Shown here: positions 1 to 64,000 of the stretch, piece by piece
Layout of the letters: every line of letters starts with the position of its first letter
Numbering within the stretch: the first letter of the stretch is position 1
Position numbers and translations under genes: made by a program
Assembly (NCBI RefSeq): GCF_006716305.1
Contig: NZ_VFOU01000002.1
Span: forward strand, 620,001-684,000
DNA length: 64,000 nt
Direction: 5' to 3'
Source: Enteractinococcus coprophilus
Lineage (GTDB): Bacteria; Actinomycetota; Actinomycetes; Actinomycetales; Micrococcaceae
The notes under the pieces: model-generated
Seen by the model: the letters and a program-made list of their open reading frames with translations, nothing else
What the model was told of the DNA's origin: nothing
Database searches by the model: none

Positions 1-383
1 GCAGGGAGCAGATCAACATTGGGATCGTCGGTTTTTACGATCGCTTCGCTGACGTGCACGCCACGCTCCATCAGCACGTTATATATCGTGAGGTCCATTT
101 CGTGAGGATTCATGCCGAAGCCGGCCGACAGCGCGCCCTGAGGGTCGAAATCAACCATGAGCACTTTGCGGCCGTAGTCCGCCAGTGCAGCACCCAGGTT
201 CACTGAGGACGTGGTTTTGCCAACACCACCTTTTTGGTTCACCATAGCGATGATGCGGGCAGGACCGTGCGCTTCGAGTGACTCGGGCACGGGAAAATCG
301 TGCTTAGGCCGCCCGGTAGGTCCGATCACCGGATCGCCGGTGATCATCATCACGGGTTGTGGTTGTTGGCTGGCGTCGTTCAC
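1..383 (-). CDS. parA: ParA/Soj-type chromosome-partitioning ATPase (C-terminus beyond window)
   Basis: This is the N-terminal part of a ParA-family P-loop ATPase that would act with a ParB/SMC-ScpAB system in chromosome segregation; the 3' end runs off the left edge. The visible 127 codons contain the deviant Walker A motif KGGVGKTT at about residues 49-56, followed by SVNLGAALADYGRKVLMVDFD, which ends in the Walker A' aspartates. The GTG start at 383 is chosen because a CAGGAG Shine-Dalgarno lies about 11 nt upstream and the protein begins MNDASQQPQ. It follows xerD on the same strand, which is the common actinobacterial order xerD-parA-scpA-scpB; scpAB would lie outside the window. Confidence 0.92.
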   Translation of the reverse strand, partial: MNDASQQPQPVMMITGDPVIGPTGRPKHDFPVPESLEAHGPARIIAMVNQKGGVGKTTSSVNLGAALADYGRKVLMVDFDPQGALSAGFGMNPHEMDLTIYNVLMERGVHVSEAIVKTDDPNVDLLP

Positions 384-556
384 GATGCTTGAAACTCCTG
401 ACCGCTACGTAAGTTGTGGTTGTGATCCTCTTAGTGTTCGTAAGTAATGCGAGTGTGGGCTCTGACTCTAGTGTATTGCTGGATCACATAACTTCCTGAA
501 CTAGTCGGTTTTTTCACGGCGAGCCTTAAAGTTTAACGTCAAACCTGAAGGTCCGG
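384..556. other. xerD-parA intergenic region
   Basis: These 173 bases separate the xerD stop from the parA start. They hold the parA ribosome binding site. A TACACT hexamer in minus orientation could be a -10 box, but no convincing -35 pairs with it. No open reading frame or RNA gene is evident. Confidence 0.4.
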
Positions 557-1516
557 CTAGCCATGCGCTCGAGGATGTGCGTAAGCGAAAACCTCCCGGA
601 GCGTGTCAGCGGTGACTTGAGTGTATATCTGGGTGGTGGTCACCGATGCATGCCCGAGTAATTCTTGCACAACTCTAACGTCTGCTCCGCCTTGCAACAG
701 GTGGGTCGCAAAGGAATGACGCAGGGTGTGTGGTGATATTTCCTTAGTAATCTCCGCATCTTTCGCGGCTTGTTTCAAAACGTTCCATCCAGTCTGTCGT
801 GACAAGCGCCCTCCGAACCGGTTCAAAAACAGCGCTGGAGATCCCTTCCCACCTGCGGCATGCTCTGGTCTGCCGCGAATCAGATATGCGTCAATGGCTG
901 CTTGCGCGTAGGAACCCAACGGGACGATACGCTCTTTCGACCCCTTACCAAATAGTCGAACCACAGTGATGTCAGCATTGTCGTCGAGGTGAACCACGTC
1001 ATCGACGTCAAGATCGATAGCCTCGGTGATGCGAGCGCCGGTCGCATAGAGCAATTCCATCATGGCCCGATCACGAAGTCCTTGAGCAGTATCAATCGGC
1101 GGAGTGTCGAGTAGACGTGTCACTTCGTCAATACTGAGACCGGCTGGAAGTTGCTGTCCGGTTTTGGGTGGTTTGATTTCCGCTGCCGGGTTGGTTGGCG
1201 TCGTATTTTCCAAAAACAGAAACCGATGCCAACCACGGGCTGCGATAAATATTCGATTGACAGAGCTTTGTGCCAATTGGCCCATATTGTGGCTGCCGGA
1301 GCTAAGAGCCTGTAAGAACCCGGCAACATGATGAGGTGTGATAGCGGCAACGTAGCCAACGCGTTCTTGAGCCAGGTATTGCAAGTACCGGTGTAGGTCT
1401 CGACGATAGGCGGCGAGCGTGTTTTCCGATAGGCCACGTTCGATCATGAGGTGGTTTAGGTACGCGGTGACATAGTGCTGTAGGGAGTCCGGGTTCGCGG
1501 TGTTGTGCTCGGTCAT
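557..1516 (-). CDS. xerD: Site-specific tyrosine recombinase XerD
   Basis: This 319-residue tyrosine recombinase has an N-terminal SAM-like core-binding domain (residues about 10-105, with RGLSENTLAAYRRDL) and a C-terminal catalytic domain. The full catalytic set is visible: Arg in ATGARITEAI, Lys in GKGSKERIVPLG, His and Arg in HTLRHSFATHLL, His in LLGHAS and the nucleophilic Tyr in TTTQIYTQV. XerC/XerD resolve chromosome dimers at dif with FtsK. I assign XerD rather than XerC because of its position between the NUDIX gene and parA, the conserved actinobacterial site for xerD. It starts 5 nt after the NUDIX stop, with no obvious Shine-Dalgarno, so translational coupling is likely. Confidence 0.92.
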   Translation of the reverse strand: MTEHNTANPDSLQHYVTAYLNHLMIERGLSENTLAAYRRDLHRYLQYLAQERVGYVAAITPHHVAGFLQALSSGSHNMGQLAQSSVNRIFIAARGWHRFLFLENTTPTNPAAEIKPPKTGQQLPAGLSIDEVTRLLDTPPIDTAQGLRDRAMMELLYATGARITEAIDLDVDDVVHLDDNADITVVRLFGKGSKERIVPLGSYAQAAIDAYLIRGRPEHAAGGKGSPALFLNRFGGRLSRQTGWNVLKQAAKDAEITKEISPHTLRHSFATHLLQGGADVRVVQELLGHASVTTTQIYTQVTADTLREVFAYAHPRAHG

Positions 1517-1521
1517 AATTA

Positions 1522-2136
1522 TTAGAACGGTGCGTGAGCCGATCGGGCCTGATGTTGGCCGGTCAGAACCAGGTGGGCTGTCAGAATGCCGGCGATTGCG
1601 TTAACGTTTCGAACGGCCCCGGTCATTACGGCTTGCAAAGCTCGATCAAATGGTACCCAGCGCAGGATCAGATGAGCTTCTTCGGCTTCGCGTTGGTGAC
1701 GTTGCTCTGAGAGGACGTCGTCGATGTCTTGGGCTAAGAATATCCGGATGGCTTCTGCTGAGGATCCTGCTGAAGGGTAGTGGTCCACCAACACCGACCA
1801 TTGTCTCGCTTGCAGATCAGTCTCTTCTGCCAATTCGCGCTGCGCGGCGGCTAACGGGTCTTCCCCTTGGACGTCTAACAGCCCCGCGGGGATTTCCCAG
1901 CAGTCTTGTCTCACCGGGTGCCGGTATTGGTTGATCATCGCTATCCGCTGTTGATCGTCGACGGCCACGATAGCAACTGCACCAGGGTGGGTAATGTATT
2001 CACGCGTCAGGGCTTCGTCAGTGCCCGACAGCGTGAAGGTGTCGCGTTGGATATCCCAGATGGCGCCATGAAATACCGTTTCCTGGTGTTGGACCGCTAC
2101 ACTCCGGTCCGTATCTTGCAAATCCTGATGAGCCAT
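1522..2136 (-). CDS. NUDIX hydrolase, ADP-ribose pyrophosphatase type
   Basis: This 204-residue NUDIX protein probably cleaves ADP-ribose or related nucleoside diphosphate sugars. The NUDIX box is seen at about residues 87-110: IPAGLLDVQGE, then DPLAAAQRELAEETDL, with the metal-binding REL-EE core. The start codon overlaps the recN stop by one base (TAATG), so the two are translationally coupled. In many relatives pyrG lies between recN and this gene; here the genes abut directly, so pyrG has moved or is elsewhere. The exact substrate cannot be told from sequence. Confidence 0.85.
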   Translation of the reverse strand: MAHQDLQDTDRSVAVQHQETVFHGAIWDIQRDTFTLSGTDEALTREYITHPGAVAIVAVDDQQRIAMINQYRHPVRQDCWEIPAGLLDVQGEDPLAAAQRELAEETDLQARQWSVLVDHYPSAGSSAEAIRIFLAQDIDDVLSEQRHQREAEEAHLILRWVPFDRALQAVMTGAVRNVNAIAGILTAHLVLTGQHQARSAHAPF

Positions 2137-3851
2137 TAGTGTGAAGTCTCCAAGAGTTCTTTGGCATGTTCGCGCGCAGAAGTTGAATCAGCATGCCCCG
2201 CCAACATGCGCGCCAATTCGGAGATCCGATCTTCGCCAACCAGTTCGCTGACATCGGAAGTCGTGAATCCTGCTTCAACATTTGGGGCTTTGTTGACGCG
2301 CAGATGTCTATCGGCATATGCCGCCACCTGTGGTAAGTGGGTCACGACGATGACTTGTACGTGCTTGGCCAGTCGGGCTAAACGACGACCAATCTGGACG
2401 GCGGCCTCACCGCCGACACCGGCATCAATCTCATCGAAAATAAAAGTCGGGACCGGATCCGTGTTAGCCAGCACGACTTCCAAAGCCAGCATGATACGAG
2501 ATAACTCACCACCAGAAGCTCCTTTGCCAAGTGGTCGAGGCTCGGAACCCGGGTGCGGTTGAAGCAGCAGCGCAATCTCATCGAGCCCATGGGGTCCTGG
2601 TTGTTCAGCCGGAGTGATTGCCACCGAGAACTGCGCGGTGGGCATAAGCAATCCATGAAGCTCTTTGGTGACCTCCTCCCCCAGTTGTTTGCCAGCTTGC
2701 TGGCGAAGCGTGGTGAGCGCGGCCCCTTCTTCTTGAAGACGTTCAGACAGTAGGTGTTGCTGTCCTTCCAGATATTCGATGCGTTCGGTATCACCGTGAA
2801 GTTCATCCAAGCGAGGGCGTTGTTCCTCAGCCCACCGAACTACATCAGCTAGGTCCGGTCCATAGAGCTTTTTGAGACGGTTCAGCTCTGCCAATCTGGA
2901 TTGCGCTTGATTCAGGGCGGCAGGACCCTCATCAGTCAGACTGGAGGCGAACTGAGAGATTTCTGCGGTGATATCTGCGATTTCAATACCGACCGAAGCC
3001 AACCGCTTGCCGATCTCTTCGAGCTCATCCACCTGACCAGGAGTTTGGGCAATGACTTGTCGAGCAGCTTCAACAAGCGATTCCGCGCTGGGGGCATCGA
3101 GATTATAGTCATCGCCTGATAAGGCAGTGGTTGCAATTCGTGCTGCGTCCCGGAATTCTTCGGCAGATTCTAGCCGTTTGATTCGCTCCTGGATCGCTGC
3201 ATCCTCGTTTTCTTCAATGTTGGCATTGTCGATTTCCTCCAGGCTGCGCTGCAGGTTTTCGGCTTCCAAAGCGCGCTCCTGTGCCTGGCTCATGAGTTCC
3301 TGGAGTTCTATCGATGTGTCCTGCAAGCTGGTATAGGTCCTCCGATAAGCAACCAGCGCTTTGGCAACACCTCTGCCTCCGTAGGCGTCCAGGGCGTGTC
3401 GTTGGGCGGTCGTGGATTTCAACCGGAGCTGATCAGATTGGCCATGAATCGCTACGGCGTGCTCCCCAATTTCCGAAAGTAAAGCCACCGGAACACCCCG
3501 CCCGCCGGCAGTAGCCCGCGAGCGCGTCCCGGAACCCGAGGCGCTGATTGCACGCGTAATCACCAGGTGCCGGTCGCTATTATCTTCATCGAGAATCGCA
3601 CCGGCCTCTTCAGCTGCCTTGATCGCCCCGTGGTCGGCGGGTAGAACGAACCCTGCCTCAACCGTTGCTTTGGTATCGCCTGCGCGAATGGCACCGGCAT
3701 CCGCACGGGCTCCCAGCAGCAGGTTCAGCGCAGTGACCACCATCGTTTTCCCGGCACCGGTTTCACCCGTGACAACATTGAAGCCGGGGTCGAGCTCGAC
3801 CGTCGTTTCTTCGATGACGCCCAACGAGTTGATCGACAGGTGTTCTAGCAT
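2136..3851 (-). CDS. recN: DNA repair protein RecN
   Basis: This 571-residue SMC-like ATPase acts in double-strand-break repair. The N-terminus carries MLEHLSINSLGVIEE and the Walker A motif GETGAGKT at residues about 29-36. The long central part is heptad-rich coiled coil. The C-terminal half carries the ABC signature region KGASGGELSRIMLALE and the Walker B segment TFIFDEIDAGVGG, followed by VVTHLPQVAAYAD. Length fits the family (about 550-580). It lies 10 nt after nadK, in the usual actinobacterial order tlyA-nadK-recN. Confidence 0.96.
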   Translation of the reverse strand: MLEHLSINSLGVIEETTVELDPGFNVVTGETGAGKTMVVTALNLLLGARADAGAIRAGDTKATVEAGFVLPADHGAIKAAEEAGAILDEDNSDRHLVITRAISASGSGTRSRATAGGRGVPVALLSEIGEHAVAIHGQSDQLRLKSTTAQRHALDAYGGRGVAKALVAYRRTYTSLQDTSIELQELMSQAQERALEAENLQRSLEEIDNANIEENEDAAIQERIKRLESAEEFRDAARIATTALSGDDYNLDAPSAESLVEAARQVIAQTPGQVDELEEIGKRLASVGIEIADITAEISQFASSLTDEGPAALNQAQSRLAELNRLKKLYGPDLADVVRWAEEQRPRLDELHGDTERIEYLEGQQHLLSERLQEEGAALTTLRQQAGKQLGEEVTKELHGLLMPTAQFSVAITPAEQPGPHGLDEIALLLQPHPGSEPRPLGKGASGGELSRIMLALEVVLANTDPVPTFIFDEIDAGVGGEAAVQIGRRLARLAKHVQVIVVTHLPQVAAYADRHLRVNKAPNVEAGFTTSDVSELVGEDRISELARMLAGHADSTSAREHAKELLETSH

Positions 3852-3861
3852 GCGTTACTCC

Positions 3862-5004
3862 CTACTCGTCCTCAGCTGGTGGTTTCGATACTTCGACAAT
3901 CTCTTTTTCGTCGGCCTTAGTCACAATCGGGATCGGTGTCGTTCGTGGTGGGACCATATCTGGCCGCGGTGCTGCATGATGTGGTTCAACGATTCGGATA
4001 CCCTGTGAATCAGCTAAGGATCGATGCCAGCTATCTTGATCTCGACGGGCACGCTCGCGTGCGTCAATTGCTGCACGGTCAGATGCGCTAATCGAGCCTC
4101 GCCAGCCTTCAGTAGGCAGATCAAATTTACGCACGAGTCGTTCAGAAAACGGCGTAAGAGCTAGTCGAGCAAGTTTGACTGGATGAGCGGAGCGTGTCGC
4201 TTCAATCCGTGCACCAAACGGCAGATCCACGGTTCGGCGTCCATCGCACCACAACACACCATTTTCGTTGCTGCGTTGTAGGACATCCACCGAGATCACG
4301 GATTCCGGTGCCACCACCAGAGGGCGAGCAAAGAGTGCATGTGCGGACAGTGGCACCATCAGCATAGCTTGGACCTCAGGCCACACAATGGGCCCGCCAC
4401 CGGAAAATGCGTACGCTGTCGAGCCGGTTGGTGTAGCCATGACTACACCATCACAGCCAAAAGACGAAATGGGACGATTGTCTACCCCAATAACTACCTC
4501 AAGCATGCGCTCACGGTTGGATTTCTCCACGGATGCCTCATTCAGGGCCCAGGTATGAGCTACGAGGTGTTTGCCGACCAAGACTTTGACATCAATGGTC
4601 ATGCGCTCTTCAACCAGATAATCCTTGTTGACAATGGCCGAGACCGCAAGCTCCAGATCGGCTTGTTCTGCTTCGGCAAGAAATCCAACGTGACCGAGAT
4701 TTACAGCCATTAATGGCAGATTTGATTCACGAACCATCTCAGCTGCGCGAAGGACGGAGCCATCACCGCCCAACACCATCCCCAGTTCGACATCGTGCAA
4801 TGAGGACCTGGTATCAATCGCTTCGACACCGGCCTCGTGGGTCAGTAACACACCGTTGTGGATGGCTTCGTGCATCACAGCAGCATCATGTGGCAACATG
4901 ACCGGCGTCAGTCCGGCCGCACGCAACAATCCGATGGCCCGCAATGCAGATTGCATGGCCTTTTGGCGCCCCGTGTGAGCCAAAATCAAAACTCGCCGGC
5001 TCAT
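3862..5004 (-). CDS. nadK: NAD kinase with C-terminal extension
   Basis: This ATP/polyphosphate-dependent NAD kinase makes NADP+. Motifs seen are GGDGSVLRAAE (the GGDG nucleotide loop), NLGHVGFLAE and TPTGSTAYAFSGGGPIV. The start at 5004 (MSRRVLILAH) is preferred over the upstream ATG at 5037 because AAAGGAG sits just 5' of it. The resulting 380-residue protein is longer than the roughly 290-310 residues usual for the family: after the conserved fold ends near residue 300, the remainder is a charged Pro/Glu-rich tail (DARERARRDQDS, then PPRTTPIPI and KPPAEDE) that is probably disordered. Confidence 0.94.
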   Translation of the reverse strand: MSRRVLILAHTGRQKAMQSALRAIGLLRAAGLTPVMLPHDAAVMHEAIHNGVLLTHEAGVEAIDTRSSLHDVELGMVLGGDGSVLRAAEMVRESNLPLMAVNLGHVGFLAEAEQADLELAVSAIVNKDYLVEERMTIDVKVLVGKHLVAHTWALNEASVEKSNRERMLEVVIGVDNRPISSFGCDGVVMATPTGSTAYAFSGGGPIVWPEVQAMLMVPLSAHALFARPLVVAPESVISVDVLQRSNENGVLWCDGRRTVDLPFGARIEATRSAHPVKLARLALTPFSERLVRKFDLPTEGWRGSISASDRAAIDARERARRDQDSWHRSLADSQGIRIVEPHHAAPRPDMVPPRTTPIPIVTKADEKEIVEVSKPPAEDE

Positions 5005-5103
5005 GGTTCTCCTTTGTTTATACGTATTGCCTAACACACCAATCTAGCCGCTTTAGCTTCTTTTGTTACCCTGTCAAGCGCGCTGTGGAGATTGGGTCAC
5101 GGA

Positions 5104-5910
5104 TTAATCAGCCCACTGGACACGTTGCGCGTCCAACCACTGTGAGACTTCAATTGTGGCATGCAGATGTGCTCCTGCGACATCGTAGGTCGCCCAGAAG
5201 AAGAATTCTTTATTGCCATCTTGGCCTGGTAGTGGACTCGTTGCTACCCCTTGAGGCACTAAGCCTTGAGCCAAAGCAGCCACAATCACGTCCAGCACGG
5301 CTTCTCGCCGTTGGTGCGGATCGGTAACGACACCGGTTTTCGGTAGGCGCTCACGCCCGATCTCAAACTGTGGCTTGATCATCAACACCACATGAGACCC
5401 TGGAACACACACCGAAACTAGCGCGCCGACGACTAGCGTCAAGGAGATAAAGGAGAGATCGGAGACGACCAGGTCTACGGGTTGCCCGATATCTGTTAAC
5501 CCCAGATATCGGACGTTGAGTCCTTCATGGGCTTCGACTCGCGGGTCGACCCGCAACCGCTGAATTAGTTGATCATGACCGACATCGACAGCCACCACTT
5601 CTCGGGCGCCTCGTTGTAGCAAGACGTCAGTGAAACCGCCGGTCGATGCACCGGCATCAAGACAACGTGCCCCGGAGACGTCGATGGTGTGGAAAACGTC
5701 CAATGCTCCAGCAAGCTTGTGGCCCGCACGAGAGGCATACTGCGGCCCAGATACGGTAAGTCGGATCACATCCCGATCGACAACCTTGGTAGCAGGTTTT
5801 GTCACTTTTTGACCATTGACGATCACTTCGCCGGCCTGAATGTGTTTAGCGGCTACGGTTCGTGACGTTACAAGTTGACGCGATACGAGTGCTTGATCGA
5901 GACGTTGCAT
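5104..5910 (-). CDS. tlyA: TlyA family rRNA (cytidine-2'-O)-methyltransferase
   Basis: This 268-residue protein has an N-terminal S4 RNA-binding domain (residues about 1-62, MQRLDQALVSRQLVTSR) and an FtsJ-like Rossmann methyltransferase domain with the SAM loop CLDAGASTGGFTDVLLQRGA. In mycobacteria TlyA 2'-O-methylates 16S C1409 and 23S C1920 and sensitises ribosomes to capreomycin; the same role is inferred here. The start abuts the stop of the upstream 52-aa gene with no gap. The family has also been annotated as 'hemolysin A', an old name without mechanistic support in this lineage. Confidence 0.93.
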   Translation of the reverse strand: MQRLDQALVSRQLVTSRTVAAKHIQAGEVIVNGQKVTKPATKVVDRDVIRLTVSGPQYASRAGHKLAGALDVFHTIDVSGARCLDAGASTGGFTDVLLQRGAREVVAVDVGHDQLIQRLRVDPRVEAHEGLNVRYLGLTDIGQPVDLVVSDLSFISLTLVVGALVSVCVPGSHVVLMIKPQFEIGRERLPKTGVVTDPHQRREAVLDVIVAALAQGLVPQGVATSPLPGQDGNKEFFFWATYDVAGAHLHATIEVSQWLDAQRVQWAD

Positions 5911-6069
5911 CTATTCGCCTTCCGGCCTGTGCTCTTCAGGAGCATTGAGCAGTTCCGTCAGTTCTGCAAGGACACGCTCGTACGTAGCTAGCTCGTCGGC
6001 AGGTGAGAGCTCGTCCACACTACCTAGGCGTTCTGCGATTTCGGCTGGAAGACTCTGTAAGTCAGGCAT
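5911..6069 (-). CDS. Conserved small acidic protein between HAD phosphatase and tlyA
   Basis: This 52-residue acidic protein (MPDLQSLPAEIAERLG at its N-terminus) has no named domain I recognise. The middle is predicted helical (ELSPADELATYERVLAELT), and the C-terminus is Glu/Pro-rich. The ATG at 6069 is chosen because CGGAG lies 5 nt upstream; an upstream ATG in the same frame lacks this. It overlaps the HAD phosphatase stop by 8 nt and abuts tlyA, so all three are probably co-translated. Small proteins of this kind are usual at this locus in Micrococcales; function is unknown. Confidence 0.72.
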   Translation of the reverse strand: MPDLQSLPAEIAERLGSVDELSPADELATYERVLAELTELLNAPEEHRPEGE

Positions 6070-6889
6070 TATGACTCCGGAGGTCATCGCTGGGTTCTTG
6101 TAACAACACGCCAAGACCGGGTAGCAACCAGGTTGGGGTTACGACCGAGCGGTGATCACCGATATCTTGGCGTCGGTGGATCCCTGTCTCCACGAGCGCG
6201 GCATCATACCCGGCATTGGCAGCACCCAGCACGTCGGTATCTAATCGATCCCCGACCACCAGGGGCTTGGTCATCGAAAATTTCTGGGCCATAGTGGTAA
6301 ACATAACCGGCGCAGGCTTACCAGCAGCCACTTCTGGGCGTGTTCCGGTGGCCTGCGCTACGGTATTGACCAACGAGCCGTTGCCAGGCGCAATCCCGTG
6401 ACTCAAGGGGATCGTTAGATCAAGATTCGTAGCCAACCATCCGGCACCCTGTTGAATTGCAAAACTGGCTTGGGCAAGATCATTCCAGCCCAGTTTCGGA
6501 TTGAATCCCTGGACGACCACCTGTGGTCTGTCTGTAGCGAGCTGGGTGGTTACAAAGCCAGCGGCTCGGATCTGTTGGGTCAGTTGTGGCGAGCCAGTGA
6601 CGAGGACGGGACCGGCATCGCACTGGTATTTCGCGGTGAGTATCTCAACTACGGCTTGTGCCGAGGTCATCACGTGTTCAGCGTTCGTAGCGACCCCAAG
6701 TTCTCTGAGGTGGTCTGCTATCTCAGTCACAGCCTTCGAGGCATTATTGGTAACAAACGCCACCGGGACACCTTGACCGATAAGTACATTGAGAGTCGTG
6801 ATGGCCTGATCAATGGGTTGCGTCCCTGCATACACGACGCCATCAAGATCACACAGCAGACCGTCGTAGCCATTAAAAAACGTCGTCAC
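6062..6889 (-). CDS. HAD-superfamily class IIA phosphatase (NagD-like)
   Basis: This 275-residue HAD hydrolase shows motif I DLDGVVYAG near residue 13, motif II VTNNASKA near residue 47, a conserved Lys in AAGKPAPVMF, and motif IV GDRLDTDVLGAANAG. The cap is of the C2a type, as in NagD and 4-nitrophenylphosphatase families. It dephosphorylates a small phosphorylated metabolite, for example phosphoglycolate or a nucleotide; the substrate is not predictable. It starts 3 nt after the TPR gene on the same strand and overlaps the next small gene. Confidence 0.9.
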   Translation of the reverse strand: MTTFFNGYDGLLCDLDGVVYAGTQPIDQAITTLNVLIGQGVPVAFVTNNASKAVTEIADHLRELGVATNAEHVMTSAQAVVEILTAKYQCDAGPVLVTGSPQLTQQIRAAGFVTTQLATDRPQVVVQGFNPKLGWNDLAQASFAIQQGAGWLATNLDLTIPLSHGIAPGNGSLVNTVAQATGTRPEVAAGKPAPVMFTTMAQKFSMTKPLVVGDRLDTDVLGAANAGYDAALVETGIHRRQDIGDHRSVVTPTWLLPGLGVLLQEPSDDLRSHNA

Positions 6890-6892
6890 GGG

Positions 6893-7978
6893 CTAACTTT
6901 CGCCACCTTCAGCACGTGCTTCATCTTTGGCGGGTGCCGGTGGGAGAACGTCGCGAGCTCGAACCGGCGGCGCGGTTTCGTCGTCTTCATCCGATATATC
7001 TAAAATCTCGGGTTCTGGTTCGACATGCATCCCAAGGGCATGCTCAGCTCGAGTCGCCAGACTCGCCCACTTGCGGGCTTCGGTCGTGCGTCCGGCAGCA
7101 TCAAGAGCGTGGGAGTAGGCGGTGAACAGGCGTGGAGAATAGGAAAAGCCGCGTCGAGGGTTGAGCTCTGGAATCTCTAATGCCTTGAGAGCTTCCTCGG
7201 GTTTTTCCTGATCAAGGTGGATACCCGCAAGAACGATCGCCAATTCCACGCGAGAGGTGACCGGCAGCTTTTCACGCGGCACTTCGGCAGCCATTTCAAG
7301 TGCTTTTTCAAGCCGCCCGAGTGCCCGCTCTGAGTCAACCATTTCCGGTAAGTGTGCGTTATCACCGGAAATCCGGCGATAGGTGCGAAACTCTCGAAGA
7401 GCTTCTGAGAACTTACCAGCGGCATATGCTGTCATGCCAGCAGCTTCACGTACGACGCCAAGGCGACCACCCCGACGGGACGCCGCAAGGGCGTGCGCGA
7501 ACGCCAGTTCGGGATCGTCTTCCATTAAGCGACCGGCCATGACCAAATGCTTTTGCACCCAGGGGCGATTCTGGTCGTCCAAGGCACTTAGCTCGCGCTG
7601 CACGCTCTTATCGAGTTCACGGCCTGTTACATCCGGGGCAATTTCCGGGGAACGTCCACGGTCTGGCCGGTTGGCTGAACGCAGGTCGGCCGGGTTATGT
7701 GGAGGCGGGGTACGTTCTACGCGTTCGGCATCTTCATCACGACGACGTGGCTGGCCCTCCCACTTTCGCGGACCTTTACCGCGTCCGCGTTGATCATCCC
7801 GGCCTCGCCCGCTGCCACGGCGATCTCCGTCGCGTGGCTGATCGTGCCGTGGGCGTTTACCGAAGCTACCGCCGCGATCACGCTGCTGCCGGTCGCGCGG
7901 GGCATCACGATGATCCGAACGCTCCCTGCGTGATGAATCGTCACGATTCTGCGGCTGGTTTCCACTGGTATCGGTCAA
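6893..7978 (-). CDS. TPR-like protein with Arg/Asp/Gly-rich low-complexity N-terminus
   Basis: This 361-residue protein has two parts. Residues about 1-115 are a highly charged low-complexity segment rich in R, D, G and Q (for example RDRQQRDRGGSFGKRPRHDQ). Residues about 125-320 are alpha-helical TPR-like repeats (ELAFAHALAASRRGG, AAGKFSEALREFRTYRR, PEEALKALEI, ALDAAGRTTEARKWA). The C-terminus is acidic (ISDEDDE). The start is TTG with AAGGAC upstream. Proteins of this architecture sit upstream of the HAD-tlyA genes in many Micrococcales; no function is established. The basic tail could bind nucleic acid (inference). Confidence 0.85.
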   Translation of the reverse strand: MTDTSGNQPQNRDDSSRRERSDHRDAPRDRQQRDRGGSFGKRPRHDQPRDGDRRGSGRGRDDQRGRGKGPRKWEGQPRRRDEDAERVERTPPPHNPADLRSANRPDRGRSPEIAPDVTGRELDKSVQRELSALDDQNRPWVQKHLVMAGRLMEDDPELAFAHALAASRRGGRLGVVREAAGMTAYAAGKFSEALREFRTYRRISGDNAHLPEMVDSERALGRLEKALEMAAEVPREKLPVTSRVELAIVLAGIHLDQEKPEEALKALEIPELNPRRGFSYSPRLFTAYSHALDAAGRTTEARKWASLATRAEHALGMHVEPEPEILDISDEDDETAPPVRARDVLPPAPAKDEARAEGGES

Positions 7979-8117
7979 AGCTACTACGTCCTTGGGGTTA
8001 ACGTTGCGCCTGTTGAGGTGCCAGGCAGGTCAATATACTGGCTCTATCCTACAACTGTTCCCGCATAAACCCGCTGGATTTTGACCGTTGACGGCGTCCT
8101 TCGCCAATAGCAAGGAC

Positions 8118-8291
8118 TTACCTGCACTGGGGTAACAGTTTCCCCACCACAGGGAGAGCGCAAATTTTCGGTCTCGTCGATCCTTCGATCGCAAAGTCCG
8201 GGTCTGCTCCTCCGACGGGAAAATTCGCCAGCAATTGTTGGGAAGACGGCAGGTGCGTTGAACGAGGGGAAATATTTGGGAATGAAGTCAT
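8118..8291 (-). CDS. Possible 57-aa small protein
   Basis: This short frame begins MTSFPNISPRSTHLP and ends KLLPQCR. Its best support is a canonical GAGGAG five nucleotides upstream of the ATG. It is Ser/Pro-rich in its first half, shows no signal peptide, membrane segment or domain, and lies in an otherwise non-coding region upstream of the TPR gene. It could be a leader peptide, a small protein or chance. Confidence 0.25.
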   Translation of the reverse strand: MTSFPNISPRSTHLPSSQQLLANFPVGGADPDFAIEGSTRPKICALPVVGKLLPQCR

Positions 8292-8356
8292 GATGTCTCC
8301 TCAAAGACCTCAGGCGCATCGAATGCACCGAATAAAAAAGGGGGCTGGTCTGTGGG

Positions 8357-8380
8357 GACCCGTCAGAAGGTCAACGGGTC
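8357..8380. other. Hairpin GACCCGT / ACGGGTC
   Basis: Perfect 7-bp arms separated by 10 nt lie in the non-coding region, about 65 bp upstream of the 57-aa frame (minus strand). On the minus strand the second arm is followed within about 20 nt by a run of T residues, so it may act as a weak terminator; function unproven. Confidence 0.3.
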
Positions 8381-8772
8381 TCAAGAACTCCGGACAGAGG
8401 TAGGGCCGAAATCACTCATAGCATCCGCGGTGTTCTCGCAGAGCCGGCAGCTGACGCGTGGACTATATCCACCGTGTGGGTGACAAATCTCTGCGTCAGG
8501 ATCAGCATCAGATGCTGCATCTTCGAAGCTCCGATAAACGACAACTGTAATTCAACTCACGGTTGATTACTAGACTTTTGCACAAAAATTGCACAGCCTG
8601 GCTCAATAAGTCTGAACTCTCATCGGCTGCCTGACATAGCGTGGTATTCTAACAACTCCAAATCATGTGGCCTTTGAGCCTTTACCCAGGCCAGTGCCGC
8701 TGCATGTGCTGTCGTCATTTACCCCATGATCGCCAGGTAGTGCACACGAGCCGCTCGTTCAACCACCACAAT

Positions 8773-8799
8773 GCAGAGTCGTGGGTTTTATGACTCTGC
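8773..8799 (+). promoter_or_regulatory. Hairpin in malic enzyme leader
   Basis: GCAGAGTC and GACTCTGC form a perfect 8-bp stem around an 11-nt loop, ending about 14 nt before the AAGGAG ribosome binding site of the malic enzyme gene. Its position suggests an operator or an mRNA leader structure that could affect translation or stability. No T-run follows, so it is not a simple terminator. Confidence 0.4.
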
Positions 8800-8829
8800 T
8801 TGATACCTGTTCAAGGAGTTCAATCAAAC

Positions 8830-10263
8830 ATGGCAACACCTAGCCCCGGCTATTCGATCATTGTCAAAGTACAGGCCCCAACCACCTTCACTGCTACCAG
8901 CGACCTGACCGCCGTAGTTGCCGAGGCCGGAGCCGCGATCACCGCTTTAGATATAGTTGACGCCAGCCATGAGTCCAACATCATCAACCTCACCTGCAAC
9001 ACTCGAGGAAAAGAACACAGTCGCGAGGTCAAGGGCGCTATCGAAGCTGTGGAGGGGTTCGAAGTATTGAGCCTTTCAGATCGTACCTTCCACATGCATC
9101 AGGGCGGTAAGCTTCAGACAGTTTCCAAAGTCCACGTCCGCAACCGTGATGATCTCTCCCGGGCCTATACCCCGGGTGTTGCTCGAGTGTGCAAGGCCAT
9201 CGCAAAAGATCCACAGCGCGCCCGCGAGTTGACGATCAAGCGCAACACTATTGCTGTGGTCACTGACGGTACCGCTGTCTTGGGCCTGGGCGATATCGGC
9301 CCTGCAGCGGCAATGCCGGTGATGGAAGGCAAAGCGGTGCTATTCAAGCAATTTGCCAACGTTGATGCCTGGCCGGTGGCTTTGGATACCAAAGACACCG
9401 AGGAGATCATTCAGATCGTCAAGGCGCTGGCACCGGCCTATGGTGGCATCAACCTTGAAGATATCTCCGCCCCGCGCTGCTTCGAGATCGAAGCGCGGCT
9501 CCGTGAAGAGTTGGATATCCCAGTCTTCCACGACGATCAACATGGTACAGCCATCGTCACTCAAGCCGCACTGAATAACGCACTGAAAGTTGTCGACAAG
9601 AAGATCGAAGACGTTCGCATCGTCGTCTCAGGCGTCGGCGCAGCGGGACATGCCATTATCCGTTTGCTCCAGGCTTCTGGTGCCCGGCATATCTTGGCAG
9701 CTGGTCGCAATGGCGTACTGGAGCCAAACACAAGCCAACGTGATGAGCACCGCCAGTGGCTTGCCGATAACACAAATGCCGAAGGCTTCTCTGGCAGCCT
9801 GAAAGAAGCGCTAGCGGGTGCCGATGTTTTCATCGGTGTTTCTGCACCGAATCTGCTTGACGCCGATGACGTTGCCAAAATGAATGATGGCGCAATCGTT
9901 TTTGCCATGGCTAATCCTGACCCAGAGATCTTGCCAACCGAGGCATCTAAACATGCCGCCGTCGTAGCGACGGGCCGATCAGACTTCCCGAACCAGATCA
10001 ACAACGTGCTGGCATTCCCGGGACTATTCCGCGGCCTGTTAGACGCCGGGGCGTCCGACATTACTGAAGACATGCTCGTAGCCGCCGCGGATGCTATCTC
10101 CGGGACGATCACCGATGAAGAGCTGAACCCCAGCTACGTCATCCCTTCGGTCTTCAATCAGAAGGTCGCCCCTGCTGTTGCAGCAGCGGTAGCTGAGGTT
10201 GCTGAGCGTAATGGCACTGCCGCCGTGATGACTACCGAGACCCAAGACGATATCGACTTCTAG
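8830..10263 (+). CDS. NAD(P)-dependent malic enzyme with N-terminal ACT-like domain
   Basis: This enzyme decarboxylates malate to pyruvate oxidatively, linking the TCA cycle to pyruvate and NADPH. It has 477 residues. About the first 80 ([18 protein letters not shown] onward) form an ACT-like regulatory domain. The catalytic part carries [15 protein letters not shown], a conserved Lys in [12 protein letters not shown], the metal-binding FHDDQHGTA motif and the Rossmann segment [16 protein letters not shown]. The ATG at 8830 is chosen because the ACT domain follows directly and AAGGAG is upstream; an upstream in-frame start at 8800 has no such site. It is monocistronic, ending at a strong hairpin terminator. 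Confidence 0.95.
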
Positions 10264-10282
10264 CGCGCTACTTGTGGAATAC

Positions 10283-10311
10283 GTTGGGACCGGCCAAGTG
10301 CCGGTCCCAAC
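10283..10311. terminator. Bidirectional terminator between malic enzyme and aminotransferase
   Basis: An 11-bp perfect stem (GTTGGGACCGG / CCGGTCCCAAC) with a 7-nt loop lies between two convergent genes. No long T-run follows on either side, which is common for actinobacterial terminators. Confidence 0.8.
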
Positions 10312-10330
10312 TCCTCAATCCGGTCGGTGA

Positions 10331-11446
10331 TTAGGCGTGGTCTAGCGCATCTTTGAGTGCTGCCAATAACAGGTGCGCGTTGGCCTCGGTTGCGTTATGC
10401 CCCATCAAACCGATCCGCCAGATCTTGGAGGCATAAGCGCCAGTCCCGGCACCGATTTCCAAATTATATTTACTCATCAGGAAGTTCCGCACAGCAGACG
10501 AATCGACACCTTCAGGAACATTAACAGTCGTCAGCTGGGCAAGCCGAGCCCCTTCTTCCGCAAATAGGGTGAGCCCCATAGCTTCCAATCCGTCTTGCAG
10601 TGTTTGTCCTGCTGCAGCGTGGCGCGCGTAAACGCTCTCCAACCCTTCGGCAAGTATGCGTTCCAGGCCAGCTTTCAAAGACACCACCATTCCTGTTGGT
10701 GCCGTATGGTGATAGGTGCGCTGGCCTCCGGTCGATCCGGTTGCATAGCCTCCCAACAGATTGAGGTCCAGGTACCAATTGGCAGGTTTTTCAACGCGAC
10801 GTTCAAACGCACGGTCTGAAATCGTGAATGGTGCCAAGCCTGGAGCTACACCCAGGCATTTTTGCGAGCCAGCGTAGGCCAGATCAACGCCCCAAGCATC
10901 CAAATTTATCTCTATGCCACCGATGGAAGTCACACAGTCAGCTAATAGTAACGCGTCGCCTTTGTTCTGCCCGAGCTCTTGAATATCGGAAACAACACCG
11001 GTGGACGTTTCAGCATGCACCGCAGCGATGATCTTCGGGTTTGGATGGGCGGTAACAACACGCTCAACATCAACAGGTCGACCGTACTCATGCTCAACGG
11101 GAATAACTTCGGCACCGTGGCGACCCGCTACCTCTACCATTCGCTCGCCAAAGAGGCCATTAACAGCGACTACGACGACGTCGCCTGGACGTACCGTGTT
11201 GACGAAGGCAGCTTCCATTCCGGCCGATCCGGTCGCAGACAATGGGAGTGTTCGCTGATTTTGCGTGCCCCACACCTGGCGCAACATCTCGCTGGTAGCA
11301 TCCATCACATCAATGAAAGCCGGATCCAAGTGTCCAAGCAAGGGCAGACTCAAGGCCAGATGTGCCTCTGGATACGGATTACAGGGCCCCGGCCCGAAGA
11401 GCTGGCGACCAACAATTGGGCTTTCAAACACAGAATTTTCAGTCAT
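10331..11446 (-). CDS. Class V aminotransferase (alanine-glyoxylate / serine-pyruvate type)
   Basis: This 371-residue PLP enzyme of the class V fold has the glycine-rich start GPGPCNPYPEAHLALSLP, the cofactor region TGSAGMEAAF, an Asp in ADCVTSIGG and the Schiff-base Lys in YAGSQKCLG. The C-terminal RIGLMGHNA is typical of alanine-glyoxylate aminotransferases and of PucG-type ureidoglycine-glyoxylate transaminases. No purine catabolic genes are near, so glyoxylate detoxification or serine/alanine metabolism is more likely (inference). GGAGA precedes the ATG. It is transcribed alone and convergent to the malic enzyme gene. Confidence 0.88.
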   Translation of the reverse strand: MTENSVFESPIVGRQLFGPGPCNPYPEAHLALSLPLLGHLDPAFIDVMDATSEMLRQVWGTQNQRTLPLSATGSAGMEAAFVNTVRPGDVVVVAVNGLFGERMVEVAGRHGAEVIPVEHEYGRPVDVERVVTAHPNPKIIAAVHAETSTGVVSDIQELGQNKGDALLLADCVTSIGGIEINLDAWGVDLAYAGSQKCLGVAPGLAPFTISDRAFERRVEKPANWYLDLNLLGGYATGSTGGQRTYHHTAPTGMVVSLKAGLERILAEGLESVYARHAAAGQTLQDGLEAMGLTLFAEEGARLAQLTTVNVPEGVDSSAVRNFLMSKYNLEIGAGTGAYASKIWRIGLMGHNATEANAHLLLAALKDALDHA

Positions 11447-12462
11447 AGTTCTCCAGTCTAAGCTCGACGATCGCCGCTGGGTATAGCCTATGTTCGCTTA
11501 CGACGCCGCACTAACATCAAGTGGCGGCCGTTAGTCGGGTAGATGGTTTACGATGCGCACCCGCTTATTGGCCATCTGTTTATTTGCGCACTGCGAACTT
11601 CGGATTATATGAAATGGAGTATGTTCCCCGACGCTCTAAGTCATCTCGACCTTGCTGTGGTTCGTAGCTGAACTGGATTTCACCTCGGCACCACCAATAC
11701 GAGAGGCTTTAACCTAATGGACAATTAACGGTCAGCTAAGATACCGTGACCCGGCTCTACTTGAATACGTTCAGCGGGTAGTACGTCAGTATTTTTTCGA
11801 CCAGCGGGGTGTAAGTCGCCCATTCCGTGGTGCAACCGATCATGGCTATCATGACTGCCTGCGCATTGCTGGGCTTTATGAGCACGAACAACGCTCTCGA
11901 CAGGGTATGTACTCCTACTGAGCGAGATTCCTAGGTCGCGATGGCTCAAAAAATGATGTGCGACGGTTTCTCAGAAGAAGTCTCGTTCATCTTTAGTCCG
12001 CGAAGGCCATACCTGCGTGCCCTCTTGCTTCGACCAACTTTCAGGCCGCTGAGGTTAGGATCACTGTGTGATCAGCTGTTAGCGGCGTATTGCATTCACG
12101 GTGGTAAGGCCAGCCTGGTTTTCATCAATCCAACAGACACCATAATTTGGAGCTGCTACGCAGCGCATTTCCAAATCGATACTGCTTCTTCAGGATTTGT
12201 AGTTGGCATCGCAGCCCTGGGGCCATGGTCAAGAGAGGTATGTCCCTACATCTCAACAAATAGCCAAGAGTCTAACCATGTTGAATGTGTTGTTAACCCG
12301 ACATTTGCCAGGCGTGGCTTTTGATCGATTGAAGGCTCGTTAGTGGGCATGGTTAGATCTGCGTGCCAATGACTTGTCGGAGCCCTCTCAGGTACAGTGT
12401 AAGCACTTGAGTAGCACTGTCACTGTGACCAGCGGCGGTGCCAAGAAAAGGGAGGTTATCTC
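11447..12462. other. 1-kb stretch without a recognisable gene
   Basis: I find no supportable gene here. A plus-strand 127-codon frame (11941-12324) and several 35-75-codon frames on both strands lack good ribosome binding sites and resemble no family I know. On the minus strand, 11758 to about 11930, a frame ending in EKILTYYPLNVFK has a transmembrane-like composition (LFVLIKPSNAQAVMIAMIG) and could be the remnant of a membrane protein. The region presumably also holds the promoters of the aminotransferase and cupin genes. It reads like decayed sequence at the edge of the rRNA operon. Confidence 0.45.
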
Positions 12463-12822
12463 GTGTCGTACCCACCAGCCCAACTTCAACTAGTCGATCT
12501 AAATGCTGAACAGGAGGTATTGCGGGATGCAGCGAACAACGCGGTAGCACGACGAGCCGGAAGCACGGTATATCGTGGAGACGGCGTTCGACAAACCCTT
12601 GTAGTAATACTCGCCGGTGAAGAAATGGCTGAGCATGAGAGCCCTCAAGAGGGCTTCGTACATGTACTTGAGGGTAAAATACGGCTCAATGGTGATAACC
12701 GCTCCTGGGAAATCTCTGCTGGGCAGCTTTTTCCAGTCCCGCCAGAAAAGCACTCCGTTACTACTCTCGAGGATACGGTTTTAACTCTCACTGTGCTCCG
12801 CCAGAGTGTGATCAACCGATAA
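12463..12822 (+). CDS. Small cupin-domain protein
   Basis: This 119-residue single-domain cupin runs from MSYPPAQLQ to LRQSVINR. The barrel core is visible as RQTLVVILAGEEMAEHE, EGFVHVLEGKIRLNG and PVPPEKHSVTTLEDTV, with two His and a Glu in the usual metal-binding positions. The GTG start is supported by GGGAGG upstream. It stands alone between the gene-poor region and the rRNA operon terminator, so function (sensor, small-molecule binding or isomerase) cannot be assigned. Confidence 0.82.
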   Translation: MSYPPAQLQLVDLNAEQEVLRDAANNAVARRAGSTVYRGDGVRQTLVVILAGEEMAEHESPQEGFVHVLEGKIRLNGDNRSWEISAGQLFPVPPEKHSVTTLEDTVLTLTVLRQSVINR

Positions 12823-12851
12823 CACAGCCGAAAATTAGTGCTACTTAAAGA

Positions 12852-12890
12852 CGTAAGGCCCAAGTCAAGAATCTTGACTTGGGCCTTACG
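12852..12890. terminator. rRNA operon / cupin bidirectional terminator
   Basis: A perfect 18-bp stem (CGTAAGGCCCAAGTCAAG and its complement) surrounds a 3-nt loop, with T-rich sequence (tctttaag) after it on the minus strand. It sits about 10 nt past the 5S gene end and 30 nt past the cupin stop, so it should end both transcripts. Confidence 0.92.
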
Positions 12891-12898
12891 ATAAATGT

Positions 12899-13018
12899 TG
12901 TCCGGCGGTGTCCTACTCTCCCACACCCTCCCGGGTGCAGTACCATCGGCGCTGTGGGTCTTTGCTTCCGGGTTCGGAATGGGACCGGGCGTTTCCCCCA
13001 CGCTATGACCACCGTAAC
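12899..13018 (-). rRNA. rrf: 5S ribosomal RNA
   Basis: The minus strand reads GTTACGGTGGTCATAGCGTG at the 5' end, then the conserved CCGAACCCGGAAG loop and a closing GGACACCGCC that pairs with the 5' end. About 120 nt. Ends are placed by pairing of helix I and are accurate to a few bases. Confidence 0.93.
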
Positions 13019-13319
13019 CCGTGCTCCCGACACCACCCCTAGCAGGGGGTGGGGGGGGGAAATCTGTGGGGTACCGTCCCAACAGGCGGGCTGTTGGGGG
13101 TGGACCTGACACTATGCTGTTCTCGTATTGGACGCGGCCCCGACCCCCGCCATGCGCGGGGTGGGGTGATGTTGCTGTAACCGTATAGTCGACGCGAGAC
13201 CTATAACCTGTGTGGACGTGCTGCGTGTACCCGGTGCTGCCCATCGTGTGGGTCTGGTGGGCCTTTTGCTGCCCACCGCACACACCCGACCATGTTGCCA
13301 TGGCTAACGGGTGTAGGTA
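13019..13319 (-). other. 23S-5S spacer
   Basis: This spacer of about 300 nt has no tRNA gene or reading frame worth reporting. It contains a GAGAACAGCATAGTGTC motif (minus strand, 13108-13128 region) resembling the leader motifs before the 16S and 23S genes, and a G-run at 13047-13060. It is probably removed during rRNA maturation. Confidence 0.6.
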
Positions 13320-18493
<5,174 letters not shown>

Positions 18494-18628
18494 AAACCTG
18501 TTCAGATCGCATCGATCAAACCAGGACCAGACGGAAAACCCGGTCCCCTGGCATCGCTGTGATCACTACCCACGGAGGTAGGAGCGCCACAGCAACCATT
18601 TACAACAAATGGCATCAAACAAACTTGG

Positions 18629-18648
18629 CACACTATTGAGTTCTCAAA
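18629..18648 (-). promoter_or_regulatory. rRNA leader antitermination/processing motif
   Basis: The minus strand reads TTTGAGAACTCAATAGTGTG, a sequence commonly found in actinobacterial rRNA leaders. Related GAGAAC...ATAGTG motifs recur in the 16S-23S and 23S-5S spacers. Role as boxA-type antitermination or processing signal is inferred from family knowledge. Confidence 0.6.
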
Positions 18649-18760
18649 CAACCACACCCACCCAGCCAACACACCCCACACGGGACACGCCAACCAAACA
18701 GGCCAACCAACGATCCACAACCAAACCATCATGAACCACACCAAACCGGCGCAGAACACA

Positions 18761-18789
18761 ACACTAAACGACATCTTTCGTCGAGTCAA
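18761..18789 (-). promoter_or_regulatory. rrn promoter nearest 16S (TTGACT-17-TAGTGT)
   Basis: On the minus strand, TTGACT (18784-18789) and TAGTGT (18761-18766) are separated by exactly 17 nt. It would start the transcript about 260 nt before 16S. Confidence 0.7.
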
Positions 18790-18845
18790 ACTGGCACCAC
18801 GTGACTTCTTTCACACCTCGATGTTCTGGCAATTTAGACCTTGTC

Positions 18846-18875
18846 ATCGTATGATGTAATTGTTGTCGTGGACAA
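18846..18875 (-). promoter_or_regulatory. Candidate rrn promoter (TTGTCC-18-TACGAT)
   Basis: On the minus strand, TTGTCC at 18870-18875 and TACGAT at 18846-18851 with an 18-nt spacer. The -35 box is imperfect. Confidence 0.5.
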
Positions 18876-18916
18876 ATCTGACTTCGTACTCGATGTCTGA
18901 TCAGGACCGACTTCCA

Positions 18917-18947
18917 AGCTTAGCACGAGTGCTAATCGCTTTGTCAA
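18917..18947 (-). promoter_or_regulatory. Candidate rrn promoter with internal palindrome
   Basis: On the minus strand, TTGACA (18942-18947) is followed after 19 nt by TAAGCT (18917-18922). The spacer and the -10 overlap a 16-bp palindrome, TTAGCACGAGTGCTAA (18920-18935), a likely repressor site. The 7-bp arms resemble half of a CIRCE element, but the spacer is 2 instead of 9 nt. Confidence 0.5.
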
Positions 18948-18984
18948 ATCGGCTTCGCCCTCGATTTCCCGGGGGCAGTTTCTC

Positions 18985-19013
18985 ACTATATACCCTGTTC
19001 ATTTGCATTTCAA
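18985..19013 (-). promoter_or_regulatory. Distal rrn promoter (TTGAAA-17-TATAGT)
   Basis: On the minus strand, TTGAAA (19008-19013) and TATAGT (18985-18990) are 17 nt apart, an excellent sigma-A-type match. It lies farthest from 16S. Confidence 0.7.
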
Positions 19014-19170
19014 CATGCGTTCAGAAACAGCAAGCAATAGTCACCACATAGTGGTCCTGACTGGATCGTTGTATAAATTTTTCTAAAAGAACTTCTGTGT
19101 CTCAGCGCTTCCCGTCTCCGGTCTGCCCTGGGCACGAGAGATAACTATACACAGATAAATTCCGAATGCA

Positions 19171-19225
19171 AAATCGGCGGACTCGATGCGGTTTGAAGAT
19201 CATTTCCGCATGAATCCGCCGATTT
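19171..19225 (-). terminator. tyrS terminator hairpin
   Basis: Arms AAATCGGCGGA and TCCGCCGATTT enclose an inner stem (ATGCGG / CCGCAT), and on the minus strand the outer arm runs into TTTTG. It lies 55 nt past the tyrS stop and separates tyrS from the rrn promoters. Confidence 0.8.
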
Positions 19226-19279
19226 AGGACGATTATCTATTAAATTTGCTCTATTTAATCTGTATCTGTGTCGCAGATC

Positions 19280-20611
19280 TCAACTATTGGTTGAAGATAG
19301 GTTGACGAACCCCAGATTTCTTCGTCCGCGCCGTACTACGAAATACTTGTTGTGTAGTGCATCGTCTGTCGTGAACAGCTGCTCAGGATCGACGACTTTG
19401 TTGTTGTTCAAATACGCGCCACCGTCTTTGACGGTGCGTCGAGCCGCAGACTTTGATTCTTCCAGTCCAGTAGCTACCAATAGATCGACAATGCTCATTT
19501 GAGTATCGAGGTCTCGGGGTTTCGCCGTCGGTAGTTCCGCGCCGGCTGATTCGAGGGTAGTAGCGTCGATGTCTTCGAGTTCCCCACGGCCAAACAGTGC
19601 AGCCGATGCATCGATAGCGCGCTGGGTCTGTTCTTCGCCGTGTACAAGTGATGTCACTTCCCAAGCGAGACGACGTTGGGCTTCACGTCGGAAGGGTTCA
19701 TCTGCGACTTTGCGTGCATAGTCTTCAATCTCTTCGCGAGATAGGAACGTAAACACTTTCAAACGCTCGACAACATCGGCATCTGCAGTGTTGATCCAGA
19801 ACTGGTAGAACGCATAGGGCGAGCACATTTGCGGATTGAGCCAAATAGCGTTACCTTCGGATTTACCAAATTTCGTGCCATCGGCGTTGGTAATCAACGG
19901 CGTCCCCATGGCATGAACATGCTGACCTTCGACCTTGCGCACTAATTCGGTACCAGAGGTGAGGTTGCCCCACTGATCCGAGCCACCGGTTTGAAGAGTC
20001 ACGTTGTGGCGCCGGAACAGCTCCATGAAGTCCATGCCTTGAAGGACTTGATATGAGAATTCGGTGTAGGAAATTCCCTCTTCTGACTCCAGACGCGATG
20101 CTACAATTTCTTTGCGAATCATAGTGCCAACCCGGAAGTGCTTGCCGATGTCTCGTAAGAAATCAAGCGCGGCTAAGCCCCCGGTCCAATCGAGATTGTT
20201 GACCATGACTGCACCGTTGTCACCTTCAAATGAGAGATAATGTTCAATCTGCTCACGCAGTGATTCAACCCAACCTTCAACGGTTTCGCGCGTATTGAGA
20301 GACCGTTCAGAGGTCTGGCGTGGGTCGCCGATGAGTCCCGTCGCACCCCCGACGAGCGCCACCGGATGATGGCCTGCCAGTTGTAGTCGACGCAACAGCA
20401 GCAACTGCACCAAGTGACCAAGATGCAGTGAGGCTGCAGTGGGATCAAAGCCGCAATAATAACGAATCGGGTCCCCGGCTAGGGCTTGTTCTAATTTGGC
20501 TTCATCTGTGGACACGTGAACCAAGCCACGCCACTTCAACTCCTGCCAAATATTCTCGAAAGAACGATCATTGGCTTGTCGACTCAAAAACTCTTCATTA
20601 CTCACGGTCAT
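19280..20611 (-). CDS. tyrS: Tyrosyl-tRNA synthetase
   Basis: This 443-residue class I synthetase charges tRNA-Tyr. The HIGH-equivalent HLGH motif lies in SLHLGHLVQLLLL near residue 65, the KMSKS-equivalent is KFGKS near residue 250, and a C-terminal S4 domain (SIVDLLVATGLEESKSAARR) binds the tRNA. The Tyr-specific segment GGSDQWGNLTSGTEL is present. The ATG at 20611 is used; the Shine-Dalgarno is weak. It follows the HelR-like helicase gene on the same strand by 26 nt, so the two may be co-transcribed. Confidence 0.97.
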   Translation of the reverse strand: MTVSNEEFLSRQANDRSFENIWQELKWRGLVHVSTDEAKLEQALAGDPIRYYCGFDPTAASLHLGHLVQLLLLRRLQLAGHHPVALVGGATGLIGDPRQTSERSLNTRETVEGWVESLREQIEHYLSFEGDNGAVMVNNLDWTGGLAALDFLRDIGKHFRVGTMIRKEIVASRLESEEGISYTEFSYQVLQGMDFMELFRRHNVTLQTGGSDQWGNLTSGTELVRKVEGQHVHAMGTPLITNADGTKFGKSEGNAIWLNPQMCSPYAFYQFWINTADADVVERLKVFTFLSREEIEDYARKVADEPFRREAQRRLAWEVTSLVHGEEQTQRAIDASAALFGRGELEDIDATTLESAGAELPTAKPRDLDTQMSIVDLLVATGLEESKSAARRTVKDGGAYLNNNKVVDPEQLFTTDDALHNKYFVVRRGRRNLGFVNLSSTNS

Positions 20612-20637
20612 CAAACTACCAGTTTCTGTTGAGTGCG

Positions 20638-22929
20638 CTAAGAATTCGGGATTTTTATGTCTCGTAGCCCAGCTGGCAGCTGCGCTTCGGACGCTGTCGT
20701 GATGAGTGTCAAAGTTTGGGTTGCGCGCGTCATAGCTACGTAGAGGTTTCCAACGGAGTCCCCAGCATCGTGCACCAAATTTTGGGGTTCAACGATAATC
20801 ACCGCGTCATATTCCAATCCTTTAGCATTCTGGGCGGTCACCAATGCGATATTGCGATCTCGACGACGTCCGGTGCCGGTCCAGATTTGACCTGGGTATC
20901 TTTCCTCCAAGACCGGTTGCACTTGGGAGTAGTCCTCCCCCACGGCGATGACACCAAGAAGTCCTTCCGGGATGCGCTGGAATTGACGGTTCACCGCAGC
21001 CAGCAGAACTTCTTCCAGTTCTTCTGGACTGGTGTACTGCAATTCGGGTTCGTAGTCACCTTCTCGTAAAGCAGTCGGCGTGGTGACCCGTCGCCCAGCC
21101 GAGGTCGCCACGTTAGCGGCTGCCCTGGTGATACGTGCCGGCGTACGATAATTGACCGTCAACTCAGCTAAGCGCCAGTGATTGGGTGCAAACGGTTCCA
21201 AGACCGAACCCCAGTCAGTGCTGGGATCAGCGCCTGAGGCTTGAGCTAAGTCGCCGACGATCGTAAACGAGCGCAGCGGTGACCGACGAAACAGCATCCG
21301 CCACTGCATGTAGCTAAGTTCTTGCGCCTCATCAACAACAACGTGACCGTATGTCCAAGTTCTGTCACGTTGTGCACGATCGGCTATGGAATACCAGGTA
21401 CCCTCAGGTTGTTGTGCTGCTGCCAGCATCTCGGCTGTCACCACTCCATCGACACCAATGTCCTCGAGCGTGTAGTGCATATTCTCGAGGGCAGCTTCTG
21501 CTGTATCGAGATCCCGCTGCTGAGATTTCTTCGCTCCATGGCCAACGTCAGTGACGAGATCCCCCAACATCACGGCGGCTTCATCGATGAGTGGGACATC
21601 CGCCTCGGTGAAGGGTGCCTTCGGTTCGCGCAGCAAGTTGCGGATCTCTGATGCAGTCAACATTGGAGCGGCGTCGACCAAATATTTGGGCTGAGACAAT
21701 AGCTCATTGATTAGTCCGGTGGGCGTCAGTGGCATCCAGCATAGGTTCAGTAGTCGACGCACGTCCCGTGATTGTCGAATCTCTTGGCGTAGGTAGGATC
21801 GGTCGGCCTTATTGACTAAACCGTCCTCGCGTTTTGGACTGACGATATCCCGCATCTGGTCGTATAAGGTACGTACCATGTGGTCGACAAACACTTCTCG
21901 TGCTTGGTTGTGTGGTTTTCCGGATTCCCGCGCGTGGCCAATGGCACGCCGTATCTGAATGGGTCTGACGCGTAGACGAATGCCATCTACGGTGACCCAC
22001 GTGGTTTTTGGGATGTTTCGTTGCCGTAACGCCACCGCATTAGCGATGACTTCCTGCATCACGAGTCGGCCTTTGATCTCAGCCGCAACCGGATCGGGCT
22101 CGGGTTGTGCTTCGATTCCAGGATAGAGCGTGCCCAAAGAACGCATAACCACCCCGGTCTCACCCAAGGACGGCAGAACTTGGTCAATGTAGTTCATAAA
22201 CGCTTCTGACGGGCCTACCAGCAAAACCCCCGATTTAGCCAGTCGGTCGCGGTAGGTATAGAGCAGATACGCAGCACGGTGAAGAGCCACCGCGGTTTTG
22301 CCAGTGCCGGGACCACCTTGTACCACTAAAACCCCGCGCATAGCATCACGGATGATTTCATCTTGCTCACGTTGAATTGTGCTCACGATGTCACCCATTG
22401 CACCGGTCCGTGGCGCGCTGACAGCAGAGAGTAGCGCTTGAGAAGTTTGCCCAGACTCGGTTGAGGTCAAAACGTCGTCCTCAAAGGACTCTACTGTTCG
22501 CCCGCTCATCATGATGTGACGACGCCGGGCCACCCCTTGCCTGTTAGCAGCAGTTGCTTGATAGAACGGGGCAGCGTCAGGGGCTCGCCAGTCAATGAGG
22601 ATTCGAGTCTGTTGGTCATCGGATAATCCAATGCGACCGATATGCCGGGATACCTCGTCGTCAGTATCAAGCCTTCCAAACACAAGCTGTTCTTCCACCG
22701 CAGCCAGCTGATTAATGCGGTCTTGATACAAACTGGCGAATGAATCGCGCTCGGATTGATTTTGAAAGGACCCTTGGAGACCCTGAGCCTGAATGCGCGC
22801 CAGTTGTTGTTTCTTTTCGTCTCTCAGCACGTCAAGACGGTCATAGAGTCTCGACACATAGTCACGCTCTTCATCCAGCTGCTGCTGGTACCACGAGGTA
22901 GTGTCGGTAGACGCGTAGTGGTCGGTCAC
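20638..22929 (-). CDS. HelD/HelR-type UvrD-like helicase associated with RNA polymerase
   Basis: This 763-residue superfamily 1 protein has a charged coiled-coil N-terminus (DEERDYVSRLYDRLD, then DEKKQQLARIQAQ) and a split helicase core: Walker A VVQGGPGTGKTAVALHRA near residue 205, GHVVVDEAQELSYMQWRM as Walker B, then FTIVGDLAQ and the late motifs GLEYDAVIIVEP and LYVAMTRATQ. The arrangement, with HIGRIGLSDDQ and IDWRAPDAAPFYQATA between the coiled coil and Walker A, matches HelD proteins. The actinobacterial class II members (HelR) release stalled RNA polymerase and can confer rifampicin tolerance (established for Streptomyces and mycobacteria). GTG at 22929 is preferred because AAGGAG lies 5 nt upstream; a TTG at 22932 is too close. 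Confidence 0.88.
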   Translation of the reverse strand: MTDHYASTDTTSWYQQQLDEERDYVSRLYDRLDVLRDEKKQQLARIQAQGLQGSFQNQSERDSFASLYQDRINQLAAVEEQLVFGRLDTDDEVSRHIGRIGLSDDQQTRILIDWRAPDAAPFYQATAANRQGVARRRHIMMSGRTVESFEDDVLTSTESGQTSQALLSAVSAPRTGAMGDIVSTIQREQDEIIRDAMRGVLVVQGGPGTGKTAVALHRAAYLLYTYRDRLAKSGVLLVGPSEAFMNYIDQVLPSLGETGVVMRSLGTLYPGIEAQPEPDPVAAEIKGRLVMQEVIANAVALRQRNIPKTTWVTVDGIRLRVRPIQIRRAIGHARESGKPHNQAREVFVDHMVRTLYDQMRDIVSPKREDGLVNKADRSYLRQEIRQSRDVRRLLNLCWMPLTPTGLINELLSQPKYLVDAAPMLTASEIRNLLREPKAPFTEADVPLIDEAAVMLGDLVTDVGHGAKKSQQRDLDTAEAALENMHYTLEDIGVDGVVTAEMLAAAQQPEGTWYSIADRAQRDRTWTYGHVVVDEAQELSYMQWRMLFRRSPLRSFTIVGDLAQASGADPSTDWGSVLEPFAPNHWRLAELTVNYRTPARITRAAANVATSAGRRVTTPTALREGDYEPELQYTSPEELEEVLLAAVNRQFQRIPEGLLGVIAVGEDYSQVQPVLEERYPGQIWTGTGRRRDRNIALVTAQNAKGLEYDAVIIVEPQNLVHDAGDSVGNLYVAMTRATQTLTLITTASEAQLPAGLRDIKIPNS

Positions 22930-22997
22930 CAAGGCTCCTTTGCTGCTAACCCTAGGCTAGCACTCCGCTTGTTTCGACCCCCTAGTCTACTGGCTCC

Positions 22998-24563
<1,566 letters not shown>

Positions 24564-24667
24564 TCACTGACGATGTGGAATGGCAGACGTACCGATATAC
24601 AGCTCAGAGTCTTACCCTGTGATGCCTGGCGTCTCAGTAGCTATGCGAAATTGTCTAAACTACTTAT

Positions 24668-25087
24668 ATGACCGACAACGAAGCCCAAGAGCAGCCGGAA
24701 CTCACTGACGAACAAATCGCGTTTCTCAATACCTTATTTGATTACGCGCGAGAGGGGCAGGTACAAGCCCTGTCATCCGTGATCGACCAGGGTATTCCGG
24801 TCGACCTTCGCAATCATAACGGCGACACGTTCCTTATCTTGGCCGCCTATCGAGAACAAGCACAGATCATAGACGTCCTGCTGGCTCGGGACGCTGATGT
24901 CAACGCGCTCAATAATCGAGGTCAATCCGCGCTCACTTGTGCGGTATTCATGCAGAACACAGCTATTGCGAAAACACTGTTAGATGCAGGTGCAGATCCA
25001 GATCTAGGACCTCAATCAGCGCGCGCCACGATTAGCGCCATGGGTTTGGATGAAATGGGGCAGTTTTTGTCCGAATACGAAAAGTAG
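24668..25087 (+). CDS. Small ankyrin-repeat protein
   Basis: This 139-residue cytoplasmic protein has about three ankyrin repeats from residue 25 to 120: HNGDTFLILAAYREQAQIID and GQSALTCAVFMQNTAIAKTL with consensus LLxAGADPDL. It lacks a signal peptide or enzymatic domain. Such small ankyrin proteins occur as single genes in Micrococcaceae and may bind a protein partner; none is known. It is followed by a lipoprotein gene and lies divergent to argH. Confidence 0.85.
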   Translation: MTDNEAQEQPELTDEQIAFLNTLFDYAREGQVQALSSVIDQGIPVDLRNHNGDTFLILAAYREQAQIIDVLLARDADVNALNNRGQSALTCAVFMQNTAIAKTLLDAGADPDLGPQSARATISAMGLDEMGQFLSEYEK

Positions 25088-25173
25088 TGACCGACAGATT
25101 AGACCGAACACCGAAAAGCCGGTGCCAGGCCGCCACCTGTGGAACAGCAGGTGTACCAATACGAGGAGTTATT

Positions 25174-25929
25174 TTGAATCAAACGATGACGAAACCGAAA
25201 CGCTGGTTAACAGCCACAGGACTGGGCGTTATCGCGGCTTGGACACTTGCCTCTTGCGGCGGTGGGCCCCCAAGCTTGACGGAAATTTCAGAATCAGCCA
25301 AACAGTCGATGAGCGAAGCGAGCTCCTTTACCTACACTCGGAGTGACCCCAACGGTGTTCATGACGAAGACATCTCCATCATTGAATGGTCTGGGCAAAC
25401 AGAGCAAGACAACCACCACGTGACAATTACTGCGGACCAAGGGACGCTGGAATTTCTGGTGATCGATGAGGCGACGGCATTCTTGAAGCTTGACCCACAA
25501 GAGGGCGCAGAAGATGAACTGTTTACGCTGCCGGGGGCTGAAGGGCAATGGATCAAAGCTCCAGAATCCGGTTTAGAGGACACGATGGGCATTGAAGACG
25601 AATTTGCCACGACTACTGAGACTGCGTTTGCCCTCATCGACGACTTATCCCAAGAGGAGCTTGAAACGGTTGAGGCCGAAGAAACCGAGTTAGAAGGCCA
25701 AGAAGTTTATAAGTACACTGTGCCGGCGACCGCAGGCAACGACTCGGATCTGTATACCGGTTCTGAAGCTGTCTCGTTTTACTTCTTAAAAGAGACCTCT
25801 GAACTCGTTCAGGTCGATGCGACATCCGGTGGAAACACTGCCACACATGCTTTCACGAATGTCAACGAAGTTGAACTATTCAAGACTCCCCCAGCAGATG
25901 AGATCTCTGATTTAGAATGGACGTTCTAA
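25174..25929 (+). CDS. Secreted lipoprotein of unknown function
   Basis: This 251-residue protein starts with a signal peptide (KPKRWLTATGLGVIAAWTLA) ending in a lipobox LASC at the lipidated Cys. The mature part is acidic and Thr/Glu-rich and has the alternating-strand look of LppX/LprG or LolA-like lipid-binding lipoproteins (inference; no firm family match). The TTG at 25174 is preferred because GAGGAG sits five bases upstream; the in-frame frame extending to 25087 lacks such a site. It ends at a strong hairpin terminator shared with argR. Confidence 0.8.
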   Translation: MNQTMTKPKRWLTATGLGVIAAWTLASCGGGPPSLTEISESAKQSMSEASSFTYTRSDPNGVHDEDISIIEWSGQTEQDNHHVTITADQGTLEFLVIDEATAFLKLDPQEGAEDELFTLPGAEGQWIKAPESGLEDTMGIEDEFATTTETAFALIDDLSQEELETVEAEETELEGQEVYKYTVPATAGNDSDLYTGSEAVSFYFLKETSELVQVDATSGGNTATHAFTNVNEVELFKTPPADEISDLEWTF

Positions 25930-25954
25930 TTCCAGGTTGAAAGTCCTCAAAGAT

Positions 25955-25989
25955 ACAATTGCTCGGTTCATCGCGAACCGAGCAATTGT
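25955..25989. terminator. Bidirectional terminator between lipoprotein and argR
   Basis: A perfect 15-bp stem (ACAATTGCTCGGTTC / GAACCGAGCAATTGT) with a 5-nt loop lies between convergent genes. Both sides are AT-rich. Confidence 0.9.
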
Positions 25990-26001
25990 CTATTAACAAC
26001 A

Positions 26002-26499
26002 CTACGGTTTAGGTTCCTGCTCTGCGTAGGCAATGAAATTTTGGGCCACTTGTTGCCCACCTTCCGGATCACGAGTCACGACCATGATCGCATCGTCACC
26101 GGCGATGGTGCCCAAGACCGAGACCAGTCGTGCACGATCAATGGCGGAAGCCAGAAACTGGGCTGCCCCCGGTGGGGTCCGCAATACCGCGATGTTTGCT
26201 GAGCCATCGGCGTCTAACAACAACTCTTTGCACAAACTCGACAAACGTACTTCAGTCATCTCTGTAGAATGCGCAGCAATTCCGATGTCATGAGGCACTT
26301 GGTAAATCATGTGACCGGATTCGTCTCGCACTCGGGTTGCCCCGATGTCTACCAGGTCACGAGATAGAGTCCCCTGAGTGACCGTGACTCCGCGCTGGGT
26401 AAGTGCCTCGGCGAGTTCGGCCTGGGAACGAATTATCTGGGTTCCCAACACCGTTCTAATCGCATGCTGTCGTGCGGCCTTGGTCATCGGAGTACTCAT
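26002..26499 (-). CDS. argR: Arginine repressor ArgR
   Basis: This 165-residue protein has a winged helix-turn-helix N-terminus ([20 protein letters not shown], then [13 protein letters not shown]) and a C-terminal hexamerisation domain that binds arginine ([19 protein letters not shown]). It is the last gene of argC-J-B-D-F-R and should repress the operon when arginine is plentiful, acting at ARG boxes before argC. It starts 2 nt after argF. Confidence 0.95.
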
Positions 26500-26501
26500 G
26501 G

Positions 26502-27503
26502 CTATTGTGCTTTAGTTCGAGAAGCCATCGCGTGTGGAAGAGACAGGTCTGCTGGAATCTCAGCCAGCCCTGATGCGTAAAGCAGCCAGGCGATGAGCGC
26601 TTTTTGGGCGTGCAGACGGTTTTCTGCTTCATCAAAGACTCGGGATTGTGGGCCGTCGATGACTTCTGGCGACACTTCATAGCCGCGGTAGGCAGGCAGA
26701 CAATGCAGGAAGATGGCATCACCAGCAGCTTGCGCCATCGCGTCTGCATCAACGGAATATTCTTTGAATAATTCCAGGCGCATTTCCGTTTCATCTTCCT
26801 GACCCATAGAGATCCAGGTGTCGGTTACCACCACGTCAGCGTCAGCCAGGGCATCAGCTGCATTCGTCGTGACAAGGATCGAGCCACCTGTCATCTCCGC
26901 CCGGCGCGTAGCTGTGGCCACAACTGCGTCATCGGGCAGGAACCCTTCGGGGCCGGCGATGCGAACATGCATGCCAGCGGTAGCTCCGCCAAGCAGATAA
27001 GAGTTCGCCATATTATTGGCAGCATCACCAAGGTATGTCATGGCCAGGCCCTGGGTCGTGCCTTTGGCTTCGCGAATGGTCTGCAAATCGGCAAGTACCT
27101 GACAGGGATGGTAATCATCGGTCAGGGCATTGATCACGGGGATGGCCGAGTTGTCGGCCAGCTCTTGAATCCCAGCGTGGGCATAAGTGCGCCAGATAAC
27201 GACCGAGACCATGCGTTCGAATACTTTTGCCGAATCGTAGATGGACTCTTTGTGGCCCATTTGAGACTCGCCCGGGTTGATGACCAGTGGGCTCCCACCA
27301 AGCTCAGTCAGCCCAGCGGCGAAGGAAACGCGAGTTCTCGTCGAGGTCTTATCGAACATCACGATCCCCGTCTGGGGTCCGGCCAGCGGTTGGAAATCAT
27401 ACCGACGTTGCTTCATGATCTCTGCTAGATCCAGTACTTCGGCCTGTTCCGCCGGGGCGAGATCGGTATCAACTAAAAAGTGTCGTGGTGTGTTGGGCAT
27501 CAT
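26502..27503 (-). CDS. argF: Ornithine carbamoyltransferase
   Basis: This 333-residue transcarbamylase converts ornithine and carbamoyl phosphate to citrulline. The carbamoyl-phosphate motif STRTR is in [14 protein letters not shown] near residue 53, and HPCQ lies in [14 protein letters not shown], with HCLPAYRG near the C-terminus. Two adjacent ATGs (27503 and 27500) fit AGGAG upstream; the first is used. Its stop lies 2 nt before the argR start. Confidence 0.96.
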
Positions 27504-27526
27504 CCCGCTCCTTGAGGCTCGGTCGG

Positions 27527-28786
27527 CTAGTTCGCTTCTGCAACTGTTTCAGCAACGATATTGGGTAAATCTTGGATGAGCGGGTCGACCTGGTCGATCG
27601 TAATGATGAGCGGTGGCGCTAGTCGCAGCGTGGTCTCATCGGTGGCGTTGATGATATACCCGTAGTCCAGCGCTTTAGCCACGACTTTTGGTGCCAGACC
27701 GCCGTCGGGCAAGCGCATACCCTGTGCCATAATAGCCGCGGTATCGAGTTCAATTCCCTGCCACAAACCATAGGCACGGACCGCTTTGACGATCGGCAAC
27801 GCGTGGAGGCATTGCGCTAAATAGGCCCCGACCGAGCGGACATTGTCGAGCAGGTCCTCGGATTCGATGGTGTCCAAGACCGCCAACGCGGTTGCCGTGG
27901 CCAGCGGGTTGCCACCGAATGTGGTGCCGTGTTGGCCTGCAGCAAACAGTTCGGAGACTTCGCTACCAAAGGTGACCAGCGCGCCGATGGGCATGCCACC
28001 GCCCAGGCCTTTGGCAAGGGTCATGGCATCCGGAAACACGGGTTCGTCGGTGCCGGTGATTTCTGGGTTCTGGAAGGCAAACCAGGTACCGGTCCGGCCA
28101 ATGCCCGATTGGATTTCATCGAAAATCAACAAAGCGCCATGATCATCACAGGCTTGGCGAACCTGCTGGAGGTATCCGGGTGGGAAGTCACGAACGCCGG
28201 CTTCACCCTGAACGGGTTCAATAATGACGGCGGCCACGGTGTCGTCCATCTCGGTTGTCAGCGCGTCGATATCCCCGGCAGGCACGAAAACAACCCCACC
28301 GGGTAGTGGCTCGAATGGTTCACGGTACTGCGGCTTCCAGGTTAAAGCCAGCGCACCCATGGTGCGACCGTGGAAAGCGTTTTGCAGCGCAATGACCTTA
28401 GGGCGACTGCCACCCTGGGCATGGCTATGACGACGTGCAAGCTTGAAGGCCGCCTCATTGGCTTCCGTCCCAGAGTTTGCAAAGAATGCAGCACCCTCGG
28501 AGATGCCCGCCATCGCCAAAAGACGCTCGGCGAGCCCAACCTGTGGCAGCGAGGTGAACAGGTTGGAAATATGTCCTAAGGTTTTGGCCTGTTCGGTGAG
28601 GGCATCAACGATCGCCGGGTGCGCATGACCCAGAGCGTTAACCGCGATGCCGGCTAGAAGGTCGGTGTAGCGTTTGCCATCGGCGTCCCAGACGTACACG
28701 CCTTCGCCTTTGACGAGGGCTCGAGCTGGGGTCCCGAACATGTTGGTCATGGAACGCTGGTAGCGTTCCAGCAGATTTTCTGTCAT
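27527..28786 (-). CDS. argD: Acetylornithine aminotransferase
   Basis: This 419-residue class III aminotransferase uses PLP to convert N-acetylglutamate semialdehyde to N-acetylornithine. The cofactor Asp is in IFDEIQSGIGRTG and the Schiff-base Lys is in TLAKGLGGGMPIGA. ANSGTEANEAAFKLARRHS provides the phosphate-binding segment. Only 7 nt separate it from argB, fitting one operon. Confidence 0.96.
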   Translation of the reverse strand: MTENLLERYQRSMTNMFGTPARALVKGEGVYVWDADGKRYTDLLAGIAVNALGHAHPAIVDALTEQAKTLGHISNLFTSLPQVGLAERLLAMAGISEGAAFFANSGTEANEAAFKLARRHSHAQGGSRPKVIALQNAFHGRTMGALALTWKPQYREPFEPLPGGVVFVPAGDIDALTTEMDDTVAAVIIEPVQGEAGVRDFPPGYLQQVRQACDDHGALLIFDEIQSGIGRTGTWFAFQNPEITGTDEPVFPDAMTLAKGLGGGMPIGALVTFGSEVSELFAAGQHGTTFGGNPLATATALAVLDTIESEDLLDNVRSVGAYLAQCLHALPIVKAVRAYGLWQGIELDTAAIMAQGMRLPDGGLAPKVVAKALDYGYIINATDETTLRLAPPLIITIDQVDPLIQDLPNIVAETVAEAN

Positions 28787-28793
28787 GAATTTC

Positions 28794-29702
28794 CTATGGT
28801 GTGACTTGAGTGCCGACGCCGGCGGTCGTAAAGATTTCTAGCAACATCGAGTGTGGTTGACGACCATCGACGATGTGAGCCTGCGGGACGCCTGCCTCTA
28901 CGGCGGTCAGGCAGGCCCGCATTTTCGGGATCATGCCCGATTCAAGGCTGCCGAGCATGCCGCGCAGCTGGTCTGCAGTGATCGAAGTGATCAGCGACGA
29001 CGGATCGGGCCAGTCGCCATAGAGTCCTTCGACGTCGGTTAGAACCACAAGTTTCGCCGCCCCTAGCGCTGCAGCGAGTTCAGCGGCCGCTGTATCGGCA
29101 TTGACGTTGAGCACCTGCCCGGTGGGCTGATTGGTTTGTGGGTCCACTTCGGGGGCCACAGAAGACACAACCGGGATGCGTCCGTTGGCGATCAAATCGG
29201 TGATTGGAGCGGTGTTGACGTTGACGACGTCGCCGACCAGCCCGAGGTCGATCTGCTCGCCGTCGATGACGTGCTTGGTGCGATGAGCAACGAACAGATC
29301 AGCGTCCTCCCCCGACATCCCAACTGCATAGGTGCCGTGGGCGTTGATCAAACCAACGAGTTGGCGGCCGACTTTGCCGGTGAGCACCATGCGCACAACT
29401 TCCATGGTCTCTTCGGTTGTGACTCGCAGGCCGCCACGGAATTCGGAAGCGATGTCGAGTTTGTCTAACATCTCATTGATCTGCGGGCCGCCGCCGTGGA
29501 CGACAACCGGATGGATGCCGCAGTGGTGCAAAAACACCATGTCTTGGACGAATGCTTCGCGCAGCTCGTCAGAGACCATAGCGTTGCCACCGTATTTGAT
29601 GACCATGGTGGTACCGGCAAATTTTTGGATCCAGGGCAGCGCCTCGATCAACACGGCCGCTTTTACGGCAGCCTTGGGCATATCGCGTGGTGGTGTTGTC
29701 AT
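28794..29702 (-). CDS. argB: Acetylglutamate kinase
   Basis: This 302-residue amino acid kinase phosphorylates N-acetylglutamate, the feedback-regulated step in linear and cyclic arginine routes. It shows VIKYGGNAM near residue 34, [12 protein letters not shown] and the C-terminal [18 protein letters not shown] segment typical of the family. It lies 12 nt after argJ. Confidence 0.97.
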
Positions 29703-29714
29703 AAGTGATGTTTT

Positions 29715-30866
29715 CTAAGAGGAGTATTCGGCGTTTTCACGCACGTAGTCGTACGACAGGTCATTGGTCCACACGGTTACCGTGTGCTCTCCGGCTTTCA
29801 GGTAGATATCAACATGGACTTCGCGGTCGTCGAACTTCACCAGGTTGCGGTCTTCGCCAATTCCCGCGTTGCGGCACACCATGACATCATTGACGGCAAC
29901 ATCGATAGTCGTCGGATCGAATTGGGCATCTGTAGTACCAACTGCCGACAGAATGCGACCCCAGTTAGGGTCCTGGCCGAACATCGCAGTTTTGAACAGG
30001 TTTGACCGCGTCACTGCGCGCGCGACCTCTTCGCCTTCGGCCTCTGTGGCCGCACCGTGCACGGTGACGGCGATATCGCGAGTTGACCCTTCGGCGTCCC
30101 CAATGATCTGGCGCGCCAGCGAACCGCATACGTCACGAAGATGTTCTTGGAGTTCATCGCGATCGGGTGTGACACCGGAGGCGCCCGATGCCATGAGGAT
30201 GACGGTATCGTTTGTGGACATACAACCATCGGAGTCCGCACGGTTGAACGTCGTGCTGACAGCTTCGGTGAGCAGCTCGTGTGCCAGCGCTGAATCAACC
30301 ACGGCGTCAGTGGTGACCACGGCCAACATTGTGGCCATGCCCGGGGCGATCATGCCGGCACCCTTGGTGATACCGGCGACCGTATAGCCGCCACCGACTG
30401 CTTGGGCGGTTTTATGAACCGTGTCGGTCGTCATGATCGCCTGGGCTGCGGTTTCTAAGCCATCAGCGGTCAGGGCGTCGACGGCGGTCGGGATACCCGA
30501 TACGACCTGCTCCATGGGCAGGCGCTCGCCGATCAGGCCGGTCGAGGCCACCAGGACGTCGTCGGCGGCGATGTTGAGGGCCTTGGCGGTATGGTCGGCC
30601 ATAGCCGCAGCGTCGTGATCGCCTTCGACACCGGTGCACGCATTGGCACCCCCAGAGTTGAGCACCACGGCTCGAGCTTGCCCATTCTGGATCGCAGTTT
30701 GGGACCAGCGGACAGGCGCAGCAGAGATCCGGTTCGTGGTAAACACGCCAGCAGCGTTATACCGCGGGCCGTTGTTCACGATTAATGCAAGATCGAGGTC
30801 GCCGGATGCTTTGATGCCAGCTGCGACGCCCGAAGCTGTGAAACCAGTTGGTTGTGTCAGGCTCAC
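29715..30866 (-). CDS. argJ: Ornithine/glutamate N-acetyltransferase
   Basis: This 383-residue N-terminal-nucleophile enzyme recycles the acetyl group from acetylornithine to glutamate. The autoproteolysis site is [14 protein letters not shown]; cleavage before the Thr would give the alpha and beta subunits. The start is GTG overlapping the argC stop (GTGA). With ArgJ present the arginine route is the cyclic one; monofunctional or bifunctional activity cannot be decided from sequence. Confidence 0.96.
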
Positions 30867-31897
30867 GGTGCGATCCCTCCTTGAACGGACAGTCCGGTTT
30901 CTTCCGGGAAGCCCAGGGCGATGTTCATCGACTGGACGGCTCCCCCGGCGGTGCCTTTGGTCAGGTTGTCGACTGCTACTACCACGATGACGCGGCCGGC
31001 GGTTTCATCCACGGCTAGCTGCATCACGACGTGGTTTGAGCCCAGCACGGATTTTGTGGTGGGCCACTGGCCCTCCGGCAGCAGGTGTACGAACTGCTCG
31101 TTGGCATAGGCTTTTTCCCAGGCCGCGCGGATGTCTTCGGCCGAGGTGCCGGGCAGATATTTGGCGGTCGCCGTGGTCAAGATGCCACGCGACATCGGGG
31201 CGAGAGTCGGCGTGAAAGACAACGAAACGTCCGTGCCGGCAGCTTGAGATAGGCCTTGTATGATTTCTGGGGTGTGACGGTGTAACCCACCGACGCCGTA
31301 GGGGCTCATACCGCCCATAACTTCGGATCCCAATAGGTGGGGTTTCAGTGATTTTCCGGCACCTGAGGTGCCCGAGGCTGCGACAATAACGACATCATCA
31401 GTGTGCAATACGCCGGCGGTAAAACCGGGTGCTAGTCCAAGAATCGAGCCGGTGGGATAGCAACCGGGTACAGCGATGCGCTTTGCATCGGTGAGTTTTT
31501 CGCGATTGCCGGGTAATTCCGGCAGGCCGTATGGCCAGGTCCCGGCGTGTGGGGAACTATAGAACTTCTCCCACATCGCACTGTCGCTCAGGCGGTGATC
31601 CGCTCCGGCGTCAATGACCAGCGTGTCGTCGGGTAGCTGAGCCGCAATTTCAGCTGAGGCACCATGGGGCAACGCTAAGAACACGACGTCGTGGCCGCGC
31701 AGTACCTCGACCTCGGTTGGTTCCAATACACGGTCTGCTAGAGCATGCAGGTGTGGTTGCAGGCCACCCAGTTTCTGGCCTGCATTGGAATGGGCGGTGA
31801 TAGAACCAATGTCGACGTGCGGATGGGAGGTCAACAGTCGTAGGACCTCTCCACCGGCATAGCCACTGGCTCCGGATACAGCTACACGAAGAGTCAT
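30863..31897 (-). CDS. argC: N-acetyl-gamma-glutamyl-phosphate reductase
   Basis: This 344-residue reductase is the first gene of the arginine operon. It has the NADP-binding start [20 protein letters not shown] and the catalytic Cys in [13 protein letters not shown] near residue 145. The ATG at 31897 is used; the longer in-frame start at 31954 would place argC over the probable operator. A weak GGGG ribosome binding site precedes it. Confidence 0.96.
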
Positions 31898-31912
31898 GAA
31901 CCCCAGCCTAAC

Positions 31913-31950
31913 ACTAAAATATGCAGTAGTCGTAATAATTATGCAGGATA
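31913..31950. promoter_or_regulatory. Candidate ARG boxes (ArgR operator) upstream of argC
   Basis: Two AT-rich half-site pairs lie 16-53 nt upstream of argC: AAAATATGCAG and CGTAATAATTATGCAGG. TATGCA repeated at about 21-nt spacing with a TAATAATTAT core is similar to known ArgR operators (ATTCA/TGCAT-type palindromes). Assignment is by position and resemblance. Confidence 0.55.
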
Positions 31951-31993
31951 GCATTTCTAGCGGTGCTCCCTGCGGAAATGTAACGTATCAACT

Positions 31994-32989
31994 ATGACTC
32001 AAATTCCCGTAGAACTCCCAGAAAACATGCACGCGGCCGTTGTCACTCATGCTGGCGGCCCAGAGAACTTCGAGTGGCGAGAAGTTCCGGTGCCGACCCC
32101 AAGTGCCGGCCAAGTCCTCGTAGAAACAGCAGCTGCGGGCCTCAACTTTATTGAAACTTACCAGCGGTCGGGCCTCTACGATGTTCAATACCCATTCATC
32201 CCCGGTTCAGAAGCTTCCGGTACGGTCATTGCCGTTGGAGAAGACGTCGCCGACGTAGCGGTCGGCGATCGGGTCGCTACAGCTTCGGCGTCTGAGACCT
32301 ACGCGGAATTCTTCGTGGCACCGGCCGATAAACTCCTGCCCGTGCCAGACACGATAGACCTGGTCGAGGCCGCAGCAATTCCATTGCAGGGCATGACCGC
32401 ACACTATTTGTGCCGGTCAACGTTTGAAGTCAAGGATGGCCACAATGTGTTTGTGACCGCGGGCGCCGGCGGGGTGGGGCAACTGCTGATCCAAATGTGT
32501 AAGCACCTGGGTGCCAACGTCTATACGGTGGCTTCCTCGAAGGAAAAACGCCAGATTGCACTGGACGCTGGAGCCGATGACGTTTTCGATTATGACAACT
32601 TTGGCGAGAAGCTACGCGAGATCACCAATGGGGTCGGGGTGGATGTTGTGTATGACGGTGTAGGCGCCGACACTTTCGACACCTCGCTGAGTGCCGTGCG
32701 GACCCGCGGGATGATGGTGTTATTCGGTGCGGCTTCCGGCCCGGTGCCACCGTTTGATCTCCAGCGTCTCAATTCCAGCGGATCGCTATTTGTCACACGT
32801 CCAAGCCTGGCCTTCTATACGCTCACCGGTGATGAAGTCTCCTGGCGGGCCGGTGAGATTTTCGGCTGGCTTGCTGAAGGTGTCCTAAAACTCAGCGTTG
32901 ACGAACGCTTCGATCTCAAAGACGCTGCTGATGCTCATCGCGCACTGGAGTCGCGAGCCACAACCGGAAAAACTGTGCTCATTCCATAA
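31994..32989 (+). CDS. qor: Zinc-independent quinone oxidoreductase (QOR-type MDR protein)
   Basis: This 331-residue medium-chain dehydrogenase/reductase probably reduces quinones or alpha,beta-unsaturated ketones with NADPH. Seen are the Rossmann motif TAGAGGVGQLLIQMCKHLGA near residue 155, PGSEASGTV in the N-terminal domain and DVVYDGVGADTF. Zn-binding cysteines of alcohol dehydrogenases are absent. The ribosome binding site is weak. It is divergent from argC and ends at a strong terminator. Confidence 0.9.
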   Translation: MTQIPVELPENMHAAVVTHAGGPENFEWREVPVPTPSAGQVLVETAAAGLNFIETYQRSGLYDVQYPFIPGSEASGTVIAVGEDVADVAVGDRVATASASETYAEFFVAPADKLLPVPDTIDLVEAAAIPLQGMTAHYLCRSTFEVKDGHNVFVTAGAGGVGQLLIQMCKHLGANVYTVASSKEKRQIALDAGADDVFDYDNFGEKLREITNGVGVDVVYDGVGADTFDTSLSAVRTRGMMVLFGAASGPVPPFDLQRLNSSGSLFVTRPSLAFYTLTGDEVSWRAGEIFGWLAEGVLKLSVDERFDLKDAADAHRALESRATTGKTVLIP

Positions 32990-33009
32990 GCGGTACAGTG
33001 CTTCCGGCA

Positions 33010-33056
33010 CAAGGGGCAGGCGGGGTATTCGATACGAACACCTCGCCTGCCCCTTG
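33010..33056. terminator. Bidirectional terminator between qor and pheT operon
   Basis: Seventeen-base arms (CAAGGGGCAGGCGGGGT / ACCTCGCCTGCCCCTTG, one G-T pair) with a 13-nt loop lie between convergent genes; TCTTT follows on the plus strand. Confidence 0.9.
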
Positions 33057-33067
33057 TCTTTGGCGTA

Positions 33068-33214
33068 TTAGAGCAGCGACAGCACCGTGGTGCCGATCAT
33101 GCCGAAGACGACCAGTAAGGCGATGACCGAAACACCAAATTGTTTTCGGCGTCGTCGGGCGCGGTCGCGGTCGTTTTCAGGTACCGGATGATCCAATTCC
33201 CAGGGTTGGCTCAT
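33068..33214 (-). CDS. 48-aa single-pass membrane protein coupled to pheT
   Basis: This small gene begins MSQPWELDHPVPENDRD, continues with a basic patch (RARRRRKQF) and ends with one hydrophobic segment (GVSVIALLVVFGMIGTTVLS). Its ATG overlaps the pheT stop (ATGA), so it should be translated by coupling. The basic residues suggest N-in topology. Function unknown; it is a strong candidate for a real small protein because of the coupling and the typical membrane topology. Confidence 0.72.
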   Translation of the reverse strand: MSQPWELDHPVPENDRDRARRRRKQFGVSVIALLVVFGMIGTTVLSLL

Positions 33215-35769
33215 CGTAGAACGGCTCCGTGTTGTGCTTCGGCTGCCGCGATCGCAGCCAAGCGGGCTTCCGATGCTTCATCTGTGGTCAAGGTGCGGTC
33301 GGCTGCACGGAAGCGCAGATTAAAGGCCAAGGATTTCTTGCCCTCCTCGATTCCAGTTCCGGCATACACATCAAACAGTCCAATGTCTTCTAACAATTCA
33401 CCGGCTGCTTGTTGCAGGGTTTGCTGTACCTCCGCGGCCACGACATCGTGGTCCACGACCAGCGCTACGTCTTGATAGGTGGCCGGATAGGACACGACCG
33501 GCTGTGCTTCAACCACGTCGGGAGCCGCAGCAATCAAGGCATCCAGGTCCAGTTCCATCGCGGCGGTACGCTCGGGCAGATCCCAGTCTTCCAATAATTT
33601 CGGTAGCAATTCTCCTGCGTAACCAATGACTTCATCATGGACGACCAGTTCGGCCACCCGACCCGGGTGGAAACCATGGTGCGAGCCCTGGCGCACGCTC
33701 AGTTCCACTCCGGTCACATCAGCAATATCCATGGCTGCACCGATGGGATCCTGCCAGTCGTAGGCACGCGGGGTGTGATTCGGTCCTGGCGCCGAGTCAT
33801 GGCCGGTGAAGATCGCAGCAAGCCGATATGGCTGCGCTGGTATACCGGCTTCAATTTCTGCAAGTACCTCATCGGTGGGCCGGACGCCCAGCGGTGGGAT
33901 CGCTGCAGAACCGATCGTGTCACCCGGCAAGAATACCTTGCCTGTTTCAAACACTGTCAGGTCACGGAAGCCACGCGAGACGTTGCGGCGTGCGGTTTCC
34001 AACAGGCCTGGCAAAATCGTAGTGCGCAGCCACCCGAATTCAGCAGAAATCGGGTTCGCCAGTTTCACCATCCGTTGGGTTTGAGCCGTTTCTTCAGTCG
34101 GCGAGCCGAAGGTCCTGTTCTGGGCTTCGGATACGAATGGGTACGACAGGGTTTCAATGAGGCCCGCACCGGCTAGCGCGTCGGCAATCCGGCGACGCAT
34201 CCGTTGAGCCTTGGTGAGGCCGCGGCCTGGAGGGGGTACCGGCAGCGTAGCGGGAATGTGTGAGTAGCCGACCAATCGGGCGACTTCTTCCACGAGGTCT
34301 TCGGGGATATTCAAATCGGTGCGCCAAGATGGTGGGGTCACCACAAAGATGGTGGTCCCATCAGTGTCATCGCGCTGTTGCGAAACGTCCGCACCGAGAT
34401 CGCCTAATACCTGATTGACCTGTGCTTCGGGGTAGTCATAGCCCACCAACTGCGAGGGGTAATCAGCGCGCAACTGGACGGTTGGCATAACCGGTGGTTC
34501 CCCGACGTCGGTCACTCCGGCGTCAATGGTCCCCCCGGCAAGTTCCACGAGTAACTCGGCTGCACGTTGGGCTGCCTTATCTGCGATGTACCAGTCCACG
34601 CCGCGAGTATTGCGTTTGGAGGCTTCGGATGGCAGGCGATGACGGCGTTGGGTGCGGGATACCGAGATCGTATCGAAGTTTGCAGACTCGATCAGAACTG
34701 AGGTGGTGAAATCGCTGACCTCCGTCGCCAACCCACCCATGACACCGGCCATGCCGATCGCCCCAGATTCATCCGTAATCAACAGATCTTCGACATGAAG
34801 CTTGCGCGTCTTACCGTCGAGAGTTTCAAGGGTTTCGCCTTCGTGTGCACGTCGCACGACGATCTCGCCGGTGAGTTTGTCGGCATCGTAAAAGTGCAAG
34901 GGCTGGCCGAGCTCCAGCATTACGTAGTTTGAAATGTCAACCGGCAGACTCAGCGGACGGATCCCAGCCAGGCGCAGTCGGGCGCTCATCCACGACGGCG
35001 TGGTGGCTTTCGGGTCAATGTTGTTGACGCGTCGAGCGACGAAGCGGCTTACTCCAAGCTTCCCGTGGATCGGCGCAGTGTCTTCGAAGCGCACCGGCCA
35101 GCCTTGATCATTAGCCGGCGGCGCCTTGATCGCGCACGCCGGATCCGTGAACTCGGTTCTCGTAGCGTGGGCATATTCCCGGGCCACACCGCGCATCGAC
35201 AACACATAGCCACGGTCGGGTGTGACGTTAATTTCTGCGGCCTCATCATCCAGATGCAATAGTTGCAGCACGTCAGTGCCGATTTCCGGATCCAGGCCCC
35301 ATTTGGACAGCACCACAATGCCGTCATGAGCATCGCCGAGTCCGAGTTCAGATTCTGAGGCAATCATCCCGGCCGATGTGTGACCGTAGGTCTTGCGGGC
35401 CGAGATTTTGAAGTTCCCAGGGAGTACAGCACCGGGCATGGTGACGATTACTTTATCGCCGACCTCGAAGTTGTGGGCACCGCACACCACGCCCTGAACA
35501 CCGGAAGGGTCAATTCCTTTGCCGTCAAGTGTCTGGGGTTGCCCGTCGGGCACTACTTGGACGCGGCACCAGTTGATGGTCTTACCGTTGGAGTGTTGTT
35601 CCGGGGTCTTTTCCAAGACTTTGCCGACAACAATCGGGCCGGTGAGTTCAAAACCGTGAACGTCTTCTTCTTCTAACCCAACTTTGACCAGATCCGCTAA
35701 GAGATCTTCTGCGGTGGCATCTGCTGGGAGCTGCGTGTACTCACGCAACCATGACAATGGGATACGCAT
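33211..35769 (-). CDS. pheT: Phenylalanyl-tRNA synthetase beta subunit
   Basis: This 852-residue subunit forms a heterotetramer with PheS. Domains are readable in order: N-terminal MRIPLSWLREYTQLP, EMAP-like tRNA-binding domain (KVGLEEEDVHG to VCGAHNFEVGDKV), the B3/4 editing domain, B5, and a C-terminal FDX-ACB domain near VSYPATYQDVALVVDHDV. The ATG at 35769 follows the pheS stop by 7 nt; a longer upstream start would overlap pheS and lacks conservation. Confidence 0.97.
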   Translation of the reverse strand: MRIPLSWLREYTQLPADATAEDLLADLVKVGLEEEDVHGFELTGPIVVGKVLEKTPEQHSNGKTINWCRVQVVPDGQPQTLDGKGIDPSGVQGVVCGAHNFEVGDKVIVTMPGAVLPGNFKISARKTYGHTSAGMIASESELGLGDAHDGIVVLSKWGLDPEIGTDVLQLLHLDDEAAEINVTPDRGYVLSMRGVAREYAHATRTEFTDPACAIKAPPANDQGWPVRFEDTAPIHGKLGVSRFVARRVNNIDPKATTPSWMSARLRLAGIRPLSLPVDISNYVMLELGQPLHFYDADKLTGEIVVRRAHEGETLETLDGKTRKLHVEDLLITDESGAIGMAGVMGGLATEVSDFTTSVLIESANFDTISVSRTQRRHRLPSEASKRNTRGVDWYIADKAAQRAAELLVELAGGTIDAGVTDVGEPPVMPTVQLRADYPSQLVGYDYPEAQVNQVLGDLGADVSQQRDDTDGTTIFVVTPPSWRTDLNIPEDLVEEVARLVGYSHIPATLPVPPPGRGLTKAQRMRRRIADALAGAGLIETLSYPFVSEAQNRTFGSPTEETAQTQRMVKLANPISAEFGWLRTTILPGLLETARRNVSRGFRDLTVFETGKVFLPGDTIGSAAIPPLGVRPTDEVLAEIEAGIPAQPYRLAAIFTGHDSAPGPNHTPRAYDWQDPIGAAMDIADVTGVELSVRQGSHHGFHPGRVAELVVHDEVIGYAGELLPKLLEDWDLPERTAAMELDLDALIAAAPDVVEAQPVVSYPATYQDVALVVDHDVVAAEVQQTLQQAAGELLEDIGLFDVYAGTGIEEGKKSLAFNLRFRAADRTLTTDEASEARLAAIAAAEAQHGAVLR

Positions 35770-35776
35770 TGTGTGA

Positions 35777-36853
<1,077 letters not shown>

Positions 36854-36881
36854 TTAGTTCTAAAACTATGTGTTCACAACA

Positions 36882-36913
36882 ATGGGGTCGAAACCGGACG
36901 GTTTCGACCCCAT
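36882..36913 (-). terminator. Terminator after acyl-CoA synthetase gene
   Basis: A perfect 14-bp stem (ATGGGGTCGAAACC / GGTTTCGACCCCAT) with a 4-nt loop lies between the acyl-CoA synthetase stop and the pheS start, both on the minus strand, separating the two transcripts. Confidence 0.85.
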
Positions 36914-36959
36914 CTAGTCTAGGACGTGAAGTCAACGTGACCGAACTGTTGCCATTCTG

Positions 36960-38618
36960 CTACGCGTGAGCAGCCCAGAAGTCATCGATCACATCGCCTT
37001 GTTCTAATAAATCGAGGGCGACTGAACGCATTTCAACTTTGCGCACCTTGCCCGTCACGGTTGTGGGGAATTCGTCAACAATGTAAACGTACCGTGGGAT
37101 TTTGTATTTTGCTAGAGACCCGATGGAGAACTCTCGTAGTGCTTCGGCGGTGAGTTTTGGCGCTCCTTTGCGTAACCGAACCCACGCCATGAGTTCTTCA
37201 CCATACCGCTCATCTGGGACACCAATGATTTGAGCATCAATGATGTCAGGATGTGTATAGAGGAATTCTTCTATTTCTCGCGGGTAGATGTTTTCGCCGC
37301 CGCGAATCACCATGTCTTTCATTCGCCCGGTTACTTGGACATAACCGTTTTCATCCATGCGTGCGATATCCCCGGTGCGTAACCATCCGTCATCGCCAAG
37401 AACTTCGGCGGTTTTTTCTGGTTGATTCCAGTAGCCTCTCATGACCAGATAGCCGCGCGTACACAGCTCACCATCTGCGTTCATCGGTAGCGTCTCACCG
37501 GTGCCTGGGTCGATGATTTTGATTTCGGTATGCGGTGTCGGACGTCCCACAGTCGATGTTCTCAGGTGTAATTCATCATCGGGGCGAGTCTGCATCGAGA
37601 CCGGGGAGGTTTCGGTCATCCCGTAGCAGATCGTAACTTCTTCCATGTGCATCGTCTTGATAACTTGGCGCATGACCTCATCGGGGCACGGAGACCCTGC
37701 CATGATGCCGGTGCGCAACGACGACAGATCAAAGTCGCCGAGGTTCTCCAGTGCCAGTTCTGCAATGAACATCGTCGGCACACCATAAAGGGAGGTGCAA
37801 CGGTATTTTTCCACGGCAGCTAGCGTTTGTTCCGGATTGAAGGACGGGCCGGGGATCACCATGGTGGCACCGTGCGTTGTAGCTGCCAGATTTCCCATTA
37901 CCATGCCAAAGCAGTGGTAGTAGGGCACTGGAATGCAGATGCGATCCTGGTCGGTGTACCGGTTGGTCTCCCCAACGAAGAAGCCGTTGTTGAGGATGTT
38001 TCGGTGGGATAAGGTGGCACCTTTGGGAAATCCCGTGGTACCGGAGGTGTACTGAATGTTGATGGCATCAGTATTTTGTAGAGATGTGGCAATGGCGTCT
38101 AGGACCGCATTTTCGGGGTCAACCTCGAATACCGCGTCCCACGAGTCTGTATTCATTATGATGATGCGCTCAAGCGTGCCAAGTTCGTGTTGCGCGCGTT
38201 CAATCATGCGCGGATAATTCGCGGTGGGTATCTCTTCTGAGGCAATCAGCGTTGTGATGCCAGCTTGCTCCAGCACATAATTGAGCTCATGCTGACGGTA
38301 GGCGGGGTTGATGTTGACCATAATTGCGCCTAGTTCCGCGGTGGCGTATTGCACCATGACCCATTCCCACCGGTTCAGTGCCCAAATACCCACCCGTTCA
38401 CCGGCAGTCACTCCAGCGTTATGTAACCCCGTCGCAAGGCGACGGACGTCGCCATAGAACTGCTCATATGTCCACTGGCGATCCGCTGCGGCATCAATGA
38501 GCGCAATATTATGAGGAAATTGTGCCACGATCCTGGCTAAATTCGTGGAAATCGTCTCTTCAAGAAGCGGCACATCAACGGGACCGGCAGCGTAGGACTG
38601 GTTGCGTTGTTCTGTCAT
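36960..38618 (-). CDS. AMP-binding acyl-CoA synthetase (FadD35-like)
   Basis: This 552-residue ANL-superfamily ligase activates a carboxylic acid as acyl-AMP and then acyl-CoA. The P-loop YTSGTTGFPKGATLSHRN is near residue 200, WLRTGDIARMDENGYV is near 420, followed by GRMKDMVIRGGENIYPREIE and the C-terminal catalytic Lys in TVTGKVRKVEM. The ATG at 38618 has AGGAAG upstream. It follows the TetR gene on the same strand. In M. tuberculosis the equivalent gene (fadD35, Rv2505c) adjoins the leucine-catabolic genes, so activation of a short branched acid is plausible (inference). Confidence 0.88.
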   Translation of the reverse strand: MTEQRNQSYAAGPVDVPLLEETISTNLARIVAQFPHNIALIDAAADRQWTYEQFYGDVRRLATGLHNAGVTAGERVGIWALNRWEWVMVQYATAELGAIMVNINPAYRQHELNYVLEQAGITTLIASEEIPTANYPRMIERAQHELGTLERIIIMNTDSWDAVFEVDPENAVLDAIATSLQNTDAINIQYTSGTTGFPKGATLSHRNILNNGFFVGETNRYTDQDRICIPVPYYHCFGMVMGNLAATTHGATMVIPGPSFNPEQTLAAVEKYRCTSLYGVPTMFIAELALENLGDFDLSSLRTGIMAGSPCPDEVMRQVIKTMHMEEVTICYGMTETSPVSMQTRPDDELHLRTSTVGRPTPHTEIKIIDPGTGETLPMNADGELCTRGYLVMRGYWNQPEKTAEVLGDDGWLRTGDIARMDENGYVQVTGRMKDMVIRGGENIYPREIEEFLYTHPDIIDAQIIGVPDERYGEELMAWVRLRKGAPKLTAEALREFSIGSLAKYKIPRYVYIVDEFPTTVTGKVRKVEMRSVALDLLEQGDVIDDFWAAHA

Positions 38619-38655
38619 AACTATCTTCCTGTGGATCCGGGTGTCGCCCAACAAT

Positions 38656-38687
38656 CTAACAAATCGTGACTCGCGTCACCATGTTAG
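38656..38687. promoter_or_regulatory. Nested inverted repeat between TetR and acyl-CoA synthetase
   Basis: Outer arms CTAACA / TGTTAG (38656-38661, 38682-38687) enclose inner arms GTGAC / GTCAC. The structure overlaps the TetR stop and lies 38 nt before the synthetase start. It may be an operator, an attenuator or a transcript-stabilising structure. The motif differs from the repeat in the TetR/carboxylase intergenic region. Confidence 0.4.
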
Positions 38688-39346
38688 CGCTCTTCTTCCG
38701 GCTCATCGGGTGCCGCATAGAGTGCTTGCATCGCCATCTCCGGCAGCATATGTTTCAGGTACGCCAGAAAACTGCCGGTCTGCTTGCGTTTAGCGAGCCC
38801 GCGAAAGGAATGCCCGGTCGAGTTGATGAGACCAAAGACCGCGTGAGCGCGCACGGTCAGCTGGTCGGTGGTCTCCTGCGGATGGATACTTTGCAGCGCG
38901 CGGATCCAGATAGCGATAAACTCGCGCTGGGTACGGCGGATTTCTCGTTGTATCCGATCCTCAACCGAGGCCAAGTCGCGGTCCTGAACCCGGATAATCT
39001 CGGAAGAACTCAAAGCAAACTCAGTTTGCAGAGCAACGAGGCGCTGCAAACGTACAAGCACATCAGGACACTCCACCTCAATCTCGCGTCCGCTGCTCAG
39101 CAGGTGGTGGCTTGCTTGACCAATAAGCACTCCCAGCATGGCTTGTTTGGATTCAAAATGCCGGTATATCGCCTGCCCGGTGACACCCACCTCCGTACCT
39201 ATCTCGTCCAAGGAGACAGCAGCGAAGCCGCGGTCAGCAAACAGTCGTGCTGCCGCGGCAAGAAGTTGCTCGCGTCGCCTTGCTTTTTCCACCTGCCGCT
39301 GTGTTTTGGTCGTCTGACCAGATGGGTTTGTCTGAGTACTGGACAA
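38684..39346 (-). CDS. TetR-family regulator of the branched-chain acid island (BkaR-like)
   Basis: This 220-residue repressor has an N-terminal helix-turn-helix (ARLFADRGFAAVSLDEIGTE then VGVTGQAIYRHFESKQAML) and a ligand-binding helical C-terminus (ISHLL... to ALYAAPDEPEEER). The TTG at 39346 is preferred because GGAG lies 7 nt upstream; the TTG at 39352 is too close. It is divergent from the carboxylase operon with 82 nt between the starts, a layout typical of local TetR control. Position matches BkaR (Rv2506) in mycobacteria. Confidence 0.85.
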   Translation of the reverse strand: MSSTQTNPSGQTTKTQRQVEKARRREQLLAAAARLFADRGFAAVSLDEIGTEVGVTGQAIYRHFESKQAMLGVLIGQASHHLLSSGREIEVECPDVLVRLQRLVALQTEFALSSSEIIRVQDRDLASVEDRIQREIRRTQREFIAIWIRALQSIHPQETTDQLTVRAHAVFGLINSTGHSFRGLAKRKQTGSFLAYLKHMLPEMAMQALYAAPDEPEEER

Positions 39347-39372
39347 ATGCAATCTCCATCACTAATCTAAAC

Positions 39373-39396
39373 TTCAGTTAGTCAGCATAAACTGAA
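39373..39396. promoter_or_regulatory. Inverted repeat, candidate TetR operator
   Basis: TTCAGTT (39373-39379) and AACTGAA (39390-39396) are perfect 7-bp arms with a 10-nt spacer, midway between the divergent TetR and carboxylase genes. Size and position fit a TetR-dimer operator controlling both directions. The binding is inferred. Confidence 0.6.
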
Positions 39397-39428
39397 ATTA
39401 TTGCTGAGTCCATACCTTCAGGAGAAGT

Positions 39429-41036
39429 ATGCAACAGCTGATCACCCAGGTTGATGCCAACTCCGAGCAGTATCAGGCAAACTTTACTTATCACAACCAA
39501 TTGCGCGGAGAATTGCGCAACCGAATGGCGGAAGTAGCTCAAGGCGGCTCGGAACGCTCACGTCAGCGACACCTGGACCGCGGACGTTTACTCCCTCGCG
39601 AACGGGTACACCGCCTCCTAGACTCCGGCTCACCCTTTCTTGAAATCGGTTCACTGGCCGCTTTCGGGATGTATGACAACGATGCCCCGGCTGCAGGGCT
39701 GATCGCCGGTATCGGCATCGTCGAGGGCCGCTACGTAATGATCGTGTGTAATGACTCCACGGTTAAGGGCGGCACATATTATCCGATGACAGTCAAAAAA
39801 CATCTGCGCGCTCAAGAGATTGCGCTGGAGAATCGACTCCCGTGTCTCTACCTCGTGGATTCCGGTGGGGCGTTTTTGCCTCGTCAAGATGATGTCTTCC
39901 CGGATCGAGAGCACTTTGGAAGAATCTTCTACAATCAGTCCCAGTTGTCGTCCCGCGGGATCCCGCAGATTTCAGCCGTCCTTGGCTCGTCGACTGCTGG
40001 TGGCGCTTATGTTCCAGCCATGAGTGATGAGTCCGTAATTGTTCGCAATCAAGGTACCATCTTCTTAGGTGGCCCACCGCTTGTGAAAGCGGCTACCGGT
40101 GAGATCGTGACCTCAGAGGAACTTGGCGGCGCGGAAGTCCATACGTCTACCTCCGGAGTGGCCGATCATATCGCTGAGAACGACGACCATGCCCTCCAGA
40201 TCGTGCGCAATATCGTAGCGACCCTACCGTCCACGCCCCAGCGTATTTGGAACAAGATCGACGCAATTCAACCCGCTCACGACGCCGCAGAGATCGCTGG
40301 AATCCTACCGGTCGATCTCCACACCCCCTATGACGTTCGAGAAATTATTTCCCGAATCATTGATGCCACTAGTTTTCACGAATTCAAAGAAAATTACGGC
40401 ACAACACTGGTCACGGGATTTGCGCGCATTGATGGGCACCCGGTAGGCATCATCGCGAATAACGGCATCTTGTTTTCGGAATCTTCGCTCAAAGGAGCGC
40501 ACTTCATCGAACTGGCTGATCAGCGCGGCATCCCACTTTTGTTTTTACAAAATATCTCTGGGTTCATGGTGGGCAGGGATTATGAAGCCGGTGGCATCGC
40601 AAAAAACGGTGCCAAGATGGTGACTGCAGTATCCACAACCCGGGTCCCGAAAATCACGGTGATCATCGGCGGCTCCTTCGGTGCAGGTAACTACTCGATG
40701 TGTGGTCGCGCGTATTCACCGCGCTTTTTGTTCATGTGGCCCAATGCTCGAATCTCAGTCATGGGTCCGGATCAGGCGGCCGGTGTCCTGGCCACGGTAA
40801 AACGCGATCAGTATGAGGCAGCTGGTGAAGAATGGACCGAGCAAGAGGAAGCTGAATTTAAACAACCGATCTTGGATCGCTACAACGAACAAGGCTCTGC
40901 GTATTACTCCACAGCCAGACTTTGGGATGACGGCATTATAGAACCGCAGGACACCCGTCGCATTGTCGCTATGGCACTGGATGTGTGTTCCCGTACCCCG
41001 CTCACCGAGCCTCAATTTGGTCTTTTCCGGATGTGA
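39429..41036 (+). CDS. accD1: Acyl-CoA carboxylase beta subunit (methylcrotonyl-CoA type)
   Basis: This 535-residue carboxyltransferase subunit transfers CO2 from biotin to an acyl-CoA. It has the two carboxyltransferase domains typical of the family, with [20 protein letters not shown] and [16 protein letters not shown] as acyl-CoA/biotin oxyanion-hole regions. Length and the [20 protein letters not shown] segment fit methylcrotonyl-CoA carboxylase beta subunits (AccD1, Rv2502c-like). GGAGAAGT precedes the ATG. It is the first gene of the operon, 5 nt before the alpha subunit. Confidence 0.9.
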
Positions 41037-41041
41037 CTGCC

Positions 41042-43030
41042 ATGCAACTATTCTCCAAAGTACTTATCGCTAACCGTGGTGAAATCGCCATGCGTATTGC
41101 CAAAACGTTGCATCAGTTGGGAATCCGATCCGTCGCGATCTACTCGGATGCCGACCTAGCGGCAGCCCACGTGAGATTTGCACAAGAGGCCATACGATTG
41201 GGTACTAGTTCTGCCGAATCGTATCTCAACCCTGAAGCAGTCGTGCAAGCAGCGCTCGCCACGGGCGCCGAAGCGATTCATCCTGGCTACGGTTTCCTTT
41301 CCGAAAATGTTGAACTAGCCCGCGAGTGTCGGCGAGCGGGCGTAACGTTTATCGGTCCCAACGAATACGCCCTAGAAATTATGGGCGACAAGATCCGTTC
41401 TAAGAACCACGTCGCCAAGGCTGGCGTGCCAATGATTGAAGGGGTGTCACGAGCGGGTCTCAGTAATGACCAACTCGTTGAAGCCACCAGGGACATGTCC
41501 TTTCCGATGCTGATCAAACCCTCTGCTGGTGGTGGTGGTAAAGGGATGCACGTAGTGGAATCGCACGATCAACTAGCAGGTCAGCTCGAGACCGCTCGTC
41601 GTGTAGCTCAGACCGCTTTCGGTGACGACACGCTGCTCATCGAACAGCTCATTCGTTCACCGCGACACATTGAAGTGCAGATTCTGGCCGATCAACACGG
41701 CAATGTCATTCATCTTGGCGAACGTGAATGTTCACTGCAGCGGCGTCATCAGAAGATCATTGAAGAAGCCCCTTCCGTATTACTTAGCGAGGACACGCGA
41801 GCGCGTATCGGCCAGGCAGCGGTTGAGACCGCAAGGTCCGTCGATTACGTCGGTGCTGGTACCGTCGAATTTTTGGTCTCTGACCAGGAGCCTGACAAGT
41901 TCTACTTCATGGAGATGAACACCCGACTCCAGGTGGAACACCCGATTACCGAAGAAATCACCGGGATCGACCTGGTCGAAGAACAGATTCGGATCGCCGC
42001 GGGGGCACCGCTGACACTGACTCAAGATGCCGTGACGTTTACTGGGCACGCAATCGAAGCTCGTGTCTATGCGGAGAGTCCTGCGGCAGGCTTTCTTCCG
42101 TCCACCGGTACCGTCTTGCACCTTTCTGAACCTACCGGGGTAGGAGTTCGGGTAGATTCTGGGTTGCGCACCGGCTCAGTGATCGGCACGGAATTTGACC
42201 CGATGATTGCAAAGGTCATTGCCACCGGAACCGATCGCCACCAGGCACTGGCGCGCTTGGATCAGGCCCTCGATGAAATGATTATCCTCGGGGTGCACAC
42301 CAACCTGGAGTATCTCCAGCATCTCCTGCGAGATGCTGATGTGGTCTCTGGTGACATCGACACCACCCTGGTCGAATCGCGTTTGCCCGACATGGCCTTT
42401 GACCTCCCGACTGACTGGCATGCTCAGGTCGCTGCGCGATTCCTCCACCAACAGCGCGCCACTGCCTCCGATGCTTGGGCGCTGGATGGGTTTCGACTCC
42501 CTGGGGCCGCTGAGGTGAACTACCGAGTGGACTATCCCGCAGCCGATGCCCCCCTCAGATTCGATGTTGCCCTTGATACCGGTGCTCGTCTCATACCGAC
42601 CGATCGGGATGACGAGTATGTGTACCAAAATGCTGCCAGCGTCGAACTCGTCACGGTCGTAGCGGAGGCGCCGACACGTCAGGGTGCACGGGTATGGGTA
42701 GCTTCAAATACGTTTACCGGTGTCATGGTCGTGTTGGACCATGCAGCACAAGTACTTGACACGTTAGCTTCCATGGAAGCTGAAGAGCGCGGGGTTGACC
42801 CACAAGTGCGTGCTCCCTTACCGGGCACGGTCACAGCGATTCACTTACCAGATGGCAGCGAAGTGTCCGCCGGCGACCCGGTGGTCACCATCGAGGCCAT
42901 GAAGATGGAACACCAACTCCAAGCGCCCCTCGATGGAACGGTGACCATACATGTCACCGATGGCCAACAGGTCTCACTTGACCAGAGCATTCTGACAGTC
43001 GTCGGACATGCCTCTACCGACGACCAGTAA
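41042..43030 (+). CDS. accA1: Biotin-dependent acyl-CoA carboxylase alpha subunit
   Basis: This 662-residue protein combines a biotin carboxylase domain (MQLFSKVLIANRGEIAMRI at the start, ATP-grasp KPSAGGGGKGMHV near residue 160, EMNTRLQVEHPITEE near 300) with a C-terminal biotin-carrier domain where EAMKMEHQL carries the biotinylated Lys. The ATG at 41042 is chosen because the family begins here; an upstream in-frame start at 40985 lies inside the beta-subunit gene. With AccD1 it should carboxylate 3-methylcrotonyl-CoA in leucine breakdown. Confidence 0.92.
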   Translation: MQLFSKVLIANRGEIAMRIAKTLHQLGIRSVAIYSDADLAAAHVRFAQEAIRLGTSSAESYLNPEAVVQAALATGAEAIHPGYGFLSENVELARECRRAGVTFIGPNEYALEIMGDKIRSKNHVAKAGVPMIEGVSRAGLSNDQLVEATRDMSFPMLIKPSAGGGGKGMHVVESHDQLAGQLETARRVAQTAFGDDTLLIEQLIRSPRHIEVQILADQHGNVIHLGERECSLQRRHQKIIEEAPSVLLSEDTRARIGQAAVETARSVDYVGAGTVEFLVSDQEPDKFYFMEMNTRLQVEHPITEEITGIDLVEEQIRIAAGAPLTLTQDAVTFTGHAIEARVYAESPAAGFLPSTGTVLHLSEPTGVGVRVDSGLRTGSVIGTEFDPMIAKVIATGTDRHQALARLDQALDEMIILGVHTNLEYLQHLLRDADVVSGDIDTTLVESRLPDMAFDLPTDWHAQVAARFLHQQRATASDAWALDGFRLPGAAEVNYRVDYPAADAPLRFDVALDTGARLIPTDRDDEYVYQNAASVELVTVVAEAPTRQGARVWVASNTFTGVMVVLDHAAQVLDTLASMEAEERGVDPQVRAPLPGTVTAIHLPDGSEVSAGDPVVTIEAMKMEHQLQAPLDGTVTIHVTDGQQVSLDQSILTVVGHASTDDQ

Positions 43031-43059
43031 ATTTTGCCTCGGCAACGAAAGGTTTGACG

Positions 43060-44199
43060 ATGTCCATTGATCATTATTTAGATGACGAACAACTCGCTTT
43101 AGTCGAAGGGGTTCAAGAATTTGCCCAGCAAGTCATCGCACCCGTGTCAGCTCAACACGACCGAGACAAGACTTTCCCATATGAAGTTATCTCTCAGATG
43201 GGTGAAATGGGATTGTTTGGTCTACCGATCCCGGAAGAATACGGCGGCCAAGGCGGCGACTACTTCACCTTGTGTCTAGCTCTAGAAGAGATTGGCAAAG
43301 TCGATCAGTCTGTGGCAATCACTCTGGAAGCAGGGGTATCGCTTGGCATGATGCCGCTGTTAAAATTCGGAACCGAAGAGCAAAAGCAGCGTTGGTTGCC
43401 AGATTTAGCTGAGGCAAAGCATCTCGCAGCGTTTGGGCTGACCGAACCCGGAGCGGGCTCCGACGCTGGCGGCACCCAAACCCGCGCAACCCTAGACGAT
43501 GGTACCTGGACCATCAACGGTAATAAGGAATTCATTACCAACTCCGGCACTGATATCACCTCGATTGTCACGGTGACCGCAAAAACCGGCGAAAATGAAA
43601 TTTCTACAATTATCGTTCCAACCGAGACATCGGGCTTCACCGCGGAACCGGCTTATGACAAAGTAGGATGGAATGCCTCTGATACTCACCCGTTAACGCT
43701 CGAGGATGTGCAGGTCCCCGAAGAGAACCTGCTGGGTGAACGCGGTCGTGGGTTTGCAAACTTTTTGGATATTCTCGATGAGGGTCGTGTGGCGATCGCA
43801 GCGCTCGCGACTGGAGCTGCTCAAGGCTGTGTCGATGAATCCGTCGCTTACGCGAAGACCCGGAAGACGTTTGGTCGCGCCATCGGTGAAAACCAAGGTA
43901 TTTCATTCAAAATCGCTCGGATGCAAGCTCGCGCTTACGCCGCACGTGCTGCCTATTATGCGGCTGCGAAGAAGTTAATCTCTGGGCAGCCATTCAAGAC
44001 CGAGGCTTCAATCGCTAAGATGGTCGCCTCAGAAGCTGCGATGGATAATGCCCGTGACGCGACGCAAATATTTGGCGGATATGGCTTTATCAACGAAAGT
44101 TTAGTGGCTCGTCATTACCGTGACTCAAAGATTTTGGAGATCGGTGAAGGCACGACAGAGGTCCAGCTCATGCTGATTGCTCGTTCACTGGGGCTGTAG
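43060..44199 (+). CDS. Acyl-CoA dehydrogenase (probable isovaleryl-CoA dehydrogenase)
   Basis: This 379-residue FAD-dependent dehydrogenase shows AFGLTEPGAGSDAGGTQTRA near residue 126, FITNSGTDITSIVT, and RKTFGRAIGENQ, IFGGYGFINES and the C-terminal EIGEGTTEVQ, with the Glu in GEGT a candidate catalytic base. It oxidises an acyl-CoA to the 2-enoyl-CoA, feeding the carboxylase. Position matches fadE19 (Rv2500c). The ATG at 43060 has AAAGG upstream and follows the alpha subunit by 29 nt. Confidence 0.9.
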   Translation: MSIDHYLDDEQLALVEGVQEFAQQVIAPVSAQHDRDKTFPYEVISQMGEMGLFGLPIPEEYGGQGGDYFTLCLALEEIGKVDQSVAITLEAGVSLGMMPLLKFGTEEQKQRWLPDLAEAKHLAAFGLTEPGAGSDAGGTQTRATLDDGTWTINGNKEFITNSGTDITSIVTVTAKTGENEISTIIVPTETSGFTAEPAYDKVGWNASDTHPLTLEDVQVPEENLLGERGRGFANFLDILDEGRVAIAALATGAAQGCVDESVAYAKTRKTFGRAIGENQGISFKIARMQARAYAARAAYYAAAKKLISGQPFKTEASIAKMVASEAAMDNARDATQIFGGYGFINESLVARHYRDSKILEIGEGTTEVQLMLIARSLGL

Positions 44200-44206
44200 G
44201 AGTACC

Positions 44207-44707
44207 ATGACTACCCAACCAAAAATTATCAAGCAGCGCGGCCTCTACTACGACGAGATCGAAATCGGTGCCATTTATCAGCATGCTCCAGGGCGCACAG
44301 TTACCGAAGCGGATAATGTCGTGTTCACGACGCTGACTATGAACACCCAGTCACTTCACCTCGATGCGCACTGGTCATCCCAGCAAGAATTCGGCCAACC
44401 ACTGGTCAATTCGATGTTTACTTTATCCACCATCGTGGGCGCCTCGGTTGCACAACTAACCCAAGGAACCATCGTGGCGAATCTTGGCTTTGAAAGCGTC
44501 AAATTCCCCAAACCTCTCTACCACGGAGATACGCTGTACACCGAGACCGAGATCTTGGATAAGCGGCTATCGTCATCCAGACCAGGCCAAGGCATTGTTA
44601 GGTTCCGCCATGTTGGACGAAATCAGCATGGCGAGGTGGTGGCTGAATGTATTCGATCGACCCTGCTGTGGGAGTCTGAAGAACACCATCGGAAGGCCAC
44701 CGCATGA
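44207..44707 (+). CDS. MaoC-like hot-dog dehydratase
   Basis: This 166-residue R-specific enoyl-CoA hydratase-type protein has the hot-dog fold with the MaoC segment NVVFTTLTMNTQSLHLDAHW containing the catalytic Asp/His-type residues (family-level assignment). It should hydrate the 3-methylglutaconyl- or a related C5-CoA. The ATG at 44207 follows AGGAG by 4 nt; the upstream in-frame start overlaps the dehydrogenase. It ends in an ATGA overlap with the CitE-like lyase. Confidence 0.85.
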   Translation: MTTQPKIIKQRGLYYDEIEIGAIYQHAPGRTVTEADNVVFTTLTMNTQSLHLDAHWSSQQEFGQPLVNSMFTLSTIVGASVAQLTQGTIVANLGFESVKFPKPLYHGDTLYTETEILDKRLSSSRPGQGIVRFRHVGRNQHGEVVAECIRSTLLWESEEHHRKATA

Positions 44708-45549
44708 CCGCCTTTGACCTTGGACCAGCGCTATTGTTTGTGCCTGCCGACCGTCCAGAACGATACTCCAAAGCATATGATCGGTCGGATGCTATCATCA
44801 TTGATTTAGAAGACGCCGTAGCACCCGTAGACCGTCCAGTGGCACGCAAGACGTTGCGCAGGCACCTTACTGAAATGGACTCGTCAACAGCTCAGCGCAC
44901 AATCGTACGCATCAACCCAGTCGATGAACCAGACTTTGGGGACGACGTTAAAGTCGTGGCTGACAGCCCAACCCGTTATGTCATGGTGCCAAAAGTAGAG
45001 CGTGCTGAGGATATTCAACAGGTCGCAAAGGCTCTACCGAACATTGGGCTCATTGCGCTCTGCGAAACTGCTGCAGGTGTACTGTCTTCCATCGAGGTTG
45101 CCAGGCATCCGGCAGTGGTGGCACTGATGTGGGGGTCAGAGGATTTGATGGTGTCAACGGGCGGATCGGCGTCTCGTTTCGGTAATGGGACGTATCGCGA
45201 TGCTCCTCGATTTGCACGAGCTCAGGTGCTATTGGCCGCAGCGGCCGCAGGGAAAGCCAGCATCGATACGATTCATACCGACTTATCCCCCACCGAGCAC
45301 TTCACAGCCGAAGCTGAGGATGCCGTGGCCAGCGGCTTCAACGCAAAAGCTTGTATCCACCCTGCCCAGGTGACAGTCGTGCGTGAAGCGTATCGACCAT
45401 CGAAGGAAGAAGTTGAATATGCTCAAGCACTCCTGGATGAAGTAAAAAACCACGGCGGCGTATTTCAATTTCGCGGATCCATGGTGGACGGGCCACTCAT
45501 CGCCCATGCACGAACTGTCGTGCAACGGGCACAACGACTTACTAGCTAG
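44704..45549 (+). CDS. CitE-like acyl-CoA lyase
   Basis: This 281-residue TIM-barrel protein of the HpcH/HpaI (CitE) family shows PADRPERYSKAYDRSDAIII near residue 12, then DLEDAVAPVDRP, CETAAGVLSSIEVA, WGSEDLMVSTGG and GFNAKACIHPAQ. The Rv2498c homologue is reported to act as a beta-hydroxyacyl-CoA lyase, including (S)-citramalyl-CoA cleavage, in leucine/itaconate catabolism. It closes the operon and ends at a hairpin terminator. Confidence 0.87.
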   Translation: MTAFDLGPALLFVPADRPERYSKAYDRSDAIIIDLEDAVAPVDRPVARKTLRRHLTEMDSSTAQRTIVRINPVDEPDFGDDVKVVADSPTRYVMVPKVERAEDIQQVAKALPNIGLIALCETAAGVLSSIEVARHPAVVALMWGSEDLMVSTGGSASRFGNGTYRDAPRFARAQVLLAAAAAGKASIDTIHTDLSPTEHFTAEAEDAVASGFNAKACIHPAQVTVVREAYRPSKEEVEYAQALLDEVKNHGGVFQFRGSMVDGPLIAHARTVVQRAQRLTS

Positions 45550-45564
45550 GTGCTGACCATAAAG

Positions 45565-45616
45565 AATGAACCGGCGTGGCAATCCTACAGTCAGCAAGGA
45601 CTGCCACCGGTTCATT
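45565..45616. terminator. Bidirectional terminator between CitE-like lyase and mutT
   Basis: AATGAACCGG (45565-45574) pairs with CCGGTTCATT (45607-45616), with an inner TGGCA/TGCCA; TTTTC follows on the plus strand. It lies between convergent genes, abutting the mutT stop. Confidence 0.85.
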
Positions 45617-45617
45617 T

Positions 45618-46067
45618 TCAGGCAGATGCGTTCGTACCGCCCAGCTGGGTCAGAATGGCATCGAGGATGAGACGATCCGCCGGAATCCATTCAAGTTCAT
45701 GAAGATCAGATGCAGTCAGTGCCGCCCACTCGAGGCGATCATGCTCGATCAGTGGTTCGGGTTTACCCAAGCGAACAATTGCGGTGTACACGTGCATATT
45801 CATGCCATTATCGAGTCGCCAACCAGCATCACTGGGGGCGGCGATATGTTCGAGAATTTCAATCTCAACCCCGAGCTCTTCTCGAATCTCTCGCACTAGT
45901 GCACCGGTCGGAGTTTCCTCGGGTTCTACCTTGCCTCCCGGGAACTCCCAATAACCCGCCAATGACTTCGGCGCTTTGCGTCGAGCGGCGAGCATTTGGG
46001 TTGGACGGGTCGCATCGTCAAGGATGGCGGCACCGACGACCACCGGCTTGGTAAAGGTGTGTTGCAT
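45618..46067 (-). CDS. MutT/NUDIX pyrophosphohydrolase
   Basis: This 149-residue enzyme likely hydrolyses 8-oxo-dGTP or related oxidised nucleotides. The NUDIX box is WEFPGGKVEPEETPTGALVR then EIREELGVEIE, near residues 40-65. The ATG at 46067 (MQHTFTKPVVVGAAIL) is used; an alternative upstream start adds 15 residues, and neither has a strong ribosome binding site. It is convergent to the leucine island and appears monocistronic. Confidence 0.85.
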   Translation of the reverse strand: MQHTFTKPVVVGAAILDDATRPTQMLAARRKAPKSLAGYWEFPGGKVEPEETPTGALVREIREELGVEIEILEHIAAPSDAGWRLDNGMNMHVYTAIVRLGKPEPLIEHDRLEWAALTASDLHELEWIPADRLILDAILTQLGGTNASA

Positions 46068-46160
46068 AACTGTCAGCTTAGCCGTTAGCACTACCAAACC
46101 CTTAGCCGACATCCCACGAGACTCAAAGGGTGAGCCGATGGATTGCCACCCGCTTGAACA

Positions 46161-46199
46161 TATTTCAGATTTGAAATACTTTGCGCCGAGCGTTAGACT
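46161..46199 (+). promoter_or_regulatory. Promoter with overlapping palindrome before flavin monooxygenase
   Basis: TTGAAA (46171-46176) and TAGACT (46194-46199) are 17 nt apart. The -35 is embedded in TATTTCAGATTTGAAATA (46161-46178), with perfect 7-bp arms around 4 nt. A dimeric repressor such as the MarR encoded at the end of this operon could bind here. Confidence 0.7.
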
Positions 46200-46245
46200 C
46201 GTACTAATTCAGTTGTGAAAAAGAGTGTACGAGAGGCTAAATAAT

Positions 46246-47409
46246 ATGCAATTCGGTGTATTCACAATCGGGGATATCACCCCAGATCCCCATACCGGCA
46301 AGGCGCCCTCGGAGCATCAACGCATTAAAGATACGATCAAGATTGCACAACATGCTGAACAAGCCGGCTTCGAGGTTTTTGCTACCGGACAACACCACAA
46401 CCCGCCCTTCGTAGCACCTGGCAACCCTCCTGTTTTGCTCGCTTACCTGGCTGCTGCAACCGAAAATCTTATTCTGTCAACTGCAACGACTTTGATCACG
46501 ACAATGGACCCGGTGCGTCTAGCTGAAGATTATGCATACCTGCAACACCTTGCTGGTGGACGCATGGATCTAGCGATGGGTCGCGGTAATACCGGTCCGG
46601 TTTACCCCTGGTTTGGCAAAGATATCCGACAGGGCATTCCGCTGGCGGTAGAGAACTATAACCTACTTTATCGTTTATGGCGTGAGACCGAAGTGAGCTG
46701 GGAAGGCCGCTTCCGTACACCGCTCCAACAGTTCACTGCAACCCCACGGCCGCTGGATGACGTTCCACCCTTTGTCTGGCATGGTTCCATTCGTTCCCCA
46801 GAGATCGCTGAACAAGCCGCTTACTATGGAGACGGGTTCTTCCATAATAATATTTTCTGGAATAAAGAGCATGTTATCCAGATGGTTCAGCTCTACCGAC
46901 AGCGGTATGAGTATTACGGCCACGGTAAAGCTCATCAAGCTTACGTTGCACTCGGTGGTCAAGCATTCATGCGGGAGAAATCGCAGGATGCCTGGAATGA
47001 GTTCCGACCGTATTTCGATAATGCTCCGGTCTATGGACACGGGCCGTCGATGGAAGACTTCACCAAGATGACCCCGCTAACCGTTGGGTCGCCTGAACAA
47101 GTCATTGAGCGGACCCTCGAATTCCGTGACTGGGTAGGAGATTATCAACGTCAGATGTTCTTGGTCGATCACGCAGGACTGCCCACCAAGACCGTGTTGG
47201 AACAGATCGATCTTTTTGGTGAGAAAGTTCTGCCAATGCTGCGTAAAGAATTTGCCAAAGGACGATTGGAGGGTGTCCCAGAAGCACCAACTCACGACTT
47301 CCTGAAGGCACGTCAGGCTGCTGGGAAGGCTCCGGTCGCCGGTGGTGGTGAAGGTTCGCAGGCGTTTCTGGATCGTCAAAAGGCGAATGAAGAGGCACCG
47401 AAAAAGTAA
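46246..47409 (+). CDS. LLM-class flavin-dependent monooxygenase (CE1758-like)
   Basis: This 387-residue luciferase-like TIM-barrel oxidoreductase begins MQFGVFTIGDITPD, carries RMDLAMGRGNTGPVYPWF, and ends with a Pro/Ala-rich extension (APVAGGGEGSQAFLDRQK). The partner reductase is the next gene but one step downstream (47456), which fits a two-component FMN-dependent monooxygenase like C. glutamicum-group CE1758/CE1759 families. The substrate is unknown. The ATG at 46246 is preferred because GAGAGG lies 9 nt upstream. Confidence 0.9.
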   Translation: MQFGVFTIGDITPDPHTGKAPSEHQRIKDTIKIAQHAEQAGFEVFATGQHHNPPFVAPGNPPVLLAYLAAATENLILSTATTLITTMDPVRLAEDYAYLQHLAGGRMDLAMGRGNTGPVYPWFGKDIRQGIPLAVENYNLLYRLWRETEVSWEGRFRTPLQQFTATPRPLDDVPPFVWHGSIRSPEIAEQAAYYGDGFFHNNIFWNKEHVIQMVQLYRQRYEYYGHGKAHQAYVALGGQAFMREKSQDAWNEFRPYFDNAPVYGHGPSMEDFTKMTPLTVGSPEQVIERTLEFRDWVGDYQRQMFLVDHAGLPTKTVLEQIDLFGEKVLPMLRKEFAKGRLEGVPEAPTHDFLKARQAAGKAPVAGGGEGSQAFLDRQKANEEAPKK

Positions 47410-47455
47410 ATCGAGTCACCCAGTATGATGGTTTACCGGGAAGTGTGAAACGACC

Positions 47456-48157
47456 ATGAAGACAGCATTCGAATCGACCGATCCATTTACACCAGATGCA
47501 CGCCACATCGCGATTATCGCAGCGGGGTTAAGTGATCCGAGTTCCACCTCATTATTAGCCAAGCAGCTTGGTCAGACAACTGCGGACGCATTATCAGCGC
47601 GTGGGCACCGTCCAGAGCTACATCACTTCGAACTACGTACCGTAGCAACGGATATTGCCGATTCCATGGTCACGTTTAGTCGGTCCGAACAATTATCTGA
47701 GATGATCAATGAAGTTGAACAAGCCGATGGGATTATTGCTGTTTCACCTGTGTTCAAAGCCTCCTACTCAGGGCTGTTCAAGTCCTTTTGGGACCTCGTC
47801 GATAATGAGGCATTGAAGGACGTACCCGTCCAATTGGGAGCCACAGGTGGCAGCCCGCGTCATTCCCTAGTGATCGACACCGCTATGCGGCCGCTGTTCT
47901 CATATTTACGCATGCGCGTCATGCCTACTGGAGTATATGCCGCAACCGAAGATTGGGGCTCAGTCGATACCACCAAGAACCCGCGCGACCATGAATCCAA
48001 TGCGGCATATTTAGACAGACGTATCGCTCATGCCGGACAAGATTTTGCTGAAGTGGTGGCACGACTTGATCCACGTCCGCGACGTGCACCATTACAGCCT
48101 AAAGAACTAGAGGTGATTCCCTTTGACCAGCTCCTTAACGGACCTGACGCATCATGA
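47456..48157 (+). CDS. NAD(P)H-dependent FMN reductase (CE1759-like)
   Basis: This 233-residue flavodoxin-fold reductase has IAIIAAGLSDPSSTSLLAKQ near residue 18, ADGIIAVSPVFKASYSGLF near 90 and QLGATGGSPRHSL. It should supply reduced FMN to the monooxygenase upstream. It overlaps the MarR gene by 35 nt. The N-terminus has a short extension before the first beta strand. Confidence 0.88.
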   Translation: MKTAFESTDPFTPDARHIAIIAAGLSDPSSTSLLAKQLGQTTADALSARGHRPELHHFELRTVATDIADSMVTFSRSEQLSEMINEVEQADGIIAVSPVFKASYSGLFKSFWDLVDNEALKDVPVQLGATGGSPRHSLVIDTAMRPLFSYLRMRVMPTGVYAATEDWGSVDTTKNPRDHESNAAYLDRRIAHAGQDFAEVVARLDPRPRRAPLQPKELEVIPFDQLLNGPDAS

Positions 48158-48608
48158 GCTCCAGCAGCCGTTGGGGCCGGCGTTTCGAATGTACTTTGAA
48201 ACGACGGCTCGGCTGCTGGACCGCTTAGAAAAACGACTCAAACAACAAGTTGGGCTCACCTTGAGTGAGTACAACATGCTGTTGTTACTATCCGAGGCGC
48301 CCGAAGGTCACATGCGGATGGGACAGTTGGCTGATGCCATTGTCTTTTCTCCGTCACGATTGACCTACCAAGTCAAGGTATTATCTGATCGTGGTCTCGT
48401 GAAACGAGTTAAGTGTGCTGAAGATGGCCGAGCCTGGCAAGCAGAGCTCACAGCCGAGGGCCGCACCATGTTTCGTAAAGCGTCGGTTATTCACGCCAAG
48501 GGTGTGAAAACGCTTTTTACCGACGTGGTTTCGGCAGACGAACTGGCTACAATTTATCGAACCTTCGCCAGGGTTGCCGACAACTTCAACCAGCTGCCAG
48601 AAGAATGA
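48123..48608 (+). CDS. MarR-family transcriptional regulator
   Basis: This 161-residue winged-helix protein has the segment LTLSEYNMLLLLSEAPEGHM then RMGQLADAIVFSPSRLTYQV and KVLSDRGLVKRVKCAEDGR. It starts with TTG inside the FMN reductase gene; GAGGTGAT, a long match to the 16S 3' end, lies 5 nt upstream and decides the start. It probably autoregulates the monooxygenase operon via the palindrome at 46161-46178 (inference). Confidence 0.88.
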   Translation: MTSSLTDLTHHELQQPLGPAFRMYFETTARLLDRLEKRLKQQVGLTLSEYNMLLLLSEAPEGHMRMGQLADAIVFSPSRLTYQVKVLSDRGLVKRVKCAEDGRAWQAELTAEGRTMFRKASVIHAKGVKTLFTDVVSADELATIYRTFARVADNFNQLPEE

Positions 48609-48611
48609 TGC

Positions 48612-49535
48612 TTAGTGCGAGGTGCCTAGCACGATTTCGACCGTGTCGGCACGCTCCGCAAGGATCGCAACATCCGCAATCAATGACTGCAGTGTAGTCA
48701 GCATGAGTTTGCTACCCACAGCATCTAAAGGGTTCTGGGGAGTCGCGACTAACGCGAGTTCTGGACCGGCTCCCCCACCGGCAATCACTCTGCCATCCTC
48801 AGTCTGGGTACCGACACCACGGCCCGGGGCCATCGCCAATTGGCCGAGACCCGGAACTAAGTCGGTCAATTCAGAGAGAGCCTGCGCGATTTCCACATCT
48901 TCGTAGGACGGTGTCCAAGCTTTTTGCTGCGCGAGCGCATAAACCTCTGGACGTCGTACGACATACGTCAGATAGGCACCCGGATCAACGACAATGAGCT
49001 CATTGCCTTCATCAACTGCACTCAAACAAGCTCGTGGCATCCAGACCGCTACCGGTCGCGCGTCTTTATGCCATGCAGTCAGTTTCGGGATGGACGTAAA
49101 AACAGGCAACGCCCCTCGACCGTCTGCGGCCGTCAGTGATACTAGAGCGACATCGGCTTCTTTATCAGATTCCACGGTAAATTCTTTACCATGCTGGTCC
49201 ACCCGAGTTTCCATAGTGGTTTTGGCAACGGTGGGGACCACTGCCGCAAAAACTCTGATGTTCTGAAGAACTCTAAAAACGTCTTTTTCGTCTGCGTTTC
49301 CGTCAACGAGATCTTGGCTTACTTTAGTCCAGGCCTCATCTTCGAGCCCATCATCTGTGTCGAATGCATGTAACGGGTTGGACGAACCTTCAATGCCCGG
49401 ACCGGTTAAATCGCGACCTTTCCAGGTAACTCCGGCAGAGTCAGCAGGACGCCCGAAGGCGTCCAGATTTTGGCGTGCCAGGTTCCGATCGATAGCCGCC
49501 TGAATGTGACCGGGGAGCTGAGGCTTGTCTGTCAT
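48612..49535 (-). CDS. SseB-like domain protein at the his locus
   Basis: This 307-residue protein contains an SseB-like N-terminal-type domain (EDVFRVLQNIRVFAAVVPTV then GRGALPVFTSIPKLTAWHKD and CLSAVDEGNELIVVDPGAYL). In Micrococcales it is regularly the gene after priA. The function is unknown; the enteric SseB role is not transferable. It lies 3 nt from the MarR stop, convergent to it, and 6 nt after priA on its own strand. Confidence 0.82.
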   Translation of the reverse strand: MTDKPQLPGHIQAAIDRNLARQNLDAFGRPADSAGVTWKGRDLTGPGIEGSSNPLHAFDTDDGLEDEAWTKVSQDLVDGNADEKDVFRVLQNIRVFAAVVPTVAKTTMETRVDQHGKEFTVESDKEADVALVSLTAADGRGALPVFTSIPKLTAWHKDARPVAVWMPRACLSAVDEGNELIVVDPGAYLTYVVRRPEVYALAQQKAWTPSYEDVEIAQALSELTDLVPGLGQLAMAPGRGVGTQTEDGRVIAGGGAGPELALVATPQNPLDAVGSKLMLTTLQSLIADVAILAERADTVEIVLGTSH

Positions 49536-49541
49536 AGATAT

Positions 49542-50288
49542 TTAGACGTCTTTCACTGCTGAACCGGATGCGACCTGTAACGCTTGCTGCAATGTGAACT
49601 GGCCAGCATAGAGTGCTTTACCGATGATGGCGCCCTCAATGCCTTGATCAACCATTTGCGTGAGTTCTGCAATGTCATCAAGAACAGAAATTCCACCAGA
49701 GGCAATCACAGGTTTACCGGTCTTTTGAGCTATCTGGCCCAGCAGCTCAGTATTCGGTCCGGTCAGTGTACCGTCTTTAGTAATGTCAGTGACGACATAA
49801 CGCGCACAACCTGCTGCTTCAAGCTGGTCTAGTACGTCCCAGAGGTGCCCGCCTTCTTCAACCCAGCCACGAGTGGCCAGCTTCTCTCCGCGCACGTCCA
49901 AACCGACAGCGATTTTATCGCCGTGTTGGCTGATAACTTTTGCTGTCCATTCTGGATTTTCTAGAGCTGCCGTGCCTAGATTAACTCGGGTGGCGCCCAT
50001 TTCGAAGGCCTCTTCTAAGGAAGCATCATCGCGAAGACCGCCGGATAGTTCGATTTTAATACCCAGTTCGCCGGTGATTCGACGGATGATTTCGCGGTTG
50101 TTCCCATGCCCGAAGGCTGCATCTAGGTCAACCAGGTGCAGCCATTCTGCGCCAGCTTCCTGCCAGCCAAGTGCCGCGTCAAAGGGATCACCGTAATTCG
50201 TTGCAGTGCCATATTCACCTTGCACGAGGCGAACAGCCTGGCCATCTTGCACATCAACGGCTGGTAGTAGTTGTAATGGGGTGGTCAT
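49542..50288 (-). CDS. priA: Phosphoribosyl isomerase A (HisA/TrpF bifunctional)
   Basis: This 248-residue TIM barrel carries [19 protein letters not shown] near residue 6, [30 protein letters not shown], and [18 protein letters not shown], then [12 protein letters not shown]. Actinobacterial PriA isomerises both the histidine intermediate ProFAR and phosphoribosylanthranilate, compensating for missing trpF. Bifunctionality is inferred from lineage. The ATG at 50288 has GGAGAAT 5 nt upstream. Confidence 0.93.
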
Positions 50289-50301
50289 AAATTCTCCAAG
50301 T

Positions 50302-50466
50302 TTAGTTAGCCCAAGGGACGGTAAGGAATGCTGCAAGGATTGCTAAAGCGCCAAGAATAATGAATGAAACTCGGATCCACACTGGTGCTTTTTGACGATG
50401 TAGTGACCAGGCGCCCCCGATGAGGATGCCACCTAGTGCCAGCAGTAACGTTGACCACCATGGCAT
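50302..50466 (-). CDS. Two-helix small membrane protein in the his operon
   Basis: This 54-residue protein has two hydrophobic segments ([20 protein letters not shown] and [19 protein letters not shown]) joined by a basic loop ([11 protein letters not shown]). Its ATG overlaps the hisH stop by one base (TAATG), which implies coupling. Such a small membrane gene between hisH and priA is a recurring feature of Micrococcaceae his operons. Function unknown. Confidence 0.8.
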
Positions 50467-51104
50467 TAGAAGGTTCCTATCCAATTCTGTAATACGGTCA
50501 GGCCAGCTCGACCTGAGAGTTCAGGATGGAATTGGACGCCAGCAAGAGGACCGTTTTCCACAGCTGCGATGAAATCACCGTTATGGTGACCCCACGATAC
50601 TTGTGGTGGCACCATGGATTCGATGCTTTGGTCGAATTCCCAGTCGAGAACGGCATAAGAATGCGAGAAGTAATACCGTTCGTTTTCTAGACCGGCGAAT
50701 AGCGTGCTGTCGATGGCTGGGCGTACTTCACTCCAACCAATATGCGGTACAGCGTCTGTGGGTAATTTTTTCACCGTACCTGGCCACTCCCCCATCCCGT
50801 CATGATTGCCGAATTCTTCGGAACTGTCAAACAGATATTGGTGCCCCACACAGATGCCCAAAACGGGGCGTCCGCCGGCTACGCGTTGACCAACCCAGCG
50901 GGGTATGCTGAGCCGTTCCATGGCTTTCTTCGATGCACCGAAGGCTCCATTGCCTGGCAGTATCATGCCGTCTGCTGCTAGCAGCGATTGACCTTGTGAG
51001 GTCACTAGGACATCAGCACCAACATACTCCAGCGCGTTAACGAGGGAGCCGAGATTGCCGATGCCATAATCTGCCACCGCCACAACTGGATTGGCTTGCG
51101 ACAC
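50466..51104 (-). CDS. hisH: Imidazole glycerol phosphate synthase glutaminase subunit
   Basis: This 212-residue class I glutamine amidotransferase supplies ammonia to HisF. The nucleophile Cys lies in VLGICVGHQYLFDSSEE near residue 84, with GVQFHPELSG giving the His-Glu pair. The oxyanion segment has GHQ where many HisH proteins have GMQ. The start is GTG overlapping the hisB stop by one base (TAGTG). hisF is outside the window. Confidence 0.95.
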   Translation of the reverse strand: MSQANPVVAVADYGIGNLGSLVNALEYVGADVLVTSQGQSLLAADGMILPGNGAFGASKKAMERLSIPRWVGQRVAGGRPVLGICVGHQYLFDSSEEFGNHDGMGEWPGTVKKLPTDAVPHIGWSEVRPAIDSTLFAGLENERYYFSHSYAVLDWEFDQSIESMVPPQVSWGHHNGDFIAAVENGPLAGVQFHPELSGRAGLTVLQNWIGTF

Positions 51105-51721
51105 TACAGAGCACCCTTTGTCGATGGAATACCCTCAACTCGTGGATCATCCTCAATAGCCTGTCGCAAGGCTCGGGCCAGAGCCTTGAATTGCACTTCG
51201 ATGATGTGATGAGGGTCTCTGCCACGCAGCAGATCGACGTGGACGTTGATAGCAGCGTGGAAAGTGAACGATTCAAATACGTGCCGTGTCATTGCACCTG
51301 TGAAGTGCCCGCCGATGAGGTGGTACACCTGAGCTTCTGATTCACCTTCGTGCACGAAGTATGGGCGTCCTGATAAATCCACGGTGGCTCTCGCAAGCGC
51401 TTCATCCATCGGAATCGTGGCTTCACCATACCGACGTATACCGCGTTTATCGCCTAGAGCCACTTTGAAGACTTCACCCAGCGTGATCGCTACGTCTTCT
51501 ACTGTGTGGTGGACGTCGATATGTGTGTCACCGGTAGCTTCGACAGTCAGATCCATGAGCGAATGGCGGCTTAGCGCATCGAGCATATGATCATAGAAGG
51601 GCACTCCGGTAGAGATGTTGGATGTCCCGGTGCCATCAAGGTCAAGTTCAACGTAGACATCGGATTCTGATGTCGTACGTTTCATTGATGCTTTACGACC
51701 AGAGATCAGTTCAGCTGCCAT
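51104..51721 (-). CDS. hisB: Imidazoleglycerol-phosphate dehydratase
   Basis: This 205-residue monofunctional dehydratase has the Mn-binding motifs [16 protein letters not shown] near residue 74 and [19 protein letters not shown] near residue 166. It performs step six of histidine synthesis. It follows hisC with 80 nt between them and overlaps hisH. Confidence 0.96.
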
Positions 51722-51801
51722 TGAGGTCAGGAAACTCCTTATTCAGCGATTATGTCGGTGCGATAGTTAAGTGTAGTCGTCACCAGGTTCGTCCAGCTAG
51801 T

Positions 51802-52917
51802 TTAGGCGCCCATTACTTCCCGCAGCGCAACAAGAAACGCAGTTGTCTCTTCCTCGGTGCCGGCGGTAACACGAAGGTGGTGTGGGATGCCAACATCCCG
51901 AATAAGCACACCACGCTCCAGCAGTCCTTGCCAGACTGCGTGAGCATCTTCAAACCAACCAAAGAACACGAAGTTGGAGTCTGACACTGCCGGTTTCAGC
52001 CCCATCTGTCGAAGCTCCTCGACGATACGGTCCCGTTGAACTTTAATTTCATCGACGGTCGCCAGCAGTACATCGACGTGTTGAAGTGCAGCGTTGGCTG
52101 CTGCCTGCGTGATGGCCGACAAGTGATAGGGCAACCTGACGAGTCGGAGGGCATCTGTTACCTGGGGTGATGTGGCCAGGTAGCCCACCCTCGCGCCCGC
52201 TAATGCGAATGCTTTGGACATAGTGCGCGATACGATTAACCGTTCTCGACCGTCTAACAGGGTCAGAGCAGATTTGGTGGTGTTGAGGGAAAACTCTTCA
52301 TACGCTTCGTCTACAACGACTATGGCATTGAACTCTTGACCAGCCTCATAAACAGCTTCTACGACGTCGAGTCCAAGTGCCGTCCCGGTGGGATTATTGG
52401 GTGAGCATAAGAACACAACGTTTGGTTGGGTCTCTTGAACCTGCCGTGCCGCAGATTCGGGGCTAAGCGTAAAATCTTCGTTGCGAACTCCGGCGATGTA
52501 TTCGGTATTGGTACCTGACGCGAGTAGCGGATACATAGAATACGTTGGGGGGAAGCTAAGCAGCTTGCGTCCGGGGCCACCAAATGCCTGCAGGATTTGC
52601 TGCAGAACTTCATTCGAGCCGTTAGCGGCCCACATATTTTCTTCGGTTAGACCGTGACCGAGGTACGCGGCCAAGCGCTGACGAAGTTGCGTAAATTCAC
52701 GATCCGGATAGCGGTTCAACGAAACAGCAGCTTCATGCACTGCAGAAGCAATGGCATCGACCACGACTTGCGGTACGGGATGCGTGTTTTCATTCGTGTT
52801 GAGAAGATGTTCTACCTCAAGTTGGGGCGCCCCGTACGGCGATTGTCCGCGCAGGTTGGCTCGAAGCGGTAATGCTTCCAACGCAGTGGTCTTGGCGTGT
52901 TCTTGCTGATTAGTCAC
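51802..52917 (-). CDS. hisC: Histidinol-phosphate aminotransferase
   Basis: This 371-residue class I/II PLP aminotransferase has LNTNENTHPVP near residue 38, GSNEVLQQIL, VFLCSPNNPTGTAL and the Schiff-base Lys in VSRTMSKAFALAGARVGYL. It opens the visible his operon. No hisD is found between it and the LysM gene upstream. Confidence 0.95.
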   Translation of the reverse strand: MTNQQEHAKTTALEALPLRANLRGQSPYGAPQLEVEHLLNTNENTHPVPQVVVDAIASAVHEAAVSLNRYPDREFTQLRQRLAAYLGHGLTEENMWAANGSNEVLQQILQAFGGPGRKLLSFPPTYSMYPLLASGTNTEYIAGVRNEDFTLSPESAARQVQETQPNVVFLCSPNNPTGTALGLDVVEAVYEAGQEFNAIVVVDEAYEEFSLNTTKSALTLLDGRERLIVSRTMSKAFALAGARVGYLATSPQVTDALRLVRLPYHLSAITQAAANAALQHVDVLLATVDEIKVQRDRIVEELRQMGLKPAVSDSNFVFFGWFEDAHAVWQGLLERGVLIRDVGIPHHLRVTAGTEEETTAFLVALREVMGA

Positions 52918-52962
52918 GGCAATAGCATAGCCGGGGTGGGGATCACTTCAACGCGGGTGACG

Positions 52963-53334
52963 TCAGTGAGCATTGAGTTGGTCCTGGACGAACGGCACAT
53001 ATAGGGTTTGGCCGACTTCTAATTCAGATGTTTCAAGGTTGTTATACGCCATAATTTGGTCTAGGACGCTAGCTCGATTGTTGTCTTGCGCCAAACGCGT
53101 GGAAATTTCCCATAACGTATCCCCCGGTTGCACCACGATCTGCTGATACGATTCGGAAACGTTTTGCTCCTGTGCGACAGCGGCTTTCAATGGTGTGTGA
53201 AACCACAGTGCGACCAGGAGCATCCCAAGGAGCATCAACCCTCCGAGCAGCTGCCCTTGCCAACCAATTTTTAAGACACATGAAGTCCGTGCCAGGTTTA
53301 CTGTCGAGTTATCCCTGCCGTTGAGATTATGCAT
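52963..53334 (-). CDS. Membrane-anchored LysM protein
   Basis: This 123-residue protein has a positively charged N-terminus, one transmembrane segment (LLGGLMLLGMLLVALWFH at about residues 29-46), and a LysM domain from VVQPGDTLWEISTRL to VGQTLYVPFV, so the domain should face the cell wall. Genes of this type sit beside lexA in related genomes and resemble YneA, a cell-division inhibitor induced by DNA damage (inference). Here lexA is not adjacent, and I found no clear LexA box. Confidence 0.85.
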   Translation of the reverse strand: MHNLNGRDNSTVNLARTSCVLKIGWQGQLLGGLMLLGMLLVALWFHTPLKAAVAQEQNVSESYQQIVVQPGDTLWEISTRLAQDNNRASVLDQIMAYNNLETSELEVGQTLYVPFVQDQLNAH

Positions 53335-53491
53335 TGCACCCTACATTCCATTGTATTAACGAGATCACTGTTGGTCCTCATTGAAACAACTGGGTGGGAC
53401 ACGGTAAGGACAACGGGAAGCTACGCGAGCTTCGAAATGTGGCAGTCTGAGATGTTTGCGAATTTTGCCGGAGAAGAACCGACGATGTGTA
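53335..53491. other. Short intergenic region between DASS transporter and LysM gene
   Basis: These 157 nt lie downstream of the DASS stop and upstream of the LysM start. They hold a hairpin-capable GAAGCT...AGCTTC sequence, a possible DASS terminator, and an AT-rich stretch that may carry the LysM promoter. No GAAC-N4-GTTC LexA box is visible. Confidence 0.4.
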
Positions 53492-55078
53492 CTACAGCAC
53501 TCCGATCCATTGCCAGTAGGTAGCCGAAAGCAACAAGACCAAGAGATACCCCACGACCGTCAGAGGAATGCCTGCACGCATGAACTGCTTGACGGTGAAT
53601 GTTCCAGTACCGTAGGCCAACATGTTCTGCGGGGCTGAGATGGGGAGGATGAATCCGAAACTGATCACGAATTGTTGGATAATGACGAAGCCCACCCCTT
53701 GCTCTGGGAGTCCCGGGATGCTCATCGCGAGCACGATGAACACGGGAATCAACGCAGATGAGAGTGCCGTTGCTGAGGCAAAACCGAGGTGAATGAGAAT
53801 ATTAAATACCGAGACGATAGCAATCGTGGCTAACAGCGGCATGGTAGACAGTCCCATTGCTTCGAAGGTGATTGCAGACAACCATTCCGCTGCACCAGAA
53901 TTCAGCAGCAGGCTACCTAAGGAAATCCCGATGGCGAAGACCACAAGGGTGCCCCAATTGACCATCGACTCAAGTTGATCCCAGTTCAGAACACCGACCT
54001 TGGGTATCAGCATTAAGGCGATGCCGGTCAAGGTAATCGTTGATGAGTCCAGTTCGTGCAAGGTGCCTTCGGTAGACCACAGCACCAGCATGAGCCCTGC
54101 CAAAACTGCTAGACGAATCTCTTTTGCTGAAATGGGACCAAGTTTGGCAAGACCCTCCCGGACAACTTCTTTACCGCCTTGAAGGACACGGGTCTCTGGT
54201 TTGATCGCCCAACGCATCACGAAATACAACACTATCGACATCAAGATCGACCATGGGGCTCCAATCATGAACCACCGTGGCCAGGAAATGGATTCCCCGA
54301 ATATTTCGAGTATGAAACCATCCGCAACGAGGTTTTGCGCCGCCGCTGTCTTAATACCTATGTTCCAAATGGATATAGCCTGTGCCGCTGTGATGATCAA
54401 TAACGCACCAAGCTTTGAGTTCAGTGGCATGCCAAAAGCGATAATCATGCCCAACAAAATGGGCACAACAGCGCCGGCTCGCGCGGTGGCCGAGGGCACG
54501 AAGAACGCTAGCAAGGTAGCGATGACGATGGCCCCAATCAGAATATTGGAGACTTTTTCGCCTGAGAAACGAAGAATGTGAAAAGCCAGCCGCCTATGAA
54601 GCCCCGTGGCCTGCATTGCCGCGGCTAGTGCCAACGCGGCAGCCACGAGCGCAACTGCCGAGGTTGCAAAACCACTCAATGCTGCGCTGAGTCCTCCGGT
54701 GGTCCCAAGAATTTCCCCAGGACTGTCGGGGTCTGGCGAGAAACCAATAGACAATGCGATGATGACCAAAATCATCACCGAGCTGATGGGATAACTGACA
54801 GCTTCAGTTATCCACATGATGACTGCAAAGACTAGGATTGCCAGGGATCGTTGTCCCGCTGTCGACAGGCCCTCGAATGGCGGCAGAAACATAATCGTGA
54901 ACATTGCAGCAAAGGCAAAGCCTATCCAGATGAAGGGTAGATAGCGGTCTAGCCAACTGGGTTCTTGGCCGTCTCGGAGCTGGCCATGCTTCTTATTGCC
55001 GTCATGGACCTGTTTCGTCCGATCCAGCTTAGCTCGTTCAGTTTGCTCGTTTGGGATATGAGAATCTGATGTCGCCAA
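53492..55078 (-). CDS. DASS/SLC13-family sodium-coupled dicarboxylate transporter
   Basis: This 528-residue inner-membrane symporter of the DASS family has about a dozen hydrophobic segments and the signature region ALAAAMQATGLHRRLAFHIL together with FFVPSATARAGAVVPILLGM and MVNWGTLVVFAIGISLGSLL. It should import C4-dicarboxylates such as succinate or malate, or sulfate, with Na+. The N-terminal 45 residues are hydrophilic. The start is TTG, six bases after AAAGAGG. It occupies the gap between the dinG-like gene and the LysM/his block. Confidence 0.87.
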   Translation of the reverse strand: MATSDSHIPNEQTERAKLDRTKQVHDGNKKHGQLRDGQEPSWLDRYLPFIWIGFAFAAMFTIMFLPPFEGLSTAGQRSLAILVFAVIMWITEAVSYPISSVMILVIIALSIGFSPDPDSPGEILGTTGGLSAALSGFATSAVALVAAALALAAAMQATGLHRRLAFHILRFSGEKVSNILIGAIVIATLLAFFVPSATARAGAVVPILLGMIIAFGMPLNSKLGALLIITAAQAISIWNIGIKTAAAQNLVADGFILEIFGESISWPRWFMIGAPWSILMSIVLYFVMRWAIKPETRVLQGGKEVVREGLAKLGPISAKEIRLAVLAGLMLVLWSTEGTLHELDSSTITLTGIALMLIPKVGVLNWDQLESMVNWGTLVVFAIGISLGSLLLNSGAAEWLSAITFEAMGLSTMPLLATIAIVSVFNILIHLGFASATALSSALIPVFIVLAMSIPGLPEQGVGFVIIQQFVISFGFILPISAPQNMLAYGTGTFTVKQFMRAGIPLTVVGYLLVLLLSATYWQWIGVL

Positions 55079-55237
55079 AGGAAACCTCTTTCAAGGTTCA
55101 ACAGAAATTGAGTCTTCCGTGTAGTTCACTGTAATCTGTCCCAGTAGTTTTTTGGGCGCTCTGTTGGCCTTCCAATAATGATTAGGAAGCACAGTTCAGA
55201 TCAGCATCACGGGAATTGGCGTGCAATCACCATTCAG

Positions 55238-57268
55238 TTAAGCGGAAAGTCGCCTGAGACTTTCCATGACTTGGGTAGCCGACCGTGTTGCCCAGAAATT
55301 CGGCATAGAGGCTCGGAGAAATGTGCCGTAACCGGCAGTCGCCAATCGCGAGTCTAAAATGGCAACGACGCCACGATCCGATGTGGATCGGATAAGACGT
55401 CCCGCTCCTTGAGCCAGCCGAATGGCAGCGTGGCTGGCTGATACCGCCATGAATCCATTACCACCTCGTTGGCTGATATATCGAGCTCGTGCGGAGGCTA
55501 GCGGATCATCGGGGCGAGGAAATGGAATTCGGTCAATCGTTACCAACCGCAGAGTCTCGCCGGGTACGTCGACGCCTTGCCACAGCGTCAGTGTGCCAAA
55601 TAAACAGGCTCGTGGATCTTGAGTGAACTCATCAATGAGACCCGACAGCGTTGACTCGCCTTGAACCAAAATGTTGAGCTTTTCGCCGAAGCGTAGTCGC
55701 ATCTCGTCGGCGGCGGCCTTTGCGGCGCTACGTGAGGAGAACAAGCATAATGCTCCTCCATCTGAGGCGTCCAAAAGGTGTTCAAGCCGCTCATGGGATT
55801 GGGCCGAAGGTTGGGGCCCAGGCTTCGGCAGATCATCAGCCACATACAAGATGCCTTGTGTAGGGTAATCAAATGGACTACCCACATCGAGGGTCTTATA
55901 TTTCGCCCCACCATTGATCTTGAACCCTAAATCACCGGTAATAGCATCAAATTTTCCTCCGACGGTCAGGGTCGCAGAAGTCAGGATGGTCGTGGACTCA
56001 TCGAGCAGTTTGTCTCGAAACCTGCCAGCAATGGATAAAGGTGCCGCGTATAACAGCGGTGCTGAATGTGGGTCAGCCTCAACCCATCCTTTGCCTGGCT
56101 CAAAATGTGACGGGCGTGTCGCCCAAACGACCATGTCACCTTTCGGCTGTGCTCCAGCCGTGAGGAGTTGTTCGGTGGTTTCCAGTATTTCTGTTAACCG
56201 GTTTTTGACCAGTTGGCGGTTTGAGTCTTCGGTGTCGGTTCCCCCGCTGCCTTTGAGATCGCTGAGCATTTGGCGGGTTTCGTCCCTTACGCTTTCCAAG
56301 GCGGTGAGCTGGTGTTCGTTGAAGCCTTGGGAAAACCAGCCCGAAGGAGCTGAAGCAAAGGCGGCTTCCATGGAAACTGCAGCATCGGTTAGGTCAGTCG
56401 CCACGACAGATGCCTCTTGTCTGGCTTGTTTTGCTGCACTTCGAATCAAGGATGGGGACAGGTGCAAAGTGACTGCGGAGGTCACGCGGTCAATGAGTTC
56501 GTGGGCCTCGTCAATAATGATGGCATCAGCTTCGGGCATGATGTTGAGATCTTCGAATGCAGCGATAGCCAGCATCGCGTGATTGGTCACTACGATGTCA
56601 GCCTCGGCTGCAGCTTGACGAGCGAGTTCAGAGAAACACTCTTCTGCGAAGGGACACTTGCTCGCACCAATGCATTCGCGAGCCGAAACTGAAACCTGAC
56701 GCCATGCCTCATCGGTGACCCCAGGTTTCAAATCGTCGCGGTCTCCGGTGTCGGTTTCTTCGGCCCAGGAGCGCAGTCGCATGACTTCTTCACCAAGTTG
56801 AGATAGTGGTTGGCCAACCACGTCGGTGGCGGCCAACAAGCTGTCATCTTCGGACTCGATCGCTGCGCCACGGAGCTTGTGTTTACAGACGTAGTTGGCG
56901 CGCCCTTTCAATAAGGCCACGTCGATGCTGCGAGGCAGAGAAGCTTCAAGAGTATCCAGCAGGCGTGGGATGTCTCGATTGATGATCTGGCTCTGGAGCG
57001 CAAGAGTGGCCGTTGCTATGACCACTGGCGACTCACTGGCCAAGGTGTAGTCAATGGCCGGCACGAGATACGCCAGGGACTTACCAGTTCCGGTTCCAGC
57101 CTGTACGACCAGATGTGTGCCGGTCTCAAGTGCGTTAGCAACCTCGGTTGCCATGAGTTGTTGGCCTGGACGAGTTTGTCCACCGAGTGCAGCGACGGCA
57201 TCAGCCAGCCATTCGCTGACTTGCGTAGGGCTGGCTGAGGAAGTGGTTACCGGTTGATTACCGGACAT
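55238..57268 (-). CDS. DinG/XPD-like ATP-dependent DNA helicase
   Basis: This 676-residue superfamily 2 helicase shows Walker A VVQAGTGTGKSLAYLVPAID near residue 55, an Fe-S-type cysteine cluster (Cys in YVCKHKLRG, then RECIGASKCPFAEECF), the DEAH motif in ADAIIIDEAHELIDRV, and late motifs LFSSRSAAKA, LTLWQGVDVPGETL and AIRLAQGAGRLIRS. It unwinds DNA in repair/replication stress. It overlaps the hflX stop by 11 nt, so the two are coupled. Confidence 0.92.
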   Translation of the reverse strand: MSGNQPVTTSSASPTQVSEWLADAVAALGGQTRPGQQLMATEVANALETGTHLVVQAGTGTGKSLAYLVPAIDYTLASESPVVIATATLALQSQIINRDIPRLLDTLEASLPRSIDVALLKGRANYVCKHKLRGAAIESEDDSLLAATDVVGQPLSQLGEEVMRLRSWAEETDTGDRDDLKPGVTDEAWRQVSVSARECIGASKCPFAEECFSELARQAAAEADIVVTNHAMLAIAAFEDLNIMPEADAIIIDEAHELIDRVTSAVTLHLSPSLIRSAAKQARQEASVVATDLTDAAVSMEAAFASAPSGWFSQGFNEHQLTALESVRDETRQMLSDLKGSGGTDTEDSNRQLVKNRLTEILETTEQLLTAGAQPKGDMVVWATRPSHFEPGKGWVEADPHSAPLLYAAPLSIAGRFRDKLLDESTTILTSATLTVGGKFDAITGDLGFKINGGAKYKTLDVGSPFDYPTQGILYVADDLPKPGPQPSAQSHERLEHLLDASDGGALCLFSSRSAAKAAADEMRLRFGEKLNILVQGESTLSGLIDEFTQDPRACLFGTLTLWQGVDVPGETLRLVTIDRIPFPRPDDPLASARARYISQRGGNGFMAVSASHAAIRLAQGAGRLIRSTSDRGVVAILDSRLATAGYGTFLRASMPNFWATRSATQVMESLRRLSA

Positions 57269-58796
57269 AGCTTAAGTAGTGATCCTTATCCTCTGGATAC
57301 ACCAGCACGGTCAACGCGGTGCCTTCTGGCTCATAGGTTTCAGCCAGAATTTCGGTGTCATCCGAGTGTAGTCGGTTGACGACCTCACCATCGGTATATG
57401 GCACCAGTAGGTCAAGATGAATGCTGGGTCGTGGCAGTCCTTCTGCGATGGCTGCTTCGAGTTCTTTGAAGCCTTCCCCGGTAGCAGCCGACACGATGAC
57501 GGCGTTGGGATAACGACGTCGTAGCCGCGCTAGCACCATAGAATCTGCTGCATCGGCCTTGTTGAAGACGATGAGTTCTTGGATATCGGCGATATTCGTA
57601 TCTGAAAAGACCTGGTGGACTGCATCAATCTGAGCTTCTGGCTCGGGATGCGAAGCATCCACAACGTGCAGAATCATGTCTGCTTCATCGACCTCTTCCA
57701 ACGTGGATCGGAAGGCCTCAACTAGCTGGGTCGGCAACTGGCGGACGAAACCGACGGTATCGGACAACGTGTACGCTATGCCATCTGCGGTTTGGGCGGC
57801 CCGGACCGTTGGGTCGAGAGTAGCAAACAGTGCGTTTTCGACAAGCACGCCGGCTTTGGTCAGCCGATTGAGTATGGAAGACTTTCCGGCGTTGGTGTAT
57901 CCGGCAATCGCAACCGACGGGATTTGGTTGCGACGACGGCGAGCGCGTTTCGTTCGTCGAGCGCTTTCCATGTGCTTAATATCGCGGCGCAACTTTGCCA
58001 TCCGATCACGGATACGACGTCGGTCCAACTCAATTTTCGTTTCACCAGGACCACGCGAACCAATACCGGCACCGCCCGCAGCTTGGCCACCAGCCTGCCG
58101 GGACATCGATTCACCCCAACCCCGCAACCGTGGCAACAGATATTCCAGTTGGGCTAGTTCAACTTGAGCTTTGCCCTCTTTGGACTGTGCATGTTGTGCA
58201 AAAATATCGAGAATCAGCGCCGTGCGGTCAATGACTTTCACGCCGACCACGTCTTCTAACCCACGGCGTTGCGATGGGGCCAGTTCAGTATCAACAATGA
58301 CCGTATCAGCCCCTTGATCTTGAACAATATCTCGTAGTTGATGAGCTTTACCACGGCCAAGAAAAGTGGCCGGATCAGGGGCGTGACGACGTTGAATGAT
58401 CCCATCGAGTACCGTGGAGCCCGCCGTATGAGCTAACGCGGCAAGTTCTTGTAGAGAGTGTTCGGCTTCAGTGACAGAACCGTCTGTCCATAAGCCGGCG
58501 AGAACCACTTTTTCGAGGCGGAGCTTGCGATATTCGACTTCTGTGACGTCATCTAGCTCTGTTGACAAACCTTGCACGCGTCGCAGCGCGTGGCGCTGTT
58601 CCAAATCAAACTGGTCACCATCATATTCAGTGTGGTTTGACCCGCCGTCATCCAGCGCTTGGGCGCCGCTGGGCCGATAGTCCTCAACCGCACTAGTATG
58701 TGTAGCTTTCGCATCATCGGCGGACAAGATACGGCTGATGAGTGCTTTGATTTGCTCATCAGCCCGAGGATCGGAGGGCTCGTATTGGGTGACCAT
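57258..58796 (-). CDS. hflX: GTPase HflX
   Basis: This 512-residue ribosome-associated GTPase splits stalled or stressed 70S ribosomes. The N-terminal HflX domain contains LEYLLPRLRGWG and GSRGPGETKIELDRRRI. The G domain has G1 AGYTNAGKSSILNRL near residue 320, G3 LSDTVGFVRQLP and G4 VFNKAD. The ATG at 58796 is used; AAGGAG lies only 3 nt upstream, a tight spacing. It is the promoter-proximal gene of the hflX-dinG pair. Confidence 0.95.
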   Translation of the reverse strand: MVTQYEPSDPRADEQIKALISRILSADDAKATHTSAVEDYRPSGAQALDDGGSNHTEYDGDQFDLEQRHALRRVQGLSTELDDVTEVEYRKLRLEKVVLAGLWTDGSVTEAEHSLQELAALAHTAGSTVLDGIIQRRHAPDPATFLGRGKAHQLRDIVQDQGADTVIVDTELAPSQRRGLEDVVGVKVIDRTALILDIFAQHAQSKEGKAQVELAQLEYLLPRLRGWGESMSRQAGGQAAGGAGIGSRGPGETKIELDRRRIRDRMAKLRRDIKHMESARRTKRARRRRNQIPSVAIAGYTNAGKSSILNRLTKAGVLVENALFATLDPTVRAAQTADGIAYTLSDTVGFVRQLPTQLVEAFRSTLEEVDEADMILHVVDASHPEPEAQIDAVHQVFSDTNIADIQELIVFNKADAADSMVLARLRRRYPNAVIVSAATGEGFKELEAAIAEGLPRPSIHLDLLVPYTDGEVVNRLHSDDTEILAETYEPEGTALTVLVYPEDKDHYLSYVR

Positions 58797-59019
58797 TTTC
58801 TCCTTGTTCAGAGGCTTTTCCTTATGTTGTAGTATGTCACATTTGCTGTGATTAAGCCTGCGATTGCGGGCTTTCCTGTGAGGAAATCGCAAAGATTTTC
58901 TGTCAATAGCAGCTGTCTATGACAACATCGTGCCGGGGTAATGTATTCCAATTAACGCGTTTATGCTGCGGTAGCGTGCGGAGTCCGAAATCTTTGAAAC
59001 GTACTACACTACGAAGACG
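58797..59019. other. hflX / RsmC-like intergenic region
   Basis: These 223 nt separate divergent genes. A minus-strand TTGACA at 58900-58905 lacks a clear -10 partner at 17 nt. A weak hairpin (GCCTGC/GCGGGC) lies at about 58857-58872. The promoters of both genes must be here, but I cannot place them with confidence. Confidence 0.4.
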
Positions 59020-59640
59020 ATGAATGAGCATTATTTTTCTTCTACTCCCTCCGGCCCAGATCATCGGCGCGTTCTCGATGTCGAGCTTGCCGGACAAAAT
59101 GTTCAAGTGGAGACCTCAGGCAGTATTTTTTCTCCCGATGGGGTGGATCGAGGGACGCGTGTCCTGTTAAACGTCGTTCCTGCCCTTCCAGAATCTGGAG
59201 ATTTTCTGGATATTGGTTCAGGATGGGGTCCTATTGCGCTCACGATGGGGTTATTGTCTGCTCGGGCTCACATCACAGCATTAGAGGTCAACGACCGCGC
59301 CGCAATGTTAACTGCTGCCAATGCGTCGCGGTTAGGTCTGAAGAACATCACGGTCAAACATCCGGATGAGGTAACCGAAGACGCTACATTCGACGTCATC
59401 TGGTCAAACCCACCAATCCGGATCGGTAAAGCTGCTCTCCACGCTATTTTGACTCGTTGGTTACCGACGCTGACACCAGGTGGTCAAGCGTGGCTTGTGG
59501 TGGCCAAGAAACTTGGCGCCGATTCCTTAATGCGATGGATCCAGACCATGTTGGAGGCAAAAGCTCCCGGAGAATTCACGATCCGTCGTGCCGCCACAGA
59601 CAAAGGCTTTCGAGTGCTTCAAGTGGAACGCGCCTTATAG
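59020..59640 (+). CDS. RsmC-like class I methyltransferase
   Basis: This 206-residue SAM-dependent methyltransferase has the motif I segment FLDIGSGWGPIALTMGLL near residue 65 and the N-type active-site motif FDVIWSNPPIRIGKAALHA near 130, with GGQAWLVVAKKLGADSLM after it. The NPPIRIGK tetrapeptide context fits 16S rRNA guanine-N2 methyltransferases (RsmC type; G1207 equivalent, inferred). It is the only plus-strand gene between the hflX and recA blocks and overlaps the dapF-locus gene by 6 nt at their stops. Confidence 0.87.
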   Translation: MNEHYFSSTPSGPDHRRVLDVELAGQNVQVETSGSIFSPDGVDRGTRVLLNVVPALPESGDFLDIGSGWGPIALTMGLLSARAHITALEVNDRAAMLTAANASRLGLKNITVKHPDEVTEDATFDVIWSNPPIRIGKAALHAILTRWLPTLTPGGQAWLVVAKKLGADSLMRWIQTMLEAKAPGEFTIRRAATDKGFRVLQVERAL

Positions 59641-60543
59641 TCGTCCAAAGAACACGGTAGATAGTGCAGCGAACGTGGACACTCTACGATCTTCGTGTAA
59701 CTGCACAACAATATCGCCATGGAGCGTTGATACGTTCCAGATATGTGGTTGTGTTAGTCCCGCCCAAAGTTGAAAAGCAATGGTCGCAGCAGCTGCTGCC
59801 GACCCAAGCTCTAAGTTTCCGGGAACGGCCGGATGGTGTCGCAACGCCAGCTGACCCATCCCCTCGATCGTAAGCGGATCTTGTGGCACGACGAAATTCA
59901 CGCCAGTGGGTTCCCTGACCGATGGCTCAACCGATGGAGACTGAGTTAGGTCAATGCTTTCTAATTCGTCGAGTGACTCCACTGCGATCGTAATGTGGAG
60001 GCTTTGAGTTCGAATACTCAATCCCGGGCGTGGGTCCGTTAGCCCGGCGGCCATGACGAGGGCGTCGGATCCTGCTGCTATTGCGGTATCAGGTTCGGCG
60101 TATGACCATTGACCGATATCTACACCCACGTAGGTGGGGGTATAAACCGTGGTGATGATCCCGGTTGCGGCCTTGAAAACGTGATGAGACGTCTCGGAGT
60201 CCGGTATCCGTTGTAATGCAGCTAGGGCGTAAGTGGCAGCACGTGCTGCTTCTATTAGATCTATAGCCGGTGTTCCGTCACTCTTCCAGGCCTCGAGGTC
60301 TGACACTGGATACTGAGCCGATGGTGAGGCTGCGGTCATGAGTACAACGCCGACAGCACCGACTCCGGAAGAGCGGTTACATAACCAGGCTATATGTTCC
60401 GGCGTTAGGTTGGAGGTCTTTGTCGGTTCAGAAAAAACGATCCAGTCGCCTGTCGGGCCAGTAATTTTGACGAACGGGGCGTCAACCAGAGTTTGGCGTA
60501 GGCGGTGCTGGTGGGCCTGGGAGGTGGATTGCGGAGCCGTCAT
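59635..60543 (-). CDS. DapF-fold protein lacking both catalytic cysteines (pseudoenzyme)
   Basis: This 302-residue intact frame sits at the standard actinobacterial dapF position, downstream of miaA, and is recognisably diaminopimelate epimerase-like: NRSSGVGAVGVVL (canonical DRxxGxGADGV), PTGVNFVVPQDPLTIEGMG (canonical GTNVEFV), and the C-terminal FQLWAGLTQPHIWNV. Yet the two catalytic Cys regions are altered: SDGTPAIDLIEAARAA replaces the ADGS..EMCGNG type, and GNLELGSAAAAA replaces GETLSCGTGAC. The only Cys of the protein is C55, which is not one of these. GPTGDW replaces G.ENDF and SLHITI replaces GNPH. It cannot be a normal epimerase. Confidence 0.85.
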   Translation of the reverse strand: MTAPQSTSQAHQHRLRQTLVDAPFVKITGPTGDWIVFSEPTKTSNLTPEHIAWLCNRSSGVGAVGVVLMTAASPSAQYPVSDLEAWKSDGTPAIDLIEAARAATYALAALQRIPDSETSHHVFKAATGIITTVYTPTYVGVDIGQWSYAEPDTAIAAGSDALVMAAGLTDPRPGLSIRTQSLHITIAVESLDELESIDLTQSPSVEPSVREPTGVNFVVPQDPLTIEGMGQLALRHHPAVPGNLELGSAAAAATIAFQLWAGLTQPHIWNVSTLHGDIVVQLHEDRRVSTFAALSTVFFGRL

Positions 60544-60552
60544 ATCGTCAGC

Positions 60553-61470
60553 CTAGCTGGCTTTCACAAGGCTCAAGATATCTGCAAGCGCATGATCGGT
60601 TTGCGGATCAACCCAGTGAACGCGAGGATCGGCCTTAAACCATGTTTCTTGGCGTCGGGCAAACCGTCGGGTGGCGACAATTGTTTCATCGATAGCTTGT
60701 TGCTTACTGAGACTCCCCGCCAGGTAAGCCAGCATTTGTCGATAGCCTATGGCTCGATAGGCTGTGGGCGCTTGCTCCAGGCCGACAGTTCGTAAGTGTT
60801 GTACTTCGTCTAACCAGCCAGCATCTAGCATTCTGTAGACGCGCTGTTCAATGCGTTCGTGCAGTTTAGCGCGGTCAACTTTGAGGCCGATTTGGACCAC
60901 AGGAGGGATATGCGGATGATATTGACGCTTGGGCATGTAGGAGCTAAATGTGCGCCCAGTGAGTCGATGTACTTCAACCGCCCGGATAATCCGGCGCTCG
61001 TCCTGGAGCCGTTGAGCTGACTCCGGGTCAACGCGCTGGAGTTCATCGACAAGTGGTGTTAACCCCTCGTTTTCCACTTGCGCGGCCAGACATTGCCTCA
61101 GAGCCGGATCAGTTGGCGGAAATTCGAGGGTGTCGAGTGCTGCGCGAACGTACAATCCGGAACCGCCGGTCAATATAGGGACACGATTTCGGGATCTAAC
61201 CTCGGCGATGGTCGTTCGAGCCAGTGTCTGGAAAGTCGCCACACTGGCTTCGACCTCTAGATCATAAAGATCCAACAAGTGGTGTGTGATGCCCTGGCGT
61301 TCATCGACGCTGGCTTTGGCCGTTCCGATGTCCATACCGCGATAAAACTGCAGGGAATCGGCATTGATAATCTCCCCACCAACTGTCTTGGCCAACGCAA
61401 TCGCTAAGGCTGTCTTACCAGTCGCGGTAGCCCCGACGAAGGCTACAAGGGGTTGCTTAACGGGCGCCAA
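60553..61470 (-). CDS. miaA: tRNA dimethylallyltransferase
   Basis: This enzyme adds the isopentenyl group to A37 of UNN-reading tRNAs. The P-loop is [18 protein letters not shown] at about residue 10, with [35 protein letters not shown] and the C-terminal [16 protein letters not shown] 305-residue product starting at the TTG at 61470 matches the family length; the much longer in-frame extension to 61725 lies inside miaB. No strong ribosome binding site is visible. It overlaps miaB by 14 nt. Confidence 0.93.
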
Positions 61471-62968
61471 TGCGCAGACTTGGTAGTCCGAGATTGACGT
61501 TGCCTGCCGGCGCGTTGGAACCAGTGCCACAGGAATCCGCCTGGGCTCGATCCCAGGCATCTCCTGCTCGGGACCGCCGCAAGTGGTAGTGGGTCGGTTC
61601 CGTCGGATCGGCGATGAGGTGATAAGGATGTGCTTCAGTGATTGGCACTGTGACAAAATCTCCGGGGCGGGGAGTTTGAGCTCCTTGTGGGATACTGAAG
61701 TGCACAAGGCGGTTGTCTGGGGCACGACCCGTCAGGCGCCCGGTTTGCTCACCACGACTGCCAGCATTGTTCGTCACGAGCAGCTCTTGGCTGGTGCCAA
61801 CGAGTTTGGCTGACTCTTCAGCCGCTATACGATCCTGCAAGGCAACTAGTCGTTCAAAACGTTCTTGCACAACCTCTTTCGGAATCTGGTCTTCCATTTC
61901 CGCTGCGGGGGTTCCTTCTCGTGGAGAATATTGGAACGTGTAAGCCATTGCGAAGCGGGAGGCTTCGACAACGTCGAGAGTTTGTTGGAAATCCGCTTCG
62001 GTTTCGCCGGGGAAACCCACAATAATATCTGTAGTTACCGCGGCGTGTGGGATCCGTTCGCGTACCTTTTCGAGAATGCCCAAGAAGCGCTTGGAACGAT
62101 AGGACCTGCGCATAGCCTTCAAGATAGTATCCGATCCAGATTGCAACGGCATATGCAGTTGGGGCATCACATTAGGAGTCTCTGCCATGGCGTCGAGGAC
62201 ATCATCAGTAAAAGAGGCAGGGTGAGGACTTGTAAAACGGATCCGTTCTAGTCCATCGATTTCACCGGTGGCTCGCAACAACTTGGAAAAAGCTTGACGA
62301 TCTCGGAACTCTACACCGTAAGTGTTAACGTTCTGGCCCAATAGCGTGACTTCAACGGCTCCGTCATCTACTAGAGCTTGGACTTCAGCCAGGATGTCAC
62401 CGGGTCGTCGATCTTTTTCTTTTCCTCTTAAGGAGGGAACGATGCAGAACGTACAGGTATTATTACAACCCACGGAAATGGATACCCAGCCGGAATAACT
62501 GGATTCCCGTTTGGTGGGCAAAGTCGAAGGGAAAGTCTCTAAGGCTTCTAGAAGCTCTACTTGAGCTTCATTGTTATGGCGCGAGCGGTTCAATAGTACC
62601 GGCAGCGACCCGATGTTGTGCGTGCCAAAGACCACATCCACCCAAGGTGCACGCTTAACAATGGTGTCTTGATCTTTTTGTGCCAGACACCCTCCGACGG
62701 CGATTTGCATACCAGGGTAGCCATCTTTGATGACCTTAAGATTTCCTAGATGACCATAGAGTCGGTTGGCTGCGTTCTCTCGAACTGCGCAAGTATTAAA
62801 GACCACGAGATCGGGAGTCGCGTCTCCATCTGCTGGAATATAACCATTGATTTCTAATAACCCAGAAATGCGTTCTGAATCGTGCACATTCATTTGGCAC
62901 CCGAACGTGCGAATTTCATACGAGCGTGGTGTGGCGATGTCGGCTACGGCTTCAGTCAAGATGTTCAT
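61457..62968 (-). CDS. miaB: tRNA-2-methylthio-N6-dimethylallyladenosine synthase
   Basis: This 503-residue radical-SAM methylthiotransferase adds the 2-methylthio group to the nucleotide prepared by MiaA. It has the N-terminal UPF0004 domain with cysteines in [33 protein letters not shown] and VGGCLAQ, the radical-SAM cluster [19 protein letters not shown] near residue 170 and a C-terminal TRAM domain. It starts 1 nt after the recX stop. Confidence 0.96.
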
Positions 62969-62969
62969 T

Positions 62970-63506
62970 TCATTCGTCTATGGAGTCAAGGTCGTCAGCA
63001 TCCATCGCAGTAGTAACCACTTGGAATGCTAGGCCTGGTGAATACCCTTTTCTGGAGAGCATTCCGACCAGGCGTCGCACTATTCTATCGCGTTGTTGGC
63101 GAGACTCAGGATCTGTTGATGAAGGCACACTCATTCGAGATAATCTGCGCAAAACCAAGTCGTGTGCAGCGCATTGTTCATCGTCGTCTGAGACCTGCTC
63201 AAGAGCGTTTGCTGCATCTTCATCTGTAATTCCTCGTTGACGCAGTTCCGTACTCAAAGCTCGACGAGCTAGGCCTTTAGACCGATGCCGCGAACGAACC
63301 CAACTTTCAGCGAATGCGCTATCATCGATGAGTTCGACTTCCTCGAAACGGTCCAGCACCTCTTCAATCACATTGTCAGCTATCTCGCGGTCCCGCAGCT
63401 TTTCGGCGAGTTGATGCCGAGTCTTCGGGGCAGCTGAGAGCTGGCGCAACACGATGTTGCGGGCGGTTTGGTGCTGGTCCGCTTCGACGTCGTCTTGGTC
63501 ACTCAT
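62970..63506 (-). CDS. recX: RecA regulatory protein RecX
   Basis: This 178-residue protein modulates RecA filaments. It consists of three-helix repeats, with [40 protein letters not shown] and [17 protein letters not shown] as clear RecX motifs. It lies 5 nt downstream of recA and 1 nt from miaB, the conserved actinobacterial order. Confidence 0.93.
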
Positions 63507-63511
63507 AGAGT

Positions 63512-64000
63512 TTAGGCATCCTCCACGGATTTCAACGCTACTTCTTCATCTTCTTCCTCAGTCTTACCACCGATACCGAGCGTGGCCTTAATACGGTCTT
63601 CAATCTCGACTGCTAAATCCGGATTATCTTTAAGGAAACGACGAGCGTTTTCTTTACCTTGGCCTAACTGGTCGCCATCGTAGGTGAACCAAGCGCCCGA
63701 TTTGCGAACGATGTTGTGCTCCACACCCATATCAAGTAGACCACCTTCACGCGATATGCCTTCACCATAAAGAATATCGAATTCGGCCTGTTTGAATGGC
63801 GGAGCCATCTTGTTCTTGACGATCTTCGCGCGAGTACGGTTACCGACCGGCTCTCCAGCTTGTTTCAGGGTTTCAATGCGACGGATATCAACACGAACTG
63901 AAGCGTAGAATTTGAGTGCTTTACCGCCGGTGGTAGTTTCAGGCGAACCGAAAAAGACACCGATTTTCTCACGCAGCTGGTTAATAAAGATGGCAGTCGT
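63512..64000 (-). CDS. recA: RecA recombinase (N-terminal part beyond window)
   Basis: Only the C-terminal 162 codons are inside the window; the gene runs off the right edge. Visible are [60 protein letters not shown] and [19 protein letters not shown], all diagnostic of RecA, and an acidic tail ([17 protein letters not shown]) typical of the regulatory C-terminus. Confidence 0.98.

Follow-up and report, generated by a model that had tools for sequence, protein, structure and literature searches.

A DapF homologue without catalytic cysteines, probably retained as a pseudoenzyme, in Enteractinococcus coprophilus and other Micrococcaceae

Diaminopimelate (DAP) epimerase, DapF, is considered a target for antibacterials (PMC5296763), and studies of the Escherichia coli protein have described a side role in RNA decay. 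The double mutant DapF(C73A,C217A) was reported to still bind and stimulate the RNA pyrophosphohydrolase RppH (PMC4227774), and another mutant, devoid of enzyme activity and dimerisation, was reported to stimulate RppH too (PMC7144940). Glp has been described as a repurposed MoeA of Actinobacteria that is linked to cell division (PMC11733289). Among the literature matches listed, no title or abstract opening reported a DapF pseudoenzyme, cysteine loss or moonlighting in DapF, or meso-DAP dehydrogenase (Ddh) in combination with the absence of DapD or DapF.

We analysed a 64,000-nucleotide stretch of the Enteractinococcus coprophilus genome (the window; contig NZ_VFOU01000002.1, positions 620,001 to 684,000), in which the dapF position is occupied by a single open reading frame of 302 codons that starts with ATG, ends with TAA and contains no stop in between (Table 1). 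A first-pass annotation made from the sequence alone had described this frame as an intact, full-length DapF homologue at the dapF locus that has lost both catalytic cysteines, and the description was confirmed. The homology is weak yet real: the protein scored 31.3 bits against TIGR00652 (residues 24-226, E 1.3e-7; cut-off 114.65) and 27.2 bits against PF01678 (cut-off 34.7), and the gene order MiaB-MiaA-DapF-methyltransferase-HflX-DinG was the same in all 41 loci read, which come from 31 of the sample's 32 genera (RecX in 39 loci); this supports orthology of the window gene with dapF. Seven loci with named relatives of the protein, 49-68% identical to it when aligned, belong to Enteractinococcus helveticum, Yaniella halotolerans and other Enteractinococcus, Yaniella and Micrococcaceae. 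The dapF start lies 9 bases past the miaA stop. At the other end of miaA, the longest MiaA frame shares 269 bases (61457-61725) with the end of MiaB; its true start is probably further downstream, as the TIGR00174 match begins only at residue 94. Overlap with a neighbouring gene was considered as a cause of the open dapF frame and rejected, the overlap with the methyltransferase-like gene being too short.

Table 1. Features at and around the dapF locus, in window coordinates.
Feature	Coordinates	Strand	Basis
DapF homologue without catalytic cysteines, 302 aa, probable pseudoenzyme	59635..60543	-	Frame, weak family scores, alignment, structural model
C55 codon, non-catalytic Cys	60379..60381	-	Cys also in 26 of 28 canonical DapFs
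Residue 96 codon (Leu)	60256..60258	-	Column of the first catalytic Cys (EMCGNG); window reads AIDLIEAA
Residue 246 codon (Leu)	59806..59808	-	Column of the second catalytic Cys (GETLSCGTGAC); window reads GNLELGSAAAAA
Non-catalytic block, residues 146-176, W-x7-A-x5-D-x2-V-x3-G-x4-RP-x-L	60016..60108	-	Alignment
MiaA (tRNA dimethylallyltransferase), directly upstream of dapF	60553..61725 (first possible start)	-	TIGR00174, 262 bits, residues 94-375
MiaB (tRNA methylthiotransferase)	61457..62968	-	TIGR01574, 455 bits
Small methyltransferase-like gene, presumably RsmC, convergent, 6-base overlap with the dapF stop	59020..59640	+	PrmC match, 44.8 bits, below cut-off
HflX GTPase	57258..58892	-	TIGR03156, 440 bits
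DinG/YoaA-type helicase	55238..57268	-	NF053712, 476 bits, below cut-off 680
RecX	62970..63506	-	NF001061, 180 bits, below cut-off 264

The active site was compared with a reference alignment of 28 canonical DapFs, each from a different genus; of the 29 other genera in the family sample only g29 was left out. In what follows g1 denotes the GTDB genus of the window (Enteractinococcus/Yaniella), and g2, g11, g12 and g17 are other Micrococcaceae genera. All 28 canonical rows have both catalytic cysteines, and the eight g1 rows have neither; the window protein carries L96 and L246 in these columns, and C55 is its sole cysteine. Both columns were also changed in every one of the 13 aligned dead Micrococcaceae rows (g1, g12 and g17). 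Sixteen columns were taken to be active-site or signature positions of DapF, and all sixteen were invariant in the 28 canonical proteins. Across the 14 non-cysteine columns of this set, g1 retained the NGVR Arg (8/8 rows) and the GNPH His (7/8), and each remaining column was changed in at least six of the eight rows, with a few residues kept in one or two. Most of the signature residues have been lost. Genus g12 kept the NGVR Arg and the later Glu of HERGVGET (4/4 each), and g17 retained four of the 14. By either mark of membership in the DAP epimerase family, possession of the two catalytic cysteines or scores over the TIGR00652 and PF01678 cut-offs, the window protein falls outside the enzyme.

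An AlphaFold2 model of the window protein was of low confidence (mean pLDDT 60.7, pTM 0.67; residues 147-227 under 50), and the best solved matches to this low-confidence model in a Foldseek search were DapFs, led by 6d13_A (E 3.7e-11), with TM-scores of 0.48-0.62. A search of viral contigs for additional DapFs with which to deepen the model yielded one partial hit, which was left out. Helices in the model begin at residues 97 and 246, at or beside the former cysteine positions. The column of the CGNG Asn (window residue 98), which we take to be part of the DapF substrate site, has turned acidic in all dead Micrococcaceae rows: Glu in 8/8 g1 rows, Glu in g17 and Asp in 4/4 g12 rows. An acid at the helix start next to the former cysteine would be expected to make the helix more stable and to repel the carboxylate group of the substrate.

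The dead state extends well beyond the window. In a family sample of 295 genomes drawn from a larger group, in which the pathway searches covered DapF and Ddh throughout and LysA and DapD in the genomes counted below, a dapF homologue was found in nine of nine g1 genomes. Eight of these, the window's included, have stop-free, cysteine-dead frames of 301-303 codons, and in the ninth (G155, 71% complete) dapF is split across two contigs by contig ends. Dead DapFs occupy the dapF locus in 14 genomes of three genera (nine g1, four g12, one g17), with the gene order read in 13 of the 14. The frames of g12 (4/4) measure 315-326 codons and that of g17 395 codons, stop to stop; they align to DapF with neither cysteine, and a Pfam scan of one g17 and one g12 protein gave no DapF match. 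Among the 279 genomes with an over-cut-off DapF, 33 proteins covering all 29 other genera were inspected, and both cysteines were present in 33/33. The comparison with close relatives that the first-pass annotation had proposed as a check thus left its reading standing: the substitutions recur in the relatives, and the frames are full length in all but the genome cut by contig ends.

Catalysis was probably lost at least twice in the Micrococcaceae, judging from a species tree. A quick species tree built from five neighbour genes (MiaA left out; 2031 columns) joined g17 to g1 (SH-aLRT 100) and placed g2, which has an intact DapF, next to this pair (support 99), and it joined g12 to g11, also with an intact DapF, far from g1 (SH-aLRT 100). 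With g12 as sister to g11, vertical descent requires two losses or more. A single origin of the dead DapFs, spread by gene replacement or transfer, is less likely than two losses. In its favour, the 13 dead rows form one group in the DapF gene tree (97/99), but the program warned of long branches, and constrained trees with g11 and g2 were not rejected. With the other dead groups removed, a g12+g11 or a g1+g2 constraint beat the free quick search (p-AU 0.78 and 0.84), and a free DapF tree in which g1 was the only dead group placed g1 beside g2, g4, g13 and g15 (97). In the full DapF set the g12+g11 constraint again gave a better likelihood (p-AU 0.59), and the g1+g17+g2 constraint was 9.9 log units worse, a difference that did not lead to rejection (p-AU 0.19).

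The first-pass annotation had also reasoned that a cell with such a DapF needs another route to meso-DAP, and one is encoded: a meso-DAP dehydrogenase gene (ddh) scored 430 bits in the window genome (cut-off 180.6). No second DapF was detected there with PF01678 at E 1e-3, and a TIGR00652 search of the genome gave one match (E 2.7e-7), of a strength like that of the window gene itself (1.3e-7). Across the family, ddh was over cut-off in 61/295 genomes and DapF (TIGR00652) in 279/295. The 16 genomes without an over-cut-off DapF comprise the nine g1, four g12 and one g17 genomes together with G129 and G148, in which even a profile combining dead and intact DapFs found zero matches. Both ddh and LysA were over cut-off in 13 of the 14 dead-DapF genomes, the miss in each case being the incomplete G155. 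DapD was over cut-off in 0/14 dead-DapF genomes versus 13/13 comparison genomes. Of these 13, seven carry a ddh above its cut-off as well (G007, G022, G023, G024, G034, G119 and G124, the last with a stop in the gene). Altogether 47 family genomes with ddh keep an over-cut-off DapF (61 less 13 and G148), among them G124 and G229 with a broken ddh, so that ddh alone does not kill DapF. In this sample the dead state coincides with the absence of DapD, and with Ddh and LysA encoded and DapD not found, the epimerase step is predicted to be bypassed in the genus of the window.

Three further genomes bear on this pathway. In a mirror case, ddh is broken by a stop codon (TGA and TAG) in two Micrococcaceae genomes, G124 (C1:2058471-2059413) and G229 (C12:33262-34237), which keep DapF matches at E 2.1e-59 and 2.4e-51. 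Neither DapF nor an over-cut-off ddh was found in G129 (genus g26; 97% complete, 2 contigs), which may be a lysine auxotroph, may have a missing stretch, or may use another route.

We consider it probable that the window gene encodes a selected, catalytically dead DapF, that is, a pseudoenzyme with a non-catalytic role. The two sequence marks of a pseudoenzyme, loss of the catalytic residues and a frame under purifying selection, are both found. The first-pass annotation had left the choice between such a pseudoenzyme and a slowly decaying gene open; the former gained support and simple decay was disfavoured. Under slow decay, Ddh would have made DapF redundant and the gene would be drifting, its frame surviving only because deletion is pending. 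The dead genes do evolve faster than their neighbours: the median DapF/DinG distance ratio is 3.1 in g1 and 2.9 in g12 versus 1.1 among canonical pairs, which indicates that constraint on dead dapF is relaxed nonetheless. Purifying selection still acts on the Micrococcaceae frames. NG86 dN/dS ratios were 0.11, 0.13, 0.09 and 0.14 in g1 (the first at a dS of 2.0, near saturation; six of 28 pairs were tried, of which four were usable and two saturated) and 0.13, 0.22, 0.21 and 0.16 in g12 (four of six pairs); in both sets the pairs share branches. For the same eight pairs the methyltransferase-like gene gave 0.08-0.18 and MiaB, HflX and DinG 0.02-0.07. A neutral simulation of the window gene, with substitutions only and indels ignored, left stop-free frames in 15/2000 runs at 0.2, 1/2000 at 0.4 and 0/2000 at 0.8 substitutions per site. 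Against decay stand also the frames themselves, open in eight of nine g1 genomes and in all four g12 genomes, the persistence of dapF while DapD of the same pathway was not found in 14/14 genomes, and the recurrence of the same dead state in two more genera. We regard slow decay as an unlikely explanation for these Micrococcaceae genes.

The decay reading also draws support from outside the Micrococcaceae, in family f3, where DapF runs from half-dead through truncated to not found. An order sample of 396 genomes had TIGR00652 over cut-off in 358 and no match in 29, and 27 genomes were followed (20 of the 29 unmatched, five chosen f3 genomes with weak matches, G129 and G148). The combined dead and intact profile matched six of the 27, all in f3, and in 6/6 of these miaA lies in the same short stretch and ddh is over cut-off. 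Both catalytic cysteines are absent from G435, G577 and G312, and G483 has a shorter, cysteine-dead form. The six pairs formed by four dead or half-dead f3 DapFs gave dN/dS ratios of 0.25-0.55, so selection on DapF in f3 appears nearer to decay. G343 and G448, from the genus that holds four of the six cases, have no ddh and better-scoring DapFs, and G648 has ddh and a well-scoring DapF together. In three g34 genomes of this family (G296, G409 and G513) ddh is present and no DapF was found by either profile, a loss and not a dead copy. These ratios, a truncated remnant in G568 and the g34 genomes indicate that dapF is dispensable in f3, and the absence of a detectable DapF in g34 limits the claim of a kept non-catalytic role.

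Individual f3 genomes illustrate the range of states. G461 (locus L127) is half-dead, with the first cysteine kept and the second replaced by Tyr, and a relative that is 91% identical (L129) lacks both, making the G461 protein a possible intermediate step. G568 (L132) holds a 178-codon N-terminal DapF remnant adjoining miaA, with ddh elsewhere in the genome. The G435 protein (L128) has no catalytic cysteine and still scores 87 bits against PF01678, over the cut-off, so that an annotation relying on family scores would list it as DapF; an over-cut-off score is thus no proof of intact cysteines. Neither DapF nor ddh was found in G328, G370, G383 and G493 (g58/g75; 99-100% complete).

The positions kept in the dead proteins are probably mostly of a structural kind. 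Near-invariance in canonical DapF, set at 25 or more of the 28 rows, applies to 128 columns, of which g1 keeps 46, g17 46 and g12 52. The set kept by both g1 and g12 numbers 31, compared with 18.7 expected (p 4.4e-6), and 24 are kept by all three lineages. Gly, Pro, Trp, Ala, Val or Leu account for 27 of these 31, which are likely fold positions, and fold stability by itself could explain the retention. One block in the middle of the protein (residues 146-176; Table 1) has eight near-invariant positions, W146 to L175, among them Asp160 and Arg172, and the consensus of each of the three dead Micrococcaceae lineages preserves all eight. The block, which falls in a poorly modelled region of the AlphaFold2 structure, may be a contact surface or simply the domain linker.

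A second alternative is that the DapF fold now serves a different reaction with a new set of catalytic residues, as in PhzF. Proteins of the PhzF family are known to catalyse their reactions without cysteines and are not known to carry the Cys pair. Several polar residues are invariant in g1, for example T118-S119-H120, D142 and E98, and the PhzF-family entries 1ym5 and 1s7j were among the weaker matches to the low-confidence structural model. The confidence of that model tells against giving these matches much weight, as do the absence of any PhzF family match in Pfam or NCBIfam and the absence of the T-S-H motif from the g17 and g12 sequences; no new active site common to the dead lineages was seen in the alignment of g1, g17 and g12. 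We hold a new enzyme to be quite improbable. Far less credible still is a DAP epimerase that works without cysteines. The best structural matches of the low-confidence model are DapFs, but both cysteine columns are changed throughout the dead Micrococcaceae rows, the E. coli double cysteine mutant was reported to be inactive (PMC4227774), and, with DapD not found, L,L-DAP should not come from the succinylase branch. Sequencing or assembly error, for which no sign was found, can be dismissed for practical purposes, as the same state recurs in separate g1 assemblies and in five genomes of two other genera.

If the window protein is a selected pseudoenzyme, its history might be as follows. Ddh would supply meso-DAP and production of L,L-DAP would have ceased, while selection would preserve the folded protein because it serves as a scaffold or binding partner and not as a catalyst. 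This role would probably predate the loss of catalysis and have been present already in canonical actinobacterial DapF, since dead full-length forms apparently arose at least twice within the Micrococcaceae and anew in another family. The most concrete candidate for a partner may be one linked to RNA or translation, a suggestion that comes from the position of the gene between miaB-miaA and hflX in 41/41 loci and from the E. coli DapF-RppH precedent. The neighbourhood of tRNA-modification genes and HflX fits an RNA-linked role, though it is no proof of one. We offer more tentatively, at somewhat short of even chances, the broader proposal that canonical actinobacterial DapF has a more ancient role apart from catalysis, possibly connected with the neighbouring tRNA-modification and ribosome genes, and that this role is kept once Ddh frees the epimerase site.

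Should that proposal be true, the repeated dead DapFs would be natural separation-of-function mutants that expose a non-catalytic role. Lineages that lack the chemistry and DapD but keep the protein offer a direct test for a second DapF function outside E. coli. In them a change of pathway, with Ddh replacing the succinylase branch, appears to have ended in a selected pseudoenzyme and not in simple gene loss, in contrast to other Ddh lineages in which dapF is truncated or not found.

Set beside known systems, the window protein resembles DapF (TIGR00652, PF01678) in locus, length, best structural matches and retained Gly, Pro and Trp residues, and differs from it in lacking the catalytic cysteines, in having most signatures changed and in scoring below both cut-offs. 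With PhzF it has in common a related fold, as suggested by the weaker structural matches, without a family match in Pfam or NCBIfam. The reported stimulation of RppH offers a precedent for a DapF activity that is independent of the cysteines and of epimerase activity; E. coli DapF is also an active epimerase with RppH as its partner, whereas the window protein is dead by sequence. Unlike Glp, the window protein has no second DapF beside it in the genome (PF01678), and the gene at the ancestral locus has itself lost catalysis; like Glp, as described for MoeA, it is a candidate for a metabolic fold put to non-metabolic use.
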